Assembly: GCF_000311845.1 (NCBI RefSeq) | Contig: NZ_HE978574.1 | Coordinates: 132,252 to 185,736 of the forward strand | Reading direction: 5' to 3' | Origin: Enorma massiliensis phI | GTDB taxonomy: Bacteria > Actinomycetota > Coriobacteriia > Coriobacteriales > Coriobacteriaceae | DNA: 53,485 nucleotides | Shown here: positions 1 through 53,485 of the stretch, piece by piece | Layout: every line of letters starts with the position of its first letter | Numbering within the stretch: the stretch's first letter is position 1 | The notes under the pieces: generated by a model | Told to the model about the DNA's origin: nothing | What the model saw: the letters and a program-made list of their open reading frames with translations, nothing else | Databases searched by the model: none | Program-made: the position numbers and the translations under genes

Positions 1-168
1 CAGGTCGCCGAGATGGATGCGATGTTTCGCCCCCATGCGCGGGAGGCGGGGGAGCGCGTCCGCGACATCTACACGCGAAAGCACACGAGTCCCTTCATGG
101 CGGAAATGGGGCGCAGCATGGGCCGGTGGTTTAAGAACTGGACCGGCGAAGAGCCGCTGCAAGGCTAG
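1..168 (+). CDS. C-terminal fragment of an unrecognised protein
   Basis: The first reading frame is open from the window edge and ends at a TAG, giving 55 residues of a protein whose start lies outside the window. The tail is basic and aromatic (it contains RDIYTRK and MGRWFKNWTGEE) with no membrane segment. I do not recognise the family. The evidence that it is coding is the open frame and GC-rich third positions up to a clean stop, followed by non-coding sequence. Function is unknown. Confidence 0.5.
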   Translation, partial: QVAEMDAMFRPHAREAGERVRDIYTRKHTSPFMAEMGRSMGRWFKNWTGEEPLQG

Positions 169-294
169 GGACGCTGGGCGAGTCGGTGGGGGGGCACCGC
201 AAGCTAGAGCTGCGGGGTGGTGGCCTCGGAACCCGTGCAAACGGATCGCGCCCAGCCGCTTGGTGGCCTCATCGCGCGTCATGGCCGACTTTGT
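169..294. other. Intergenic sequence with no visible gene
   Basis: Between the fragment at the left edge and the 131-bp hairpin element I see no ribosome binding site with a credible frame, no promoter pair and no hairpin. The remaining gap up to kup is taken up by that element and by the kup terminator. Confidence 0.5.
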
Positions 295-425
295 TTCAAC
301 TTTTGGGCACTCCAAGCCGGGAAGGCAAAGTAGAGCAAAAAATCGCACTTCTTCTACCTGCGCTTTTGGTAAGAGAACATGCGTCTCTACTTTCCGGGTA
401 GGGGTTCAACTGCCCAAAAGTTGAA
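295..425 (+). repeat. 131-bp hairpin repeat element, copy A
   Basis: The ends form a perfect 15-bp inverted repeat (TTCAACTTTTGGGCA and its complement). Two sister copies at 14595 and 22437 have the same length of 131 bp. All three share AGTAGA at offset 34, ACCTGCG at offset 61 and TCTAC at offset 91, counted from the start of the element. The left block AGTAGA faces the right block TCTACT, so the whole unit can fold as one long interrupted hairpin with ACCTGCG in the loop. No ORF is conserved. It could be a miniature mobile element, a structured RNA or a protein-binding repeat. Confidence 0.8.
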
Positions 426-517
426 TTATGCACGGAGCGGGCCTTCGAGAAGAGGCTAAACGGAGGCGAATCGCGTGCAGAGGCCCTTTGACGCAAGCGA
501 AAAGCTGTGCGGTATTC

Positions 518-562
518 ATACAAAACGGGGCCCGCAGGAAGAAGTCCTCCCTGCGGGCCCCG
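518..562 (-). terminator. Intrinsic terminator of kup
   Basis: A 13-bp GC stem (CGGGGCCCGCAGG and its complement) encloses an 11-nt loop and, read on the minus strand, is followed by GTTTTGTAT. It lies about 40 bases past the kup stop codon. Confidence 0.8.
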
Positions 563-602
563 TGGCATAGGCGCGTTCCTAAACAGCCGCCGCTGACGCT
601 CC

Positions 603-2816
603 CTACGGCCTGTCGTCCGGGGCGATGCGTACGAGCTTCTCGGCGCTCTTGAACTTGGTGAAGAGCGGCACGTACTCAACAAACACACTCGAGTTCTCGA
701 GGCCATACCACTGCGCGGGCGATCCAGCAAAGCTGCGGATGGCGTACTTGAGGCCAATGGCCGTGCGCTCGCGGCTCACGACGTCGCTCTCGGGTGCCAA
801 AGTCTTCCGAATCATGCAGAACTGGAAGGAGCCGATGGGGCTCGGGCGCTTGTAAACCGAGTAGTCGCGCGTCTGGGGCGGCAGCTCGCCGGTGGCCGAG
901 AGGTCTTGCACGATCTGGCGCAGGTACGCGTTGATTCGCTGGTTGACCTTGTATCCCAAGAACAGATGCACGCGGAACACGTAATCGGTGCCAAAGTCCT
1001 CGATTGAGTACGCGCAGGTGTGCGGGTCGTCCATGACCTCGACGTTGATGAACCACCAGGCACGCGCGCGCTTGGGGTGCTTGTCGAGGATGGAATAGAG
1101 GATGTCGCGGTCAAGATAGTCCGTGTTGGTGCCATTGGTGAGATAGACCAGGTTATCGCACAGGCGGTCGTAGGTGGTGTCGTCACGCAAGCGCGCCAGC
1201 TGGTCGAGGTACTTGCGCACCGGAAGCAGCGTGGCCTGCCGGCGCTCCACAGCCGTGCCCGCATACCAGCAAAGCATGACGCCCATGATGAGCGCGGCAA
1301 GCAAGATGGTGAAGTAGCCGCCGTGGAAGAACTTGGTGAGCGAAGAGCCGAAGAAGAAGCCCTCGAGCATCACGAAGAAAGCAAGGAAGATGAACGGGAA
1401 GAACTTCACCTTGCGTACGCGGTGCAGGTAGATGAAAAGCAGCACCGTCGTGCAAAGCATCGTGATGGTGATGGCCAGGCCGTACGCCGCCTCCATGTGC
1501 GCAGAGCTCTGGAACAGCAGCACAACGATGATGCAGCCCGCCCACATGACCTTGTTGACCAGCGGAATATAGAGCTGGCCCTTGGTCTCGGACGGATAGA
1601 ACACCTGCAGGTGCGGCATGAGGTCCAAGCGGCTCGCCTCGGAAACGAGCGAGAACGCGCCGGTGATGAGCGCCTGGGAGGCGATGATGGCCGCGAGTAC
1701 GGAGAAGACCACGCCGAACGGACGCACCACGCCGGGGAGCATCTGGAAGAAGGGGTTGAGGTCCTCGATGGCGGCGAGTTCCGGGTTGCCGGCATTAGCG
1801 AGCAGCCAGGCGCCCTGGCCGAGGTAGCTCAGGATGAGGCACGCCTTCACGAAGGGCCAGGTTGCATAAATGTTGCCCTTGCCCACGTGGCCCATGTCCG
1901 AGTAGAGCGCCTCGGCGCCGGTGGTGGCGAGGAAGCAGCTGCCCAAGATCATGATGCCCGCGTGGTTGTTGGGGCTGAACAGGAATTGCAGGCCGTACAC
2001 CGGGTTGATGGCAAGCAGGATCTTGGGGTTCGTGAAGGTGAAGAGCAGGCCGGTGATTCCCAGGAAGAGGAACCAGCCGAGCATGACCGGCCCGAACGCG
2101 CGGCCGATCTTGCTCGTTCCGGCACGCTGCACCACGAAGAGGATGCACACGATGATGAGGGTGATCACCACCACGTTCATCTGGTTGTCGCCGATGATCG
2201 CATGGGTCTCGGGGATGGTGCGCAGGCCCTCCACGCCGGTGGTGATCGTCACGGCGGGCGTGAGCACGCCGTCGGCCAGCAGCGCGGAGCCGCCGAGCAT
2301 GGCGGGGATGATGAGCCACTTGCCGTAGCGCCTCACGATGCTGTAGAGCGCGAAGATGCCGCCTTCGCCGTAGTTATCGGCCTTGAGCGAGATGAGGACG
2401 TATTTCACCGTGGTGAGCAGCGTTACCGTCCAGATCACGAGCGAGAGCGCACCGAGCACGAATTCCTCGGTGACGCTCATGATGCCGCCGTTGCCGGCGA
2501 GCAGCGCCTTGGTGACGTACATCGGCGATGTTCCGATGTCGCCGTACACGACGCCGATGGTCACGAGCATCGCGGCGAGGCTCACCGGGATGACGTGAGT
2601 CTGCGGGTGAGAAGCGCCCTTGATGGTCTTGGGCGGGCGAACGGGCTTGCGCTTGCGGCTCGATGCCGCCGCGCGCTTGCGCCCGCGCTTGTTCCCCTTG
2701 CCGGATGAAAGATTCGGTTTGATCGATAGGGACGAAGTCGAATCGGGTGGCGCGGCCACCCCGTCGGTTTCTTCCGAGGCCTCGTCAAGCTCTCGGTTCT
2801 TGTCTTCAGAAGACAT
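603..2816 (-). CDS. kup: Kup-family low-affinity potassium transporter
   Basis: This is a secondary potassium uptake system of the KUP/HAK/KT family, which imports K+ with protons across the cytoplasmic membrane. The 737-residue protein begins with about 65 hydrophilic, basic residues. The Kup core follows, with the signature GVVYGDIGTSPMYV near the first membrane helix, about 12 hydrophobic segments, and a C-terminal cytosolic domain of about 200 residues. That length is typical or slightly long for the family because of the N-terminal extension. The ATG was chosen because AAGGAG lies 7 bases upstream; an in-frame start 27 bases earlier lacks such a site. A perfect TATAAT box lies about 57 bases upstream (2873-2878) without a good -35. 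The gene stands alone and ends in an intrinsic terminator. Confidence 0.95.
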   Translation of the reverse strand: MSSEDKNRELDEASEETDGVAAPPDSTSSLSIKPNLSSGKGNKRGRKRAAASSRKRKPVRPPKTIKGASHPQTHVIPVSLAAMLVTIGVVYGDIGTSPMYVTKALLAGNGGIMSVTEEFVLGALSLVIWTVTLLTTVKYVLISLKADNYGEGGIFALYSIVRRYGKWLIIPAMLGGSALLADGVLTPAVTITTGVEGLRTIPETHAIIGDNQMNVVVITLIIVCILFVVQRAGTSKIGRAFGPVMLGWFLFLGITGLLFTFTNPKILLAINPVYGLQFLFSPNNHAGIMILGSCFLATTGAEALYSDMGHVGKGNIYATWPFVKACLILSYLGQGAWLLANAGNPELAAIEDLNPFFQMLPGVVRPFGVVFSVLAAIIASQALITGAFSLVSEASRLDLMPHLQVFYPSETKGQLYIPLVNKVMWAGCIIVVLLFQSSAHMEAAYGLAITITMLCTTVLLFIYLHRVRKVKFFPFIFLAFFVMLEGFFFGSSLTKFFHGGYFTILLAALIMGVMLCWYAGTAVERRQATLLPVRKYLDQLARLRDDTTYDRLCDNLVYLTNGTNTDYLDRDILYSILDKHPKRARAWWFINVEVMDDPHTCAYSIEDFGTDYVFRVHLFLGYKVNQRINAYLRQIVQDLSATGELPPQTRDYSVYKRPSPIGSFQFCMIRKTLAPESDVVSRERTAIGLKYAIRSFAGSPAQWYGLENSSVFVEYVPLFTKFKSAEKLVRIAPDDRP

Positions 2817-2960
2817 TGCATAACTCCTTGAGAAGCATGGCACGTCGGCGCGAATCTGCGCCGTGGCACGTCATTATAGCGATAGCGCCTGCAATGTGCT
2901 ATAGGTCGCGTTATGCCGCGGGGGGCGGGCCGCTCGGCGCGCTTGGAGCCGTTCCGCAGG

Positions 2961-3047
2961 GCAGCTCCCGCGCGCTGAAGCCGGCGGCTCGTCGGCCGTG
3001 ACGATTGCCGGCATGCCGCAGCTCCCGCGCGCCGAGGCCGGCGGGCT
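2961..3047. repeat. Short direct repeat pair at the 3' end of the rlmKL-type gene
   Basis: A unit of about 29 bp starting GCAGCTCCCGCGCG and ending CCGGCGG(G)CT occurs at 2961-2989 and 3018-3047. The two copies differ at a few bases. The second overlaps the last codon of the methyltransferase gene. I see no function in it. Confidence 0.45.
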
Positions 3048-5526
3048 AGAGCCTCCGGACTAGGTAGCAATGGTGGATGCGCTTGTTGCGCTGGAAATCT
3101 TCGGGAATGGTGCGCTCGGTGATGTCTTCGAGGCCTATGCCCGCGGCCCTGAGCGCCTCAACGTCCGGTTTAAAGCTGCGCAGGTTGCACGAGAAGATGG
3201 CCACGCCGCCCTGTTCGAGCAGGCCTACAACGCCTTTCAGCAGCTCCACGTGGTCGCGCTGCACGTCCCACGTGCGCTCGCCCATGCGCGAGGAGTTCGA
3301 GAAGGTGGGCGGGTCGCAGAAGATGAGGTCCCAGCGGTTGCGTCCGCGAACCTGCTGCTCAACCCACGCGAGCACGTCGTCTCGAACGAAGTGGTGCGCG
3401 CTGCCGGTGAAGCCGTTGAGCGCCATGTTGCGCTCGGCCCAGTCGAGATAGGTGTTGGAGAGGTCTACGGTTACGGTTTCCTCAACACCCGCATCTGCGG
3501 CGTAGCAGGTCGCCGTGCCCGTATAGGCAAAGAGGTTGAGGAACGTGCGAGCTTGCCGTGCATGCTCGCGCACGAGGCCGCGCGTGATGCGGTGGTCCAG
3601 GAAGATACCGGTATCGAGGTAGTCGTTGAAGTTAACCGTAAAGGAGAGGCCGCCCTCGCGGATGAGGACATCGCCCAGCGGCGAGGTGGCATCTGCCTGC
3701 GGGCTTCCTCCGTGGCGCACGCTCGCGCCCTGCTTGCCGTACTGCGAGCCTCCGCGCGAGCGCTGCCGCGTCTTGGCGTGGACGTGCTCGGGCGGAACTC
3801 CGAGCACGCGCGGAGCGATGGCGAGGATGTCGAGCATGCGGTCGCGGGCCAGCTCGGGGTCGACCGTCTTAGGTGCCGCGTACTCCGCGACGACGATCCA
3901 GTGCTCCGTTGCGGGCTCGGCGGCGTGGACGTGTGCGGCATCGAGCTCGTTGCGGTCGCCATCGTGCCCGTGCTCCTCGCCGAGCCCGTTGCGGCCGCCG
4001 CCGGCCAGGGCTCGATCTTTATGACCGCGGTCCGCCTCCACGGGCGTCCCCTCATAAAGGTCAATGGCGGCGGAATAGTCGGGAAGATCGGCGTCGTAAA
4101 CGCGGTAGCAGGTGATGCCTTCGCGCCTTGCCCACTTGCGGCGCTGGCGCGCGACCTTGATGAGGCGCCGCGCGAACTGTTCGGACTCGGGAACGAGGAG
4201 GGGAATGGGCTTGCCGTCACCGACGTCGACCGTGGCGCGAGCGGCGCGAGAGGGCTTCTGGTCAGCGGTGCGGTTGCCGCCGGCACCTTTGCCGGAATGG
4301 GGCTCGCCCGCCCCCGCACCGGGGTATGGCGTGCCCGCCGCCTCGGCCGAAGCGGATGCAAGGCAAACGAGCTGCAGCTCATCGCTTCCGAGCAAGAGAT
4401 TGCTGGTAGAGCTTGGTGCGCGCCCGGGGATACGGAGCCCTCCATGGGGGCGCGAGAGCCAGGCGATGGGCATGGACGCGCATGGGGCGAGAGCGGCTGC
4501 TTCTGTGGCAAGACGAAGCGCGGATGGGATCACGTCCGGCACCATGACCGAGGTATCCGCCACGATGACGCCCGCCGGCACATTTCGTCCGAGCGCCCTG
4601 CGCAGCGCGTCTGCCTTGGGATCGATGATATCCACCGCGCATGCAATGCGGCCCGCCGCGACGACGCGCTTGGATGCTTCGACCGCGCGTTCGTCGGGGT
4701 CGGTTGCGACGATGCGCCCGGGCCGCCGGCTCGCTGCCTGCTCGCGTTCGCGGGCCTCGGCGAGAAGCTCGCGCCATATGGCGCGGTCATGGCCGGCCCA
4801 CCCCTGGAAACCCCAGCGCGTGCGCATGGCGCCGGGTGCCCGGTCGGTCAGCCAGGCTGCTGCTTCCAGCAGAACGCCGCCGTCGGCACAGGCAAGGTCC
4901 ACGAGTACGGGAGGCTCGGTGCCCGCATCGCGGGCGCTTTGGCAAAGCTCGGGGAAGCCCGTCTCGGCCAGCACGAGCGCAGCGTAGTCGGGGCGCAGGA
5001 TGTCGACACCTTGGGGCGCGCGAGCCAGCACGGTGCGTGACAAACGCTTGAAGAGCGGCTCTCCACTCAAATCGAGGCCCATGCTCGCTCGGTCGCCGCG
5101 AATCGTGAGCACAATGCGGGCATCGGGGGCGTGCGTATCGACCGCCGGGCGCGAGCCCGTCTCGTCTACCATGCGGTCGACGATGCCATCCTTGGCTTTC
5201 TGCATGCTGAACCGCGAGTTTCGAAGCTCGGGATTGGTGCCATGGGCAGAAACGGCGATGCTCGCGCCCGGACGGATGATTTCGTGCCAGGGGAGGTCGT
5301 ACGTTCCTTGGTGCAGGTCGCTGGGCGTGGCGCATGCGAAGCGCCCGAGTACGAGCAGCAAGCGGCTGGCAAGGTGCGACCACAGGCAGACGCGATAGGC
5401 GTCGCGCACCGAGCCCTCGAACGAGACGCGTCCCTTAAGGGGGCGCGGGCGCCGTATGCCCAAGGCGCGCAGCTCGCGTGCGAGCGCTTGCTCGAAGGCA
5501 GCCGGGCAGCTTGCGTAGAATTCCAT
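3046..5526 (-). CDS. rlmL: RlmKL-type bifunctional 23S rRNA methyltransferase with degenerate RlmL half
   Basis: In the family, one half (RlmL) makes m2G2445 and the other (RlmK) makes m7G2069 in 23S rRNA. Residues 1-165 are a THUMP-like RNA-binding region. The second methyltransferase half (about 590-826) is intact, with the catalytic-pocket motif CDPPTFSNS near residue 738. In the first half the expected SAM motif (DPxCGSGT) reads DLACADGG at residues 210-217. The expected NPPYGER motif is absent, with ADTSVM in its place near 323-328, and KRGYR is KRLSRT. The protein is 826 residues against about 700 in E. coli, with low-complexity inserts around 365-430 and 510-550. The start has GGAGAGG upstream, and a TATAAT box sits at 5556-5561. 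I infer that only the RlmK activity is likely to remain. Confidence 0.85.
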   Translation of the reverse strand: MEFYASCPAAFEQALARELRALGIRRPRPLKGRVSFEGSVRDAYRVCLWSHLASRLLLVLGRFACATPSDLHQGTYDLPWHEIIRPGASIAVSAHGTNPELRNSRFSMQKAKDGIVDRMVDETGSRPAVDTHAPDARIVLTIRGDRASMGLDLSGEPLFKRLSRTVLARAPQGVDILRPDYAALVLAETGFPELCQSARDAGTEPPVLVDLACADGGVLLEAAAWLTDRAPGAMRTRWGFQGWAGHDRAIWRELLAEAREREQAASRRPGRIVATDPDERAVEASKRVVAAGRIACAVDIIDPKADALRRALGRNVPAGVIVADTSVMVPDVIPSALRLATEAAALAPCASMPIAWLSRPHGGLRIPGRAPSSTSNLLLGSDELQLVCLASASAEAAGTPYPGAGAGEPHSGKGAGGNRTADQKPSRAARATVDVGDGKPIPLLVPESEQFARRLIKVARQRRKWARREGITCYRVYDADLPDYSAAIDLYEGTPVEADRGHKDRALAGGGRNGLGEEHGHDGDRNELDAAHVHAAEPATEHWIVVAEYAAPKTVDPELARDRMLDILAIAPRVLGVPPEHVHAKTRQRSRGGSQYGKQGASVRHGGSPQADATSPLGDVLIREGGLSFTVNFNDYLDTGIFLDHRITRGLVREHARQARTFLNLFAYTGTATCYAADAGVEETVTVDLSNTYLDWAERNMALNGFTGSAHHFVRDDVLAWVEQQVRGRNRWDLIFCDPPTFSNSSRMGERTWDVQRDHVELLKGVVGLLEQGGVAIFSCNLRSFKPDVEALRAAGIGLEDITERTIPEDFQRNKRIHHCYLVRRL

Positions 5527-5653
5527 GGTGCGTCCTCTCCAGCGTGGGTGCGCCCATTATACGAGAAGGCCTGCAACTGATGCGATTCCCCGCGCGCGGC
5601 ATGGCATAATGTCAAACGGTATGGGCTAAAACGGATATAGGGGGCGGTTGGGC

Positions 5654-6475
5654 GTGTCTGAGCAGCCGATGGCTCTTTTCTTTGATGTGGACGGCACGAT
5701 TATCTGGTATAAGCCGGGAGCCGATGTTGACGCTACGGTGGCCACAGCGGTTCCGAGCCCTGCTGTGGCCGAGGCGTTCCACGCTCTGCGCCAGCGCGGG
5801 CACCACCCGTTCATCTGCACGGGGCGCTCGCTCACTCTGGTTTCGGACAAGCTGCTTTCGCTTGACGTCGACGGCCTGGTCACGGCCGATGGCGCGTGCG
5901 TAAGCGTGGGCGGCGAGGTCGTGAGCGACGAGGTCGTTCCGGCAGAGCTTCTCATCGATGTTGCGCGCCGCGCGTACGAGACCGACTCCCTCATTATGTT
6001 CGAGGGGTCGCGCGCATGCGTGGCCTTGGTCCCTAAGGGAATGGACTATAAGAACGCGATGGGCGTGGGCGTGGTGCATAGCGTGGAGGAGTTCGCCGGT
6101 ACGGGAGATCTGCGCTTTAGCAAGTTCGTGCTGCAGGAAAGCGACCGTGCCCGGCTCATGACGCCTGAGAACCGTGCGTTTTTCGATGAGCATTTCGAAG
6201 AGTTCGCGCTCGGCCTGCCTGTCTACGAGATGACGCTCAAGGGGATGAACAAGGGCGCGGGCGTGCGCCGTGTTCTCGAGATGTTGGGGATTGGGCCCGA
6301 GCGTGCGATTGCGTTCGGCGATTCTGAGAACGATCTCTCCATGGCAGATGCCGTAGGGACCTTCGTCGCAATGGGTAACGCGATGCCGGGGGTCAAGGAG
6401 GTAGCCGATTACGTTACCGACCCCGTCGAGCACGATGGCGTGGTCACCGCCCTCCGGCACTTCGGCTTAATCTAA
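5654..6475 (+). CDS. Cof-type HAD-IIB sugar/nucleotide phosphatase
   Basis: This is a cytosolic HAD-superfamily phosphohydrolase of 273 residues, a usual length for the Cof/YidA group. The nucleophile and acid/base pair are Asp11 and Asp13 in FFDVDGT. Motif II is the T of FICTGRS, and motif IV is GDSENDLSM near the C-terminus. The GTG start was chosen because AGGGGG lies about 9 bases upstream; a TTG two codons earlier is too close to it, and the next ATG is five codons downstream. Substrates in this family are usually sugar phosphates or FMN/PLP, and the sequence does not say which. The gene is transcribed alone, between two minus-strand units. Confidence 0.88.
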   Translation: MSEQPMALFFDVDGTIIWYKPGADVDATVATAVPSPAVAEAFHALRQRGHHPFICTGRSLTLVSDKLLSLDVDGLVTADGACVSVGGEVVSDEVVPAELLIDVARRAYETDSLIMFEGSRACVALVPKGMDYKNAMGVGVVHSVEEFAGTGDLRFSKFVLQESDRARLMTPENRAFFDEHFEEFALGLPVYEMTLKGMNKGAGVRRVLEMLGIGPERAIAFGDSENDLSMADAVGTFVAMGNAMPGVKEVADYVTDPVEHDGVVTALRHFGLI

Positions 6476-6482
6476 CCGAGCG

Positions 6483-6547
6483 TGAATCGCAGACACCGGG
6501 TGTCTACGAACCATGTTGAATCGCAGACACCGGGTGTCTACGAACCA
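6483..6547. repeat. Tandem direct repeat carrying a 15-bp palindrome
   Basis: A 31-bp unit occurs twice with a period of 34 bp (6483-6513 and 6517-6547) and no mismatch. Each copy contains AGACACCGGGTGTCT, a palindrome with 7-bp arms around one base. It lies between the 3' ends of two convergent genes, so a promoter role is not obvious. It could be a pair of protein-binding sites or a young duplication. Confidence 0.8.
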
Positions 6548-6570
6548 CGCTCTGCGCACAATGTTGACGG

Positions 6571-6608
6571 GCAAGAAAAAGGGCCCCAGGCAATCGCCCG
6601 GGGCCCTT
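6571..6608 (-). terminator. Intrinsic terminator of the ABC exporter operon
   Basis: The hairpin AAGGGCCCC / GGGGCCCTT, with further pairing inside, is followed on the minus strand by CTTTTTCTTG. It lies about 30 bases after the stop of the second ABC subunit. Confidence 0.8.
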
Positions 6609-6635
6609 GCAGTAGTGCCAATCCTATCGAGCTGG

Positions 6636-8645
6636 CTACTCCAATTCAAATGCACCGGTATAGAGCTGATAGTACACGCCGCGCTTCGCGATGAGCTCGT
6701 CGTGGCTGCCGCGCTCGATGATGCGGCCGTGGTCGAGCACGATGATCGCATCGGAGTTGCGCACGGTGGAAAGCCGGTGTGCGATCACGAAGGTGGTGCG
6801 CCCGCTCATGAGCGCGTCCATGCCCTTCTGCACGATGGCCTCGGTGCGCGTGTCGATCGAGCTGGTTGCCTCGTCCAAGATCATGACCGGCGGGTCGGCC
6901 ACCGCCGCGCGCGAGATCGAGAGCAGCTGGCGCTGGCCCTGGCTCAGGTTCGAGCCGTTGTCGGTGAGCATGGTGTTGTAGCCCTCGGGCAGACGCTGGA
7001 TGAAGCTATGCGCGCCGGCAAGCTTGGCCGCGGCGATGCATTCCTCGTCGGAGGCGTCGAGCCTGCCGTAGCGGATGTTGTCCATGACGGTGCCGGTGAA
7101 CAGGTTCACGTCCTGAAGCACCATGCCGAGCGAACGGCGCAGGTCGCTCTTCTTGATTTTGTTGATGTTGATGCCGTCGTAGCGGATCTTGCCATCCTCG
7201 ATATCGTAGAACCGGTTGATGAGGTTGGTGATCGTCGTCTTGCCGGCACCGGTTGCGCCCACGAAGGCGATCTTCTGCCCCGGCTCCGCCCACACGCTCA
7301 CGTCGTGCAGAACCGTGTGGCCGGGCTTGTAGCCGAAGTCCACATGGTTGAGGCGCACATCGCCGCGCAGGGGAACGAGCGTCGTGGTGCCGTCGTGATG
7401 CGGGTGCTTCCACGCCCAGCGGCCGCTCTTGGTGTCGTTGGTCTCAACGAGCTCGCCGTTCTCCATCTTGGTGTTCACGAGCGTCACGTAGCCCTCGTCG
7501 TGCTCGGGCTCTTCGTCCATGAGCTCGAAGAGGCGCTCGGCTCCCGCGAGGCCCATGACCACCGAGTTGATCTGCTGCGAAATCTGGCCGATCTGGCCGG
7601 AGAACTGGCGCGTCATGTTGAGGAACGGCACCGTCACCGCGATGGAGAACCCAAGGCCCGAGATGGACAGGTTGGGCACGCCCAGCTCGATGAATACGCC
7701 GCCCATGAGCGCCACGATGACGTACATGAGGTTGCCCAGGTTCATGAGGATGGGGCCCAGGGTGTTGGTGTACATGTTCGCGGCGCGCGCGGCGCGGAAG
7801 AGCTCCTCGTTGCGCACGTCGAAGTCCTCCTGAGCAGCCTCTTCGTGGCAGAAGACCTTCACCACGCGCTGGCCGTTCATAATCTCCTCGACATGGCCCT
7901 CGACGATGCCGATTTCCTTCTGCTGCGCGATGAAGTTGCGCGCGGAGCGGCTGCCCAGCACCTTGGTCATGTAGGCCATGAAGCCCACGCCGGCCACCAC
8001 GATGATGGCCATCCACACGCTGTAGTAGATCATCACGCAGAACACCGAGATGAGCGTCACCATCGTGAGCGTGATGTTGGGCAGCGACTGGCCGATCATC
8101 TGGCGCAGAGCGTCGATGTCGTTGGTGTAGTGGCTCATGATGTCGCCGCGCTGGTGCGTGTCGAAATAGCTGATCGGCAGGTCCTGCATGTGATCGAAGA
8201 GCTTCTCGCGGAACTTCTCAAGCGAACCCTGGGTGATAACGGCCATGGTGCGCGTCCAGGTGAAGTTAAGGATGAGCGATACGCAGTAGATGCCGATAAG
8301 CGTGATTACGAGCGAGCCGATGCGCCCGGCAACGGACTCCCAGTCGCCCGATTCCCATGTGGCGGTCACGATCTCGAGCGCGCGCTGCATGAAGGTGGCC
8401 GGCAGCGACGACAGGATAGCCGAGACCACGATGCAGCAGATTACGAGCGGAAGCGCCTTGGGATAGAACTGGAACAGCGTCTTGATGAGACAGCTGAGCG
8501 TCTTGGTGCGCACGCCGGACTTCTTGACGGGCGGCTTCTTGCGGCCCGCGACGTTCTGGCGCGTGTCTTCGGGCTTGGGGGCCTCGGGGGTGTTTACGCC
8601 CAGGGTGTTCTTGAAAGCGGTCTCTGCCGAGTTGCTGCTACTCAT
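6636..8645 (-). CDS. ABC exporter subunit with the catalytic NBD (heterodimer partner B)
   Basis: This is a fused membrane and ATPase half-transporter of 669 residues. It has a hydrophilic N-terminus of about 70 residues, a six-helix type I exporter domain and a C-terminal nucleotide-binding domain. Walker A is GATGAGKT (Lys469), Walker B is MILDEATSS with the catalytic Glu592, and the switch His is in IAHRLSTV. Its signature is LSQGQ rather than LSGGQ. The partner upstream has the opposite pattern, as in heterodimeric exporters such as BmrCD or TM287/288. The ATG was chosen because GGAGG lies 8 bases upstream; it overlaps the partner's stop (ATGAGTAG), which implies translational coupling. 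Multidrug or lipid export is likely, but the substrate is unknown. Confidence 0.92.
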   Translation of the reverse strand: MSSSNSAETAFKNTLGVNTPEAPKPEDTRQNVAGRKKPPVKKSGVRTKTLSCLIKTLFQFYPKALPLVICCIVVSAILSSLPATFMQRALEIVTATWESGDWESVAGRIGSLVITLIGIYCVSLILNFTWTRTMAVITQGSLEKFREKLFDHMQDLPISYFDTHQRGDIMSHYTNDIDALRQMIGQSLPNITLTMVTLISVFCVMIYYSVWMAIIVVAGVGFMAYMTKVLGSRSARNFIAQQKEIGIVEGHVEEIMNGQRVVKVFCHEEAAQEDFDVRNEELFRAARAANMYTNTLGPILMNLGNLMYVIVALMGGVFIELGVPNLSISGLGFSIAVTVPFLNMTRQFSGQIGQISQQINSVVMGLAGAERLFELMDEEPEHDEGYVTLVNTKMENGELVETNDTKSGRWAWKHPHHDGTTTLVPLRGDVRLNHVDFGYKPGHTVLHDVSVWAEPGQKIAFVGATGAGKTTITNLINRFYDIEDGKIRYDGININKIKKSDLRRSLGMVLQDVNLFTGTVMDNIRYGRLDASDEECIAAAKLAGAHSFIQRLPEGYNTMLTDNGSNLSQGQRQLLSISRAAVADPPVMILDEATSSIDTRTEAIVQKGMDALMSGRTTFVIAHRLSTVRNSDAIIVLDHGRIIERGSHDELIAKRGVYYQLYTGAFELE

Positions 8646-10509
8646 GTGCGGCACCTCCCTCCATGGTGGCGGATGCTTCGGCGGCGGTCACGGTTTCGGT
8701 GGCCGCGTCGTTGGCGGACGTATCGCCGGCAGCGGGCGCGGCGGTCTCGTCGGCGGTTGCGGCCGCGACCTCGTCCTCCTCGCCGGTGCGGTTCTGGCTC
8801 TCATAGGTATCGCGGTAGATGTCGCACGTCTGCATGAGCTCGGCGTGCGTTCCCAGGCCCGCGATATGGCCGTTGTCCAGTACAAGGATGCGGTCGGCGT
8901 GCTCCACGGAGCTCGTACGCTGGGCGATGATGATCTTGGTGGTCTCGGGCAGGTAGCTCGCCAAGCCTTCGCGGATGAGCGCATCGGTCTTGGTGTCCAC
9001 GGCGCTCGTGGAGTCGTCGAGGATCAGCACCTTGGGGTGCTTGAGCAGCGCACGGGCGATGCATAGGCGCTGCTTCTGGCCGCCCGACACGTTCGTGCCG
9101 CCCTGCTCGATATAGGTGTCGTACTTCTGCGGGAAGGTCTGGATGAACTCATCGGCTTGGGCGAGCTTGCACACCTCGACGAGCTCGTCGTACGTGGCGT
9201 TCGGGTCGCCCCAGCGCAGGTTCTCCTTGATGGTGCCGCTGAACAGCACGTTCTTCTGCAGCACCACGGCCACGTTGTTGCGCAGGAACTCCAGGTCATA
9301 GTCGCGTACGTCGACGCCGCCCACCTTCACGGAGCCCTCGGTCACGTCGTACAGGCGGCTGATGAGGTTCACGAGCGAGGTCTTGGCCGAACCGGTGCCG
9401 CCCATGATGCCCAAGGTCTCGCCGCTCTTGATGTGCAGGTCGATTTCGGCGAGGGCGCGGTGCTCCGCCTTCTCGGAGTAGTTGAACGTGACGTGGTCGA
9501 AGTCGATCGAGCCGTCCTTCATCTCGGTGACGGGGTTGGCCGGGTCCTTGATGGTGGGTTCGGTCTCGATGACCTCGACGATACGCTCGGCGCTCTCCTG
9601 CGCCATGACGATCATGGCGAAGACCATCGATACCATCATGAGGGCCATGAGGATCATGAAGCCATAGGTGGTGAGCGCGCTGAACTGGCCCACGTTGAGG
9701 AGGGTGCCGCGGCTCGAGATGATGAGGTAGCTGCCGAACTGGATGACCACGACGAACACCGTGTAGACGGCGAAGTTCATCATGGGGGTGTTGAGCGCGA
9801 GGATCTTCTCGGCGCGGGTGAAGTCGCGGCAGACATCCTGCGCGGCGCGGCTGAACTTCTGCTTCTCAAAGTCCTGGCGCACGTAGCTCTTCACATCGCG
9901 CATGCCGGTGACGTTTTCCTCGATGGACTCGTTCAGGGCATCGTACTTATGAAATACAGAGCGGAAGATGGGGTGCACCGTGCGCACGACTTTATACAGG
10001 CCGAAGCCGAGCAGGGGCACGACGATCACGAACACCGCGGCCATGGGGCCCGCCATGATGAAGGCCATGACGATGCTGCTGATGAGCAAGAGCGGGCAGC
10101 GCACGGCGGTGCGGATGACCATCATGTAGGCTAGCTGCACGTTGGTGATGTCGGTCGTGAGGCGCGTGACAAGCGAGCTCGACGAGAACTGGTCGATATT
10201 GGCGAAGCTGAACGTCTGCACGGCGGCGAACACGTCGTGGCGCAGGTTCTTGGCAAAGCCGCAGCTTGCCTGGCTGCACGTGAGGCCCGCGCCGATGCCG
10301 AAGGCGAGCGATGCCAGCGCCATGCACACGAGCACGCCCGCGTAGGGCAGCAGCTGAGCAAGGCCGGCGCCCAGCTGGATGGCATTGATGAGCTGCGCCG
10401 TGACGAACGGAATGGCCACCTCCATGACCACCTCGCCCGTCACGATGATGGGCGTCGCAATGGCCGCGCGCTTATACTCACGGATGCTCGCCATGAGTGT
10501 TTTAAGCAT
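8638..10509 (-). CDS. ABC exporter subunit with the degenerate NBD (heterodimer partner A)
   Basis: This is a 623-residue type I exporter half: six membrane helices, then a nucleotide-binding domain. Walker A is GGTGSAKT (Lys376) and the signature VSGGQ is canonical. The catalytic glutamate is replaced by Asp499 (ILDDSTSAVD), and the switch histidine by Gln530 (IAQRTSS). These are the hallmarks of the non-hydrolysing site of a heterodimer, completed by the neighbouring subunit. The C-terminal 50 residues are Ala/Glu-rich and disordered. The start has GGAGG 6 bases upstream and overlaps the marR stop by 8 bases, so the three genes form one coupled operon under the MarR protein. Confidence 0.93.
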   Translation of the reverse strand: MLKTLMASIREYKRAAIATPIIVTGEVVMEVAIPFVTAQLINAIQLGAGLAQLLPYAGVLVCMALASLAFGIGAGLTCSQASCGFAKNLRHDVFAAVQTFSFANIDQFSSSSLVTRLTTDITNVQLAYMMVIRTAVRCPLLLISSIVMAFIMAGPMAAVFVIVVPLLGFGLYKVVRTVHPIFRSVFHKYDALNESIEENVTGMRDVKSYVRQDFEKQKFSRAAQDVCRDFTRAEKILALNTPMMNFAVYTVFVVVIQFGSYLIISSRGTLLNVGQFSALTTYGFMILMALMMVSMVFAMIVMAQESAERIVEVIETEPTIKDPANPVTEMKDGSIDFDHVTFNYSEKAEHRALAEIDLHIKSGETLGIMGGTGSAKTSLVNLISRLYDVTEGSVKVGGVDVRDYDLEFLRNNVAVVLQKNVLFSGTIKENLRWGDPNATYDELVEVCKLAQADEFIQTFPQKYDTYIEQGGTNVSGGQKQRLCIARALLKHPKVLILDDSTSAVDTKTDALIREGLASYLPETTKIIIAQRTSSVEHADRILVLDNGHIAGLGTHAELMQTCDIYRDTYESQNRTGEEDEVAAATADETAAPAAGDTSANDAATETVTAAEASATMEGGAAHE

Positions 10510-10996
10510 TGAGTTCCTCCCATCGATTCCGTACTTTTCCTAAGAGCATGAGCAGCGTTTCCTGCTCCTCGTCTGTGAGGTTCGAAAACGCCTTGCTGCG
10601 AAAAGCCTCCCGAGCCTTAAGAGCCTGCAGGGCCTCGCGCTCGCCTTCCTTCGTGAGGTGGACGAAGAGCTGGCGGCGGTCATGCGGATCGCGCGTGCGC
10701 TCAATGAGGCCCGATGCCTCGATTTTGGCGAGGATCTCGGAGAGCGACCCGGGCTTGAGCTCAAAGCGCGCGCCGAGGGCCTGTTGGGACATTTGGCCGC
10801 CCATGCAGTGGAGCAGGCAGAGAATGGGCTCCCGTCCCGAGCGTCCTCCACCGTGGAAATGCAGGTAGTGGCCGCAGAACCCCAGGTTGCGGATGATGAG
10901 GTCTGCTCGCGTGGGGTCGGGCATGCCGGGGCAGGCGGAGTCCTGGCCGGTCGCTTCCGCGCGGGTCGCGCCAGATGTGTCCGGAATGGCATCCAT
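10502..10996 (-). CDS. MarR-family transcriptional regulator of the adjacent exporter
   Basis: This is a 164-residue cytosolic DNA-binding protein with a MarR-type winged helix. MSQQALGARFELKPGSLSEI is the helix-turn-helix, and the wing DPHDRRQLFVHLTKEG is the family's DxRxxxxxLTxxG signature. The N-terminal 35 residues are an extension. It is the first gene of an operon with both ABC exporter subunits, the usual arrangement for a ligand-released repressor of its own efflux pump. AAAGGAGA lies about 11 bases before the ATG. A TTGACA box and a GTTGGT/ACCAAC inverted repeat lie just upstream. Ligand unknown. Confidence 0.92.
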   Translation of the reverse strand: MDAIPDTSGATRAEATGQDSACPGMPDPTRADLIIRNLGFCGHYLHFHGGGRSGREPILCLLHCMGGQMSQQALGARFELKPGSLSEILAKIEASGLIERTRDPHDRRQLFVHLTKEGEREALQALKAREAFRSKAFSNLTDEEQETLLMLLGKVRNRWEELNA

Positions 10997-11021
10997 GTGG
11001 ATCGGGATCTCCTTTCAACTG

Positions 11022-11072
11022 GTTGGTGGATTTTGAACCAACATAGACTACTACTGCGCAAGAAGATGTCAA
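11022..11072 (-). promoter_or_regulatory. Promoter and putative MarR operator of the exporter operon
   Basis: On the minus strand a perfect TTGACA (11067-11072) is followed 16 bases later by a weak TAGTCT. Just downstream, over the likely transcription start, lies the inverted repeat GTTGGT-9-ACCAAC (11022-11042). Position and symmetry fit autorepression by MarR; the -10 assignment is uncertain. Confidence 0.55.
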
Positions 11073-11090
11073 GGTACCAAATTAGTCTGG

Positions 11091-11201
11091 GTCATTCTGG
11101 GTCATTCTGGGACGGGTCCGTTTTGACTCATTTTGAAATGGCGCCCCTCAGTTCGCCTGAATGAGTCAAAACGGACCCGTCCCAGAATGACCCAGAATGA
11201 C
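11091..11201. repeat. Perfect 42-bp inverted repeat with 27-bp loop
   Basis: Positions 11091-11132 are the exact reverse complement of 11160-11201. The left arm contains GTCATTCTGG twice in tandem, then GACGGGTCCG and TTTTGACTCATT. It lies between the divergent promoters of the marR operon and the EF-G2-like gene. A run of T follows on neither side, so it is not an ordinary terminator. It resembles a miniature palindromic insertion. Confidence 0.9.
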
Positions 11202-11369
11202 TCGGCGCTGCTCGCCCTTCACCGCAGCTTCGGTCGCGCTGGGCGAAATGAATGTAAGCCGAACCCGTGCGAGGGGTAGGCTCGATTACAGCGTATGAAA
11301 ACGGCGCGCGCTGCCAACCGGATGACTCGGCCGCTTCGCCCCGCGCGCCCGGCGACGAAGGAGGCTCCC

Positions 11370-13436
11370 ATGGGTGCGCCCAAAACCGGCAATGTGAGGA
11401 ACGTGGTGCTCGTAGGCCAAGGCGGGGTGGGCAAGACCTCGCTCGCGGAGGCCATGCTCCACCTTTCTGGCAAGACCGCTCGCTTAGGCGGCCATGCGGG
11501 CACAAAGCCCACGCTCGACTATGACGCCGAGGAGGTCAAGCGCGAGTTCTCAATTTCGACCTCCATTGCGCCGATTGACTGGAAAGACGTCCGCATCAAT
11601 GTGCTGGACGCGCCGTGCTACCCCGACTTCATCGGCGATGCCTACGCCGCCATGAGCGTGTGCGAGACCGCGCTCTTCGTGGTCGACGCCGCCGAGGGGC
11701 CGCAACCCACCACGGTCAAGCTCTGGTACGCCGCCGAGGACCTGCGTCTGGCGCGCGCGGTGTTCATCAATCGCATCGACAAGGAGAACGCTGATTACGA
11801 CGCCTGCATGAAGGCCCTGCGCGAGCGCTTCGGCATGCGCTTGGGCGCTGTGACGTTGCCATGGGGCACGGGCGATAGCTTCGAGGGCGTCATCGACATC
11901 GTGCGCATGAAGGCCCGCCACTGCGAAGGCACCACGCAGGAGGAATTCGACATCCCCGAGGAGTACCGCGAGGCTGCCGAGGCCGCCCGCGAGCAGCTCT
12001 GCGAAGCCGTGGCCGAGGCCGATGACGACCTTATGATGAAGTACCTCGACGGCGAACCGCTCACCCAGGAAGAGGTCGAGGGCCTACTCTCCGAGGCCAT
12101 CGCCAAGCGCCTGTTCGTTCCCGTGTTCGTGGGTTCCTGCACCAAGGAGCTCGGCGTGCATTCCGTCATGGACGATGTGGCCACGTACTTCCCGAGCCCC
12201 ACGGATTACGGCGAGATGCCGCTCGTTGACGGCGACACGCTCAAGATCTCGGCAGAGGACGACCGACCCGTGGCCTTCGTCTTCAAGACCTTGAACGATC
12301 CCCAGCAAGGGCGCATCAGCTTCCTCAAGGTGCTCACCGGCACGCTTACGCCCGGCATCGAGCTCACCAACGCGCGCACCCGCAAGGGCGAGCGCCTGGC
12401 GCACCTGTATGTGATGTGCGGCCGCGAGCAGACCGAGGTGGGCAAGGCCGAGGCCGGCGACATCATCGTGACCACCAAGATCGCCGCGGACACGGGCGAT
12501 ACGCTCTCCGTCTCCGGCAAGATCGAGGCGGCTGCCTTCCAGTTCCCCAACAGCCAGTACCGCATCGCCATCGAGGCCGAGAACCGCTCGGACGAGGACA
12601 AGCTTTTCACCTTCATCGACCGCGCCTGCGAGGCCGACCCCACCATGAAGATCGAGCGCGACGAGGAGACCGGCCAGACCATCATCTCCGCGGTGGGCGA
12701 GGCGCAGGTCAGCGTGCTGCTCAACCGCCTGGAGGAGCGCACGAAGGTCTCGGCGCACATCGTGCCCATCAAGATTCCGTATCGCGAGACCATCCGTCGC
12801 GTGGCGAGTGCCCAGGGCCGTCACAAGAAGCAGACCGGCGGCGCCGGCCAGTTCGGCGATTGCTATCTGCGCGTCGAGCCGCTGCTTGACGGCACCGACT
12901 ATGAGTTCGTGGATGAGGTCGTGGGCGGCCGCATCCCGCGCGCGCTCATCCCCGCCGTGGACAAGGGCGTGCAGGAGACCATGAAGGAAGGCGTCATCGC
13001 AGGTTACCCGCTCACGGGCGTGCGCGTGGCGTGCTATGACGGTTCGTATCACCCGGTCGACTCCAACGAGATGGCCTTCCGTGCGGCGGCGCGCATCGCG
13101 CTCAAGAAGGCGTGCGCCGACGCCGACCCCGTGGTGCTTGAGCCCATGGAGAACATCACCGTGACCATCCCCGAGAGCTACGCCGGCGCCGTGATGGGCG
13201 ACGTGTCCGGCTCGCGCGGCCGCGTGACCGGCATGGACACCGACGAGCATGGCAACACGGTGGTCACGGCGACGGTGCCCTACGCGGAGCTGGTGGATTA
13301 CGCCACGCGTCTGCGCTCCATCACGCGCGGTACGGGCGATTTCACCATGGAGCCCGCCGGCTACGAGCAGGTGCCATACGACGTGCAGAAGCACCTCGTT
13401 GAGTTCTATGAGGAGAGCCGCGCCCAGGGCCACTAG
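11370..13436 (+). CDS. EF-G2-like translational GTPase (elongation factor G paralogue)
   Basis: This is a 688-residue protein with the five-domain EF-G plan: a G domain with P-loop GQGGVGKT (16-23), then domain II, and domains III-V with the domain IV stretch QTGGAGQFGDCYLRV. Switch II reads DAPCYPDF, so the histidine used by EF-G for GTP hydrolysis is Tyr84. NKxD reads NRID. Both changes are typical of the EF-G2 paralogue group rather than of the housekeeping EF-G or of TetM. The ATG was chosen because AAGGAGG lies 5 bases upstream; a start 75 bases earlier has no such site. The role of EF-G2 is unclear in the organisms where it has been studied. It is followed by a GC hairpin and stands alone. 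Confidence 0.9.
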   Translation: MGAPKTGNVRNVVLVGQGGVGKTSLAEAMLHLSGKTARLGGHAGTKPTLDYDAEEVKREFSISTSIAPIDWKDVRINVLDAPCYPDFIGDAYAAMSVCETALFVVDAAEGPQPTTVKLWYAAEDLRLARAVFINRIDKENADYDACMKALRERFGMRLGAVTLPWGTGDSFEGVIDIVRMKARHCEGTTQEEFDIPEEYREAAEAAREQLCEAVAEADDDLMMKYLDGEPLTQEEVEGLLSEAIAKRLFVPVFVGSCTKELGVHSVMDDVATYFPSPTDYGEMPLVDGDTLKISAEDDRPVAFVFKTLNDPQQGRISFLKVLTGTLTPGIELTNARTRKGERLAHLYVMCGREQTEVGKAEAGDIIVTTKIAADTGDTLSVSGKIEAAAFQFPNSQYRIAIEAENRSDEDKLFTFIDRACEADPTMKIERDEETGQTIISAVGEAQVSVLLNRLEERTKVSAHIVPIKIPYRETIRRVASAQGRHKKQTGGAGQFGDCYLRVEPLLDGTDYEFVDEVVGGRIPRALIPAVDKGVQETMKEGVIAGYPLTGVRVACYDGSYHPVDSNEMAFRAAARIALKKACADADPVVLEPMENITVTIPESYAGAVMGDVSGSRGRVTGMDTDEHGNTVVTATVPYAELVDYATRLRSITRGTGDFTMEPAGYEQVPYDVQKHLVEFYEESRAQGH

Positions 13437-13460
13437 CAGCTGGGCTTGGGCCTTATTCGT

Positions 13461-13500
13461 GCAAAGCGCTGCGGGAAGCGACTCGCCCGCGGCGCTTTGC
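13461..13500 (+). terminator. Hairpin after the EF-G2-like gene, probable terminator
   Basis: GCAAAGCGC pairs with GCGCTTTGC, with GCGGG/CCCGC extending the stem inward. The following bases (GCGTCTTTG) are only modestly T-rich, so termination may be weak. Confidence 0.5.
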
Positions 13501-13548
13501 GCGTCTTTGCGCGTATGATAGAGAAGGAGTCCGGCCGCGCCGGACGTT

Positions 13549-13621
13549 GGCCATGGTGGTCGTTGGTCGTATTACCGTTAGCGGTGCTGGACGGTGGCCA
13601 TGCTAGCCGTTGGCCGTGTTA
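13549..13621. repeat. Degenerate 47-bp-period direct repeat
   Basis: GGCCATG followed by CCGTTGGCCGT-like sequence occurs at 13549-13574 and 13596-13621, 26 bp each with several mismatches. A third, weaker copy runs into the ribosome binding site of the next gene. No function is evident. Confidence 0.4.
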
Positions 13622-13663
13622 GATGGTAACCATGTTGTACGTTATGTGCTGCGAGGAGGGCAT

Positions 13664-14548
13664 ATGTCTGTTGTTACCTTGAAGAATGGTGAGCTCACCG
13701 CCGCCATCGATGCCATGGGTGCCCAGCTTACGAGCCTTGCGCTCGGAGGCAAGGAATACCTCTGGCAAGCTGATCCTGCTGTGTGGGGCAAGCATGCGCC
13801 GATCCTTTTCCCCATCGTGGGCTCCATCCGCGATGGCAAGGCGGAGTCTGCCCAGGGCGAGGTGACGCTCGGGCGCCACGGGCTCGCGCGCGATTACGAG
13901 CACGCGGTTGTGGCGCAGAGCGAAGGTTCCGTAACCTTCGAGCTCGCGGATTCCGAGGAAACCCGCTCGGCGTATCCGTATGCCTTCAAGCTCAATATGA
14001 CCTATGAGCTCACGGGCCCCGCGAGCCTTACCCAGACGTTCCGCGTGGAGAACACCGGCGATGTCGACCTGCCCTTCTCCGTGGGCGGCCATCCGGCGTT
14101 CAACGTACCCGCACCCGGCGGCGAGGGGGAGGCGTTCGACGACTACGAGCTTGCCTTCACCAAGCCGTGGAGCTGCGTGGCGCCGAAGATTTGCGACGGC
14201 GGGCTGCTCACCTACCGTACAGCGGAGATGGTCATTGACCGCTCCGATGTGCTGCCCATCACGCACGAGCTCTTCGCGGCGGATGCCGTGATGCTGAGTG
14301 AGGTGCCCGACGACACGCTCACCCTGCGCAGCCGCGTTTCCGGCCACGGCGTGAAGATTGATTTCCCCGGCTTCAAGTACATTGGCATCTGGAGCGCCGA
14401 GGGCGATGCTCCGTTTGTCGCGCTCGAGCCCTGGACGGGACATGCGACCCTCGATACCGAGGACAACGTGTTCGAGCATAAGCGCAACATAACCATTCTT
14501 GCTCCCGGCGAGGTTGACGAGCGCTCGTTTACCGTGACGCTGCTGTAG
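13664..14548 (+). CDS. Aldose 1-epimerase family protein (galactose-mutarotase-like)
   Basis: This is a 294-residue cytosolic protein of the galactose-mutarotase-like beta-sandwich superfamily (YeaD/LacX group). Recognisable points are WGKHAPILFPIVGSIRDG near residues 42-59, GRHGLARD near 70, the conserved GGHPAFNVP near 143, and a C-terminal EPWTGH. In characterised members these residues hold a sugar and catalyse alpha/beta anomer interconversion or hexose-6-phosphate epimerisation. The start has GAGGAGG 4 bases upstream; an earlier in-frame start has no site. It is probably a monocistronic gene, and the sugar is not determined by sequence. Confidence 0.88.
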   Translation: MSVVTLKNGELTAAIDAMGAQLTSLALGGKEYLWQADPAVWGKHAPILFPIVGSIRDGKAESAQGEVTLGRHGLARDYEHAVVAQSEGSVTFELADSEETRSAYPYAFKLNMTYELTGPASLTQTFRVENTGDVDLPFSVGGHPAFNVPAPGGEGEAFDDYELAFTKPWSCVAPKICDGGLLTYRTAEMVIDRSDVLPITHELFAADAVMLSEVPDDTLTLRSRVSGHGVKIDFPGFKYIGIWSAEGDAPFVALEPWTGHATLDTEDNVFEHKRNITILAPGEVDERSFTVTLL

Positions 14549-14594
14549 CCATGCCCGGGGCGGCGACGCGTCGGGCGCCGTCGATTGCTTGATT

Positions 14595-14725
14595 TGCAAC
14601 TTTTGGGCACTTCATGGGGTAGGGGCAAAGTAGAGCTGGAAAGCGCAAGCGATGTACCTGCGGGTTCTTTGGCGGAAAAGGCTGCTCTACTTGCCCTCCC
14701 ATCAATGAAGTGCCCAAAACTTGTA
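14595..14725 (+). repeat. 131-bp hairpin repeat element, copy B
   Basis: This is the best preserved of three copies. CTTTTGGGCACTTCAT on the left is mirrored by ATGAAGTGCCCAAAA on the right. The pairing continues through GGGCAAAGTAGAGC against GCTCTACTTGCCC, giving arms of about 45 bp round a 41-bp loop with ACCTGCGGG. Block positions match copies A and C exactly. It lies between the aldose-epimerase-like gene and the large ABC gene. Confidence 0.85.
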
Positions 14726-14976
14726 TTGAGCATGATTGGGGGCGCCAAGCGCGGGGGATTTTGCCAGATGGTGAGCTTGGAGGAGAGACGATCGTGGGGC
14801 AGGGGCGATAATCCCGTGGGGCAGGGCGGTATCGAATCCTTTTGGTTGCTCAGTCTCGCGGCAAAAAATGGGTACCATGAGCCCATGTCGGCATTATGCA
14901 TGGTTATGCGCCGCATAGACTGTTTGGCTGTTTGCTTGCCGGCGGTCCTGCGGCGTTCAAATCGGAAAGGCCCGCT

Positions 14977-17658
14977 GTGCTTGAGCTCAAAGGCATCACC
15001 AAGGATTATCCATCTGGCGACTCGGTTGTCCATGCGCTCAAGGGCATCTCTGTTACCTTCCGCAACCAGGAGTTCGTGAGCATTCTCGGACAATCGGGAT
15101 GCGGAAAGACAACGCTGCTCAACATCATCGGTGGCCTCGACCAATACACGCGCGGCGACCTCGTGATCAATGGCCGTTCAACCAAGAGCTATCTCGACCG
15201 AGATTGGGACACGTACCGCAACCACAGCGTGGGCTTCGTGTTCCAGAGCTACAACCTTATTCCGCATCAGAGCGTGCTGGCCAACGTCGAGATGGCGCTC
15301 GTGCTATCCGGCACGCCCAAGGCGGAGCGGCGGCGCCGGGCGGAGGAGGCGCTTAGGCGCGTGGGCCTCGGCGAGCACCTGCGCAAGCGGCCAAACCAGC
15401 TCTCGGGCGGGCAGATGCAGCGCGTGGCCATCGCCCGCGCCATCGTTAACGACCCCGAGATCATCCTCGCCGACGAGCCCACCGGCGCCCTCGACACCGA
15501 GACCTCGGTCGAGGTCATGGATATCCTGAAGGAGCTCAGCCGCGACCGCCTTGTTATCATGGTCACGCACAACCCGCAGCTTGCCGAGGAATATTCCGAT
15601 CGCATCGTGCGCATCCAAGACGGCCTGATCACGAGCGACTCCGCTCCGGTCGACCCTGCGCGCGAGCGCCTCACGCCCGAGCAGGTTCAGGCCCACGCGG
15701 TGGCCGATGCTCGCAAGGGCAAGCGCTCGATGAGCTTCCGTCAGGCGCTCGCGCTCTCGTTCAACAACCTCATGACCAAGAAGGGCCGCACGTTCCTGAC
15801 GGCGTTCGCCGGCTCGATCGGCATCATTGGCATCGCGCTCATCTTGTCGCTTTCCAGCGGCACCCAGGATTACATCAAGGAGACGGAGGAATCCACGATG
15901 GGCAGCTACCCGCTGACCATCAACCAGACCTCGACGGACCTTACGAGCGTCATGGGTGTGCTCATGGGCACGAGCGACGAGCGGACCGGCCAAAACGACA
16001 GCGGCGGCGTTCAGTCGAAAAACATCGTGAGCGACATGGTCTCGAGCATGGCCGAGGGCTCCACCGAAAACGACATGGGCGCTATCAAGACATGGATCGA
16101 CAGCGACCCCGCCATCGGGGACAGCCACTTGAGCGAGCTGGTGACCGACATCCAGTTTACCTACGCGACGCCGCTCAACGTGTACCGATCCGACACGACC
16201 TCGGGCGCCGTGCAGGTTAACCCGGCGACCGTGCTCGACTCGCTCGGCATCGCGATGGGCGAGACCCAGACCGAGATGATGAGCACGATGAACGGCGGCA
16301 GCGGGTCGGCGTACGACGTGTGGACGGAGATGCTCGCCAACAAAGAAACGTGGGAGCGCGACTACGACGTGGTGGCTGGACGTATGCCCGAGGCATGGAA
16401 CGAGGTCGTTATCTACGTGGATGAAAACGACCGGATCAGCGACTACACCCTCTACGCGCTCGGGCTCCTCGACCAAAGCGAGCTGCGCGGCATGATGAGC
16501 GACGTGATTGCCGGCCGGAAGGTGGAAGATAGCGAGCAGACGAGTTACACCTATGACGAGCTCATGGGCCTCACGTTCAAGCTGGTGCCCGAGAGCAGCA
16601 AATACGCCCAGCAGCAAGACGGAACATGGGCCGACATGAGCGACGACGCGGATTATATGCGCGGCGTGGTGGACGATGCCGAGGAGCTGCGGGTGGTGGG
16701 TATCGTGCGCCCGAGCGAGGAGAACGACACGGGCAGCAACTGGGGCGCCGTGCTCTATACGCCAGAGTTGACGGAGCACCTGGTGGAGGCTGTGAACGCC
16801 AGCGATGTGGTGGCTGCGCAAGAGGCGAACCCCAACACCGATATCTTCACCGGCCTCCCGTTCGAGGACACCACGGTGAACCTCACCATGGACGCCATCG
16901 AGGCAATGATCGACCAGATGCCGAGCGAGCAGGGGGCTCAGCTTCGCTCCTATGTGGACGGCCTGCGCGAGGACGGCCTTTCGGACGAGGAGATCGCCTC
17001 GGCCTTCAGTCGGCAGATGAGCGAACAGACCGACAACGCCACATACGACGGGAACCTCGAGACGCTGGGCGTATGCAGCCTGGAAGAGCCGAGCTCCATT
17101 AGCATCTACCCCATAGACTTCGAAGCGAAGGAGCAGATTGACGCGCTGATTGACGACTATAACGAGCAGATTCGCGCATCGGGCGAGGGCACGGAGATCC
17201 AGTACACCGACATGGTGGGCATGCTCATGTCGAGCGTGACGGATATCGTGAACGCACTGACGTACATCCTCATTGCGTTCGTGGCGATTTCGCTTGTGGT
17301 GAGCTCGATCATGATCGGCATCATCACCTATATCAGCGTACTGGAACGCACGAAGGAGATCGGCATCTTGCGCGCAATCGGGGCGAGCAAGAAGGACGTG
17401 AGCCGTATCTTCACGGCGGAGACGTTCATCATCGGCCTCGTTTCGGGCGTGCTGGGCATTGTGGTGACAGTGCTGTTGGATATTCCGGCCAACATGATCA
17501 TTTACCAGATTACCGGTGTGGAGAACCTGGCTTCTGTGCCGGTGGCCGCCGGAGCGGTGCTTGTGCTGATCTCGGTGGGGCTCTCGTTCCTGGCGGGGCT
17601 CGCGCCGAGCCGCATGGCTGCCAAGAAAGACCCGGTAACCGCGCTGCGCACCGAGTAG
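14977..17658 (+). CDS. MacB-like ABC transporter, ATPase and FtsX-type permease fused
   Basis: This 893-residue protein combines an ABC ATPase (1-235) with a MacB/FtsX-type permease. Walker A is GQSGCGKT (38-45), then LSGGQMQR and [11 protein letters not shown] first membrane helix lies near 285-305. About 490 extracellular residues follow, acidic and Thr/Ser/Met-rich, and three helices close the protein in the order typical of FtsX permeases ([19 protein letters not shown] between helices 2 and 3). MacB-type machines move lipoproteins, peptides or toxins by mechanotransmission rather than classic channel transport; the cargo here is unknown. The GTG start was chosen because GGAAAGG lies 6 bases upstream. 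The extracellular domain is larger than in E. coli MacB (648 residues in total). Confidence 0.9.
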
Positions 17659-17902
17659 TCCCGATGGGGGCGCCCGTGCGCTAGGCGCCCGTTCCCTCGT
17701 GCGCGACCTGCCCCGGCTTCGCGCTTCGTCTACGTGCGCTTGAGGCGCCGCTGCCTCTGCGGTATGTAGCCTGCGGGCGTTCGTGCAATGCGCTATGCTT
17801 GGTGCCCTCGTGCCGCCCGTCGCGCGCCCCGCACGGCGGCGTGAGCTGCGCGGCAGCGGGTGGCACCGAAGCGGCGAAAAACACGGCAAGACGGGAGCGC
17901 GC

Positions 17903-19228
17903 ATGGGAACCTATATAAGCAACGTGCAAACAGCGGTGTTGCTGTTCCCCTTGCTCTCGGCGTTGCTTTCGGTTCCTTATGCCATCTACCAGTACCGCAG
18001 CTACGGCAGCATCTCTCTATGGAAGACCTTCCTCGTCTTCTCGTTCATCTTCTACCTCATGTGCGCGTACTTCATGGTCATCTTGCCGCTTCCGGCGGAC
18101 CGCAGCATCGTAGTGCCTGGGGCGCAGCACCCGCAGCTCGTTCCGTTCCGCTTCATGCGCGCCCTCGAATCCGGGGCGCCGCTCGACCCAACATCTCCGG
18201 CGTCGTGGATCGCGTTCCTGCGCCGCCCCGACATCTACACGGTGTATTTCAACGTGCTGCTTACCGTACCGTTCGGTGTCTACCTGCGCTATCTGTTTCA
18301 TCGCCGCTGGTGGCAGGCGCTCGTGCTGGGGTTCGCGCTCACCTTGTTCTTCGAGATATCGCAGATCACGGGGCTTTTCGGCATCTACGAGCATCCGTAC
18401 CGGCTGTTCGACGTCGACGACCTCATCACCAACACGCTCGGCGCCATGCTTGGGTTCTGGGCCTCCATTCCGCTCTGCCACTTCCTGCCCGACCTGCGCG
18501 ATGTGGACGAGCGGTCCATTGCGCGCGGCGCGGCGCACACCTCGTTCTCGCGTCGCCTGCTCGCGTTTGGAATCGATATGGCTGCCACCGCCGTCGTGCT
18601 TTGGCTGTATGGCATCGTGGTGCCGGCTGGACCGTCGGCTGCAAGCGAGCGATTCGCCGTGCTGGCTGGTTCGCTGGTCGCCACGTTCGTCACCTTCATG
18701 GCCATTCCCGTCATCACGCGCGGCCAGACGATCGGCCATATGGTGCTGCGGCTGCGCGTTGTGCGCCCCGATGGCTCGAGTGCGCGCAGCTGGCAGTACA
18801 TCGCGCGCTACGGCCTTCTGTTCTGGGTGTTTCTCTTGTTGCCCAACTGGGTGAGCGCTCTGTTCCCAACCGGGGGAGTTACGCTCCATGCCGGGGCGGA
18901 CGAGGTCTCTATCGGGGCGACCGCGATAGAGGCCGTGCTGGCAAGCGTCTACCTGTTCTGGCTGGTAACTATCGCGCTCCGGGCGGCGCTTTCGGCCTTC
19001 AAGCACCCGTTCGTGATGCTCAACGGTGTTATCTCCAACACGCGCGTGATGTCCGAGGCGCAGGTTGAGCGTCTGCGCGCCGAGCGCCACGCGCAGAGCT
19101 TGGAGGAGGAGCTCGCGCAGAACGATCTGGGTGCGAGCTCGCTCGAAGACGCTTTCGACTCCTCGTTCGATGCGGTGTACTCCGACGAGGAGGACGCCGA
19201 GATCGATGCGATGAGGGCGGACGAGTAG
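17903..19228 (+). CDS. VanZ-RDD fusion membrane protein
   Basis: This is a 441-residue integral membrane protein. The N-terminal half (about 25-195) is a VanZ-like domain of about five helices, with the NVLLTVPFGVYLR and DVDDLITNTLGAMLGF signatures. The second half (about 210-380) is an RDD domain: FSRRLLAFGIDM with the Arg-Asp of the name, then GQTIGHMVLRLRVV. The last 60 residues are charged and cytosolic. VanZ of enterococci gives low-level teicoplanin resistance; most chromosomal VanZ domains have no assigned role. The ATG was chosen because GGGAG lies 5 bases upstream. No partner genes are adjacent. Confidence 0.85.
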   Translation: MGTYISNVQTAVLLFPLLSALLSVPYAIYQYRSYGSISLWKTFLVFSFIFYLMCAYFMVILPLPADRSIVVPGAQHPQLVPFRFMRALESGAPLDPTSPASWIAFLRRPDIYTVYFNVLLTVPFGVYLRYLFHRRWWQALVLGFALTLFFEISQITGLFGIYEHPYRLFDVDDLITNTLGAMLGFWASIPLCHFLPDLRDVDERSIARGAAHTSFSRRLLAFGIDMAATAVVLWLYGIVVPAGPSAASERFAVLAGSLVATFVTFMAIPVITRGQTIGHMVLRLRVVRPDGSSARSWQYIARYGLLFWVFLLLPNWVSALFPTGGVTLHAGADEVSIGATAIEAVLASVYLFWLVTIALRAALSAFKHPFVMLNGVISNTRVMSEAQVERLRAERHAQSLEEELAQNDLGASSLEDAFDSSFDAVYSDEEDAEIDAMRADE

Positions 19229-19360
19229 CGCAGAGCACTGGGCTGGGGCCGGGGAGGGGTGCTCCGCGCGGCGTGCCGGGGCCTGGGAACGCGTTCCTTG
19301 CGCGGACGTTACGGTTTTGCTGAGCGTTCCCGTCGCGCATCTACCTCAGTGGGGCTGTGC

Positions 19361-19366
19361 CATAAT
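19361..19366 (+). promoter_or_regulatory. Possible -10 box of purF
   Basis: CATAAT lies 35 bases before the purF start; no good -35 box is visible at the normal spacing. The palindrome GGAACGCGTTCC lies about 70 bases further upstream. Confidence 0.35.
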
Positions 19367-19400
19367 AGGCGGGTATCAGCCGAACAACAGAGAGGACGCT

Positions 19401-21026
19401 ATGTCCCACGTAGATGCATCGATTGCCCTTGCTTCAGCCCCTTGCGACGCGGCGCTGCCGAGCTCCAGCCAAGATGATGCGCTCCATGAGGAGTGCGGTG
19501 TCTTCGGCGTTTGGGCGCCCGGCCTCGACGTCGCGCGACTCACATACTTCGGCCTCAAGGCGCTGCAGCATCGCGGCCAGGAATCGGCGGGCATCGCGGT
19601 GGGCGACGGCGGCACGGTGATGGTCCGTAAGGACCTGGGCCTCCTCGACCAGGTGTTTTCGAACGCAGACCTTAGCTCGCTCACGGGCGACCTCGCCATC
19701 GGACATGTGCGCTACGGCACGGCGGGTGCCAAAAGCTGGGAGTCCGCGCAGCCGCATCTCTCGACGATCAACGACGTGATCATTGCGCTGGCGCATAACG
19801 GCACGCTCGTGAATACCGACGAGCTGCGCCGCCAGCTCATCGACCTGGGCGTCTCGTTCATGTCGAGCTCCGATTCCGAGGTCGCGACGCGCCTCATCGG
19901 GTATTTCACCCAGCGGACGAGCCATCTACGTGAAGGCATTCGCAAGACGATGGAGCTCGTGCGCGGCGGATATGCCATGACGCTCATCAACGAGCATGCG
20001 CTCTACGCGTTCCGCGACCCGTTCGGCATTCGCCCGCTTGTGCTCGGCCGCCTGCCGCTGGAATGCCAAAAGGGGGACAGCTCACAATGTGACGCTGAGG
20101 TCTCCGTTGGGGCCGATGGTTGGGTCGTTGCATCCGAGACCTGCGCGCTCGATATCGTTGGCGCGGAATACGTGCGAGACATCCGTCCCGGCGAAATACT
20201 TCGCATCAGCGAGGAGGGGCTCGTCTCCGAGCAGGGTGTTCCCGCTGCGCGCGAATCGGCCGAGTGCATCTTCGAGCAGGTGTACTTTGCCCGCCCCGAT
20301 TCCATCATGGCCGGTAAGTCGGTCTATGCGTGCCGCTACGACATGGGCCGGCAGCTTGCGCACGAGGCGCCCGTCGATGCCGATATGGTCATTGGCGTTC
20401 CGGACAGCGGCTTGCCGCCGGCGGAGGGCTATGCGCGCGAGAGCGGCATTCCCTTCGGCGAGGGGCTCATCAAAAACCGCTATGTCGCGCGCACTTTCAT
20501 CCAGCCGACGCAGGAGCTGCGGGCAATGGGCGTGCGTATGAAGCTCAACCCGTTGCGCGACAACATCGCTGGTAAGAGGCTCGTGGTGATCGACGATTCC
20601 ATCGTGCGCGGCACCACCATGGTGCAGCTGGTGAAGATGCTGCGCCAGGCCGGCGCGGCCGAGGTGCACGTGCGCATCAACAGTCCCGAGGTCGAGTGGC
20701 CGTGCTTCTATGGCATCGATACCGGTGTGCAGAAGCAGCTCATCAGCGCGAATAAGTCGGTTGGCGAGATTTGCGAATACATCGGGGCCGATTCGCTCGC
20801 CTTCCTTTCCGTTCAGGGCTTGCTTGCGAGTCTGCCCAAGCGCGGCTACTGCACGGCGTGCTTTACGGGAGTCTATCCGGTGGCGATACCGTCGAGCTTT
20901 GGCCGGGACAAGTTCATGGCGGGCTACGACCCCTGCAACCTCACGCAGGCCGAGGCAATCGGCGAGGCGGCGGTGACCTCCAAGGACCGCGACCGCAGCT
21001 GGGAAGAGAAGCACGGCGTTCGATAG
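19401..21026 (+). CDS. purF: Amidophosphoribosyltransferase PurF
   Basis: This enzyme catalyses the first committed step of purine synthesis: PRPP plus glutamine to 5-phosphoribosylamine. The 541-residue protein has a propeptide ending in LHEE before the N-terminal nucleophile Cys33 (CGVFG). The class II glutamine amidotransferase domain extends to about residue 260. The phosphoribosyltransferase domain has the PRPP loop VVIDDSIVRGTT. The C-terminal region carries cysteines (CFTGVYP and others) compatible with the iron-sulfur cluster of the Bacillus-type enzyme. The 32-residue propeptide is longer than the 11 residues of B. subtilis. AGAGGA precedes the ATG. It starts a plus-strand run with a sortase gene, purM and purN. 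Confidence 0.96.
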   Translation: MSHVDASIALASAPCDAALPSSSQDDALHEECGVFGVWAPGLDVARLTYFGLKALQHRGQESAGIAVGDGGTVMVRKDLGLLDQVFSNADLSSLTGDLAIGHVRYGTAGAKSWESAQPHLSTINDVIIALAHNGTLVNTDELRRQLIDLGVSFMSSSDSEVATRLIGYFTQRTSHLREGIRKTMELVRGGYAMTLINEHALYAFRDPFGIRPLVLGRLPLECQKGDSSQCDAEVSVGADGWVVASETCALDIVGAEYVRDIRPGEILRISEEGLVSEQGVPAARESAECIFEQVYFARPDSIMAGKSVYACRYDMGRQLAHEAPVDADMVIGVPDSGLPPAEGYARESGIPFGEGLIKNRYVARTFIQPTQELRAMGVRMKLNPLRDNIAGKRLVVIDDSIVRGTTMVQLVKMLRQAGAAEVHVRINSPEVEWPCFYGIDTGVQKQLISANKSVGEICEYIGADSLAFLSVQGLLASLPKRGYCTACFTGVYPVAIPSSFGRDKFMAGYDPCNLTQAEAIGEAAVTSKDRDRSWEEKHGVR

Positions 21027-21147
21027 CCGCTGATGGTAGAATCCAAGCGAGCCGCAAGGTATTGGGGTGCGCGCGGCGCCTCGATGCTGATGGCTGGGCT
21101 GTATGCGAACGCCGGGGCGCGGGCCTCGGCTTTACGAGGGAGATCCC

Positions 21148-22374
21148 ATGGCGTCATACGAGGGAAAGCGTTTTCGCGGTGACGGCGAGAGGCCGTCGTC
21201 CATGGGAGGGGCTGCCGGCGGCACCCGGCCGGGAAGCCATTTCTCGAGTGCATCTTCGAGGGGCGACGGTGCGGCCTCCGTGGGTGCGTCCGCCCGCCAT
21301 GCCGCGCAGCCCGGCTCAGCTCCCCACGCTGCGGGCCAGCCTGGGGCTTCGCGCCCCGCTGTTCAGCCCCCTGCGCGCATTCAGACTTCGCGCTCCCAGC
21401 GAACAAATCGCGCTCATGCTTCGTACCAGCCGGAGGGCGCGGCGCAGAGCTATGCCTCTTCTGCCGTTCCGCGTGGGCGAGCTGCTTCCCGCGGTGCGGC
21501 ATCCGCCCATGCTCGGGGTGGTTCCTCGGGCGGCCGCCGCGGGCCGGGCGGCGGGCACGGATCGGGGCGTGACGATCGCGGGAGAATGGGCGGCGGGCGC
21601 AGCAAGCGCAACATCGTCTCGTACGTTCTCATCGGCATCGGCGTTGTGTTGCTGCTCGTTGCCGCCGGCATCTTCATTTGGGCGCAGCTGGGCTATCGTC
21701 AGGCCGCCGAGGCCTACTCGAACCTCACCCAGTACGTCACGGTAGATTCCGAGGGCGACGGCATTCCCGTTGTGGACTGGGACGCGCTCAAGGCGCAGAA
21801 CGAAGACATCGTCGCGTGGATCTACGTGCCCGGTACCGATATCAGCTACCCCGTGGTGCAGGGCGAGACCAACGATGAATACCTGCGCACGCTGCCCGAT
21901 GGCACGTGGAACAACAACGGCAGCATCATGCTCGATTGCGACCAGACGGCGCCCGGCATGGTAGACCAGCAGACCACGGTTTACGGCCACCATATGAACG
22001 ACGGCTCCATGTTCCAGCCCATCGAGCAAACGCTCGACCAGGCAAGCTTCGATGCCATGGACACCGTGTATTACCTCACGCCCGATGCTACCTACAAGCT
22101 TACGCCGCTGTTCACCGCGCGCGTTGAGGAAAGCTATGTGGAGGCGCGGCAGGCCAATTTCGGAGACACGGCTGCTCTGCAGCAGTACCTGACGGACCTC
22201 CGCTCCTATGCCCAGGCGGAGGCGTCCGACGTTGACGAGCGCCTTTCCCAGACCGAACAGGTGCTGTCGCTCGTTACCTGCAGCGGCATGGCTCCTGCAG
22301 ATCACCGTGCGGTCATGGTGTGCACCATTGCCGAGGAAACGCCGGCTGCTGGCGCCTCGTCAACTGCAGAATAG
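21148..22374 (+). CDS. Class B sortase with long disordered cytosolic N-terminus
   Basis: This is a membrane-anchored transpeptidase that cleaves sorting signals and attaches proteins to the cell wall or to pilin partners. Residues 1-150 are a Gly/Ser/Arg/Ala-rich, probably disordered cytosolic tail. Residues 155-178 are the membrane helix. The sortase domain spans about 195-395, with His281 or His282 (VYGHHM), Cys378 (SLVTCSG) and Arg387 (ADHRAVMVC), the expected triad. The length of 408 exceeds the usual 220-280 because of the tail. GAGGGA precedes the ATG. No LPxTG-type substrate gene is adjacent; it sits between purF and purM, so it probably serves substrates encoded elsewhere. Confidence 0.92.
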   Translation: MASYEGKRFRGDGERPSSMGGAAGGTRPGSHFSSASSRGDGAASVGASARHAAQPGSAPHAAGQPGASRPAVQPPARIQTSRSQRTNRAHASYQPEGAAQSYASSAVPRGRAASRGAASAHARGGSSGGRRGPGGGHGSGRDDRGRMGGGRSKRNIVSYVLIGIGVVLLLVAAGIFIWAQLGYRQAAEAYSNLTQYVTVDSEGDGIPVVDWDALKAQNEDIVAWIYVPGTDISYPVVQGETNDEYLRTLPDGTWNNNGSIMLDCDQTAPGMVDQQTTVYGHHMNDGSMFQPIEQTLDQASFDAMDTVYYLTPDATYKLTPLFTARVEESYVEARQANFGDTAALQQYLTDLRSYAQAEASDVDERLSQTEQVLSLVTCSGMAPADHRAVMVCTIAEETPAAGASSTAE

Positions 22375-22436
22375 GCGGTTTTCTTGTGCGCGAGCCTGCT
22401 CGAAAGGCCCGTCAATGGCCCCCCGGGCAATGTCGT

Positions 22437-22567
22437 TGCAAGTTTTGGGCACTTGAATGCGGGACCACGAAGTAGATCCCGTTCGGTCACCTCTGTAACC
22501 TGCGGTTTTCTTGCGTCTGGTGCGCGGTCTACTCGGGCTCTCTCAGATGAAGCGCCCAAAACTTGAA
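22437..22567 (+). repeat. 131-bp hairpin repeat element, copy C
   Basis: CAAGTTTTGGGCACTT on the left faces AAGCGCCCAAAACTTG on the right, one mismatch in 16. AGTAGA, ACCTGCG and TCTAC fall at the same offsets as in the two other copies. The arms between the blocks differ from copies A and B. It fills most of the gap between the sortase gene and purM. Confidence 0.8.
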
Positions 22568-22640
22568 AGAAGACAACCACGTGGCTTGCGTGCATCCTCA
22601 CGACTCCTGCGAGCTCCCGCATCGAGCTGGTATGATGGCA

Positions 22641-22657
22641 GGAGGAAACGTTCCTCC
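22641..22657 (+). promoter_or_regulatory. Small hairpin and extended -10 box ahead of purM
   Basis: GGAGGAA and TTCCTCC form a 7-bp stem immediately upstream of the purM ribosome binding site (GGAAAGG). An extended -10-like TGGTATGAT lies just before it. The hairpin holds an anti-Shine-Dalgarno-like CCTCC, so it could affect translation. This is a sequence impression only. Confidence 0.3.
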
Positions 22658-22674
22658 ACGGAAAGGATTCGCGT

Positions 22675-23799
22675 ATGAGCGAGACAGCTAGGCATATCAC
22701 GTATGAAGATGCCGGCGTAGATACTGCCGAAGGGGGCCGTGCCGTCGACGCCATCAAGCAGATGGTTGCCGAGACGTCTCGCCCTGAGGTTATCGGCGGT
22801 ATCGGCGGGTTCGGTGGCTTGTTCTCCGCTGCGGCCCTCAAAGACATGGAGGATCCCATCCTCATCAGCGGCACCGACGGCGTGGGCACCAAGCTCGTGT
22901 TGGCGCAGGTGCTCGATCGCCACGAGACCGTGGGCCAGGATCTTGTTGCCATGTGCGTGAACGACATCCTTGCGAGCGGCGCCGAGCCCCTCTTCTTCTT
23001 GGACTATGTCGCCATCGGTCATATCGAGGCCGAGCACATGGCCAAGATCGTAAAGGGCGTGGCCGATGGCTGCAAGCTTGCGGGCTGTGCGCTCGTGGGC
23101 GGCGAGATGGCCGAGCACCCAGGCGTTATGCGTCCGGACGATTACGATATGGCGGGCTTCACGGTGGGCGTGGTCGATCGGCCCAAGATGCTCGATCCCG
23201 CCAACGTGCGCCCCGGCGATGTGATCATCGGGTTGCCCAGCTCCGGCATTCATTCCAACGGCTATTCGCTCGTGCGCCGCGTGATTGGCGTTGATGGCCT
23301 TGTGCCGGGAACGCCCGAGGCCGAGGCCAAGCGTGCCGAACTCGAGCAGCCTGTGACCGAGCTTGGTGGAGAGAGCCTGGCCGACGCCCTGCTCGCTCCC
23401 ACGCGCATCTACGTCAAGCCTGTCCTCGGGCTTCTACGCTCCGAGGCGGGCGCCCGCGTCCACGCAATTGCGCACATCACGGGCGGTGGCATCACTGAAA
23501 ACCTCAATCGCGCGCTCGCGCCGGATGTGGACGCCGTGGTAGAGCGCACCGTGTCGCCGACGGGCTTCTCGATGGGCTGGGATGTGCCGCCCGTCATCTC
23601 CTATATCTCCCGCGCTGCGGGCCTCACGCCCAACGAGGCGTGCAAGACGTTCAACATGGGCGCCGGCCTTATGGTCATCTGCCCGGCCGATGCCGAGGAC
23701 GCGGTCGTAGCCGAGCTTGAGGCTCAGGGCGAGCGCCCGTTCCGCGTGGGCACGTGCGTTGCCGGCTCCGGCAAGGTGGTGTACAGCGATGAGCGATAA
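22675..23799 (+). CDS. purM: Phosphoribosylformylglycinamidine cyclo-ligase PurM (AIR synthetase)
   Basis: This cytosolic enzyme closes FGAM to AIR using ATP, the fifth step of purine synthesis. The 374 residues are normal for the family plus about 25 at the N-terminus. Markers are YEDAGVDTAEG near residue 10, GGFGGLF, the ATP-site run SGTDGVGTKL near 62-71, the metal-binding MCVNDILASGAEPLFFLDY near 92, VGGEMAEHPG near 142, and GGGITENLNRALA near 270. GGAAAGG lies 8 bases before the ATG. Its last codons overlap the purN start by 11 bases, so the two are translationally coupled. Confidence 0.96.
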   Translation: MSETARHITYEDAGVDTAEGGRAVDAIKQMVAETSRPEVIGGIGGFGGLFSAAALKDMEDPILISGTDGVGTKLVLAQVLDRHETVGQDLVAMCVNDILASGAEPLFFLDYVAIGHIEAEHMAKIVKGVADGCKLAGCALVGGEMAEHPGVMRPDDYDMAGFTVGVVDRPKMLDPANVRPGDVIIGLPSSGIHSNGYSLVRRVIGVDGLVPGTPEAEAKRAELEQPVTELGGESLADALLAPTRIYVKPVLGLLRSEAGARVHAIAHITGGGITENLNRALAPDVDAVVERTVSPTGFSMGWDVPPVISYISRAAGLTPNEACKTFNMGAGLMVICPADAEDAVVAELEAQGERPFRVGTCVAGSGKVVYSDER

Positions 23800-24769
23800 C
23801 GAGAATCGCTCCACCTGCCAGGAGGCTACGGCTTTCGCAGGTGCGGACGAGGCATATCGCGCCGCTGTCGAGGAGGCCGGGCTCCCGCCCGAGGCACTCC
23901 CGAGCGATTCGTTCTTCGCGCCCTCCGTTGAGCGCGAGGTCGATCGCGCCCGCGCCGAGGCGGTTTCCGCTGCCCGCTCTGCTGCCGTGGGTTCCTCCGA
24001 GCCATCGGAAACGCTTGCGGCAAGCCCCGTCTACCAGGCCGCGTTTGCCGAGGCGCGCCGACGCATCGAGCAGCTCGAGGCGGCTTTCGACGTGGAGGCC
24101 GGAAACGCGCTGCAGGCTCGTCGTGCTGCCGCGCGTGCGGCGGGCGAGGACCTTCCGCCGCTTAAGATCGGCGTGCTCATCTCGGGGTCGGGCACCAACT
24201 TGCAGGCGCTTATCGACGAGATTGCCTCCGGCAACCTCAATGCCGAGATCGTGCTCGTGGTCTCGAGCCGGCCGAGTGCGGCGGGGCTCAAGCGTGCCGC
24301 GGCGGCAGGAATCCAGACCCTTGCGCTCTCCAAAGAGATATACGCCGATCCCTGGGACGCCGATGAGGTCATCGCCACCGAGCTCAGGCGCGCGGGCGCG
24401 GAGTACATCGTGATGGCGGGCTATATGCGCAAGGTTCACGAGCCGCTGCTTATGCTTTGGCCCAATCGCGTGGTGAATCTGCATCCCGCGCTGCTGCCGA
24501 GCTTCCAGGGCGCGCACGGCATCCAAGATGCCTACGATCGCGGCGTCAAGGTCACTGGTGTGACGGTGCATTTCGCTAACGCCGTCTACGACCAGGGGCC
24601 CATCATCGCGCAGGAGGCCGTGCGCGTCGAAGAGGGCTGGTCGGTCGACGAGCTCGAAGCGGCTATCCATGCGGTCGAGCATCGCCTGTATCCGCAGGTT
24701 GTCGAGCTTCTCGCCGAGGGACGCGTTCAGGTGCGCGAGGACCTTACCGTTTCCGTCGATCGGTCGTAG
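23789..24769 (+). CDS. purN: Phosphoribosylglycinamide formyltransferase PurN with N-terminal extension
   Basis: This enzyme transfers formyl from 10-formyl-THF to GAR. The catalytic domain occupies residues 126-326. GVLISGSGTNLQALID binds phosphate, NLHPALLPSFQG carries the catalytic Asn and His, and VYDQGPII the catalytic Asp. Typical PurN has about 190-210 residues. The first 125 residues here are extra, Ala/Glu/Arg-rich, probably helical and without a recognised domain. The start overlaps the purM stop (ATGAGCGATAA) and no better start lies between it and the domain, so the extension is probably translated. The overlap implies coupling with purM. Confidence 0.93.
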   Translation: MSDNENRSTCQEATAFAGADEAYRAAVEEAGLPPEALPSDSFFAPSVEREVDRARAEAVSAARSAAVGSSEPSETLAASPVYQAAFAEARRRIEQLEAAFDVEAGNALQARRAAARAAGEDLPPLKIGVLISGSGTNLQALIDEIASGNLNAEIVLVVSSRPSAAGLKRAAAAGIQTLALSKEIYADPWDADEVIATELRRAGAEYIVMAGYMRKVHEPLLMLWPNRVVNLHPALLPSFQGAHGIQDAYDRGVKVTGVTVHFANAVYDQGPIIAQEAVRVEEGWSVDELEAAIHAVEHRLYPQVVELLAEGRVQVREDLTVSVDRS

Positions 24770-24928
24770 CCGATCGCTCTCATACAACCCTTGCTCGCGG
24801 TTTGAATCAGCGGGCCCTTTCCGGAATGAGCTGTCTCCCACTCACGGGCTTTTGCCTGAGGGGGCAGTTCAGAATCGGGGTGGGCCCGTACCTTTAGCAT
24901 GGTGCTTCGGCTGAGTCTTTCTTGCACC

Positions 24929-24959
24929 TTGCATGCGGGTGCGAGCAGCGTAGTATCAT
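24929..24959 (+). promoter_or_regulatory. Probable promoter of the foldase gene
   Basis: TTGCAT (24929-24934) is followed after 16 bases by TAGTAT, or after 19 by TATCAT. Either would start transcription about 35-40 bases before the foldase ATG. The 160 bases upstream of it, after purN, show no gene. Confidence 0.45.
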
Positions 24960-25000
24960 AGGCCCTAGCAATTTCCGCTTGAACGGCAAGGAATGTCCTC

Positions 25001-26296
25001 ATGTCTATGAACAAAGCCAACACGCCGGGCGCGCAGAAGGCCACGAGTCGCAAGCGCTCGGACAAGAACGCTCACCCGCGCACCGCGTCCCAGCAGGTCA
25101 AACAGCCCACGAAGGCAGATTTCAAGCGTGAGAATCGCAAGAAGATGGGCACGGGCGTCAAGTACGTGCTCGTAGCGATCGGAGTGCTCGCCATGGTGTT
25201 GTCGGTCACAAGCGTTGCGTGCTCGGGCATCCTTAACCAGGTGTCCAACAGCAATGGCTACGAGCTTACCGGTGGCGTGGCGGCAACGGTGAACGGCGTC
25301 AAGATTACGGAAGACACTGTAACCGAGCAGATCATGAGCACGCGCTCTTCGTTGGGCTACGACAGCGATGAGGACTGGGCCAACTATCTTGCGAGCAGCG
25401 GCATGACGCCCGAAAGCTACCGCGAGAGCGTTATCGATAGCATCGCCGACCAGCTGCTCGTGAGCCAGGCCGAGCGCGACAACAACATTACGGTCAGCGA
25501 CGAGGAGGTCGACGAGGCGTGGCAGGAGGCCGTTGCCAACTATGACTCCGAGGACGCCTTTATCGAGCTCCTGTCGCAGATTGGGTATACCGAGGAGACG
25601 TATCGGGAGAGCCTGCGCCAGAACCTCATGACCCAGAAGCTCTATGATGCGGTCGCGCCGGTCGAGGATCCCACGGACGACGAGATCATCGCTTACGCGA
25701 ACGAGAACCTCGACACCTATAACGGCGCCAAGCGCTCGTCTCACATTCTGATCAAGGTCGACTCCGAGGCCGACGACGCCACCAAGGAGGAAGCCAAGCA
25801 GAAGGCGCAGGACATCCTCGACCAGATTAACGCGGGCGAGATCTCGTTCGAAGACGCCGCGAAGGAATACTCCGAGGACAGCTCTGCTAGCAACGGCGGC
25901 GACGTGGGCTGGGATAAGCTCTCCTCGTTTGTCGAGGCGTACCAGACGGCGCTCGACGGGCTTGAGAAGGGGCAGATCAGCGGCGTGGTGGAATCCGACT
26001 ACGGGTACCACATCATTCAGTGCACCGATGTCTTTAGCGTAGACGGCGAGGTGACGTCGATCGATCAGATTCCCGAGGACCTGCGCGACACGTTCTCGAG
26101 CAGCGTTAAGTCGACCAACCAGCGCACCGCGTACAACGATTGGCTTACCAAGACGCGCGAAGAGGCCGACATCCAGATCAACGATATGCCGGAAAACGTG
26201 CCGTATAACGTTGACATGAGCTCGGCGAGCTCGAGTGATGCGAGCACCGACGAGGCTTCTACCGGCGAGGACGCGCAGGGTTCGTCAAGCGAATAG
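25001..26296 (+). CDS. PrsA/SurA-type parvulin peptidyl-prolyl isomerase (foldase)
   Basis: This is an extracytoplasmic chaperone that isomerises prolyl bonds in exported proteins. The 431-residue protein has a long basic cytosolic start (1-52) and a membrane helix (54-74) ending in SVACSG, which is a poor lipobox, so it may be a signal anchor rather than a lipoprotein. A SurA-like N-terminal chaperone region spans about 90-230. The parvulin domain (245-345) has SSHILIKV, the NGGDVGW loop and GYHIIQ. The C-terminal 35 residues are Ser/Asp/Glu-rich. AAGGA lies 8 bases before the ATG. In Gram-positive bacteria such proteins support secretion across the cell wall. It is next to the small YqeY gene. 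Confidence 0.88.
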   Translation: MSMNKANTPGAQKATSRKRSDKNAHPRTASQQVKQPTKADFKRENRKKMGTGVKYVLVAIGVLAMVLSVTSVACSGILNQVSNSNGYELTGGVAATVNGVKITEDTVTEQIMSTRSSLGYDSDEDWANYLASSGMTPESYRESVIDSIADQLLVSQAERDNNITVSDEEVDEAWQEAVANYDSEDAFIELLSQIGYTEETYRESLRQNLMTQKLYDAVAPVEDPTDDEIIAYANENLDTYNGAKRSSHILIKVDSEADDATKEEAKQKAQDILDQINAGEISFEDAAKEYSEDSSASNGGDVGWDKLSSFVEAYQTALDGLEKGQISGVVESDYGYHIIQCTDVFSVDGEVTSIDQIPEDLRDTFSSSVKSTNQRTAYNDWLTKTREEADIQINDMPENVPYNVDMSSASSSDASTDEASTGEDAQGSSSE

Positions 26297-26380
26297 GCTT
26301 GGGCCGGTAGGTGAATACCGTCCAGACACGGCAGGCAAGCAGCGCCCGGGCACGGCCCGCAGGCGAGTGAGGAGATACCG

Positions 26381-26824
26381 ATGACCAACGAAGAGCTGCA
26401 TAACGAGATGGTTGCCGCGATGAAGGCGAAGGACAAGGTGCGCCTTTCCATCGTGCGCCAGGTGATGGGCGAGGTGAAGAACCTCGAGGTGAACGAGCGC
26501 CGCGATGCAACCGAAGAAGACGTTAACACCATGATCAAGCGCCTTATCAAGCAGACGACCGAGACGCTCGAGATGTCGCGCAAGGCTGGGAACAACCAGG
26601 AGCGCACCGACACCCTGACTCAGCAGGTTGAGATTTTGGAGAGTCTGCTGCCCGAGCAGCTCTCTGGCGATGCGCTGGTCGAGCTTATCGAGAAGACCAT
26701 CGCCGAGGTTGGGGCTGCGACGCGCAAGGATATGGGGCGCGTGATGGGTGCGCTCAACAAGGCGACGGGCGGAAACTTCGACAAGGCGGCTGCTGCCAAG
26801 GAGGTCGGCGCCCGCCTGGCGTAA
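26381..26824 (+). CDS. GatB/YqeY-domain protein
   Basis: This is a 147-residue cytosolic, helical protein of the YqeY family, which resembles the tail domain of GatB. Family points include MKAKDKVRLSIVRQVMGEVKN near 15-35, LPEQLSGDAL near 90, and the C-terminal KDMGRVMGALN with a final Gly/Ala-rich helix. The GatB domain of amidotransferases contacts tRNA; stand-alone YqeY proteins have no proven activity. The length is standard. GTGAGGAG lies 6 bases upstream of the ATG. It follows the foldase gene by about 85 bases and is followed by hairpins that probably end the transcript. Confidence 0.88.
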   Translation: MTNEELHNEMVAAMKAKDKVRLSIVRQVMGEVKNLEVNERRDATEEDVNTMIKRLIKQTTETLEMSRKAGNNQERTDTLTQQVEILESLLPEQLSGDALVELIEKTIAEVGAATRKDMGRVMGALNKATGGNFDKAAAAKEVGARLA

Positions 26825-26847
26825 GGAATCGGTTCGCACGTGGGTTT

Positions 26848-26925
26848 CAGCGCGGACGACATGCCTCCGCGCTGTTGAAACGGGTCCGTTGGGGCGGTGC
26901 ATCCGCTTCATCGGGCCCGTATTTT
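26848..26925 (+). terminator. Two consecutive hairpins, probable terminator after yqeY
   Basis: The first stem is CAGCGCGGA / TCCGCGCTG followed by TTGAAA. The second pairs ACGGGTCC (26880-26887) with GGGCCCGT (26913-26920, one G-T pair), encloses GCGG/CCGC, and is followed by ATTTTG. The second is the better terminator. Confidence 0.6.
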
Positions 26926-27275
26926 GTGGAAAACTGGAACGAACAATGCGAAGACCCCACGGCGTTTGGTTTGCAATGCGGGAAAAGGGTCGAACGGACG
27001 CGTAAAACTACTCGTCCCGTTCTGGCGAGCTCCTGTTTCGCGTTGCCAGAGAGAATGCCGGTCCTGGATAAGGCGATCCGCACCGTTAACGTTGCTTCGC
27101 TCTGCCCCCGCCTGTACGTGCGCCCCTGGGGCAATGGGCATGCTGCTCCTTGTAGGTTTCACGCCAGCAAGGAGACTTCATGAGCGGCGCCACTGGTGCA
27201 GCCTCCCCTTAGGGATGCAGCAGTCCACATCGGGACGGGCCCGGACGGGCCCGCCCTGTCGTTCAATGTATCAAA
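26926..27275. other. Long intergenic stretch with hairpins, no confident gene
   Basis: The sequence contains pairings such as GCTCCTT/AAGGAG around 27147-27174 and CGGGCCCG/CGGGCCCG near 27237-27253. It also holds an 11-codon ORF at 27180-27212 (MSGATGAASP) with AAGGAG 6 bases upstream. I recognise no riboswitch class: no T-box core, no S-box and no tRNA cloverleaf could be drawn. It may be an untranslated leader of unknown type. Confidence 0.35.
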
Positions 27276-27305
27276 GTGACAGAATGAAACCAAATTGGGT
27301 ATACT
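27276..27305 (+). promoter_or_regulatory. Promoter of the amino-acid ABC importer operon
   Basis: GTGACA (27276-27281) and TATACT (27300-27305) are separated by 18 bases. They lie in an AT-rich island about 190 bases before the ATPase gene. Immediately downstream is a 14-codon hydrophobic ORF (27323-27367) without a ribosome binding site. Confidence 0.55.
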
Positions 27306-27493
27306 TGATTTCATTACTGCAGATGTACGGCGTGTTGCTGCTCGGTTTCATGTTTATTGCGAGCTAACGGTATATGGTGAGTGATAGGGCGCGCACCCGT
27401 ACAATAGGGCGTATTCAAATCGCATAGCTGTGCGTTTTGAGGCTCGGGCTTCGGGCTTGGGCGCGCGTATCGTGAAAGGAAGGGACCTCGTCC

Positions 27494-28225
27494 ATGGCAA
27501 ATATGATCGAGATCCGCGGTCTCAATAAGTACTTCGGCGACCTTCACGTGCTGAAGGATATCAACCTGACCGTCGAGGCGGGCGAGAAGCTCGTGGTCAT
27601 CGGACCGTCTGGATCCGGCAAGTCCACGCTCATCCGCTGCATCGATTGGCTCGAGGAGCCCACCACAGGCGAGGTGCTCATCGACGGGCAGCTCGTGACG
27701 AAGAAAAACCATCTTGAGATGGCGCGTAAGTATTCGTCGATGGTGTTCCAGCAGTTCAACCTCTACCCGAACATGACGGTGCTCGGCAACCTCACCTTGG
27801 CTCCCATCAAGCTCCAGAAGAAGAGCAAGGAAGAGGCCACGAAGACTGCCATGGCTGCGCTCGAGCGCGTTGGCCTTGCGCAGAAGGCGGGGGAATACCC
27901 GCAGAATCTCTCCGGTGGCCAGCAGCAGCGCGTTGCCATCGCGCGCGCTATGTGCACCAAGCAGCCCATCATCTTGTTCGACGAGCCCACATCGGCCCTC
28001 GACCCGGAGATGATCCAGGAGGTGCTCGACGTTATGATCGAGCTCGCCCACGAGAACATCACCATGGTCTGCGTCACGCACGAGATGAACTTCGCCAAGC
28101 AGGTTGCCGACCGCGTGATCTTCATGGATGACGGCCAGATTCTGGAGGAGGGCACTCCGGAGCACTTCTTCACCAACCCGCAGAACCCGCGTTGCCAGGA
28201 CTTCCTCAATAAGATCCTGCATTAG
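27494..28225 (+). CDS. Polar amino-acid ABC importer, ATPase subunit (GlnQ-type)
   Basis: This cytosolic ATPase energises the importer encoded by the next three genes. It has 243 residues, the standard length. Walker A is GPSGSGKST, the Q-loop is in [12 protein letters not shown], the signature is LSGGQQQR, Walker B is [14 protein letters not shown], and the switch His is in VTHEMNFA. The close match to the GlnQ/ArtP group marks it as a polar amino-acid transporter. AAAGGAAGGGA precedes the ATG. Order in the operon is ATPase, binding protein, two permeases, and a cytidylate-kinase-like gene. Confidence 0.94.
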
Positions 28226-28338
28226 CGAACGCGATTATCTCTCGGCTTCGTGATGTCTCGGCGCCGATAGATATACGCCCAGCCGGTGCACGTTATCGCC
28301 GGCTTGGCGCCCGATTCCGAACGAAAGGGGTATCAATC

Positions 28339-29196
28339 ATGGCTATGACTCGTCGCAACTTCATCAAGGCGTTCGGCGCAGCGGCAACGGTGGCGGGCCT
28401 TGGGCTCGCTGGTTGCAGCGGCGGCGACAGCGGCTCGGGCTCCGCTTCGGGCGATAGCGGTTCCAAGCTGCAGACCATCAAGGACCGTGGCGTGCTCAAC
28501 TGCGGCGTTAAAGCCGACGTTCTTGGCTATGGTTACCTGAACACCGAGACCAACGAGTACGAGGGCCTCGAGATCGACCTGTGCTACCAGATCGCGGCCG
28601 CCGCGCTCGAGACCACGTACGAGGAGGCCAAGGAGCAGGGGCTGTGCGAGTTCACCACGGTGACGCCTTCCACCCGCGGCACGCTCATCGACTCCGGCCA
28701 GCTCGACATCGTCGCTGCCACCTACACCATCACGCCCGAGCGCGAGGAGGACTGGGACTTCTCCACGCCGTACCGCACCGACTCCGTGGGCATCATGGTC
28801 AAGTCGGCCAACGGCTGGACTTCGATGGAAGACCTGGACGGCCAGACCATCGGCGTGTCCACCGGCTCCACCACGCAGCAGCTCGTTGAGCAGATGATCG
28901 AGGATAACGGCTTCAACTGCACGCCCAACTTCACCGAGTACCAGTCGTACCCCGAGATCAAGGACGCGCTCGACGCCGGCATGGTCCAGGCCTTCGCCAT
29001 GGACCGCTCCACCCTCAACACCTATATGGACGACACCGTCGAGCTGCTCCAGCCCGAGATTGAGTTCGGTACGCAGGATTACGGCGTTGCCACCCAGAAG
29101 GGCTGCGACCTTTCCAAGGTCGTGGACGACACCGTGAACGAGCTGCTTGAGAGCGGCTGGATTGACGAGGAAATCGAGACCTGGGGCCTCGTCTAA
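28339..29196 (+). CDS. Polar amino-acid ABC importer, substrate-binding Tat lipoprotein
   Basis: This is a family 3 extracellular solute-binding protein of 285 residues. The N-terminus TRRNFIKAFG is a twin-arginine motif. A hydrophobic stretch and the lipobox LAGC (Cys26) follow, then a Gly/Ser linker, so it should be exported folded by Tat and lipid-anchored. The mature part has two lobes, with conserved DLCYQIAAA and STGSTTQQL stretches. No arginine or acidic ligand residue could be assigned by eye, so the amino acid is unknown. AAGGGG lies upstream of the ATG. Most binding proteins of this family use Sec, so the Tat signal is notable. Confidence 0.92.
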   Translation: MAMTRRNFIKAFGAAATVAGLGLAGCSGGDSGSGSASGDSGSKLQTIKDRGVLNCGVKADVLGYGYLNTETNEYEGLEIDLCYQIAAAALETTYEEAKEQGLCEFTTVTPSTRGTLIDSGQLDIVAATYTITPEREEDWDFSTPYRTDSVGIMVKSANGWTSMEDLDGQTIGVSTGSTTQQLVEQMIEDNGFNCTPNFTEYQSYPEIKDALDAGMVQAFAMDRSTLNTYMDDTVELLQPEIEFGTQDYGVATQKGCDLSKVVDDTVNELLESGWIDEEIETWGLV

Positions 29197-29361
29197 CGAT
29201 TACAGGGTAATGGACGGCGGGCTCTCGGCTTTTGGCCGCGGGCCCGCTCCGTGTCCCAAAAGGAGGCCGGCGCGCGGGCCCATACGATTGCGCCCGCCGC
29301 GCCGCACTGGATATGCCGATACGCGCCGGTCCCCTTTTGGAACATGCGGGAAAGGAACGTC

Positions 29362-30108
29362 ATGCTAGAAAGCCTACTTGATCCCCGGCGCTGGCAGATC
29401 ACCTTTGATTCGATCGATGCGTTTTGGGACGGGTTCTTTGTCACGCTGCAGGTGGTTGTTTGGGGCCTGATCTTGGCTCTCGCACTCGGCACGATCCTGG
29501 GCGTGTTCTCTACCACGCGCTCGCGCGTGCTGCGCGCCATCAGCCGCGTGTACGTCGAGTTCTACCAGAACACGCCGCTGCCGGTGCAGGTCATCTTCAT
29601 GTACCTCATGGGGCCGCAGCTTCTGCAGCTTGCCACGGGCTCGGCCGCGCCGGTGCCCATTCCGTCTGTAGTGCTCGGTTTCGTGGGCGTTGGCCTGTAC
29701 CACGCCGCGTATGTGGCCGAGGTTATCCGCACCGGTATCGAGGCGGTTCCGCGCGGGCAGATGGAGGCTGCGCTCTCTCAGGGCTTTACGCGCGTGCAGG
29801 CGTATATCTACATCATCCTGCCCCAGACGTTCAAGGTGATTCTCCCGCCGCTGTGCAACCAAGCGCTCAACCTGGTGAAGAACAGCTCGGTGCTCGCACT
29901 TGTGGCGGGCGGCGACCTTATGTATCGCTCCAACAGCTTCGTGGGCACCTATGGTTACCTGCAGGGCTATATCCTCGCGTGCGTGATGTACTTCATCATC
30001 TGCTTCCCGCTCTCGATGCTCGTGCAGTATCTCGAGAAGCGCTCAAAGCGCGTTCCCAAGGCAAAGAAACTGCGCGATATCGCGCCCGAGCTCACCAAGG
30101 AGGCGTAA
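29362..30108 (+). CDS. Polar amino-acid ABC importer, permease subunit 1
   Basis: This is a 248-residue HisM/GlnP-type membrane subunit. It has an N-terminal soluble stretch of about 20 residues, five or six membrane helices, and the EAA loop GQMEAALSQGFTRVQAYIYIILPQ that docks on the ATPase. The motif EFYQNTPLPVQ is typical of this family. The ATG was chosen because AAAGGA lies 6 bases upstream; an ATG six codons earlier has none. The last residues are basic. It overlaps nothing but is separated from the next permease by only 3 bases. Confidence 0.93.
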   Translation: MLESLLDPRRWQITFDSIDAFWDGFFVTLQVVVWGLILALALGTILGVFSTTRSRVLRAISRVYVEFYQNTPLPVQVIFMYLMGPQLLQLATGSAAPVPIPSVVLGFVGVGLYHAAYVAEVIRTGIEAVPRGQMEAALSQGFTRVQAYIYIILPQTFKVILPPLCNQALNLVKNSSVLALVAGGDLMYRSNSFVGTYGYLQGYILACVMYFIICFPLSMLVQYLEKRSKRVPKAKKLRDIAPELTKEA

Positions 30109-30111
30109 CCG

Positions 30112-30759
30112 ATGGATGCTTTCAACGCAGCGAACCTCACCTTCATCCTTAACGGTTTCTGGTTGACCATTCGCATTTCGGCGCTGGCGATCGTATTCTC
30201 GATCATCTTCGGTACGGTGCTCGCCATGATCAAGCAATACTGTCGCGGCAAGCTGTCTATCTTCCGTTGGATCGTGACGGCCTATATCGAGCTGTTCCGT
30301 TGCACGCCCAACCTGCTGTGGATCCTCTTCATCTACTTCACGATGCGTGCTTCCAACTTCGTGGTCTCGGTGGTGGCGTTCACGGTGTTTACCTCGGCGG
30401 TCGTGGCCGAGATCGTGCGCGGCGGCTTCAACTCCATCCCCAAGAGCCAGTTCGAGGCGGCGCAGAGCCAGGGCTTTGGCTTCTTCGCCACCATGCGCCT
30501 CATCATCTTGCCGCAGACGTTCAAGACCATCATCCCGGCGCTCTTCAGCCAGTGCACGACGGTCATCAAGGACTCCTCGTACCTTGCGAGCATCAGCGTC
30601 ATGGAGCTCATGTTCAACGCGCGCGTGGTCATGGCGCAGATTCCCAGTCTCGATCAGAAGCTCCTCATGTACGGGCTGGTCTTTGCCCTATACTTCGTGT
30701 TGAACTTTGGCATCTCGCTCATCGTTCGCGCATACCAGCGCCGTGTGGTTGCTGCGTAG
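30112..30759 (+). CDS. Polar amino-acid ABC importer, permease subunit 2
   Basis: This is a 215-residue HisQ/HisM-type permease that should pair with permease 1. It has about five helices, the ELFRCTPNLLWILFIYF motif and the EAA loop SQFEAAQSQGFGFFATMRLIILPQ. AAGGAGG spans the end of permease 1 and lies just before the ATG, so the two are co-translated. Heterodimeric permeases with one ATPase and one binding protein are the standard glutamine/glutamate/cystine-type layout. The substrate is not resolved. Confidence 0.93.
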   Translation: MDAFNAANLTFILNGFWLTIRISALAIVFSIIFGTVLAMIKQYCRGKLSIFRWIVTAYIELFRCTPNLLWILFIYFTMRASNFVVSVVAFTVFTSAVVAEIVRGGFNSIPKSQFEAAQSQGFGFFATMRLIILPQTFKTIIPALFSQCTTVIKDSSYLASISVMELMFNARVVMAQIPSLDQKLLMYGLVFALYFVLNFGISLIVRAYQRRVVAA

Positions 30760-30810
30760 GCGTAAGCTAGGAAACAGCACGTTCAGGCCAGCGTATCGAG
30801 GGAAGGCATC

Positions 30811-31560
30811 ATGGGCATCATTCCACAGTTGAAGAAGAGGCGCGCCGAGCTCGAGTCGCGCGTGGCCGCGTCCGAGGCGGAGCGCGCGGGGCAGCCAGTC
30901 GTTATCACCATCGCCCGCGATTTTGGCGCGGAGGGCCACGAGATCGGCAAGATGCTCTCGGCGGAGCTTGGGATACCGCTCTACGACAACGAGATTCTCG
31001 TTCGTTCGAGCATTCGCGCCGGCGAGTCTATGGACCGCATCGCCGCCTACGACGAGCAGCTTGCCGCAGAGAACATGGCGTTCTTGCCGGATCGCGTGGA
31101 CGCGCGCAACCTCGCCGATAAGCTGTTCGAGAAGATGGCCCAGGTGATCATCGACCTCGGTTCGACCGAGAGCTGCATTATCGAAGGGCGCCTGTCCGAC
31201 TACCTGCTGCGCGCCAATCCCAACCACATCGCGGTGCTCGTGACGGCGCCGCTTGAGGACCGTATTCAGATTGTGAGCAAGAAGCGCGGGCTCAACCATT
31301 ACAAGGGGGCGCAACTGGTCAAGAAACAGCAGCGTGCGCGCGAACAGTTCTACAAGCGCTATTCCGCCGGCAAGTGGCGCATGGATATGGGCAAGGACCT
31401 GGTGGTCAACCGCGCGAAGCTGGGGCGCCAGGGGTGCGTTGACGTAATCGCTGCCGCGTACCGCTCCAAGCTGCGCGAGCTAGGGCTTACCGAGACGGGC
31501 CAAGCGCCGCGTACCGTGATTGACGACGATACGCTGCATGTGGCAGCGGAAGTGGGATAG
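30811..31560 (+). CDS. Cytidylate-kinase-like family protein
   Basis: This is a 249-residue cytosolic P-loop protein. After about 30 charged, coiled-coil-like residues comes VVITIARDFGAEGHEIGK, the loose P-loop of the cytidylate-kinase-like family (PF13189). IIEGRLSDYLLR follows near 135, and an Arg-rich lid region near 160-190 (KKRGLNHYKGAQLVKKQQRARE). True Cmk proteins phosphorylate CMP; this branch is uncharacterised and its substrate is not known. It follows the importer genes by about 50 bases with AGGGAAGG before the ATG, so it may share their transcript. A strong terminator lies about 140 bases downstream. Confidence 0.82.
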   Translation: MGIIPQLKKRRAELESRVAASEAERAGQPVVITIARDFGAEGHEIGKMLSAELGIPLYDNEILVRSSIRAGESMDRIAAYDEQLAAENMAFLPDRVDARNLADKLFEKMAQVIIDLGSTESCIIEGRLSDYLLRANPNHIAVLVTAPLEDRIQIVSKKRGLNHYKGAQLVKKQQRAREQFYKRYSAGKWRMDMGKDLVVNRAKLGRQGCVDVIAAAYRSKLRELGLTETGQAPRTVIDDDTLHVAAEVG

Positions 31561-31636
31561 CAGCCGGTTGCTGTTGTGACGCGCTGGGCATGGCGCGCTC
31601 CGAGCTTGCCGCGCACCGGCTCTGATACCCACCGGG

Positions 31637-31690
31637 TTTGACGCATGAACAGAGTTTGGTGCATGAGCAGGCTTTGACACACATCTACTG
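31637..31690. repeat. 18-bp degenerate tandem repeat
   Basis: TTTGACGCATGAACAGAG is followed directly by TTTGGTGCATGAGCAGGC and then by a poorer copy starting TTTGACAC. A further GCATGAGC lies in the next terminator. It is between the kinase-like gene and its terminator. Confidence 0.4.
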
Positions 31691-31700
31691 CGACGCATGA

Positions 31701-31741
31701 GCGCCGGCGGTTCGGTGTTTCCGGGCCGCCGGCGCTTTTTG
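31701..31741 (+). terminator. Strong intrinsic terminator of the importer operon
   Basis: GCGCCGGCGG pairs perfectly with CCGCCGGCGC across a 15-nt loop and is followed by TTTTTG. The remaining bases up to the lipase-like gene show a TATACT box at 31875 but no other feature. Confidence 0.9.
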
Positions 31742-31912
31742 CACCTCATTGCAGGCGCTGTTCGTGGTTCGGCATCGCGCCTTTAGGCAGGATGTGTCGG
31801 AGCAGGGTGCTGAGGCTCAAGGCCTGCTGCAACTACCGGTTGAAGCCCAACGGCAAGGTTGGCGCCATACCGCATATACTCGAACTGTTCATGCTGAATA
31901 ATGGGGGAATCT

Positions 31913-33256
31913 ATGTCTGCATCCGATAAGCCGCCGTTCCGCAAGCGGCATCCGTGGTTCGTGCGTATCGCGGCGGCGATGCTCGTGCTCGCGCTTGGTT
32001 TTAGCGCGTACATTGCCGTGGCGGTGCGCAACCGCCTCGAGCAGGAGCGGCTCGGCCTGGCAACCATCGAAGTGCCCGCTGCGGCCACGCCTATCGAGGG
32101 GTCGTCAAAGCGCTCGGGGGCGTTTACCGCGGAGATCGAGTTCACGAGTATGGCTGCAACCGAAGGCCAGCGCGTGGCGGCCGAGGTCTCCTGGGACGAC
32201 GACTGGTTCTTCCAGGATCCAACGGCCTACAACCATGAGCTGGCAACCACATGCTCGGTGCTCTCGGCTGTGGCAAACGCGGAATCCTCCTATTACCAAG
32301 AGGGGTCGGATGCTCCCGCCTATATGGAGAACGCGCTTGGCGCGCTTGGCTTTGAGGAGATCTCGACCGCATCGTACCAGTACCGCAGCGAGGTCTTTGA
32401 CGAGGTGATCGATTTCTTCGCAGGCACAGACGATGTGGTGGCGTATTCCGTGGCAACCAAGCACGTAACGAGCAGCACGGGCGAGGAGAAGGTGCTCTAC
32501 CTCGTTTCCATTCGCGGAAGTTACGGCGCAGAGTGGCTGAGCGATTTCAATATGGGCGATGCTGCCGATTACGACATGGATGCCATCGACCATGAGGGGT
32601 TTATGCGCGCAGCCGACGAGATTATCGAGGACCTTTCCGCTCGCTTGACCGAGGAGTACAGCGAAAACCCCGATGTGCAGGTGGCGCTGCTTTTCACGGG
32701 CCACTCGCGAGGCGCGGCGACGGCGAATCTGGCTGCATCCTACGCAGACGACATGACCTCCGGCCTGCGCCCGCTCACGACGCTCGAGAACATCTACTGC
32801 TACACGTTCGCAACGCCCGAGGTAACCCAGTTCGACAATACGGGAGAGGCGCTCTACAACAACATTTTCAATATCATGAACCCGAGCGACCTGGTGCCGC
32901 GCCTGCCGCTTGCCTCATGGGGCTATGCACGCTACGGGCGCGATCTGTGGCTTCCAGGGTACGGCGATGCGACCTTTAACGACCATTACGCTGATATGCG
33001 GGCTGCATTCGAGGAAAACGTGGGTGCGTAGTGCCCGTATGTTCCCGAGGACCGTGCGCAGGTAGATGCATTCATCGAGAAGCTGGGTGAGCAGATTCCT
33101 ACGCAGGACGACCTTGTTTCTGCAGGTGGCATAGCTTCGCTTATACAGGATTTCGCTGTGGACCTTGACCCTGTTCGGGTGCTGTACGGACATTATCCTG
33201 GCGTGTATATCGCATGGATGCAGGTGATCGATGCGGACGACCTTCGCAGCTCTTAG
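31913..33256 (+). pseudogene. Lipase-like (class 3, alpha/beta hydrolase) gene interrupted by an in-frame amber codon
   Basis: The first 372 codons encode an anchored or secreted hydrolase, with a basic start, a membrane helix at 18-40 and a lipase class 3-like domain. The nucleophile elbow is GHSRG (Ser265) and a probable catalytic His is His358 (NDHY). A TAG at 33029-33031 ends this frame. The same frame then stays open for 74 more codons (from CPYVPEDRAQV to DADDLRSS) and looks like normal protein, so the ancestral gene probably had about 447 codons. Because the catalytic residues precede the stop, a truncated enzyme could still work. GGGGGA lies before the chosen ATG. Alternatives are a sequencing error or readthrough. 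Confidence 0.75.
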
Positions 33257-33284
33257 GGCGAAACTTGCGGACCGCTGCATCAAA

Positions 33285-33322
33285 CCGAGGGCCGCTGCCG
33301 GATGTTCCAGCAGCGGCCCTCG
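33285..33322. terminator. Hairpin between convergent lipase-like and nfnB genes
   Basis: GAGGGCCGCTGC and GCAGCGGCCCTC form a 12-bp or longer stem with a short loop. On the minus strand GGTTTGATG follows, a weak T-tract; on the plus strand GTGCGTC. It probably serves nfnB. Confidence 0.55.
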
Positions 33323-33364
33323 TGCGTCATGCGCAATCAAGCTGCGAGGTTCGCGGGGTGGCGA

Positions 33365-34774
33365 TTACGCCTCCTCGCCGAGCAGCTTCTCCTTGATATC
33401 GGCAGCGGCCTTCTTGCCGGCGCCCATGGCCAGGATGACGGTTGCGGCACCGGTCACGATGTCGCCGCCAGCCCAGACGCGCGGATTGGAGGTGCGTCCG
33501 TTCTCATCGGTCTCGATAAGGCCCCAACGGTTGAGCTCGACGTCGGCGCAAAGCTTTGCGAACGGGTTCGCGCGCGTGCCGATGGCCGTGACCGCGACGT
33601 CACAGGGGATGGCGAACTCGGAGTCCTGGATGGGGATGGGGCGACGGCGGCCGCTCGCATCGGGCTCGCCAAGCTCCATGCGCTGAAGCTCGATAGTCGA
33701 GACGAAGCCGTCCGGGCCGGGCAGGAAGCGCAACGGGTTGCAGAGCTCGAGAATCTCAACGCCCTCTTCCTTGGCGTGATGGATCTCGGCGCGGCGCGCG
33801 GGCATCTCGGCCTCGGTACGGCGGTAGGCGAGGGTGACCTTCTCGGCGCCCAGGCGAAGTGCGGTGCGCGCGGCGTCCATGGCCACGTTGCCGCCGCCGA
33901 ACACGACGACGTTCTTGCCATGGCGGATAGGCGTGTCGTACTCGGGGAACTCGTACGCCTTCATGAGGTTCGTGCGCGTGAGGTACTCGTTTGCGCAGTA
34001 CACGCCGGGCAGGTTCTCACCGTCGACGTGCAGGAAGCGCGGAAGGCCCGCGCCCACGGCCAGGTAGAGGGCGTCGAAGCCGTCCTCGTTGAAGAGCTCG
34101 TCGGCATCGAAGAGGCGGCCGGCGACCGAGTTGTACTCAAAGTGGACGCCCAGCTCTTCCAGGCCCTTGATCTCGCGCTTGACGATGTCCTTGGGCAGAC
34201 GGAACTCGGGGATGCCGTAGGTGAGCACGCCGCCGCCGGTGAAGAACGCTTCGAACACGGTAACGTCGAAGCCCTCGCGCGCGAGCTCGCCGGCGCAGGC
34301 GATGCCAGAGGGACCAGAGCCCACGATGGCAACCTTTTTGCCGTTGGACGGCTTGCACTCGGGAGCCTCGCCCACCTCGTCGGCCATGTCGCCAAGCATG
34401 CGCTCGAGCTGGCCGATTGCCACGGGCTCGCCCTTGCGGCCGAGGATGCACTTGCCCTCGCACTGGTTCTCCTGCGGGCACACGCGGCCGCAGACGGAGG
34501 GGAGCAGGTTATCGGCCTTGATGGTCGCGAGCGCCCCCGCCCAGTCCTCTTCGCGAATCTTCTCGATGAACTGCGGGATATGGACGCCTACCGGGCAGCC
34601 GTCCATGCAGAGCGGCTTCTTGCAGTCGAGGCAACGGTTTGCCTCGGCGATGGCGTCGGCCTTGGTGTAGCCCGTGTCGACCGGGCGGAAATCATGAGCG
34701 CGCTCCTCTGCGGGCTCCTCGTTCGCGGGGGTGCGGGGAGCTCCGATATTGGGGCGGTACTTTACTTCTGGCAT
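33365..34774 (-). CDS. nfnB: NfnB-type NADPH-dependent oxidoreductase (glutamate-synthase small-subunit-like)
   Basis: This is a 469-residue iron-sulfur flavoprotein related to the small subunit of glutamate synthase. The N-terminal cysteines CLDCKKPLCMDGCP (48-61) and CGRVCPQENQCEGKC (95-109) fit two [4Fe-4S] clusters. GSGPSGIACAGELAREG binds FAD and GGGNVAMDAARTALRLG binds NADP(H). Alone it would be called GltD, but no large GltB subunit is present, and it overlaps the NfnA-type gene by 13 bases. The pair matches the NADH-dependent reduced-ferredoxin:NADP+ oxidoreductase, an electron-bifurcating complex of anaerobes. GAGGAGGA precedes the start. Nfn is the favoured reading; a sulfide dehydrogenase is the alternative. 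Confidence 0.88.
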   Translation of the reverse strand: MPEVKYRPNIGAPRTPANEEPAEERAHDFRPVDTGYTKADAIAEANRCLDCKKPLCMDGCPVGVHIPQFIEKIREEDWAGALATIKADNLLPSVCGRVCPQENQCEGKCILGRKGEPVAIGQLERMLGDMADEVGEAPECKPSNGKKVAIVGSGPSGIACAGELAREGFDVTVFEAFFTGGGVLTYGIPEFRLPKDIVKREIKGLEELGVHFEYNSVAGRLFDADELFNEDGFDALYLAVGAGLPRFLHVDGENLPGVYCANEYLTRTNLMKAYEFPEYDTPIRHGKNVVVFGGGNVAMDAARTALRLGAEKVTLAYRRTEAEMPARRAEIHHAKEEGVEILELCNPLRFLPGPDGFVSTIELQRMELGEPDASGRRRPIPIQDSEFAIPCDVAVTAIGTRANPFAKLCADVELNRWGLIETDENGRTSNPRVWAGGDIVTGAATVILAMGAGKKAAADIKEKLLGEEA

Positions 34775-35598
34775 GCGCAGTCCTCCTCATGATGCTTGAT
34801 GGAAGCGGCTTCCTCGGCCTTGTAGCTGGCCTGGCGATGAGCGAGGTCGTCCCAGTCGACGAGGTTCGCATCGAAATCCGGGCCGTCGACGCAGGCGAAC
34901 TTGGTTTCGCCGCCCACCTCGACGCGGCAGCATCCGCACATGCCGGTGCCGTCGACCATGATCGGGTTCAAGCTCGCGACGATGGGGATCTTGAACTCGC
35001 GGCAGGTGAGGGTCGAGAACTTCATCATGGGGACGGGGCCCACGCAGAAGCACGAATCGATGGAGTCGGTCTCGCAGAGGCGACGGAGCGGCAGGGTTAC
35101 AACGCCCTTCTCGCCCATGGAGCCGTCGTCCGTGGTGATGAAGAGGTTCTCGAGCGGCAGCGACGCGAACTGCTCGAAGAGGATGAGCAGGTCCTTGTTG
35201 CGGGCGCCCATGATGACCGAGACCTTCTTGCCCTGTTCGCAGAGGGTGCGCGCGACCGGATAGGCGATGGCGAGGCCCACGCCGCCGCCAACGACGGCTA
35301 CGCGGTCGCCCTCAATCTCGGTCGGGCAACCGAGCGGTCCGGTGATGTCCTGAATCTCGTCACCTTCGTTGAGCTCAGAGAGGCACTGGGTCGTCTTGCC
35401 CACGACCATGAAGATGAACTCGATCCAACCCTCCTCCGGGTTCCAGTTGGCAAAGGTGAACGGGACGCGCTCGCCCGTCTCGTTGATGCGCACCATGAGG
35501 AACTGACCGGCATGGGCATGCTTGGCCATCCTGGGTGCGTGGACGCGGAACTCGAAGACCTTCTCCGAGAACTGCGTCTTCTTCAGGATCTTGAACAT
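34762..35598 (-). CDS. nfnA: NfnA-type ferredoxin-NADP reductase-like FAD/[2Fe-2S] subunit
   Basis: This is a 278-residue partner of the NfnB-type protein. The N-terminal FAD-binding barrel includes VPFTFAN near residue 45, the NAD-binding part starts at GGGVGLAIAYPVARTL near 104, and a C-terminal [2Fe-2S] motif is MCGCCRVEVGG with a further Cys 13 residues after the last of these (about 223-240). The fold is shared with PyrK and SudB. In the Nfn complex this subunit handles NADH while the other handles NADPH and ferredoxin. GAGAGGGG lies upstream of the ATG. It is the first gene of the two-gene operon, with a TATAAT box about 105 bases upstream. Confidence 0.88.
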   Translation of the reverse strand: MFKILKKTQFSEKVFEFRVHAPRMAKHAHAGQFLMVRINETGERVPFTFANWNPEEGWIEFIFMVVGKTTQCLSELNEGDEIQDITGPLGCPTEIEGDRVAVVGGGVGLAIAYPVARTLCEQGKKVSVIMGARNKDLLILFEQFASLPLENLFITTDDGSMGEKGVVTLPLRRLCETDSIDSCFCVGPVPMMKFSTLTCREFKIPIVASLNPIMVDGTGMCGCCRVEVGGETKFACVDGPDFDANLVDWDDLAHRQASYKAEEAASIKHHEEDCACQK

Positions 35599-35702
35599 AG
35601 AACCCCTCTCTCATACGAGGCAGGGAGGCTGCGGTGCATGCTGCTCGGCCTAGAAGGACGGGCTGCGCGCATACCGGGCTCCTGCCTGCACACACAAATC
35701 CG

Positions 35703-35729
35703 ATTATACCCCGCTGCCTGCATTTTCAA
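35703..35729 (-). promoter_or_regulatory. Promoter of the nfnAB operon
   Basis: On the minus strand a perfect TATAAT (35703-35708) is preceded by TTGAAA at a spacing of 15. The short hairpin TGCATTTTCAATGCA overlaps the -35 region. Confidence 0.5.
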
Positions 35730-35816
35730 TGCAAGTGGACAGCAGGTATCGGATGAGCGGTGCGTGCATGACGCATGCGGTTTGAGGGGTTGGCGCGCTG
35801 GGCGCAGCGCCGGTAG

Positions 35817-36446
35817 TTAGTGCTTGCCGTTGTTCGCAGCTGCGCCGTTCACGTGGTCCCGGGCATAGATGACGCCTTGTGCGAGCGCGAGCTCGCAGGC
35901 GTCTGCTGCGCGCATGATGGTGTCATCGAAGGCCTCAGCGTCCTTGCCGCGCAGTTGCTTGAGCACAAAATCGGCCGTGGGCATGCGGCCCGGAGGCTCG
36001 CCGATGCCCGTGCGGATGCGGCTGAAGTCGCGGCTGCCAAGCTTGTCGATGATCGAGCGCAGGCCGTTGTGCCCGGCGTGCCCGCCGCCGACCTTCACGC
36101 GCACGTCGCCCTCGGGGATGTCGAGCTCGTCGTGGACGACGAGGACCTCCTCCGGCTTGATGCCGTACTCACGGCAGAGCTTGGAGATGGGGCCGCCGCT
36201 CGTGTTCATGAAGCTTTGCGGCTTAACGAGCACGACCTCGCGTACGCCGCCTTCGGCTTCCGTATCGCGCACCTTGGTCGTGGCGACCTCGGCGCCCAGC
36301 TGGTTCTTCCAGTACGATACGCCCGCGCGGCGAGCTAGCTCGTCTACCGTTTTAAACCCAGCATTGTGCCGGGTGTTAGCGTATTCTTCGCCAGGATTGC
36401 CCAGGCCTGCGACCATGCGGATGGGCATTGGTTGTGCTGCCGCCAT
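35817..36446 (-). CDS. pth: Peptidyl-tRNA hydrolase Pth
   Basis: This enzyme cleaves the ester bond of peptidyl-tRNAs that fall off the ribosome. The 209 residues fit bacterial Pth. Active-site residues are visible: Asn17 in GLGNPG, His27 in NTRHNAGF, the FMNTSGGP loop, VHDELD with the catalytic Asp, and GGGHAGHNGLRSI. The frame is open further upstream, but AGAGGGG lies 7 bases before this ATG and the 29 extra residues would match nothing in the family. The gene stands alone, divergent from the nuclease-like gene. Confidence 0.95.
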   Translation of the reverse strand: MAAAQPMPIRMVAGLGNPGEEYANTRHNAGFKTVDELARRAGVSYWKNQLGAEVATTKVRDTEAEGGVREVVLVKPQSFMNTSGGPISKLCREYGIKPEEVLVVHDELDIPEGDVRVKVGGGHAGHNGLRSIIDKLGSRDFSRIRTGIGEPPGRMPTADFVLKQLRGKDAEAFDDTIMRAADACELALAQGVIYARDHVNGAAANNGKH

Positions 36447-36753
36447 GCAAATCCCCTCTTCTGCGACGGGGCCCTTTGTCCGGACCCCGCGTTTTCGCAT
36501 CCATTGCGGACAAATTATCGCTGTTTTGGACACGAAGCGGCCCGATTTAGGACATGTCCGCCGAATGTCCTAAATCGTCCGGATGACGGGACGTAGCTCG
36601 AGCGCGCGGCTACGCATTGGGAGCGCCCGTGCGTTTCGCGTATGGATCTGGTTCGCGTTCGTCCTGGTTCCATCAAAATGTACTCGGGGTATATCTTTTG
36701 TAGGGATGCGATATGGTGAATGAGCGCGGGTGCTCATGTGATACCGTTCGTAC
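36447..36753. promoter_or_regulatory. Divergent intergenic region with GGAC/GTCC motifs and a 13-bp hairpin
   Basis: The perfect inverted repeat CGATTTAGGACAT / ATGTCCTAAATCG lies at 36543-36555 and 36565-36577. Around it are other GGAC or GTCC half-sites (TGTCCGGAC near 36478, GCGGACAA near 36507, TTGGACAC near 36526, CGTCCGGA near 36577). A minus-strand GATAAT sits among them. It could be a regulator-binding cluster for pth, or the edge of a foreign insert carrying the next gene. The right third is AT-richer than the surroundings. Confidence 0.45.
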
Positions 36754-37821
36754 ATGGAAGCACTTGTGATCATAGACTTTTCCGCTTTGCGAGGCGTGCG
36801 TTCCGCCCGCCGCACGTATGGCTCTTTGCCATGGAGTGCTGTGGGCCGCGTTGAGCAACGCCATGCGATCGAGGGTTGCGTGCCCAACGCGGATATGGTT
36901 GATCTTGATGATTTAGCACGCTTGGGCATGTGGGCACCAAATGAAAGCGAGGAGCTCCACGTGCTCGTAGCGAGCGCGGGCGCGCGGCGCGCCCGAGCGC
37001 CGATGCTTTGCCATGTGTGCCCCGGCCCGCTGCCGCTTGGTGCGATTATGCGCGTTGCCCCTGGGGTGTATTGTTCCTCTCCGGCGTACACGGCGCTGAG
37101 GTGCTCGCGTGGCAGATCCGTTCCTGAGATCCTCATTCTGTTGCTTGAACTGTTGGGCTCCTATTCGCTGCCGCCAGAGGCCACATTTCCTATCGCGTGG
37201 GGCGGGGTCTGGCCCGATGAGGTTGAAAGAAAGTCTGTTGAGCAGATTCACTATCCAAGTGAGCCGGTGGCGACAATAAAAGAGCTTCAGGCAATGGCGC
37301 GTTATGCAAAGAGCAGCGAGTACGCCAACTTTAGAACTGCCGTACGTCTTGCAGCGACGGGCTCGAGGTCGCCAGCCGAGTCGATCATGTATGGGATGCT
37401 TGCCCCGCCCTTGCGATTCGGAGCTTTCGGGATTTCGTCCCTGAAGGGAGGCATGCTGCTCAATCATCGGATTGATTTCGATACTACTTCGCTTCATATG
37501 GCGTCAGGGGTGCCGTATGCTGTGTGCGATGCGTACATTCCTGCTGCCCATATTGATACGGAGTACAACGGAGTCGGGCACGAGGAGGAGAACCGTCGGA
37601 TTCATGACGGGCAGCGCAACAACGGTCTCAAGGGTATGGGTGTTACGGTGCTCGTTATCAACCGGGACCAGATGCGTGACATTGTTGCTTTGGAAGCAAT
37701 TGCCCGTTCGATTCATAAGGCGGCTGGCGGCCTGCTTCGGTATCGATACTCTGGCGTCCGCCAGCGTCAGACAGCATGGCTCAATGGCTTGCGGGCGGGG
37801 AGCGGACTTCCTCCCGCGTAG
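36754..37821 (+). CDS. DUF559/VSR-like endonuclease-domain protein with AbiEi-like N-terminus
   Basis: This is a 355-residue soluble protein. The last 90 residues look like the DUF559/very-short-patch-repair nuclease fold: AHIDTEYNGVGHEEE supplies the Asp and Glu of a PD-(D/E)xK-type site, followed by HDGQRNNGLKGMGVTVLVI, which fits the usual D..R...L...G pattern. The N-terminal third contains IMRVAPGVYCSSP, like the R..rGvY stretch of AbiEi antitoxins. The role may be DNA repair or phage defence; no partner gene is adjacent. The coding sequence is visibly less GC-rich than its neighbours, which suggests transfer. There is no ribosome binding site before the ATG. A TGTGATACC extended -10 lies 8 bases upstream, so a leaderless transcript is possible. 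Confidence 0.7.
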   Translation: MEALVIIDFSALRGVRSARRTYGSLPWSAVGRVEQRHAIEGCVPNADMVDLDDLARLGMWAPNESEELHVLVASAGARRARAPMLCHVCPGPLPLGAIMRVAPGVYCSSPAYTALRCSRGRSVPEILILLLELLGSYSLPPEATFPIAWGGVWPDEVERKSVEQIHYPSEPVATIKELQAMARYAKSSEYANFRTAVRLAATGSRSPAESIMYGMLAPPLRFGAFGISSLKGGMLLNHRIDFDTTSLHMASGVPYAVCDAYIPAAHIDTEYNGVGHEEENRRIHDGQRNNGLKGMGVTVLVINRDQMRDIVALEAIARSIHKAAGGLLRYRYSGVRQRQTAWLNGLRAGSGLPPA

Positions 37822-37842
37822 TTTTTCTTTCAAATGCCGCTT

Positions 37843-38031
37843 TTTCTGGCAGTTATTTCAACTATGAACGATTGCAGGGGCGATGCGGCGAGCATCGTCC
37901 GCAGCTGGATGGCGGAACCGTCAAATAAGAGACAAAAACCAGGCATTTTGCTAGGTGAGTTGGCGTCAAAAAGCCATGGCGGGCGTCGCGGCGGCTGCCA
38001 AATCGTTCATAGTTGAAATAACTGCCAGAAA
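37843..38031. repeat. 189-bp element with perfect 31-bp terminal inverted repeats
   Basis: Positions 37843-37873 are the exact reverse complement of 38001-38031. The ends start TTTCTGGCAGTTATTTCAAC, and the 127 bp between them carries no ORF and no obvious symmetry. The form is that of a miniature inverted-repeat element, although no target-site duplication is visible. It begins 21 bases after the nuclease-like gene. Confidence 0.85.
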
Positions 38032-38060
38032 TAATTGGATTTATTGAAAAAAGTTGCTCT

Positions 38061-38105
38061 GAACACAAAATAGGGGGCCGCGGCATATGCCGCGGCCCCC
38101 TATTT
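38061..38105 (-). terminator. Intrinsic terminator of the glmU-prs operon
   Basis: A 38-bp perfect palindrome (arms AAATAGGGGGCCGCGGCA and complement) is followed on the minus strand by TGTGTTC after its own ATTT. It lies 25 bases past the prs stop. Confidence 0.85.
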
Positions 38106-38130
38106 CGCAGGCGTTGCGATTGCGGATGTC

Positions 38131-39114
38131 TTACATCGCGAAGTCGCCGCCGACGAGCTTGGAGACGCTCTCCTCGTCGTACACGGCCGCGATCGCGTTG
38201 GCGAACTCGTCTGCCACCGTAATGGTCTTGATCTTGCCGGCAGCCTCGACGGGGATGGAGTCCGTGACCACGCACTCGACGATCGGCGCATCGTTCAGGC
38301 GCTCGATAGCGGGGCCGGAGAAGATGCCATGGGTAGCGCACACATAGATGTCGCCGGCGCCCATCTTCTTGAGCTCGCGCACGCTTGCGCACAGCGTGCC
38401 CGCGGTGTCGATCATGTCGTCGTTGATGATGCAGGTCTTGCCCTCGATATCGCCGATGATGCCCATGACCTCAGCGGCGTTGTGGCGCGGACGGCCCTTG
38501 TGCGCGATGGCGAGCGAGCAATCGAGCATGTCGGAGAGCTTCTTCGCAGCCTTGGCGCGTCCCACGTCCGGAGACACGACAACAAGGTTGTCGGTATCGA
38601 AGTGCATGTTGTTGTAGTACTCGCCAAAGAGCGGCAGCGCGGAGAGGTGGTTCACGGGGATGTCGAAGAAGCCCTGGATCTGCCCCTGGTGCAGGTCGAG
38701 CGTGATGACACGGTCAACGCCTGCACGCTCGAGCAGGTTGGCAACGAGGCGCGCAGTGATGGGCTCGCGCGGCGCGGCCTTGCGATCCTGGCGCGCGTAG
38801 CCGTAGTGGGTGATGCACGCGGTGATAGTGCGGGCCGAGGCGCGCTTCGCGGCGTCGGTGGCAATGAGCAGCTCCATGAGCGCGTCGTTGACGTCGCCCG
38901 AGATGGACTGGATGAAGAACACGTCGGCGCCGCGCACCGTCTCATCGAAGCGCGCGTAGATCTCGCCGTTGGCGAACTTCTCGAGTGCCAGGCCCGAGAG
39001 CTCGACCCCCAATAGGTCCGCGACCTTTTCTGCTAGCGGCCTGTTCGCTGTGCCCGAGTACAGGCGCAGCGTTTTCTGCATGGCACACGTCTTCGATGGG
39101 TCGTTGATGGGCAT
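38131..39114 (-). CDS. prs: Ribose-phosphate pyrophosphokinase (PRPP synthase)
   Basis: This enzyme makes PRPP from ribose-5-phosphate and ATP, the shared precursor for purines, pyrimidines, histidine, tryptophan and NAD. The 327 residues fit a class I Prs. ATP-site RQDRKA, the binding motif DLHQGQIQGFFDIPVNHL and the PRPP loop INDDMIDTAGTL are all present. AAGGAGAAGGGGA lies directly before the chosen ATG; an in-frame start 15 codons upstream is not needed. It follows glmU by 54 bases, the gene pair seen in many Gram-positive bacteria, and ends in a strong terminator. It supplies substrate to PurF encoded elsewhere in the window. Confidence 0.96.
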   Translation of the reverse strand: MPINDPSKTCAMQKTLRLYSGTANRPLAEKVADLLGVELSGLALEKFANGEIYARFDETVRGADVFFIQSISGDVNDALMELLIATDAAKRASARTITACITHYGYARQDRKAAPREPITARLVANLLERAGVDRVITLDLHQGQIQGFFDIPVNHLSALPLFGEYYNNMHFDTDNLVVVSPDVGRAKAAKKLSDMLDCSLAIAHKGRPRHNAAEVMGIIGDIEGKTCIINDDMIDTAGTLCASVRELKKMGAGDIYVCATHGIFSGPAIERLNDAPIVECVVTDSIPVEAAGKIKTITVADEFANAIAAVYDEESVSKLVGGDFAM

Positions 39115-39168
39115 GTTCCCCTTCTCCTTCTGCTCGACTGATGTAACGTTCGAGGCCAATAGATACCG

Positions 39169-40560
39169 TTACTGCCGCGCGATCTTGCGCTCGGAGTAGC
39201 CGGTTATGATGCGCTGCTCGGTGCGCTCGATAGCAAGCGCACCGTCAGGAACATCCTTGGTAATAGTGCCGCCGGCGCCCGTCACCGCGTTCGACCCGAT
39301 GTTCACGGGCGCGACCATCATGGTGTCCGATCCGATGAACGTGTTGTCGCCGATGGTGGTCGGGTTCTTGTGGACGCCGTCGTAGTTGCAGGTGATGGAG
39401 CCGGCGCCGATGTTTACGCCCGCTCCCATGGTGGTGTCGCCAATATACGAGAGGTGGGGGACCTTGGAGCCCTCGCCGATGGTGGATTTCTTGATTTCGA
39501 CATGCGTGCCCACATGGGCGCGGTCGAGCAGGTGCGTGCCGGGCCGCAGATAGGCGCGCGGCCCCACGGTGACCTCGTTCTCGATGACGACATCGATGCC
39601 AACGGTTTCGTTAAGCGAGCAGCCGTTGCCGCAGGTCACATTGGTGAGGCGCGTGTTGGGGCCAACCTCGCAGCCTTCGCCGATGCGGCAGGTGCCGTCC
39701 ATGAAGGTGAGCGGCCACACTACCGTGTCGCGGCCGATGGTGCAATCCGGCCCGATCCAAGCGAGAGCGGGGTCGATAAAGGTGACGCCCTCCGCCATGA
39801 GGGTCTCATTGATGCGATCGCGCGCGATGGCGGTGAGTTCGGCGAGCTGCGCGCGGCTGTTGACGCCGAGGCCGTCTCGATAGTCGTCGCAGCAGAAGGA
39901 AGTCACGCGCTGCCCGGCCTCGCGCAGGATGGCGAGCATGTCGGGCAGATAGTACTCGCCCTGGGCGTTGTCGTTGTTGATCTCGTCGATGTGGGCGGCG
40001 AGCAGGGCGCCGTCGAAGGCGTAGCAGCCAGCGTTGCATTCCTGGATGGCAGCCTGGCTGGGCGTGCAGTCTTTCTGTTCGACGATCTCGATGAGGGAGC
40101 CTGCGTCGTCGAGCACGATGCGGCCGTAGCCGAAGGGATCGGGCGGCAGCATCGAGAGCACGGCACCCGCGGCTTTTCCAGTGGCGACGGTCTCAGCGAA
40201 TCGCTGGATGGTTTCGGGCTGGATGAGCGGCAGGTCGCCGTTAAGCACAACGACCGGCCCTTCCGAGATGCCGCATGCCGAGAGGGCGACCTTGACGGCG
40301 TGGCCCGTTCCCAGCCGTTCGGCCTGTTCCACGCATTCGATGGATGCCGCGGCGCTCGCATAGGAGGCGTCGATGATGTCGCGCACTTCCTGCGCGTGGC
40401 TGCCCACGACCACGATGATGCGCTGGCAGCCAGCGGCAATCGCCGCGTCGGCTACCCATTCGATCATCGGTTTGCCCAGAATCTTGTGGGCGACCTTAGC
40501 ATGGTTTGATTTCATGCGGGTGCCCTCGCCCGCAGCAAGAATGATGGCAGTTGCTTCCAT
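39169..40560 (-). CDS. glmU: Bifunctional GlmU (GlcN-1-P acetyltransferase / UDP-GlcNAc pyrophosphorylase)
   Basis: This enzyme makes UDP-N-acetylglucosamine for peptidoglycan and other glycans. The uridyltransferase domain (1-230) opens with AIILAAGEGTRMKS and has LNGDLPL near 105 and GYGRIV near 140. The C-terminal left-handed beta helix (about 255-450) shows hexapeptide repeats (IGPDCTIG, IGEGCEVG, VGTHVEI, MGAGVNIGAG), with the acetyltransferase His in RAHVGTHVE. At 463 residues the length is standard. The start has GGGGGAG 4 bases upstream; longer in-frame starts lack one and would add non-family sequence. It is the first gene of an operon with prs. Confidence 0.96.
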   Translation of the reverse strand: MEATAIILAAGEGTRMKSNHAKVAHKILGKPMIEWVADAAIAAGCQRIIVVVGSHAQEVRDIIDASYASAAASIECVEQAERLGTGHAVKVALSACGISEGPVVVLNGDLPLIQPETIQRFAETVATGKAAGAVLSMLPPDPFGYGRIVLDDAGSLIEIVEQKDCTPSQAAIQECNAGCYAFDGALLAAHIDEINNDNAQGEYYLPDMLAILREAGQRVTSFCCDDYRDGLGVNSRAQLAELTAIARDRINETLMAEGVTFIDPALAWIGPDCTIGRDTVVWPLTFMDGTCRIGEGCEVGPNTRLTNVTCGNGCSLNETVGIDVVIENEVTVGPRAYLRPGTHLLDRAHVGTHVEIKKSTIGEGSKVPHLSYIGDTTMGAGVNIGAGSITCNYDGVHKNPTTIGDNTFIGSDTMMVAPVNIGSNAVTGAGGTITKDVPDGALAIERTEQRIITGYSERKIARQ

Positions 40561-41037
40561 GAACTCCCCCGAATTGCGCGTACCGTACAATGCCGAAGCG
40601 CTCGGCTTGAGGCGGTTCACGCGGCTGCGCGCGGGGCGCTGCACCAAGAATGTGACTCAAATCGAGCAGGATGTCACTTGGATGATACCTTAGCGGGCAA
40701 GTATGCGGGGGCAACAAGGAGGGCGAAGCGCCAAACGTCACAGCGAATGCGCAGGCGCGGCGCGGTTGCGTGGGGGCGCGAGGGGCGGCGGGGCGAGTGC
40801 GCCGCGGTTGCGGCCCAATCGCGCGGTGTGAAGGCACGGAACCGGCGACGAGGCAGCGGGCGCACGGTCCCGTGGCGCGGCGTGCGAGGTCGGCGGAGCG
40901 GCGAGGTGCTGCGCGGTGGCGAAGCGCTAGGCACGCAGCCCGACCGGATGGCGCGCTCTGATTTTGGGTAGACCAATAGTACATGCTCGCAGGGCCCGCG
41001 CTGCGCGGTCTATTTTCGCTTGAACATTTGGAGAGAT
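40561..41037. other. Very GC-rich intergenic region, no gene seen
   Basis: Open frames cross this stretch on both strands, but they are Arg/Ala-rich, have no ribosome binding sites and overlap one another, as expected from composition alone. A minus-strand TATCAT (40681-40686) could be a -10 of glmU, with no clear -35. No hairpin or repeat stands out. Confidence 0.5.
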
Positions 41038-43041
41038 ATGCACGGGGATACCATTCTGCTTATGACCTTCGTGTTCGCGCTCGTCGCGGCATTTGCCGGC
41101 GGCGTTGTGGCGCGTGCGCTTCGCTTGCCGCCCATCGTGGGCTATCTTGTTGGCGGGCTTGTGGTGAGCCCATTTACGCCGGGCTTCATCGGCGATTCGG
41201 ATGCCATGAACCAGCTGTCCGAGGTCGGCGTCATGTTCATGATGTTCAGCACGGGCCTGCATTTCTCGCTCAAGGACCTCTTCGAGGTCAAAGGCATCGC
41301 GGTGCCGGGAGCTATCTTGCAGATAGCCGTGGGTACCGTGGCGGGCTATGCGCTGGCGCAGGCGTTCGGATGGACGCCCGAGGCAGGCATCATGCTCGGC
41401 CTTTCGGTGAGCATCGCGTCGACGGTGGTCCTCATCAAGAACCTGACGGACGCGGGCCTGTACCAGAGCCATGGCGGCCGTGTGGCGACGGGGTGGCTCA
41501 TCGTGGAGGACCTGGCGACGGTCGTGATTTTGGTGGTGCTGCCGGTGGTCTTCGGTCCGGGCGAGACCTCGGGCGCCGAGCTGGCGGCGGGCCTTGCCGA
41601 AGCGCTGCTTAAAACGGTGGCGTTCGTGCTGCTTATGCTCGTGGTGGGATCGCGCGTGCTGCCATGGGTGCTCGGTAAGATCGCGCGCTTCTGCCCCAGC
41701 GAGCTCTTCCAGTTGGCCGTGGTGGTGATCGCGCTCGGCACGGCCATGGCGGCTTCGCTGCTGTTCGATCTCTCGGTAGCGCTCGGGGCCTTCCTGGCCG
41801 GCGTGGTGGTGAGCGGGTCCAAGCTCTCGCATCGCGTGGCTGCCGAGGCCATCCCCTTCAAAGACCTCTTCTCCATCATCTTCTTCGCTTCGGTGGGCAT
41901 GATGGTCAACCCGGTGACCCTCGCTTCGCATGTGGGAGAGCTTATTGCGCTCGTGGCGCTCATCATGGTGGGCAAATGGCTCATCAACATGGTGCTCGGC
42001 GTAGTGCTTTCGGCTGGATTGCATGGCACGCTCACGGTGGCGGCGGGACTCGCGCAGATTGGCGAGTTCTCGTTCATCATCGGACAGACCGGTATGGGGC
42101 TGGGGATTCTCACCGCCGAGCAGTACACGCTCATTTTGGGTGGCGCCGTGGTGTCGATCGCGCTCAATTCGTTCGCGTTCAAGCTTATCGACCCCATCGA
42201 GAGGTGGATGCGCAAGCATGCGCGGCTCGCTGCCCTGTATGAGCGCCATGTGCGCCAGTTTGAGGAGCCGTCGAGCGACGTGCGCGATCACGTGGTCGTG
42301 GTGGGGTATGGGCACGCGGGAAGGTGCGTGACCGAGGTGCTCAAGAATCTCGATATCCCGTGTTTGGTCGTAGAGCGCGACCTGGAAACGGCGGAGGAGG
42401 CAGAGGCGGATGGCCTGTGCGTGCTGGTGGGAGATGCGGCCAATTCCGAGATTTTGGCTCATGCACATTTGGATGCAGCGCGCGTGCTCGTGATCGCGGG
42501 CGGCGGAGACGCGGCGGCCGAGGCGATTGCCTACGAAGCGCGCCTGTTCGCGCCTGGTCTGCACATCGTGACGCGTGCCGAGGATGAAGACGGCCTAAAG
42601 GCGCTCGCGGCCGCTGGCGCCAACGAGGTCGTGAGGCCGGAGCTCGAGGGCGGTATCGAGCTTATGCGCCATACGCTCATCGATTTGGGCTACACGCCCC
42701 GCCAAATTCAGGATTACGCGAACGAGCTGCGTGCAAGCGGTTACGAGGCCTTGGGCGACAACGCCCAGGGTGCGCGGCGGCGTGCGTTCGAGCGCCTAGT
42801 GGCGTCGCTTTCCGAGGTGGAGCTCGAGTGGGTGTTGGTGGGCGAAGCAAGTACGGCCGCCGGGAGCACCCTTGCCGACCTCGATCTGCGCGCAAAGACG
42901 GGCGTCAACGCGGTGGCGCTCCGCCGCGGAGGCGAGGTGACGCTGTTCCTCGATGCGCGGACCGAGCTGCACAAGGGCGATAAGGTTGGTCTCGTTGGCA
43001 CCGTGGAGCAGGTGGAGGCCGCAGCGAAGCTGTTCGCGTAG
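41038..43041 (+). CDS. Kef-type cation:proton antiporter with TrkA-N and TrkA-C domains
   Basis: This is a CPA2-family membrane antiporter of 667 residues. The transporter domain (about 5-375) has about 12 helices and begins RALRLPPIVGYLVGGLVVSP. STVVLIKNL and FLAGVVVSGS are typical of KefB/KefC-type proteins. A TrkA-N Rossmann domain (about 410-530, VVVGYGHAGRCVTEVL) binds NAD(H) or a nucleotide, and a TrkA-C domain forms the last 80 residues. Such proteins export K+ or Na+ in exchange for H+ under ligand control. GGAGAG lies just before the ATG; an in-frame TTG six codons upstream is less likely. No ancillary KefF/KefG gene is adjacent. With kup it is one of two potassium-related genes in the window. 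Confidence 0.92.
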   Translation: MHGDTILLMTFVFALVAAFAGGVVARALRLPPIVGYLVGGLVVSPFTPGFIGDSDAMNQLSEVGVMFMMFSTGLHFSLKDLFEVKGIAVPGAILQIAVGTVAGYALAQAFGWTPEAGIMLGLSVSIASTVVLIKNLTDAGLYQSHGGRVATGWLIVEDLATVVILVVLPVVFGPGETSGAELAAGLAEALLKTVAFVLLMLVVGSRVLPWVLGKIARFCPSELFQLAVVVIALGTAMAASLLFDLSVALGAFLAGVVVSGSKLSHRVAAEAIPFKDLFSIIFFASVGMMVNPVTLASHVGELIALVALIMVGKWLINMVLGVVLSAGLHGTLTVAAGLAQIGEFSFIIGQTGMGLGILTAEQYTLILGGAVVSIALNSFAFKLIDPIERWMRKHARLAALYERHVRQFEEPSSDVRDHVVVVGYGHAGRCVTEVLKNLDIPCLVVERDLETAEEAEADGLCVLVGDAANSEILAHAHLDAARVLVIAGGGDAAAEAIAYEARLFAPGLHIVTRAEDEDGLKALAAAGANEVVRPELEGGIELMRHTLIDLGYTPRQIQDYANELRASGYEALGDNAQGARRRAFERLVASLSEVELEWVLVGEASTAAGSTLADLDLRAKTGVNAVALRRGGEVTLFLDARTELHKGDKVGLVGTVEQVEAAAKLFA

Positions 43042-43153
43042 CGGCGGGACGTGCCCGCCAAGCGAATTCGCCCTCGCTGCCGGGCTCGCCGCCGCCAGAA
43101 CCCCTCCTCCGTGCTTGACAAGACGTCAGCCTGCAACAGTTCTGTAACATTCC

Positions 43154-43182
43154 TTGACTCCACTCAACTAAAGCGACACAAT
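43154..43182 (+). promoter_or_regulatory. Promoter of the cstA leader
   Basis: TTGACT (43154-43159) and CACAAT (43177-43182) are separated by 17 bases. A perfect TTGACA at 43115-43120 has no matching -10 at normal spacing. Confidence 0.6.
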
Positions 43183-43250
43183 CTAGTTCGCCGAAAGGGC
43201 AGCGAGGGCGGCACGGGGCCGCGCTCGATAGAACGAAAGGTTGCTCTGCG

Positions 43251-43292
43251 ATGCATGCTTACCTACTAATTTCGGGTGAGATTATTAGCTAG
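43251..43292 (+). CDS. Putative 13-residue leader peptide upstream of cstA
   Basis: ATG to TAG encodes MHAYLLISGEIIS. GAAAGG lies about 10 bases upstream. The codons include CTA CTA ATT and ATT ATT, which are rare in this GC-rich genome. The ORF starts about 60 bases after the promoter start and ends exactly at the foot of a strong stem-loop, ahead of an intrinsic terminator. The arrangement resembles ribosome-controlled attenuation. No direct proof of translation exists. Confidence 0.45.
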   Translation: MHAYLLISGEIIS

Positions 43293-43331
43293 CGCGGGTT
43301 TGGTATATCGCCAGCCCGCGCTCATCGCGGG
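43291..43331 (+). promoter_or_regulatory. Two mutually exclusive stem-loops in the cstA leader
   Basis: AGCGCGGG (43291-43298) pairs with CCCGCGCT (43315-43322), reinforced by TGG/CCA. The same CCCGCG can instead pair with CGCGGG (43326-43331). The first stem would be covered by a ribosome stopped at the end of the leader ORF. Confidence 0.5.
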
Positions 43332-43341
43332 CGGCTGTAAG

Positions 43342-43377
43342 GCGAGGGCCGTCGTATATCGAGGCCCTCGCTTTTTT
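43342..43377 (+). terminator. Intrinsic terminator inside the cstA leader
   Basis: GCGAGGGCC pairs with GGCCCTCGC over a 12-nt loop and is followed by TTTTTT. It lies between the only good promoter and the cstA start 98 bases downstream. It either ends a small RNA of about 190 nt or controls read-through into cstA. Confidence 0.85.
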
Positions 43378-43475
43378 GTATCTGCCCGTGCTCGCGCGAT
43401 GCGCCCAGGCCGGTGAGCCGGCAGGCGCGAATGTAGATCGCATCATCTTCGGGGCTCCGAGGGAAGGAACGTGTC

Positions 43476-45314
43476 ATGAACGGAATGGTCGTCGTTGTGG
43501 TGGCCGCGGTGGTGCTTGCCGCCGGCTACCTCGTATATGGTCGATGGCTGGCAAAGACCTGGGGGATCGACCGCGAGGCTCTTACCCCTGCCAAACGCAT
43601 GGAGGACGGCAAGAATTTCTCGCCCGCCTCGTGCTTCACGGCGTTTTCGCACCAGTTCAGCTCCATCTGCGGTGCGGGCCCGGTCACGGGTACTATCGCG
43701 GCGATGATGTTCGGCTGGTTGCCGGTGCTTCTGTGGGTGCTCGTGGGCGGCATCTTCTTCGGCGCCGTGCACGACTTCGGTGCGCTCTATGCCAGCGTGA
43801 AGAACAACGGCAAGTCGCTCGCCCAGCTCATCGACAAGTACATCGGTCGCACGGGACGCCGTCTGTTCCTGCTCTTTAGCTGGCTGTTCACCATCATCGT
43901 GATCGCGGCCTTCGTGGACATGGTTGCCGGCACCTTCCAGGCCACCTTCGCCGCCGATGGCGCCGTGGACGCGGCCGCCTCCTATGCCGGTGGCACGGCG
44001 GGCACCATCTCGATCCTCTTCACATTCGTTGCTATCGCATTCGGCTGGATCAACCGCAAGTTCGGCCTTAGCGGTTGGAAAGAGCTCCTGCTTGCTGTGG
44101 TGCTCTTCGTTCTCATGTTCGCCGTGGGCATGCAGTTCCCGGTATATCTGAGCAAGTTTGGCTGGTTCGCAGTCATCGCGGTGTACCTGCTGTTCGCTGC
44201 GGCTATGCCCATCCAGACCCTCAAGCAGCCGCGTGACTATCTCACGAGCATCATGATGATCGTCATGATCGTGTGCGCGGTGCTCGGCATCTTCGTGCTC
44301 GGCGCCAACGGCGAGGCCACGATGACCGCCCCGATGGTCGCCGACATCTCAGCGCTCGCCGCAAACGGCAGCTATCTGTTCCCGCTGCTGTTCGTGTCGG
44401 TCGCATGCGGCGCGCTCTCCGGCTTCCATAGCCTCGTTTCCACCAACACCTCGTCCAAGCAGGTCGAGAAGGAGCAGGATACCGTCGTCGTGGGCTACGG
44501 CGCCATGATCGTCGAATCCTTCGTGGGCGTGCTCGCCATCGTGGTGGCCGCCATCATGTACTCCCAGATCAACAACACCGGCGCCGCCGGCGCGCTTCAG
44601 GGCACGCCGTTCCAGATCTTCTCGCAGGGTGTGGCGCGCGGCATGATGGCCTTCGGCGTGAACGGGACGCTGGCCACCGTGTTCATGACCATGTGCGTCT
44701 CCGCACTCGCGCTGACCTCGGTTGACGCTGTAGCGCGCATCGGCCGCCTCTCGTTCCAGGAGTTCTTCGCAAAGGGCGACGACGCCGCCGAGGATGTGGC
44801 AGCCGAGAACACCGGCCTTGCCAAGGTCTTCTCGAACACCTGGGTTGCCACCGTGCTCACGCTGGCGCTCGGCTTCGCGCTCGCATTTGGCGGTTACAAC
44901 AACATCTGGCCGCTCTTCGGCGCGTCCAACCAGCTGCTTGGCGGCATGACCATGATCACGCTCGCGGTGTTCTGCAAGTGCACCGGCCGCAAGGGCTTCA
45001 TGCTCTACGTTCCCGTGGCGTTCTTGCTCGCCTGCACGTTCACCTCGCTTGTGCAGAGCATCATCAGCTGCGCGAACGCGCTCGCTGCCGGCGGCATGGC
45101 GGTCATCGCGACTTCCGGCCTGCAGCTCGTGTTCGCAATCCTCATCGTGATTCTGGGCATCTTCGTGGCATACAACTGCTTGAAGGAGCTCTTCACCAAG
45201 GAGGCCGGCTCCATCCCCGACGAGGAGCCCGAGTGGTCGCAGATGGGTAAGGCTCGTTACAGCCATGGTGAGCGCCCCGAGGCTCCGGCCGACGGCGCCA
45301 AGGCTCAGGCCTAA
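43476..45314 (+). CDS. cstA: CstA-family carbon starvation protein (pyruvate/peptide transporter)
   Basis: This is a 612-residue membrane protein with about 16 hydrophobic segments, close in length to the Bacillus-type member. The family motif ASCFTAFSHQFSSICGAGPVTG lies near residues 49-70, and HDFGALYASVKNNGKS near 96-111. E. coli CstA and its paralogue BtsT import pyruvate and have been linked to peptide uptake during carbon starvation. The N-terminus is a direct membrane helix (MNGMVVVVVAAVVLAAGYL). AAGGAA lies about 7 bases before the ATG. Its long leader carries a small ORF and a terminator, suggesting regulated read-through. Two hairpins follow the stop. Confidence 0.93.
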   Translation: MNGMVVVVVAAVVLAAGYLVYGRWLAKTWGIDREALTPAKRMEDGKNFSPASCFTAFSHQFSSICGAGPVTGTIAAMMFGWLPVLLWVLVGGIFFGAVHDFGALYASVKNNGKSLAQLIDKYIGRTGRRLFLLFSWLFTIIVIAAFVDMVAGTFQATFAADGAVDAAASYAGGTAGTISILFTFVAIAFGWINRKFGLSGWKELLLAVVLFVLMFAVGMQFPVYLSKFGWFAVIAVYLLFAAAMPIQTLKQPRDYLTSIMMIVMIVCAVLGIFVLGANGEATMTAPMVADISALAANGSYLFPLLFVSVACGALSGFHSLVSTNTSSKQVEKEQDTVVVGYGAMIVESFVGVLAIVVAAIMYSQINNTGAAGALQGTPFQIFSQGVARGMMAFGVNGTLATVFMTMCVSALALTSVDAVARIGRLSFQEFFAKGDDAAEDVAAENTGLAKVFSNTWVATVLTLALGFALAFGGYNNIWPLFGASNQLLGGMTMITLAVFCKCTGRKGFMLYVPVAFLLACTFTSLVQSIISCANALAAGGMAVIATSGLQLVFAILIVILGIFVAYNCLKELFTKEAGSIPDEEPEWSQMGKARYSHGERPEAPADGAKAQA

Positions 45315-45324
45315 TACCCTCCCA

Positions 45325-45359
45325 AAATGATAAAACGAACCCGGTTCGTTTTATCATTT
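45325..45359 (+). terminator. Hairpin after cstA
   Basis: A 17-bp perfect stem around one base (AAATGATAAAACGAACC and complement) is AT-rich at the base and ends in ATTTCTT. It lies 11 bases after the cstA stop. Confidence 0.65.
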
Positions 45360-45374
45360 CTTCCGACGAGATAA

Positions 45375-45415
45375 GCCGCGAAGGGTGCAGGTGCCCTTCG
45401 CGGCTTGTTGGTTTT
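45375..45415 (+). terminator. Second terminator after cstA
   Basis: GCCGCGAAGGG pairs with CCCTTCGCGGC across 7 bases and is followed by TTGTTGGTTTT, a usable T-tract. Confidence 0.75.
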
Positions 45416-45464
45416 GGGCTGAGTCAATTTGAGGTGCCCGATTGCCAAGAAATGGCTTCATTCA

Positions 45465-46823
45465 CTACGCCCGCGTGCCGTTGCGAGCGATGAAGACCTC
45501 GTAGTCGGCTTCGTTCTGGTCGGCGTATGCCTGCGAGAAGTTCCAGAGCGCGTCCTCAAACGCGTCGCCGTCGTCCAGATAGGCCGATATGGCCAATTCG
45601 TCGCCGGTGCGGGCGTGTGCGTGCGCAAGCGCGTGGGCGCACAAGCGGGCGACGCTTTCCAAGCTGCCGGCACCAATGCGCTCAAGGTCGATTGACCCCT
45701 TACCGTTCCAGAGCTGGCGTACATAGTAATCGCGCGCGGTGCCGTCGGGCGCGGTGGCTTTGGTCCACCCGAGCAAGATGTCGCTCGTGGACTGCACGAG
45801 CCGCTGGCCTTGCACCACGCGCTCGGCGTGGCTGGCAAAGGGCGCGGGCCGCCAGAAGCGCTCGACTACGGACTCGCTCGCCTCCTTGGCCTGCAGGATA
45901 AGCGGGTCGTCAGCGTTTTTGCCGGCGAGCAGCGCGATCCATGCACGCGTGCCCACGCTGCCCACGCCCACGACCTTGCGTGCCGCGTCGTGCACGTGGT
46001 AGTGCTCCAGCAACATGCGCCGATCGTAGGGAAGGCTCGCGAGATAGGAGTCAAGCAGCTCCTGCAAGGCTGCAAAGAGTTCGTTGCTGTCGGTGTAGCC
46101 CTGGAGCGCCTCAAGGTCGCTAAGGGGCACGAGTTCGGGAGGCTGCGAGTTGAAGCGCAGCGCATCGCCGACTCGATGGGCGAGCTTATCGGCGGCGCGC
46201 TGGTTATCCTTCTGGCGCGCCTTCTCAACCGCGCGGCGCACGGTGCGCCCGGTCTTGCCATGGAGGTCGCGCTCGAACTCGTCGAGCGCCTGCTCTACGT
46301 CGAGGTGCGCATACCACACATCGAGCTCCCCCATCTTGGCGAAGCTGCAGAGCGAGCGGCGGTACTGCTTGGCGCAGGCGCGCACGGCGTCTCGGCGGTC
46401 TTTCTTGGCGAAGCCCCGGTCGCGCCCGCAAATCTCGACGCTCGCGGCGAGGCGCTTGATATCCCATTCCCATGGGCCCGGCGCGGTTTCATCGAAGTCG
46501 TTAACATCGAACACGAGATGGCGCGTGGGGCTCGAGAAGACGCCGAAGTTCGCGATGTGCGCGTCGCCGATGCACTGCACTTCGATGCCGCTGACCGGCT
46601 GCGTGGCGAGGTCGTGCGCCATGATGATGGCCGTGCCGCGAAAGAACGTGAAAGGTGAGGCGCCCATGCGCTCGTAGCGGAGCGGCACGAGCTCGGGTAC
46701 GCGGGTGGCGGATTGTCCATCTATAAGCTCGATGGCGTCTGTTCGGTTGGGCTGGACGCTCCAAACTGCGAAATCTTCGAGTGAAGGGGCGGTTTGCGTG
46801 CGGGTAGTTCGGCTGTTGCTCAT
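45465..46823 (-). CDS. DUF2252 family protein
   Basis: This is a 452-residue cytosolic protein of the DUF2252 family, which resembles distant kinase-like phosphotransferases. Family markers are FTFFRGTAIIMAHDL near residue 58, CIGDAHIANFGVF near 85, VFDVNDFDE near 105, and VGVGSVGTRAWIALL near 280. No activity has been established for the family that I can name. The start has GGAGG about 4 bases upstream and overlaps the stop of the permease gene (ATGA), so the two are translationally coupled. Longer in-frame starts would lie inside the permease gene. Confidence 0.88.
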   Translation of the reverse strand: MSNSRTTRTQTAPSLEDFAVWSVQPNRTDAIELIDGQSATRVPELVPLRYERMGASPFTFFRGTAIIMAHDLATQPVSGIEVQCIGDAHIANFGVFSSPTRHLVFDVNDFDETAPGPWEWDIKRLAASVEICGRDRGFAKKDRRDAVRACAKQYRRSLCSFAKMGELDVWYAHLDVEQALDEFERDLHGKTGRTVRRAVEKARQKDNQRAADKLAHRVGDALRFNSQPPELVPLSDLEALQGYTDSNELFAALQELLDSYLASLPYDRRMLLEHYHVHDAARKVVGVGSVGTRAWIALLAGKNADDPLILQAKEASESVVERFWRPAPFASHAERVVQGQRLVQSTSDILLGWTKATAPDGTARDYYVRQLWNGKGSIDLERIGAGSLESVARLCAHALAHAHARTGDELAISAYLDDGDAFEDALWNFSQAYADQNEADYEVFIARNGTRA

Positions 46824-48094
46824 AGCACCTCCAACACGGCGGCAAGCACCGCAAGTACGGCGAGGAACGCGATGTTCCACACGGTGAACAGCATGAAATA
46901 GCGGCCCTTCTCGCGCGGGAGCACGAGTGCTACCTGTTTATACGAGATGAGGCTCGCCATGGACGCGATGAGCGTACCCAGGCCGCCGAGGTTCGTGCCC
47001 ACGATGAGCGCAGCGAAGTACGACGTGAAGCCGGAGAGCAAGATGGCGGCAGGCACATTCGAGAGAACTTGGCTCGCGATGACGGAGACGGCGAGCTCGT
47101 GGCCATCGATGAGCTGCGCGAGCGCGGTGCTCACCATCTCGATGCGGCCGACGTTGCCAACGAAGACGAAGAACGCGATGAACGTGAACAGCAGCGCGTA
47201 GTCCACATGCAGAAGCGCGCGGCGGTCTGCGGCAAGCGCCACGACGATGGTTACCGCGACGATTGCCTGGTAGGGGAGGATATGCGCGACGGAAAGCAGG
47301 GCGAGTACGAAAAGTGCCGCCCAGGGGAGCACGCGGAGCGGGGAGGGTGCGGGGTCGTCGGCATCGCTGGCGAGCTGCGGGGTTTCGTTGGCGTCCGTGG
47401 CGCTAGCAGCGTTGTCGGCTTCACCGCAAGTTGCCGGGCTGTCCGCACTGCCGTCTTCGCTGCTGCTGGCCGGGTTGCCCGCGTCCACGCTGCGCGCCGC
47501 CTTCTCCTTCGCGTGCTCTGGAATTCGGCCAAAGAACGCGATCGCGCCCACGAGCAGCACGAGCGCTGCTGCGGCATAAGGCAGCATGAGCAGCAGGAAG
47601 TCGGTGAGAGCCATGTGCGATGTGCTGTAGAGGTAAAGGTTCTGCGGGTTGCCGATGGGCGTGAGCATGCTGCCGAGGTTCGCGGCGATGGTCATCATGA
47701 CCACGGTGAAGCATGCATGGCGTGGGGAATCGAGCGTGCGCAGCGCCAGCAGGGCGAAGGGGACGAACGTCACGAGGGCGACGTCGTTCGTGATGAGCAT
47801 GCTCGAGAAGAAGGCGAGGAGCGTGAGTGCGAGCGCGAGGCGTCGGGGTCCGCGTACGGCGCTTAGGAGATGCCGGCAGGCGATGCGGAACACGCCGAGA
47901 CGCGAGAGCCCGGCCATGATCGTCATGAGGCTGAAGAGCATGCCGATGGTGCGAAGGTCGACGTATTCCGCATAGGCAGCGTCGGGCGGGACGGCGGCGC
48001 ACGAGATGATCGCCAGCACGATGGCCACGACGAGCACGGGGTCTTTTCGCACGATTTCGCGCACGTTGAGAGCAAAACGCATGAACGCGTCCAT
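46820..48094 (-). CDS. SLC13/ArsB-NhaD superfamily anion permease
   Basis: This is a 424-residue membrane protein with 10-11 helices. SSMLITNDVALVTFVPFALLAL near residue 100 and GSMLTPIGNPQNLYLY near 145 are the two re-entrant loop motifs of the superfamily (anion/Na+ or arsenite permeases). The second half repeats the pattern with QVLSNVPAAILLSGF. A Ser/Asp/Ala-rich cytosolic loop of about 55 residues (about 195-255) joins the halves. The substrate cannot be read. AAAGG lies 5 bases before the chosen ATG; a GTG six codons upstream has none. It is first in a two-gene operon with the DUF2252 gene. Confidence 0.85.
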   Translation of the reverse strand: MDAFMRFALNVREIVRKDPVLVVAIVLAIISCAAVPPDAAYAEYVDLRTIGMLFSLMTIMAGLSRLGVFRIACRHLLSAVRGPRRLALALTLLAFFSSMLITNDVALVTFVPFALLALRTLDSPRHACFTVVMMTIAANLGSMLTPIGNPQNLYLYSTSHMALTDFLLLMLPYAAAALVLLVGAIAFFGRIPEHAKEKAARSVDAGNPASSSEDGSADSPATCGEADNAASATDANETPQLASDADDPAPSPLRVLPWAALFVLALLSVAHILPYQAIVAVTIVVALAADRRALLHVDYALLFTFIAFFVFVGNVGRIEMVSTALAQLIDGHELAVSVIASQVLSNVPAAILLSGFTSYFAALIVGTNLGGLGTLIASMASLISYKQVALVLPREKGRYFMLFTVWNIAFLAVLAVLAAVLEVL

Positions 48095-48338
48095 GGGAGC
48101 CTTTCGTTTCACATGAGATGGAGCCCGCTTAGCGTATGACAGGCGCTTTCCGCTGGCAAGGCTATGGTTTCACCGAGATGCGCGGGCGGCGGCTCCGGGG
48201 GCGTGCGGCAGGAGATACATGGGGCATACGCTGCGCTGTTACGGGTGCGCAACAACGCGATGGCGTGCGGTACACTTCAGGTGGGCGAAGCGCCCGGTCG
48301 ACTGCTCCCATGTTCCGAACGAGGAAGCGAGGTTCCGC

Positions 48339-49475
48339 ATGCGTAGCGACGAAGGTTGGTATCTGGACGACGGCGGAACGCTGGTGGTCGACGGCTTCGT
48401 CCCGTGTGCGGACGAGGTTCCCTGGCAGCAGATCGCCGACCAAGTCCACGCGGTGAGCGTGCAGTCCGGTGCGCAGGTGGAGCGCTTGGATCGATTGTTC
48501 GCGGGTTGCCGCCATCTGACCGCCGTTGACGGCATGGAAAACCTGACGTGCCTCGGCGGCGCGGGTGCAGACGACGCGAGCGAGATGTTCGCGGGCTGCT
48601 CTGAGTTGCGCCGTATCGATCTTTCGGCATTTGACGCTTCGCGTTTGCGCAGCGCATGGGGCATGTTCCAAGATTGCCGCGAGCTGCGCGAGGTCGTCCT
48701 TCCCGCGCAGGGGTTTCCTGAGCTGCGCGAGGCGGGCGGCATGTTTCGCGGATGCCGTAGACTGCACTCGTTCGATTTCGCGGCGCTGGGTGCTCCGAAC
48801 CTCGAGGACGCGTCCGATTTCTTTCGGATGTGCACCTGGCTCGACGAGGTCTCGTTCATCGGCGCGCGAACCGGGCGGCTCGTCACGGCGGAGCGGATGT
48901 TCTATGGCTGCTGCAACCTGGCGCGCATTACGGGCGCCGATAGCCTGCAGACCGGTCGTATCGAAAACCTTTCCGGCATGTTCCGCTTTTGCGCGCGCCT
49001 GTCGCAGCTCGATTGCGCGTTGTGGGACACCGCGAGCGTCCGCGAGGCGAACTTCCTGTTCAGCGGCTGTTCGTCCCTCTCGCAACTCGATGTGTCCATG
49101 TGGCGCATGCCTCGCCTGCAGGCGGCGCGCGGCATGTTCTCCTATACGCCGATCGAGCGTGCGAGCCTGGCGGGCTGGGGCACCCATGAACTCATTGACG
49201 AGAGCTATATGTTCGACGGGTGCGCCTTGCTGCGCGAGGTGGCGTTCGGCACCATGGATCTCTCTGGCGTTTTGCGCGCACAGGGCATGTTCGACGGCTG
49301 CACGGCACTGGAGCGCATCGCGCACGAGGGACGTGGCATGGAGAACATCCGAAACGCGGCGCGGCTGTTCTTCGGCTGCAAGAGCTTGGAACATGTCCCC
49401 GGCGGTTTCGTTGATCTGGCGCTGGCGGAGGACGCCTATCGGGCTCGCGAGGGCTGCCCGGCGCCCTTGCCGTAG
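48339..49475 (+). CDS. Soluble DUF285 (BspA-like 26-residue repeat) protein
   Basis: This is a 378-residue protein made almost wholly of repeats of the form MFxGCxxLxxIDLSxFDxSxL, about ten in number, from residue 50 onward. These are DUF285 repeats, which are related to leucine-rich BspA-like repeats. There is no signal peptide, membrane helix or sorting signal, unlike most surface BspA-type proteins, so it should be cytosolic. The N-terminus MRSDEGWYLDDGGTLVVDG has no known domain. GAGG lies 6 bases before the ATG. It is the first of three plus-strand genes whose third member carries the same repeats behind a protein kinase. I infer a protein-protein interaction role; no activity is known. 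Confidence 0.75.
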   Translation: MRSDEGWYLDDGGTLVVDGFVPCADEVPWQQIADQVHAVSVQSGAQVERLDRLFAGCRHLTAVDGMENLTCLGGAGADDASEMFAGCSELRRIDLSAFDASRLRSAWGMFQDCRELREVVLPAQGFPELREAGGMFRGCRRLHSFDFAALGAPNLEDASDFFRMCTWLDEVSFIGARTGRLVTAERMFYGCCNLARITGADSLQTGRIENLSGMFRFCARLSQLDCALWDTASVREANFLFSGCSSLSQLDVSMWRMPRLQAARGMFSYTPIERASLAGWGTHELIDESYMFDGCALLREVAFGTMDLSGVLRAQGMFDGCTALERIAHEGRGMENIRNAARLFFGCKSLEHVPGGFVDLALAEDAYRAREGCPAPLP

Positions 49476-49714
49476 CGCTTGCGGTGTCACGCTGCCGCGG
49501 CGCTCGCTTCCCGCCGCAGCGCTCGCGCCCTTCGTGTTGCGCAACAGGGGCGCCGCCCGGCGATATCGTAGCCTTGCCAACCACGACGGGAGGAGCGTCT
49601 GCGAGCATCCTGCAACCGCCAATTAACGTCTGAGGAATGCCTCGCCGGCACCGTCCGACGAGCGCTGGATAGCGGTACCATTTTTTATAAGCACTGACAT
49701 GGGAGGCTGATGCC
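49476..49714. other. Intergenic region before the FHA gene
   Basis: It is GC-rich for 180 bases, then an AT island ATTTTTTATAAGC occurs about 30 bases before the next start and could hold a -10 (TATAAG), with no good -35. There is no hairpin with a T-tract after the DUF285 gene, so read-through is possible. Confidence 0.35.
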
Positions 49715-51415
49715 ATGGATACCATCACCGGCGACCTGTTCGAATTCTGCGCTATCACCAATGCTGCCCGTGAGGCGGTCAACCGGACGACGGGGGGAAC
49801 CGATGCGGAAGGCCTTCTCAAGGCGGGCTGGAAACAGGCGTTTGCCGATAAGTCCTACAAGTGCATGCGCGACATCATGCGCTTCCAGATGTCCGTCCGC
49901 GACCAAGCGGGCAAAGAGCAGGTGCTTGTGGTGAAGCTCAAGCAGGGCGACCCAAACAAGAAGCCGGCGCGCAAGAATCCCAAGCCGTACTACACCTACG
50001 GCATCGATCGCGAGGACGGTTCCCAACGTCCCTACCAGAGGCTGTGGGATTTTGCCTACGTGTCGGATAGCGCATATAAGCAGCTCATGGACCTCGCTCT
50101 GCCCGAGCCGTGGTCGTTTACCGATCGTGACGGCGGCCATGAGATTCTCAGCTGGTATCTCAACGGTACGTTTCTGCATCTGCTGGACGAGGAGAAGATT
50201 CGCTACGGACAGGATGCCCAGGGCAAGTTCGCGGTCTTCTGCACGGGTTTGGTCAACCGTAACTTCGAGGACATCTACTGCTTCTGTGAGCCGAACAGCA
50301 AGGCTAAAGCCGAATGGATCGTCAAGTCGTTCTGCACTAAGGGCTCGGGCAATGCTGGCAAGCGCCTTGTCCGCGCGCTCGGCACCGACATGCCCCAGCG
50401 AGCCGTGTACTACCGAACTCTGACCGACGTCGTGTACGACGGCTCCTTCGAGCTCGTGCCGGACTTCGAGCATCTGATGCTGCGCTGGAACCGCGTCGAA
50501 CCCTCTGCCCTGCGCGTGCTGTTCGCGGGTTCTGCTGAAGCGGCGCCCCTCATCGATGAGGCGGAGCGCGAATCCGATCCCAAGAAACGCCAGGAGCTCC
50601 TCGAGCCCTTGAAGGGAATCGTGGACGGCGACGAGCGCCTGCGCCGATCGCTGTGGCGGGCGCTGAGTGACGCGTGCGAGCTTGCGCAGACGCGGGCGCG
50701 CTACATGTTCTCCAGCGCCATCCCGTCGTGGAATCCGAAGCGCAGCAAGGGCGGCGAGGTCTTCTTCTGCCTGCCGCTGAGCTTGGTCGATGCCGACCGT
50801 GTGGACGCGGTGCTGGTAGCACGTAGGATCGAGGTCCAGCGCGACGGGGCGCCGTATTGCTACTACGAGGGCGAGACAATCTACTCGCTGCAGATGGCGT
50901 ACGAGCACGCGCGGACTCTCCAACGCGTCGACGGTCTCATGGGGTGGATTGAGTCGGCCTTCCCGTCTGTGGCCGCTAAGGGCTCGATTACCCCGGCAGG
51001 CGGTGACTCGGCTTTCTCGAGTACGATCGCACCGTCTATGACGCCGCGGCTGGGCAACGATGATGAGCAAGACGACCCATCCTCGCGCTTGGCTCGCCTG
51101 GCGCCCGAGGATCCCGCGATGGGGACGTACGTGGTGCGGCCCGGCGACGTGATCGGCGTGGCGCGTCGCAGCAGTGACCCTGCGCCCGATATCGTGCTGC
51201 CCTCGATACGTACATTCAAGTACGTGTCACAGCGGCACGGCACGTTCACGTGCGCCGGCGGCACCTGGAGCTATGAGCAGCACGATGTGAACGGCACCAA
51301 GGTGCGCCATCTCGACGGGTCTGTTCAAAAGCTGACCAAAGGTTCCAAGACCGAGCTCGCCTCTGGCGACGAGCTGTCGTTCGCCGAGTCGGCGTGGATG
51401 AAGTTCATGGTGTAG
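49715..51415 (+). CDS. DUF3825 domain protein with C-terminal FHA domain
   Basis: This is a 566-residue soluble protein. The middle (about 120-400) resembles DUF3825: ILSWYLNGTFLHLLDEEKI, then FAVFCTGLVNRNFEDIYCFCEPN. That domain is found with RNA-binding modules in other proteins but has no proven activity. After an Asp/Ser-rich linker (about 430-460) comes an FHA domain (about 468-566): GDVIGVARR, VSQRHGTF and VNGTKVR are the phosphothreonine-binding Gly, Ser-x-x-His and Asn-Gly-Thr positions, followed by LASGDELSFA. GGGAGG lies about 8 bases before the ATG. It is followed after 36 bases by a Ser/Thr kinase gene, which could supply the phosphothreonine ligand. Confidence 0.8.
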   Translation: MDTITGDLFEFCAITNAAREAVNRTTGGTDAEGLLKAGWKQAFADKSYKCMRDIMRFQMSVRDQAGKEQVLVVKLKQGDPNKKPARKNPKPYYTYGIDREDGSQRPYQRLWDFAYVSDSAYKQLMDLALPEPWSFTDRDGGHEILSWYLNGTFLHLLDEEKIRYGQDAQGKFAVFCTGLVNRNFEDIYCFCEPNSKAKAEWIVKSFCTKGSGNAGKRLVRALGTDMPQRAVYYRTLTDVVYDGSFELVPDFEHLMLRWNRVEPSALRVLFAGSAEAAPLIDEAERESDPKKRQELLEPLKGIVDGDERLRRSLWRALSDACELAQTRARYMFSSAIPSWNPKRSKGGEVFFCLPLSLVDADRVDAVLVARRIEVQRDGAPYCYYEGETIYSLQMAYEHARTLQRVDGLMGWIESAFPSVAAKGSITPAGGDSAFSSTIAPSMTPRLGNDDEQDDPSSRLARLAPEDPAMGTYVVRPGDVIGVARRSSDPAPDIVLPSIRTFKYVSQRHGTFTCAGGTWSYEQHDVNGTKVRHLDGSVQKLTKGSKTELASGDELSFAESAWMKFMV

Positions 51416-51451
51416 CGCAGGTACCTTCGCATGTGAGCAGGGGAGAAGGAC

Positions 51452-53485
51452 ATGGGAGAGCATATCCGGTTGGAGTCCGTGTGGTATAACGCGCCGGTCG
51501 TCGGAAAGAACGGCTCGTCGTCCATCGATCCGCTGACCGCAAGCCGGATTGACGAGGGCGGCTACGCCACGATCTACCGCGTACCGATCCAGCCCGGCCT
51601 GCCGGTCGGCGGCATCCTCAAGGTGTTCAAGCGCTTTCCGGAGCCGTACCGGGCAGGCGAGCGTCTCCGCCGCAAGGCGAAATGGGGCGCTCTATACGAT
51701 GAGTACGATATGCTCTGCGCGCTCGACGGACTCGACGGCCACGTGCCGCAGGCCTACGCGTGCGGGTTCCTCGTGATCGACGACGGGGCTGGCGGTGTCA
51801 CGTACAGCCCTGCCTTCCTTATGGAGGAGGTCGGCAGTCCCGCTGAGCGGCTCGATAAGGTATTGCAGAAACACCGCAGGCCGTTCGGAGCGGGGCAGGT
51901 CGCGACGTTCGGCCTGCGCATGCTGGACGTGCTCGACCTTCTTGCCGAGCAAGGGAAGGGGAAGAAGAGGGGGATCGCCCATGCCGACCTGTCGCCTTGG
52001 AACGTGTACGTGCGATGCTCCTCGGATGACGGGGTCTTCGATTGGGTCTACCTGATCGACTTCGGCCAGTCTAAGTATGCGGACGAGGACGTGACCCCTT
52101 CATTTGCGCCGGGCGTGCACCCGCGTATGGGCATGGTGGAGTACTGCGCCCCGGAGTCAATCCCCAAGTTCGCGCTGCGAGAGAGGGATTCGGAAGCCTG
52201 CCGCGAGCACGATGAGCTGTATGACCTGCGCAACGACCCAGAGGTCGATCTTTGGTCGCTCGGCGCCCTGATGTACCAGCTCGCGCTGCGCAAGGCGCCG
52301 AGGTATTCGGTGCAGTACGCCAAGCGCGGCGATGTTTCGGGCTTCTGGCGTGGAGAGGTGAAGCTCGATGACGACGATGCGTTTCGTGCACTGATCGAGG
52401 AGAAGCGCGATAGCCTGAGCCTCCCAGACTATATGAATGAGGAGCGCGAGTTGCTGCTTGGCCAGGCGATCGCGCTCTGCACCGCCTGGGATCCGCGCGC
52501 CCGCGATCGCCTCCATATTCGTCGCCTGCTCACGCGGGTGGCGGAGGGTACGGATGACGAGCGTTTCCAGCAGATGACGTACGTGCCCGAAGTGACGCCG
52601 ACGCTCGAGGATGGGGGCGGCTCCGAGCAGGGTGCCCGTGTCGAGTCGGGCGTCGTACTCGCCGGCGTGTACAAGCTGACCGGCCCCGATGGCACGCCGT
52701 TTTCGGACGCAGAGGCCGACCTGCTCGTCTTCGGCGACAGCAAGCAAACCGTAGACATTCGGGAATACCGTTACCGCGGCGTGACGTACGCTGCCGAACA
52801 CGTGGGGCCGTGCTACGACATGAGCTGCGGTGGGTGGGGCGTGAAGGAGTGGCAAAGCGATTCTCCCTGGCAGAGTATCAAAATCGTCGACTTTTTGACC
52901 AAGGTTCGCCCTGCGAGGATGCGCGCGTGGTTTGCGGGGTGCAAAAACCTTACCGAGTTGCTGCACATCGACCGCCTGGACACCTCTGCGGTGACTGACA
53001 TGCAGTTCATGTTCCACGATTGCTCGTCGCTCGAATACGTGGACGTGTTCGGGTTCGACACCTCGCAGGTCGAGCGCATGAATGCCATGTTCCACGGGTG
53101 CGCGGCGCTGCAGGGGATCAACGTGGGTGGCTTCGACACATCGAAGGTCATCTCCATGACCAGCATGTTCAATGGATGCTCGGCGCTCGTCGTGTTGGAT
53201 GTTGGACGCTTCAAGACGGACAAGGTCCAGTCATTTGACTTCATGTTCAACGACTGCTCCTCGCTGCGACGGCTCGACGTCTCCGGCTTTAGGACGCCGT
53301 ACGTCGAGTCGTTCAAGTCGATGTTCTGCGGCTGCTCCTCGCTGCGGGAGCTCGACGTCTCGGGGTTCGACACCTCGTCTGCCACGGACATGGGCTGGAT
53401 GTTCTACGGCTGCGGCGGGCTCGAGGCACTCGATGTCTCCGGCTTCAGGACGCCGCATGTAGAGTCGTTCAAGTCGATGTTCTAC
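51452..53485 (+). CDS. Ser/Thr protein kinase with C-terminal DUF285 repeats (truncated by the window)
   Basis: The open frame runs off the right edge after 678 codons. Residues about 35-350 are a Hanks-type kinase: glycine loop DEGGYATIYRV, Lys57 in ILKVFK, catalytic Asp179 in HADLSPWN, Asp203 in IDFGQSK, YCAPES in place of the APE motif, and DLWSLG. The HRD Arg is Ala, so activation-loop phosphorylation may not be needed. A linker (about 370-490) leads to at least six 26-residue DUF285 repeats (MFxxCxxLxxLDVSGFDTSxVxxM). No membrane helix is seen, unlike PASTA kinases. GGAGAAGGA precedes the ATG. It is co-transcribed with the FHA protein and probably acts with it. The end and any further domain are outside the window. 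Confidence 0.85.
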   Translation, partial: MGEHIRLESVWYNAPVVGKNGSSSIDPLTASRIDEGGYATIYRVPIQPGLPVGGILKVFKRFPEPYRAGERLRRKAKWGALYDEYDMLCALDGLDGHVPQAYACGFLVIDDGAGGVTYSPAFLMEEVGSPAERLDKVLQKHRRPFGAGQVATFGLRMLDVLDLLAEQGKGKKRGIAHADLSPWNVYVRCSSDDGVFDWVYLIDFGQSKYADEDVTPSFAPGVHPRMGMVEYCAPESIPKFALRERDSEACREHDELYDLRNDPEVDLWSLGALMYQLALRKAPRYSVQYAKRGDVSGFWRGEVKLDDDDAFRALIEEKRDSLSLPDYMNEERELLLGQAIALCTAWDPRARDRLHIRRLLTRVAEGTDDERFQQMTYVPEVTPTLEDGGGSEQGARVESGVVLAGVYKLTGPDGTPFSDAEADLLVFGDSKQTVDIREYRYRGVTYAAEHVGPCYDMSCGGWGVKEWQSDSPWQSIKIVDFLTKVRPARMRAWFAGCKNLTELLHIDRLDTSAVTDMQFMFHDCSSLEYVDVFGFDTSQVERMNAMFHGCAALQGINVGGFDTSKVISMTSMFNGCSALVVLDVGRFKTDKVQSFDFMFNDCSSLRRLDVSGFRTPYVESFKSMFCGCSSLRELDVSGFDTSSATDMGWMFYGCGGLEALDVSGFRTPHVESFKSMFY
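53276..53485 (+). repeat. Nucleotide-level duplication inside the kinase DUF285 array
   Basis: Positions 53276-53329 and 53432-53485 are 54-bp near-identical copies (differences at five positions) with a period of 156 bp, which is exactly two 26-residue repeats. The likeness at silent sites points to recent duplication or gene conversion inside the array. Confidence 0.8.

Follow-up and report, generated by a model that had tools for sequence, protein, structure and literature searches.

The 53,485-nucleotide stretch of the Enorma massiliensis phI genome analysed here (the window) carries on its forward strand a gene for a CstA-family transporter, the nearest relatives of which, among the matches listed, belong to uncultured Coriobacteriaceae and Collinsella (86–93% identity for the top six). 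Between the promoter and cstA lie a short leader open reading frame (ORF) and five segments, A to E, which can form alternative RNA hairpins, including an intrinsic terminator (Table 1). A sequence-only reading of this DNA had described a promoter, a 13-codon ORF with CTA and ATT codons, two mutually exclusive stems beginning at the stop codon of this ORF and an intrinsic terminator, all preceding cstA. Each of these elements was recovered, within 0–1 base of where that reading had placed it.

Table 1. Features of the cstA leader and its downstream gene, in window coordinates.
Feature	Position	Strand	Basis
σ70-type promoter, TTGACT-17-CACAAT	43154..43182	+	promoter scan
Leader ORF MHAYLLISGEIIS, 13 codons	43251..43292	+	ATG 43251, stop TAG 43290-43292
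Putative regulatory codons CTA CTA ATT	43263-43271	+	in leader ORF
Putative regulatory codons ATT ATT	43281-43286	+	in leader ORF
Segment A, overlaps ORF stop codon; partner B	43291..43303	+	alignment, swap control, folding
Segment B; partner A or C	43308..43321	+	swap control, folding
Segment C; partners B, ORF/5′ region, or D (antiterminator)	43327..43340	+	swap control, folding
Segment D, terminator 5′ arm; alternative partner C	43341..43358	+	swap control, alignment, folding
Segment E and U-run, intrinsic terminator 3′ arm	43359..43377	+	alignment, folding
cstA, CstA-family transporter, 612 aa; proposed controlled gene	43476..45314	+	Pfam PF02554, E 5e-138

The promoter scan found one σ70-like site where 0.1 were expected in shuffles, and the ribosome-binding site of the leader ORF, AAAGG, is located about 10 nt 5′ of its start. 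The 192-nt leader RNA has a folding energy 5.5 standard deviations below that of dinucleotide shuffles. Stems A:B (−20.2 kcal/mol, z −4.1) and B:C (−19.7 kcal/mol, z −3.2) compete for segment B, and the terminator D:E (43341–43377; −24.3 kcal/mol, z −5.9), which is followed by TTTTTT and ends 98 nt before the start of cstA, competes with the putative antiterminator C:D (−12.6 kcal/mol, z −1.4). A simple terminator scan reported none, and D:E was seen by folding instead. Two further elements lie at this locus. The hexamer CTAAAG occupies 43168–43173 in the promoter spacer and recurs in 21 of the 31 leaders compared below; in C. aerofaciens it belongs to a near palindrome and could be an operator. 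An inverted repeat, GATAAAACGAAcccggTTCGTTTTATC, immediately 3′ of cstA (45328–45358) is probably a two-way terminator.

To the window locus we added 75 loci from a search for CstA homologues. A model search places a leader before 54 of these 76 cstA loci; an ORF finder had detected 52, and two more were added. From the 54, 31 non-redundant leaders, all from one bacterial family (Coriobacteriaceae), were kept for the main tests. The 22 cstA loci without a leader belong mainly to Olsenella, Thermophilibacter and Atopobiaceae. By eye, the leaderless cstA genes of Olsenella and Thermophilibacter (L052, L054, L058–L061, L095, L099, L107) share another conserved-looking upstream block, possibly a different regulator. 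Within the family the leader is present in 62 of 65 genomes, and the three that lack it (G033, G043, G061) also lack CstA at E ≤ 1e-20. A second, weak match to the leader model within the window (38009–38105, 25.9 bits) falls on an inverted repeat, rich in GC, close to where the minus-strand ORF 38131–39159 ends; it has no mini-ORF and is probably an ordinary terminator.

A TTGAC-type promoter is found 71–111 nt 5′ of the ORF in 29 of the 31 leaders, the exceptions being L104, which has none, and L081, which has only a different site. The gap between the terminator and cstA, 31–129 nt long, contains a σ70-like site in none of the 31. The order is thus that of an attenuator: a promoter, an ORF with a ribosome-binding site, a terminator and the gene, with no second promoter in between. 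The sequence-only reading had held that a promoter of cstA's own after 43377, together with a mini-ORF lacking conservation, would speak against it; neither was found, the ORF being conserved as described below.

In the 31 leader ORFs, leucine, isoleucine and valine account for 187 of 387 sense codons (48%), compared to 24.7% in seven long ORFs of the window. Codon choice is equally distinctive: CTA makes up 35 of 50 leucine codons, versus 6 of 357 (1.7%) in the seven long ORFs, and ATT makes up 84 of 126 isoleucine codons, versus 23 of 188. Judged by these long ORFs both codons are unusual, as had been proposed, and the bias is kept in the relatives. The ORF also bears the marks of a translated sequence. 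Its insertions and deletions in the alignment are multiples of three, its stop codon varies (TAG in 16 leaders, TGA in 12, TAA in 3), and of the 179 single-base codon differences between members of 67 close pairs, 81 are synonymous, where 44.5 are expected. The changes in these pairs are spread evenly over the three codon positions (134, 128 and 134), which we read as RNA pairing constraining the ORF as well. The peptide itself varies, with LLDILVLVIS in L104, LVIRLIIS in L081 and LLVTLISITSVIS before genes of the major facilitator superfamily (MFS), and the spacing of L, I-I and I-I ahead of the stop is fairly conserved across the 31 leaders. Judged by its sequence, the ORF has the properties expected of an attenuator leader, namely coding signatures and an enrichment in codons for the amino acids that would be sensed.

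Conservation of the hairpins was examined in the same alignment. In A:B and D:E combined, 16 of 23 base pairs show two-sided (compensatory) changes and 89.7% of cells are paired, a value reached in 0 of 500 shuffles (83.2% paired); when the two hairpins are slid, pairing drops to 36–49%. We also compared the pairing of each segment with its own partner to pairing with the partners from the other 30 leaders. The own partner was better for A:B, B:C and D:E (p 0.0002 for all), as well as for pairings of the ORF RNA with C (p 0.0004) and with A (p 0.005), the location of which differs between species. Such a preference was absent for P:B, P:D, P:E, A:C, A:D and B:D and borderline for C:E (p 0.07).

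The pairing C:D behaves differently. Its own-pair and swapped-pair energies are equal (p 0.47), both of its sides are nearly invariant and, although it pairs in 93.5% of the cells of the 31-leader alignment, it displays no two-sided changes, so that covariation failed as a proof of the antiterminator. The high proportion of paired cells may in part be a consequence of the constraints imposed by B:C and D:E. As C:D is also far weaker than D:E, its antitermination could only be kinetic.

The classical trp-type four-segment scheme was rejected because segment A, which adjoins the stop codon, has the wrong parity. In the cstA leader a ribosome on A must favour termination and, consequently, an earlier segment is needed, a part that the ORF RNA could play; support for ORF:A and ORF:C was then found in the swap control.

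To describe the states of this chain, the RNA downstream of a ribosome was folded for the 31 leaders, with the first free base set 12 nt beyond the point where the A-site codon begins and with transcription halted before E is made. In the average over CUA stalls, one leader that has no CUA was represented by its fifth listed codon. The mean expected number of C:D pairs was 1.61 without a ribosome, rose to 7.07 when the A site held CUA and was 2.07 with the ribosome at the stop codon. In the same three states, A:B had 5.67, 9.36 and 0.05 pairs and B:C had 4.69, 1.32 and 9.77 pairs. In the window leader, C:D rose from 0.2 pairs without a ribosome to 8.8 at the CUA stall, and fell to 0.5 at the stop. 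C:D peaks when the A site holds one of the codons −9 to −4 relative to the stop, which is where the conserved CTA and the first isoleucine codons are located. A ribosome at the two late ATT codons already covers part of segment A and gives 3.9–5.9 C:D pairs, so the strong conservation of these codons is not fully explained. Three leaders (L040, L041, L090) are exceptions that keep B:C at the CUA stall. Replacing the ORF with that of another species raised ribosome-free C:D from 1.61 to 2.72 pairs (p 0.0036), and removing it raised C:D to 7.71, which shows that in these simulations the ORF RNA helps to hold the switch off.

The simulation was repeated on 24 other leaders, five of them from the same family and one of these five nearly identical to L104; here every pair between D and RNA upstream of it was counted. 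The 16 analysable leaders gave 8.84 pairs for a stalled ribosome, 4.54 for one at the stop and 3.01 in its absence; 12 of them followed the expected direction and two the opposite one. An earlier version of the repeat, made before D was redefined, had given a weak result (14/24). In these models the choice between the stems depends on where the ribosome stands, and the leader would act as a three-state switch, in which C:D is mostly absent without a ribosome or with one at the stop codon and forms upon a stall at CTA or ATT.

Computation thus gives the parts, their conservation, pairings that exclude one another and a C:D stem that depends on where the ribosome is. On this basis we propose ribosome-mediated transcription attenuation, with the leader turning cstA on when charged leucyl- (and isoleucyl-) tRNA is scarce, a reading we consider very probable. 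RNA polymerase would start from the σ70-type promoter, with a ribosome trailing through the 13-codon ORF. When leucine and isoleucine are plentiful, the ribosome would reach the stop codon and cover A, leaving B:C and D:E to form, and transcription would stop at 43377. When the ORF is untranslated, its RNA would pair with A or C, and the terminator would form again. A ribosome held at CTA CTA ATT, codons on which it presumably stalls, would leave A free to pair with B and C free to pair with D before E exists. If C:D then lasts long enough to block termination, as the scheme supposes, the polymerase would read through into cstA. The switch would in this way tune CstA to the supply of branched-chain amino acids (BCAA). 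Ribosome-dependent control by leucine or isoleucine supply, an explanation put forward by the sequence-only reading, is thus supported by the conservation of the ORF, its leucine, isoleucine and rare-codon content, the covarying hairpins and the simulated stalls.

The same hairpins could relay a stall of another origin, in which a nascent peptide of the form LxIISxII senses a small molecule, such as a 2-oxo acid, or an antibiotic and thereupon arrests the ribosome. Such an arrest would suit the way in which L, I-I and I-I are spaced, which is fairly conserved, and stalling at codons −9 to −4 would yield C:D whatever its cause. The peptides nevertheless vary as those of a sensor of BCAA composition would (L104, L081 and the MFS-associated variant above), and selection acts on codons and not on residues alone, as the share of CTA among the leucine codons illustrates; we regard arrest by the peptide as unlikely. 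Less likely still is that the unit from 43183 to 43377 is an independent small RNA that acts in trans, the cstA transcript arising merely through incidental readthrough. The unit is strongly structured and has a promoter and a terminator of its own, but it is tied to cstA at 54 of 76 loci, the three leaderless family genomes have no CstA, the gap to cstA contains no promoter-like site, and the ORF has coding signatures that a small RNA does not need. The small RNA, which the sequence-only reading had raised, is hence disfavoured as the explanation of the locus and possible as a by-product. A riboswitch, T-box or protein-binding leader in which the ORF is incidental would agree with the strong conserved structure but is just as improbable, for the window has no gathering-score match to any of 4227 Rfam families and none that is credible at E up to 5, the T-box model (RF00230) does not match the leader, and outside the ORF the alignment shows no unpaired core that is both long and conserved. 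The genome does have two weak T-box matches elsewhere, both below the Rfam threshold: a T-box-like RNA before pheS (L185 302–587) and a second match (L108), for which no target was found.

The attenuator reading has close precedents. In the his attenuator, a leader ORF is followed by a chain of alternative stems, in which stalling of the ribosome shifts the pairing to that of the antiterminator state. The cstA leader resembles the enterobacterial his attenuator both in its stem chain, which a stall would flip, and in the predicted involvement of the ORF RNA in the default state. It differs in that it would sense leucine and isoleucine and not histidine, its target is a transporter and not a biosynthetic operon, and C:D is much weaker than the terminator. 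The use of rare CUA as regulatory codons has a parallel in the leu attenuator (leuL) of E. coli and Salmonella. According to the respective reports, changing three CUA codons of the S. typhimurium leu leader to CUG lowered its sensitivity (PMC1183508), and ribosomes pause at the leuL CUA codons, termination being relieved when the CUA tRNA is impaired (PMC8384417). The cstA leader, which has one or two CUA codons followed by isoleucine codons and precedes a different gene, is likened to leuL by codon use, with no sequence relation seen. The mechanism proposed for it is a classical one, which it would share with the his and leu attenuators.

Leaders with a BCAA-rich ORF and a terminator are described for ilvB of Actinobacteria (PMC1262725; PMC10272879), the phylum to which the cstA leader belongs. 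The gene concerned is cstA and not ilvB, and the ilvB-II motif is set apart by its location and by the absence of an Rfam match; the ilvDBC operon of the window's genome gave no match to the cstA-leader model. For ilvB of S. coelicolor, PMC1262725 reports that codon changes were without effect. E. coli cstA, which belongs to the same transporter family and is induced in starvation, is controlled by transcription factors (cAMP-CRP and Fis) and by CsrA, and PMC7730263, which describes CstA proteins as pyruvate and peptide transporters, does not use the word "leader". The titles, abstracts and passages searched contained nothing on cstA attenuation or on such leaders in Collinsella, and the main text of two ncRNA surveys mentions neither Collinsella nor cstA nor Olsenella. 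The leader family thus appears to be new, being absent from Rfam and from the literature searched, while its mechanism is a known one.

Beyond cstA, 297 genomes of the order were searched with the leader model, and 101 contain a match at E ≤ 0.05, 62 within the family and 39 outside it. We inspected 33 loci holding 34 matches, a set that takes in only a minority of the matches with E above 0.003. At 15 of the 33 loci the leader is followed by cstA and at nine by an MFS metabolite/H+ symporter, where the leader ORFs are L/I/V-rich too, often with threonine. An HpaH-like hydratase and/or a PanE-like reductase follows at three further loci and behind the first of the two L145 leaders, and at the remaining six loci either the contig ends or the match is weak and no convincing ORF accompanies it. 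In Lactococcus, PanE-like enzymes are known to act on branched-chain 2-oxo acids, reducing them, a point that the literature search did not corroborate. The first leader of genome G165 is followed by an HpaH-like gene (L145 510–1100) that matches over 148 residues only, as if broken.

In the small genome G025, both copies of cstA (L182, L183) lie directly after ilvE, with the leader in between, which is the clearest genomic tie of CstA to BCAA transamination. This adjacency occurs in that one genome only (two loci among 185) and was rejected as a general rule. Of the 65 family genomes, 31 have ilvC and 63 have ilvE; in the 57 genomes of good quality, ilvC is found in 26, ilvE in all 57 and the leader in 54. 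The leader is kept in 28 of the 31 good-quality genomes without ilvC, which argues against CstA serving only to supply pyruvate for BCAA synthesis. Comparison of CstA to solved structures gave no match, and its substrate is therefore not to be judged by structure.

We tentatively suggest, as a possibility rather than the expected outcome, that the leader belongs to a BCAA-starvation attenuator regulon of Coriobacteriales for the uptake and handling of 2-oxo acids or peptides, comprising CstA, the MFS metabolite/H+ symporter and the PanE-like and HpaH-like enzymes. In these bacteria CstA might import branched-chain precursors, either peptides or branched-chain 2-oxo acids, and not pyruvate as a carbon source; the retention of the leader without ilvC and the presence of ilvE in every good-quality genome would fit this role. 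To our knowledge, few RNA regulators have been studied in Coriobacteriales, and the leaders described here apparently constitute an uncatalogued attenuator family with several target genes in this order. Peptides and pyruvate have both been named as the substrate of this "carbon starvation" transporter. In gut bacteria the leaders would link it to the supply of branched-chain amino acids and would provide a sharp genetic handle on what CstA imports.

What the first reader, a model, noticed from the sequence alone, without database searches (positions are those of the whole stretch)
48339..53485. Possible new phosphosignalling module: DUF285 protein, DUF3825-FHA protein and DUF285-tailed Ser/Thr kinase
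Three adjacent plus-strand genes combine a soluble kinase with an interaction-repeat tail, a phosphothreonine-binding FHA domain on an uncharacterised domain, and a stand-alone protein of the same repeats. Seen directly: the kinase motifs (Lys57, Asp179, Asp203), the FHA signature and the shared 26-residue repeats. Established: FHA domains bind phosphothreonine made by Hanks kinases, and kinase/FHA groups such as the TerY-P triads act in stress or conflict. Inferred: the repeats dock or sense, the kinase marks the FHA protein or a shared target, and DUF3825 is the effector. DUF285 is usually a surface repeat, so cytosolic use with a kinase is unusual.
Basis: partly seen in the sequence, partly recalled or inferred. 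Interest (0 to 1): 0.85.

Follow-up and report, generated by a model that had tools for sequence, protein, structure and literature searches.

The report
Extra cytosolic kinase-phosphatase-FHA gene cassette
The window ends inside a seven-gene, recurrent bacterial cassette that encodes a complete internal protein-phosphorylation circuit (kinase with a repeat-protein tail, matching phosphatase, three phospho-reading FHA proteins, two repeat proteins); it appears to be an accessory relative of the actinobacterial cell-wall-control operon, and its signal and target are unknown.

Summary
The three genes are real, and are the first half of a seven-gene cassette in a Coriobacteriaceae genome. Beyond the window lie the rest of the kinase (more DUF285 repeats, SEC-C motif), an FHA protein, a PstP-like PP2C phosphatase, an FhaA-type FHA protein and a second DUF285 protein. 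All seven look cytosolic. The genome's only DUF285 domains are here, and it has a separate canonical pstP envelope operon, so this is an extra circuit. Kinase, PP2C and FHA genes recur together in six other coriobacterial loci, with DUF3825-FHA directly upstream of the kinase in five. Kinase tails are swapped: DUF285, BspA LRR, and in more distant loci Sel1, STAND-TPR or DUF6273. An FhaA_N domain, a SEDS-like gene in one relative and a RodA-PBP gene in another tie it to the pstP operon. It is absent at the same site in congeners and lies outside the adjacent tRNA-integrated element. It is not TerY-P (no vWA) and matched no named defence system. Best reading: an accessory, cytosolic offshoot of PknB/PstP/FhaA signalling with an exchangeable repeat tail and DUF3825-FHA as phospho-controlled output. 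Substrate, signal and DUF3825's activity are unproven.

The parts
48219..49475 (+). Gene A: cytosolic DUF285/PARCEL (BspA-like LRR) repeat protein, 418 aa; homologue in G236 46% identical
49715..51415 (+). Gene B: DUF3825 + C-terminal FHA protein, 566 aa; directly upstream of the kinase in G236, G184, G232, L053, L055
50084..50932 (+). DUF3825 domain of gene B (residues 124-406)
   Evidence: PF12873 E 3.8e-43
51074..51412 (+). FHA domain of gene B (residues 454-566)
51452..53485 (+). Gene C: soluble Ser/Thr kinase with DUF285 tail; cut by window end, continues to genome position C1:186655 with more DUF285 repeats and a SEC-C motif, across a 262-N gap
51539..52531 (+). Kinase catalytic domain; K57, D179, N184, D203, APE and DxWSxG present and conserved
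52916..53485 (+). First part of the 26-residue DUF285/PARCEL repeat tail of the kinase

Best explanation
An accessory, wholly cytosolic reversible Ser/Thr phosphosignalling cassette, related to and probably branched from the actinobacterial envelope operon fhaA-fhaB-pstP-rodA-pbpA-pknB. SHOWN BY SEQUENCE: kinase and PP2C both keep their catalytic residues; three proteins end in FHA domains (with DUF3825, with an FhaA_N-type domain, and with a mostly helical N-terminal region); two stand-alone DUF285 proteins share the kinase tail's repeats; the gene set recurs in several coriobacteria, with kinase tails exchanged among repeat types. INFERRED: the kinase has traded PknB's membrane anchor and PASTA sensor for an intracellular repeat tail that binds a protein ligand or docks the substrate. 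The stand-alone DUF285 proteins, built on the same repeats (one also shares the kinase tail's N-terminal cap), bind the same partner or the tail itself and tune the kinase. Active kinase phosphorylates threonines on itself and on partners; the FHA proteins read these and assemble around the kinase; the DUF3825 protein is the switched output; the PP2C resets the circuit.
For: Gene content beyond the window. The kinase profile at E < 1e-100 finds 5 of 249 genomes in the order; all five have PP2C and FHA genes beside it, and DUF3825-FHA lies directly upstream in four of them. Two further named loci, L053 and L055, repeat DUF3825-FHA/kinase/PP2C. A separate canonical pstP operon with a PASTA PknB exists in the same genome. 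The FHA2 N-terminus is an FhaA_N homologue: hhalign score 74.5 against at most 20.8 for 50 column shuffles. The PP2C profile's best solved relative is M. tuberculosis PstP. G236 carries a SEDS-like gene inside the cassette (spoVE model E 6e-8; hhalign E 7e-5, score 42.6 against at most 21.6 for shuffles); L056 has RodA-PBP beside FhaA, PP2C and kinase. No transmembrane segment in the seven proteins (kinase tail beyond the gap not included). DUF285 occurs nowhere else in the genome. Tail exchange: DUF285, LRR_5, Sel1, STAND-TPR, DUF6273. Site empty in congeners.
Against: No phosphorylation, binding or phenotype data. Descent from the envelope operon is not resolved: DUF285-tailed and LRR_5-tailed kinases form two separate clades with long branches, so the cassette could have been assembled more than once. 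The own cassette has no SEDS or PBP gene. The N-terminal part of the FHA1-type protein shows no homology between the Coriobacteriaceae type and the Atopobiaceae type. The module is rare, mostly from MAGs, and the middle of the own kinase tail is unread (N run). The fold and activity of DUF3825 remain unknown.
Confidence: 0.6

Rival explanations
1. A conflict or anti-phage system: the repeat tails recognise an invader protein, the kinase fires, and DUF3825-FHA or another FHA protein shuts the cell down.
For: Accessory, in a variable slot beside a tRNA-integrated element; relatives beside TraG or Mob genes; swapped tails including a STAND-TPR; kinase weakly resembles defence kinases MAD6 and PD-T4-6.
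Against: No nuclease, protease or pore domain recognised; the PADLOC matches of the kinase are generic kinase matches and no other gene matches; the neighbouring element is shared with G138, which lacks the module; nothing found in viral contigs or plasmids.
Confidence: 0.2
2. A specialised second envelope or division regulator, doing the same job as PknB/PstP/FhaA for another SEDS enzyme or growth phase.
For: FhaA_N, PstP-like PP2C, SEDS-like gene in G236, RodA-PBP in L056.
Against: All seven own products look soluble; no SEDS or PBP gene in the own cassette; extracellular PASTA sensing is replaced by an intracellular repeat tail.
Confidence: 0.3
3. Chance or decaying neighbourhood: unrelated genes swept together, with PARCEL repeats spreading as mobile sequence.
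For: PARCELs are described as horizontally spread (PMC2996958); module is rare; G236 has a short 87-aa DUF285 ORF that looks like a remnant.
Against: Same gene set adjacent at 25-60% identity in several genera and two families; conserved catalytic residues; own ORFs open apart from the N run.
Confidence: 0.05

Closest known systems
Actinobacterial pstP operon (fhaA-fhaB-pstP-rodA-pbpA-pknA/B)
   Same: Kinase + PP2C + FHA readers in one locus; FhaA_N-type FHA protein; PstP-like phosphatase; SEDS-like or RodA-PBP gene in some relatives
   Different: Own cassette has no RodA/PBP; kinase is soluble, without PASTA, with a DUF285 tail; DUF3825-FHA and stand-alone DUF285 proteins added; accessory, and present beside the canonical operon
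TerY-P triads
   Same: Kinase and PP2C side by side
   Different: No vWA protein in the cassette; FHA and repeat proteins instead
T6SS threonine phosphorylation pathway (PpkA/PppA/Fha)
   Same: Kinase, PP2C and FHA protein logic
   Different: No T6SS gene in the cassette; kinase has no membrane anchor; TagH model only E 0.016, far below cut-off
Lachnospiraceae/Negativicutes kinase / trypsin-FHA / PP2C clusters (L058, L072, L074, L091)
   Same: PP2C plus FHA-fused output protein, with a kinase nearby in most
   Different: Output is a trypsin-like protease; kinase and PP2C are distant
PARCEL/DUF285 surface proteins (Mycoplasma, Listeria)
   Same: Same 25-26-residue repeat family (TIGR02167, E about 1e-52 in two of the three proteins)
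   Different: No hydrophobic segment; fused to a kinase or encoded beside it; PMC2996958 left the role of such 'untargeted' PARCEL ORFs open

Membership tests
TerY-P triad | vWA (TerY-like) protein with kinase and PP2C | tested here: not met
   Pfam scans of all seven proteins show no vWA
Actinobacterial pstP operon | PP2C phosphatase of PstP type | tested here: met
   PF13672; best solved relative PstP
Actinobacterial pstP operon | FhaA with FhaA_N domain | tested here: met
   hhalign prob 97.4, score 74.5 against control maximum 20.8; Pfam itself does not call it in the own protein
Actinobacterial pstP operon | membrane PASTA kinase PknB | tested here: not met
   no TM, no PASTA in the cassette kinase; canonical PknB-PASTA is elsewhere
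Actinobacterial pstP operon | rodA and pbpA in the locus | tested here: not met
   absent from the own cassette; SEDS-like gene in G236, RodA-PBP in L056
T6SS TPP pathway | linked T6SS genes, TagH/Fha | tested here: not met
   no T6SS family among the scanned cassette and flanking genes; TagH E 0.016, 15 bits against a cut-off of 120
Named anti-phage systems (PADLOC-DB 2.0.0) | match of the component set to a system's models | tested here: not met
   kinase gives partial generic kinase matches only; no other gene matches
Hanks-type Ser/Thr kinase | VAIK Lys, HxD, DFG, APE, DxWxxG motifs | tested here: met
FHA domain (gene B) | FHA fold with pThr-contact Arg, Ser, Asn | tested here: met
   Z 13.8 to solved FHA domains; R484/R485, S505, N526 invariant; phosphopeptide binding itself not testable
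PARCEL/DUF285 repeat | tandem 25-26-aa repeat matching PF03382 / TIGR02167 | tested here: met

The most novel reading that the evidence does not exclude
A previously undescribed family of cytosolic bacterial kinase circuits in which the kinase carries exchangeable repeat or recognition tails (PARCEL/DUF285, BspA LRR, Sel1, STAND-TPR), used like immune-receptor recognition domains, with DUF3825-FHA as the phospho-gated effector: an LRR-receptor-kinase-like arrangement inside bacteria.
Probability: 0.22. Interest if true: 0.8.

Novelty: new variant of a known kind. Interest (0 to 1): 0.55.

Why it matters
It gives DUF3825 (no paper found in the library) a first testable signalling context and gives cytosolic PARCEL/DUF285 proteins, whose role was left open in PMC2996958, a concrete one: tail and partner of a protein kinase. 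It also suggests that the PstP/FhaA/PknB circuit, known as envelope control and often with the only Ser/Thr phosphatase of an actinobacterium (PMC6554272), has an accessory cytosolic relative with swappable tails.

Tried and rejected
First genome-contig scan with the DUF3825-FHA protein: nothing confirmed. Viral contigs with PP2C and kinase profiles, and plasmids with the kinase: nothing. Kinase search in 396 genomes of the phylum at 1e-30: only the own genome. Structure search for DUF3825: the FHA domain filled the match list, so no fold statement about DUF3825 is possible. Model of the FHA1-type protein: mean pLDDT 69, not searched. Papers on DUF3825: none; DUF285 with kinase: 16 papers, none of which by title or opening abstract describes such a fusion. 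Considered whether the cassette is cargo of the neighbouring integrative element: rejected, because G138 has the element at about 95% identity without the cassette, and the tRNA-derived repeats bracket the element only. Promoter/terminator scan no better than shuffles.

Full report
WHAT IS THERE. The window is G000:C1:132252-185736 of a 2.28-Mb genome whose genus also holds G236, an assembly titled 'uncultured Coriobacteriaceae'. Reading on to C1:191162 (L003) gives seven co-directional genes. A: DUF285 protein, window 48219-49475. B: DUF3825-FHA, 49715-51415. C: kinase with DUF285 tail, 51452 to genome position 186655, interrupted by a run of 262 N that is probably mis-sized, because the frame resumes one base off. 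D: FHA protein (FHA1), L003 6733-7839. E: PP2C, L003 7924-8859 (ORF from 7846). F: FhaA-type FHA protein (FHA2), L003 8974-10050. G: DUF285 protein, L003 10129-11163. Pfam calls. Starts chosen by Shine-Dalgarno-like sequences. From B to G the gaps are under 130 bases, so B-G is probably one operon; A is separated by 240 bases.

PARTS. The kinase has K57, HADLS (D179), N184, IDFGQ (D203), APE and DxWSxG, with K57, D179, N184 and D203 invariant in six homologues. The PP2C keeps the acidic, DG and DN motifs that are invariant among four homologues; its best solved relative is M. tuberculosis PstP. FHA in B: the model matches solved FHA domains at Z 13.8. F's N-terminal region is homologous to FhaA_N proteins, although Pfam misses it. 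The highest 19-residue Kyte-Doolittle mean in the proteins tested is 1.54, so no transmembrane segment is expected. The repeats are PARCEL/DUF285 with a 78-nt period. G shares the kinase tail's repeats and its N-terminal cap (36% identity over 294 residues). The own kinase and one G236 kinase end in a SEC-C motif.

CONSERVATION. In 249 genomes of the order, the kinase profile at E < 1e-100 finds G000, G236 (two copies), G096, G232 and G184. Each has PP2C and FHA genes adjacent. A DUF3825-FHA fusion was found in four of these five genomes, immediately upstream of the kinase, and in no other surveyed genome's matches (by hand, if placements were random, about 3e-8, ignoring kinship). A scan of named genomes with the PP2C profile returned eight coriobacterial loci, L049-L056, all with kinase and PP2C together (the PP2C of L049 and L051 is the scan match itself, missed by my gene caller). 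Five have DUF3825-FHA just upstream (L049 = G236, L051 = G232, L052 = G184, L053, L055); L050 is Olsenella sp. SW781 (G096); L054 and L056 are more distant. So six loci besides the own one carry the close form (L049-L053 and L055). Gene sets: G236 = DUF285, SEDS-like, DUF3825-FHA, two kinases, FHA1, PP2C, FHA2; Olsenella = kinase-DUF285, PP2C, FHA2, HSP70-like, weakly GrpE-like, FHA1; Atopobiaceae type (L051, L053) = FHA, small FHA, DUF3825-FHA, kinase-LRR_5, PP2C. Tails elsewhere: Sel1 in G168, STAND-type NTPase plus TPR in G213, DUF6273 in L056. The PP2C of these cassettes is normally additional to others in the genome.

RELATION TO THE ENVELOPE OPERON. The own genome has a normal locus at C2: an FhaA-like protein, a small FHA protein, PP2C, a RodA-PBP fusion and a PASTA PknB. 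Three observations connect the cassette to that family: the FhaA_N domain of F; a SEDS-like gene inside the G236 cassette; and L056, where an FHA protein, RodA-PBP, FhaA, PP2C and a non-PASTA kinase sit together. In the kinase tree the L056 kinase groups with the LRR_5-tailed kinases (96/96), while DUF285-tailed kinases form their own clade (100/99); deeper branches are unresolved. So 'related to the pstP operon' is well supported; 'descended once from it' is not shown. PMC6554272 describes pstP as conserved in a cell-wall locus across Actinobacteria and often the sole Ser/Thr phosphatase.

MOBILITY. In G230 the transporter gene left of the cassette is followed after about 1 kb by the tRNA gene, with no cassette; G138 also lacks it, and its tRNA-integrated element (own 191280-212834, bracketed by 45-base identical repeats) is the same at about 95% identity. 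The cassette is thus an accessory insertion next to, not inside, that element. It lies in a different neighbourhood in G236 (a radical SAM/BATS gene and a thiamine-phosphate synthase gene upstream).

MECHANISM. Shown by sequence: kinase and phosphatase with intact catalytic residues, three FHA readers, repeat tail and partners with the same repeats, predicted cytosolic location, recurrent co-location. Inferred: repeat tail as sensor or dock, stand-alone DUF285 proteins as competitors or adaptors, FHA-dependent assembly, DUF3825 as output, PP2C as reset. About 0.6 for the general circuit; no more than 0.3 for either an envelope or a defence role.

LIMITS. Most comparison genomes are MAGs; the module is rare; gene calls in other loci come from my own codon-model caller, which missed some PP2C genes; no experiment was possible. 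FHA phosphothreonine reading, TerY-P and T6SS comparisons use general knowledge of those families besides the tests listed.

Noticed in passing
L003 11281 to L004 12835 (genome C1:191280-212834): Integrative element with tyrosine recombinase, D5-like primase, coiled-coil protein and a 1812-aa protein, integrated at a tRNA gene; same element about 95% identical in congener G138.
   Followed up: partly
L072:10791-14669 (-): Clostridia protein of 1293 aa that fuses an ECF-type sigma-70 factor to a very long BspA-type LRR array, next to a PP2C / trypsin-FHA / PP2C / kinase cluster: another apparently cytosolic BspA-LRR signalling protein.
   Followed up: no
L042:5534-9202 (-) and 9475-10200 (+): Kinase fused to a STAND-like NTPase and TPRs, divergent from a PP2C gene, beside a Mob_Pre gene.
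   Followed up: partly
L040:10270-12965: HSP70-like and weakly GrpE-like genes inside the Olsenella cassette between FHA2 and FHA1.
   Followed up: no
L058, L072, L074, L091: Firmicutes clusters of PP2C genes with a trypsin-like protease fused to an FHA domain, most with a kinase nearby: same logic with a protease output.
   Followed up: partly
L056:1314-10341: Coriobacteriales locus with FHA protein / RodA-PBP fusion / FhaA / PP2C / kinase whose C-terminus is DUF6273 instead of PASTA.
   Followed up: partly
L003:5738-5999: 262-N run inside the kinase tail between near-identical repeats; frame resumes one base off, so the gap size is probably wrong.
   Followed up: yes
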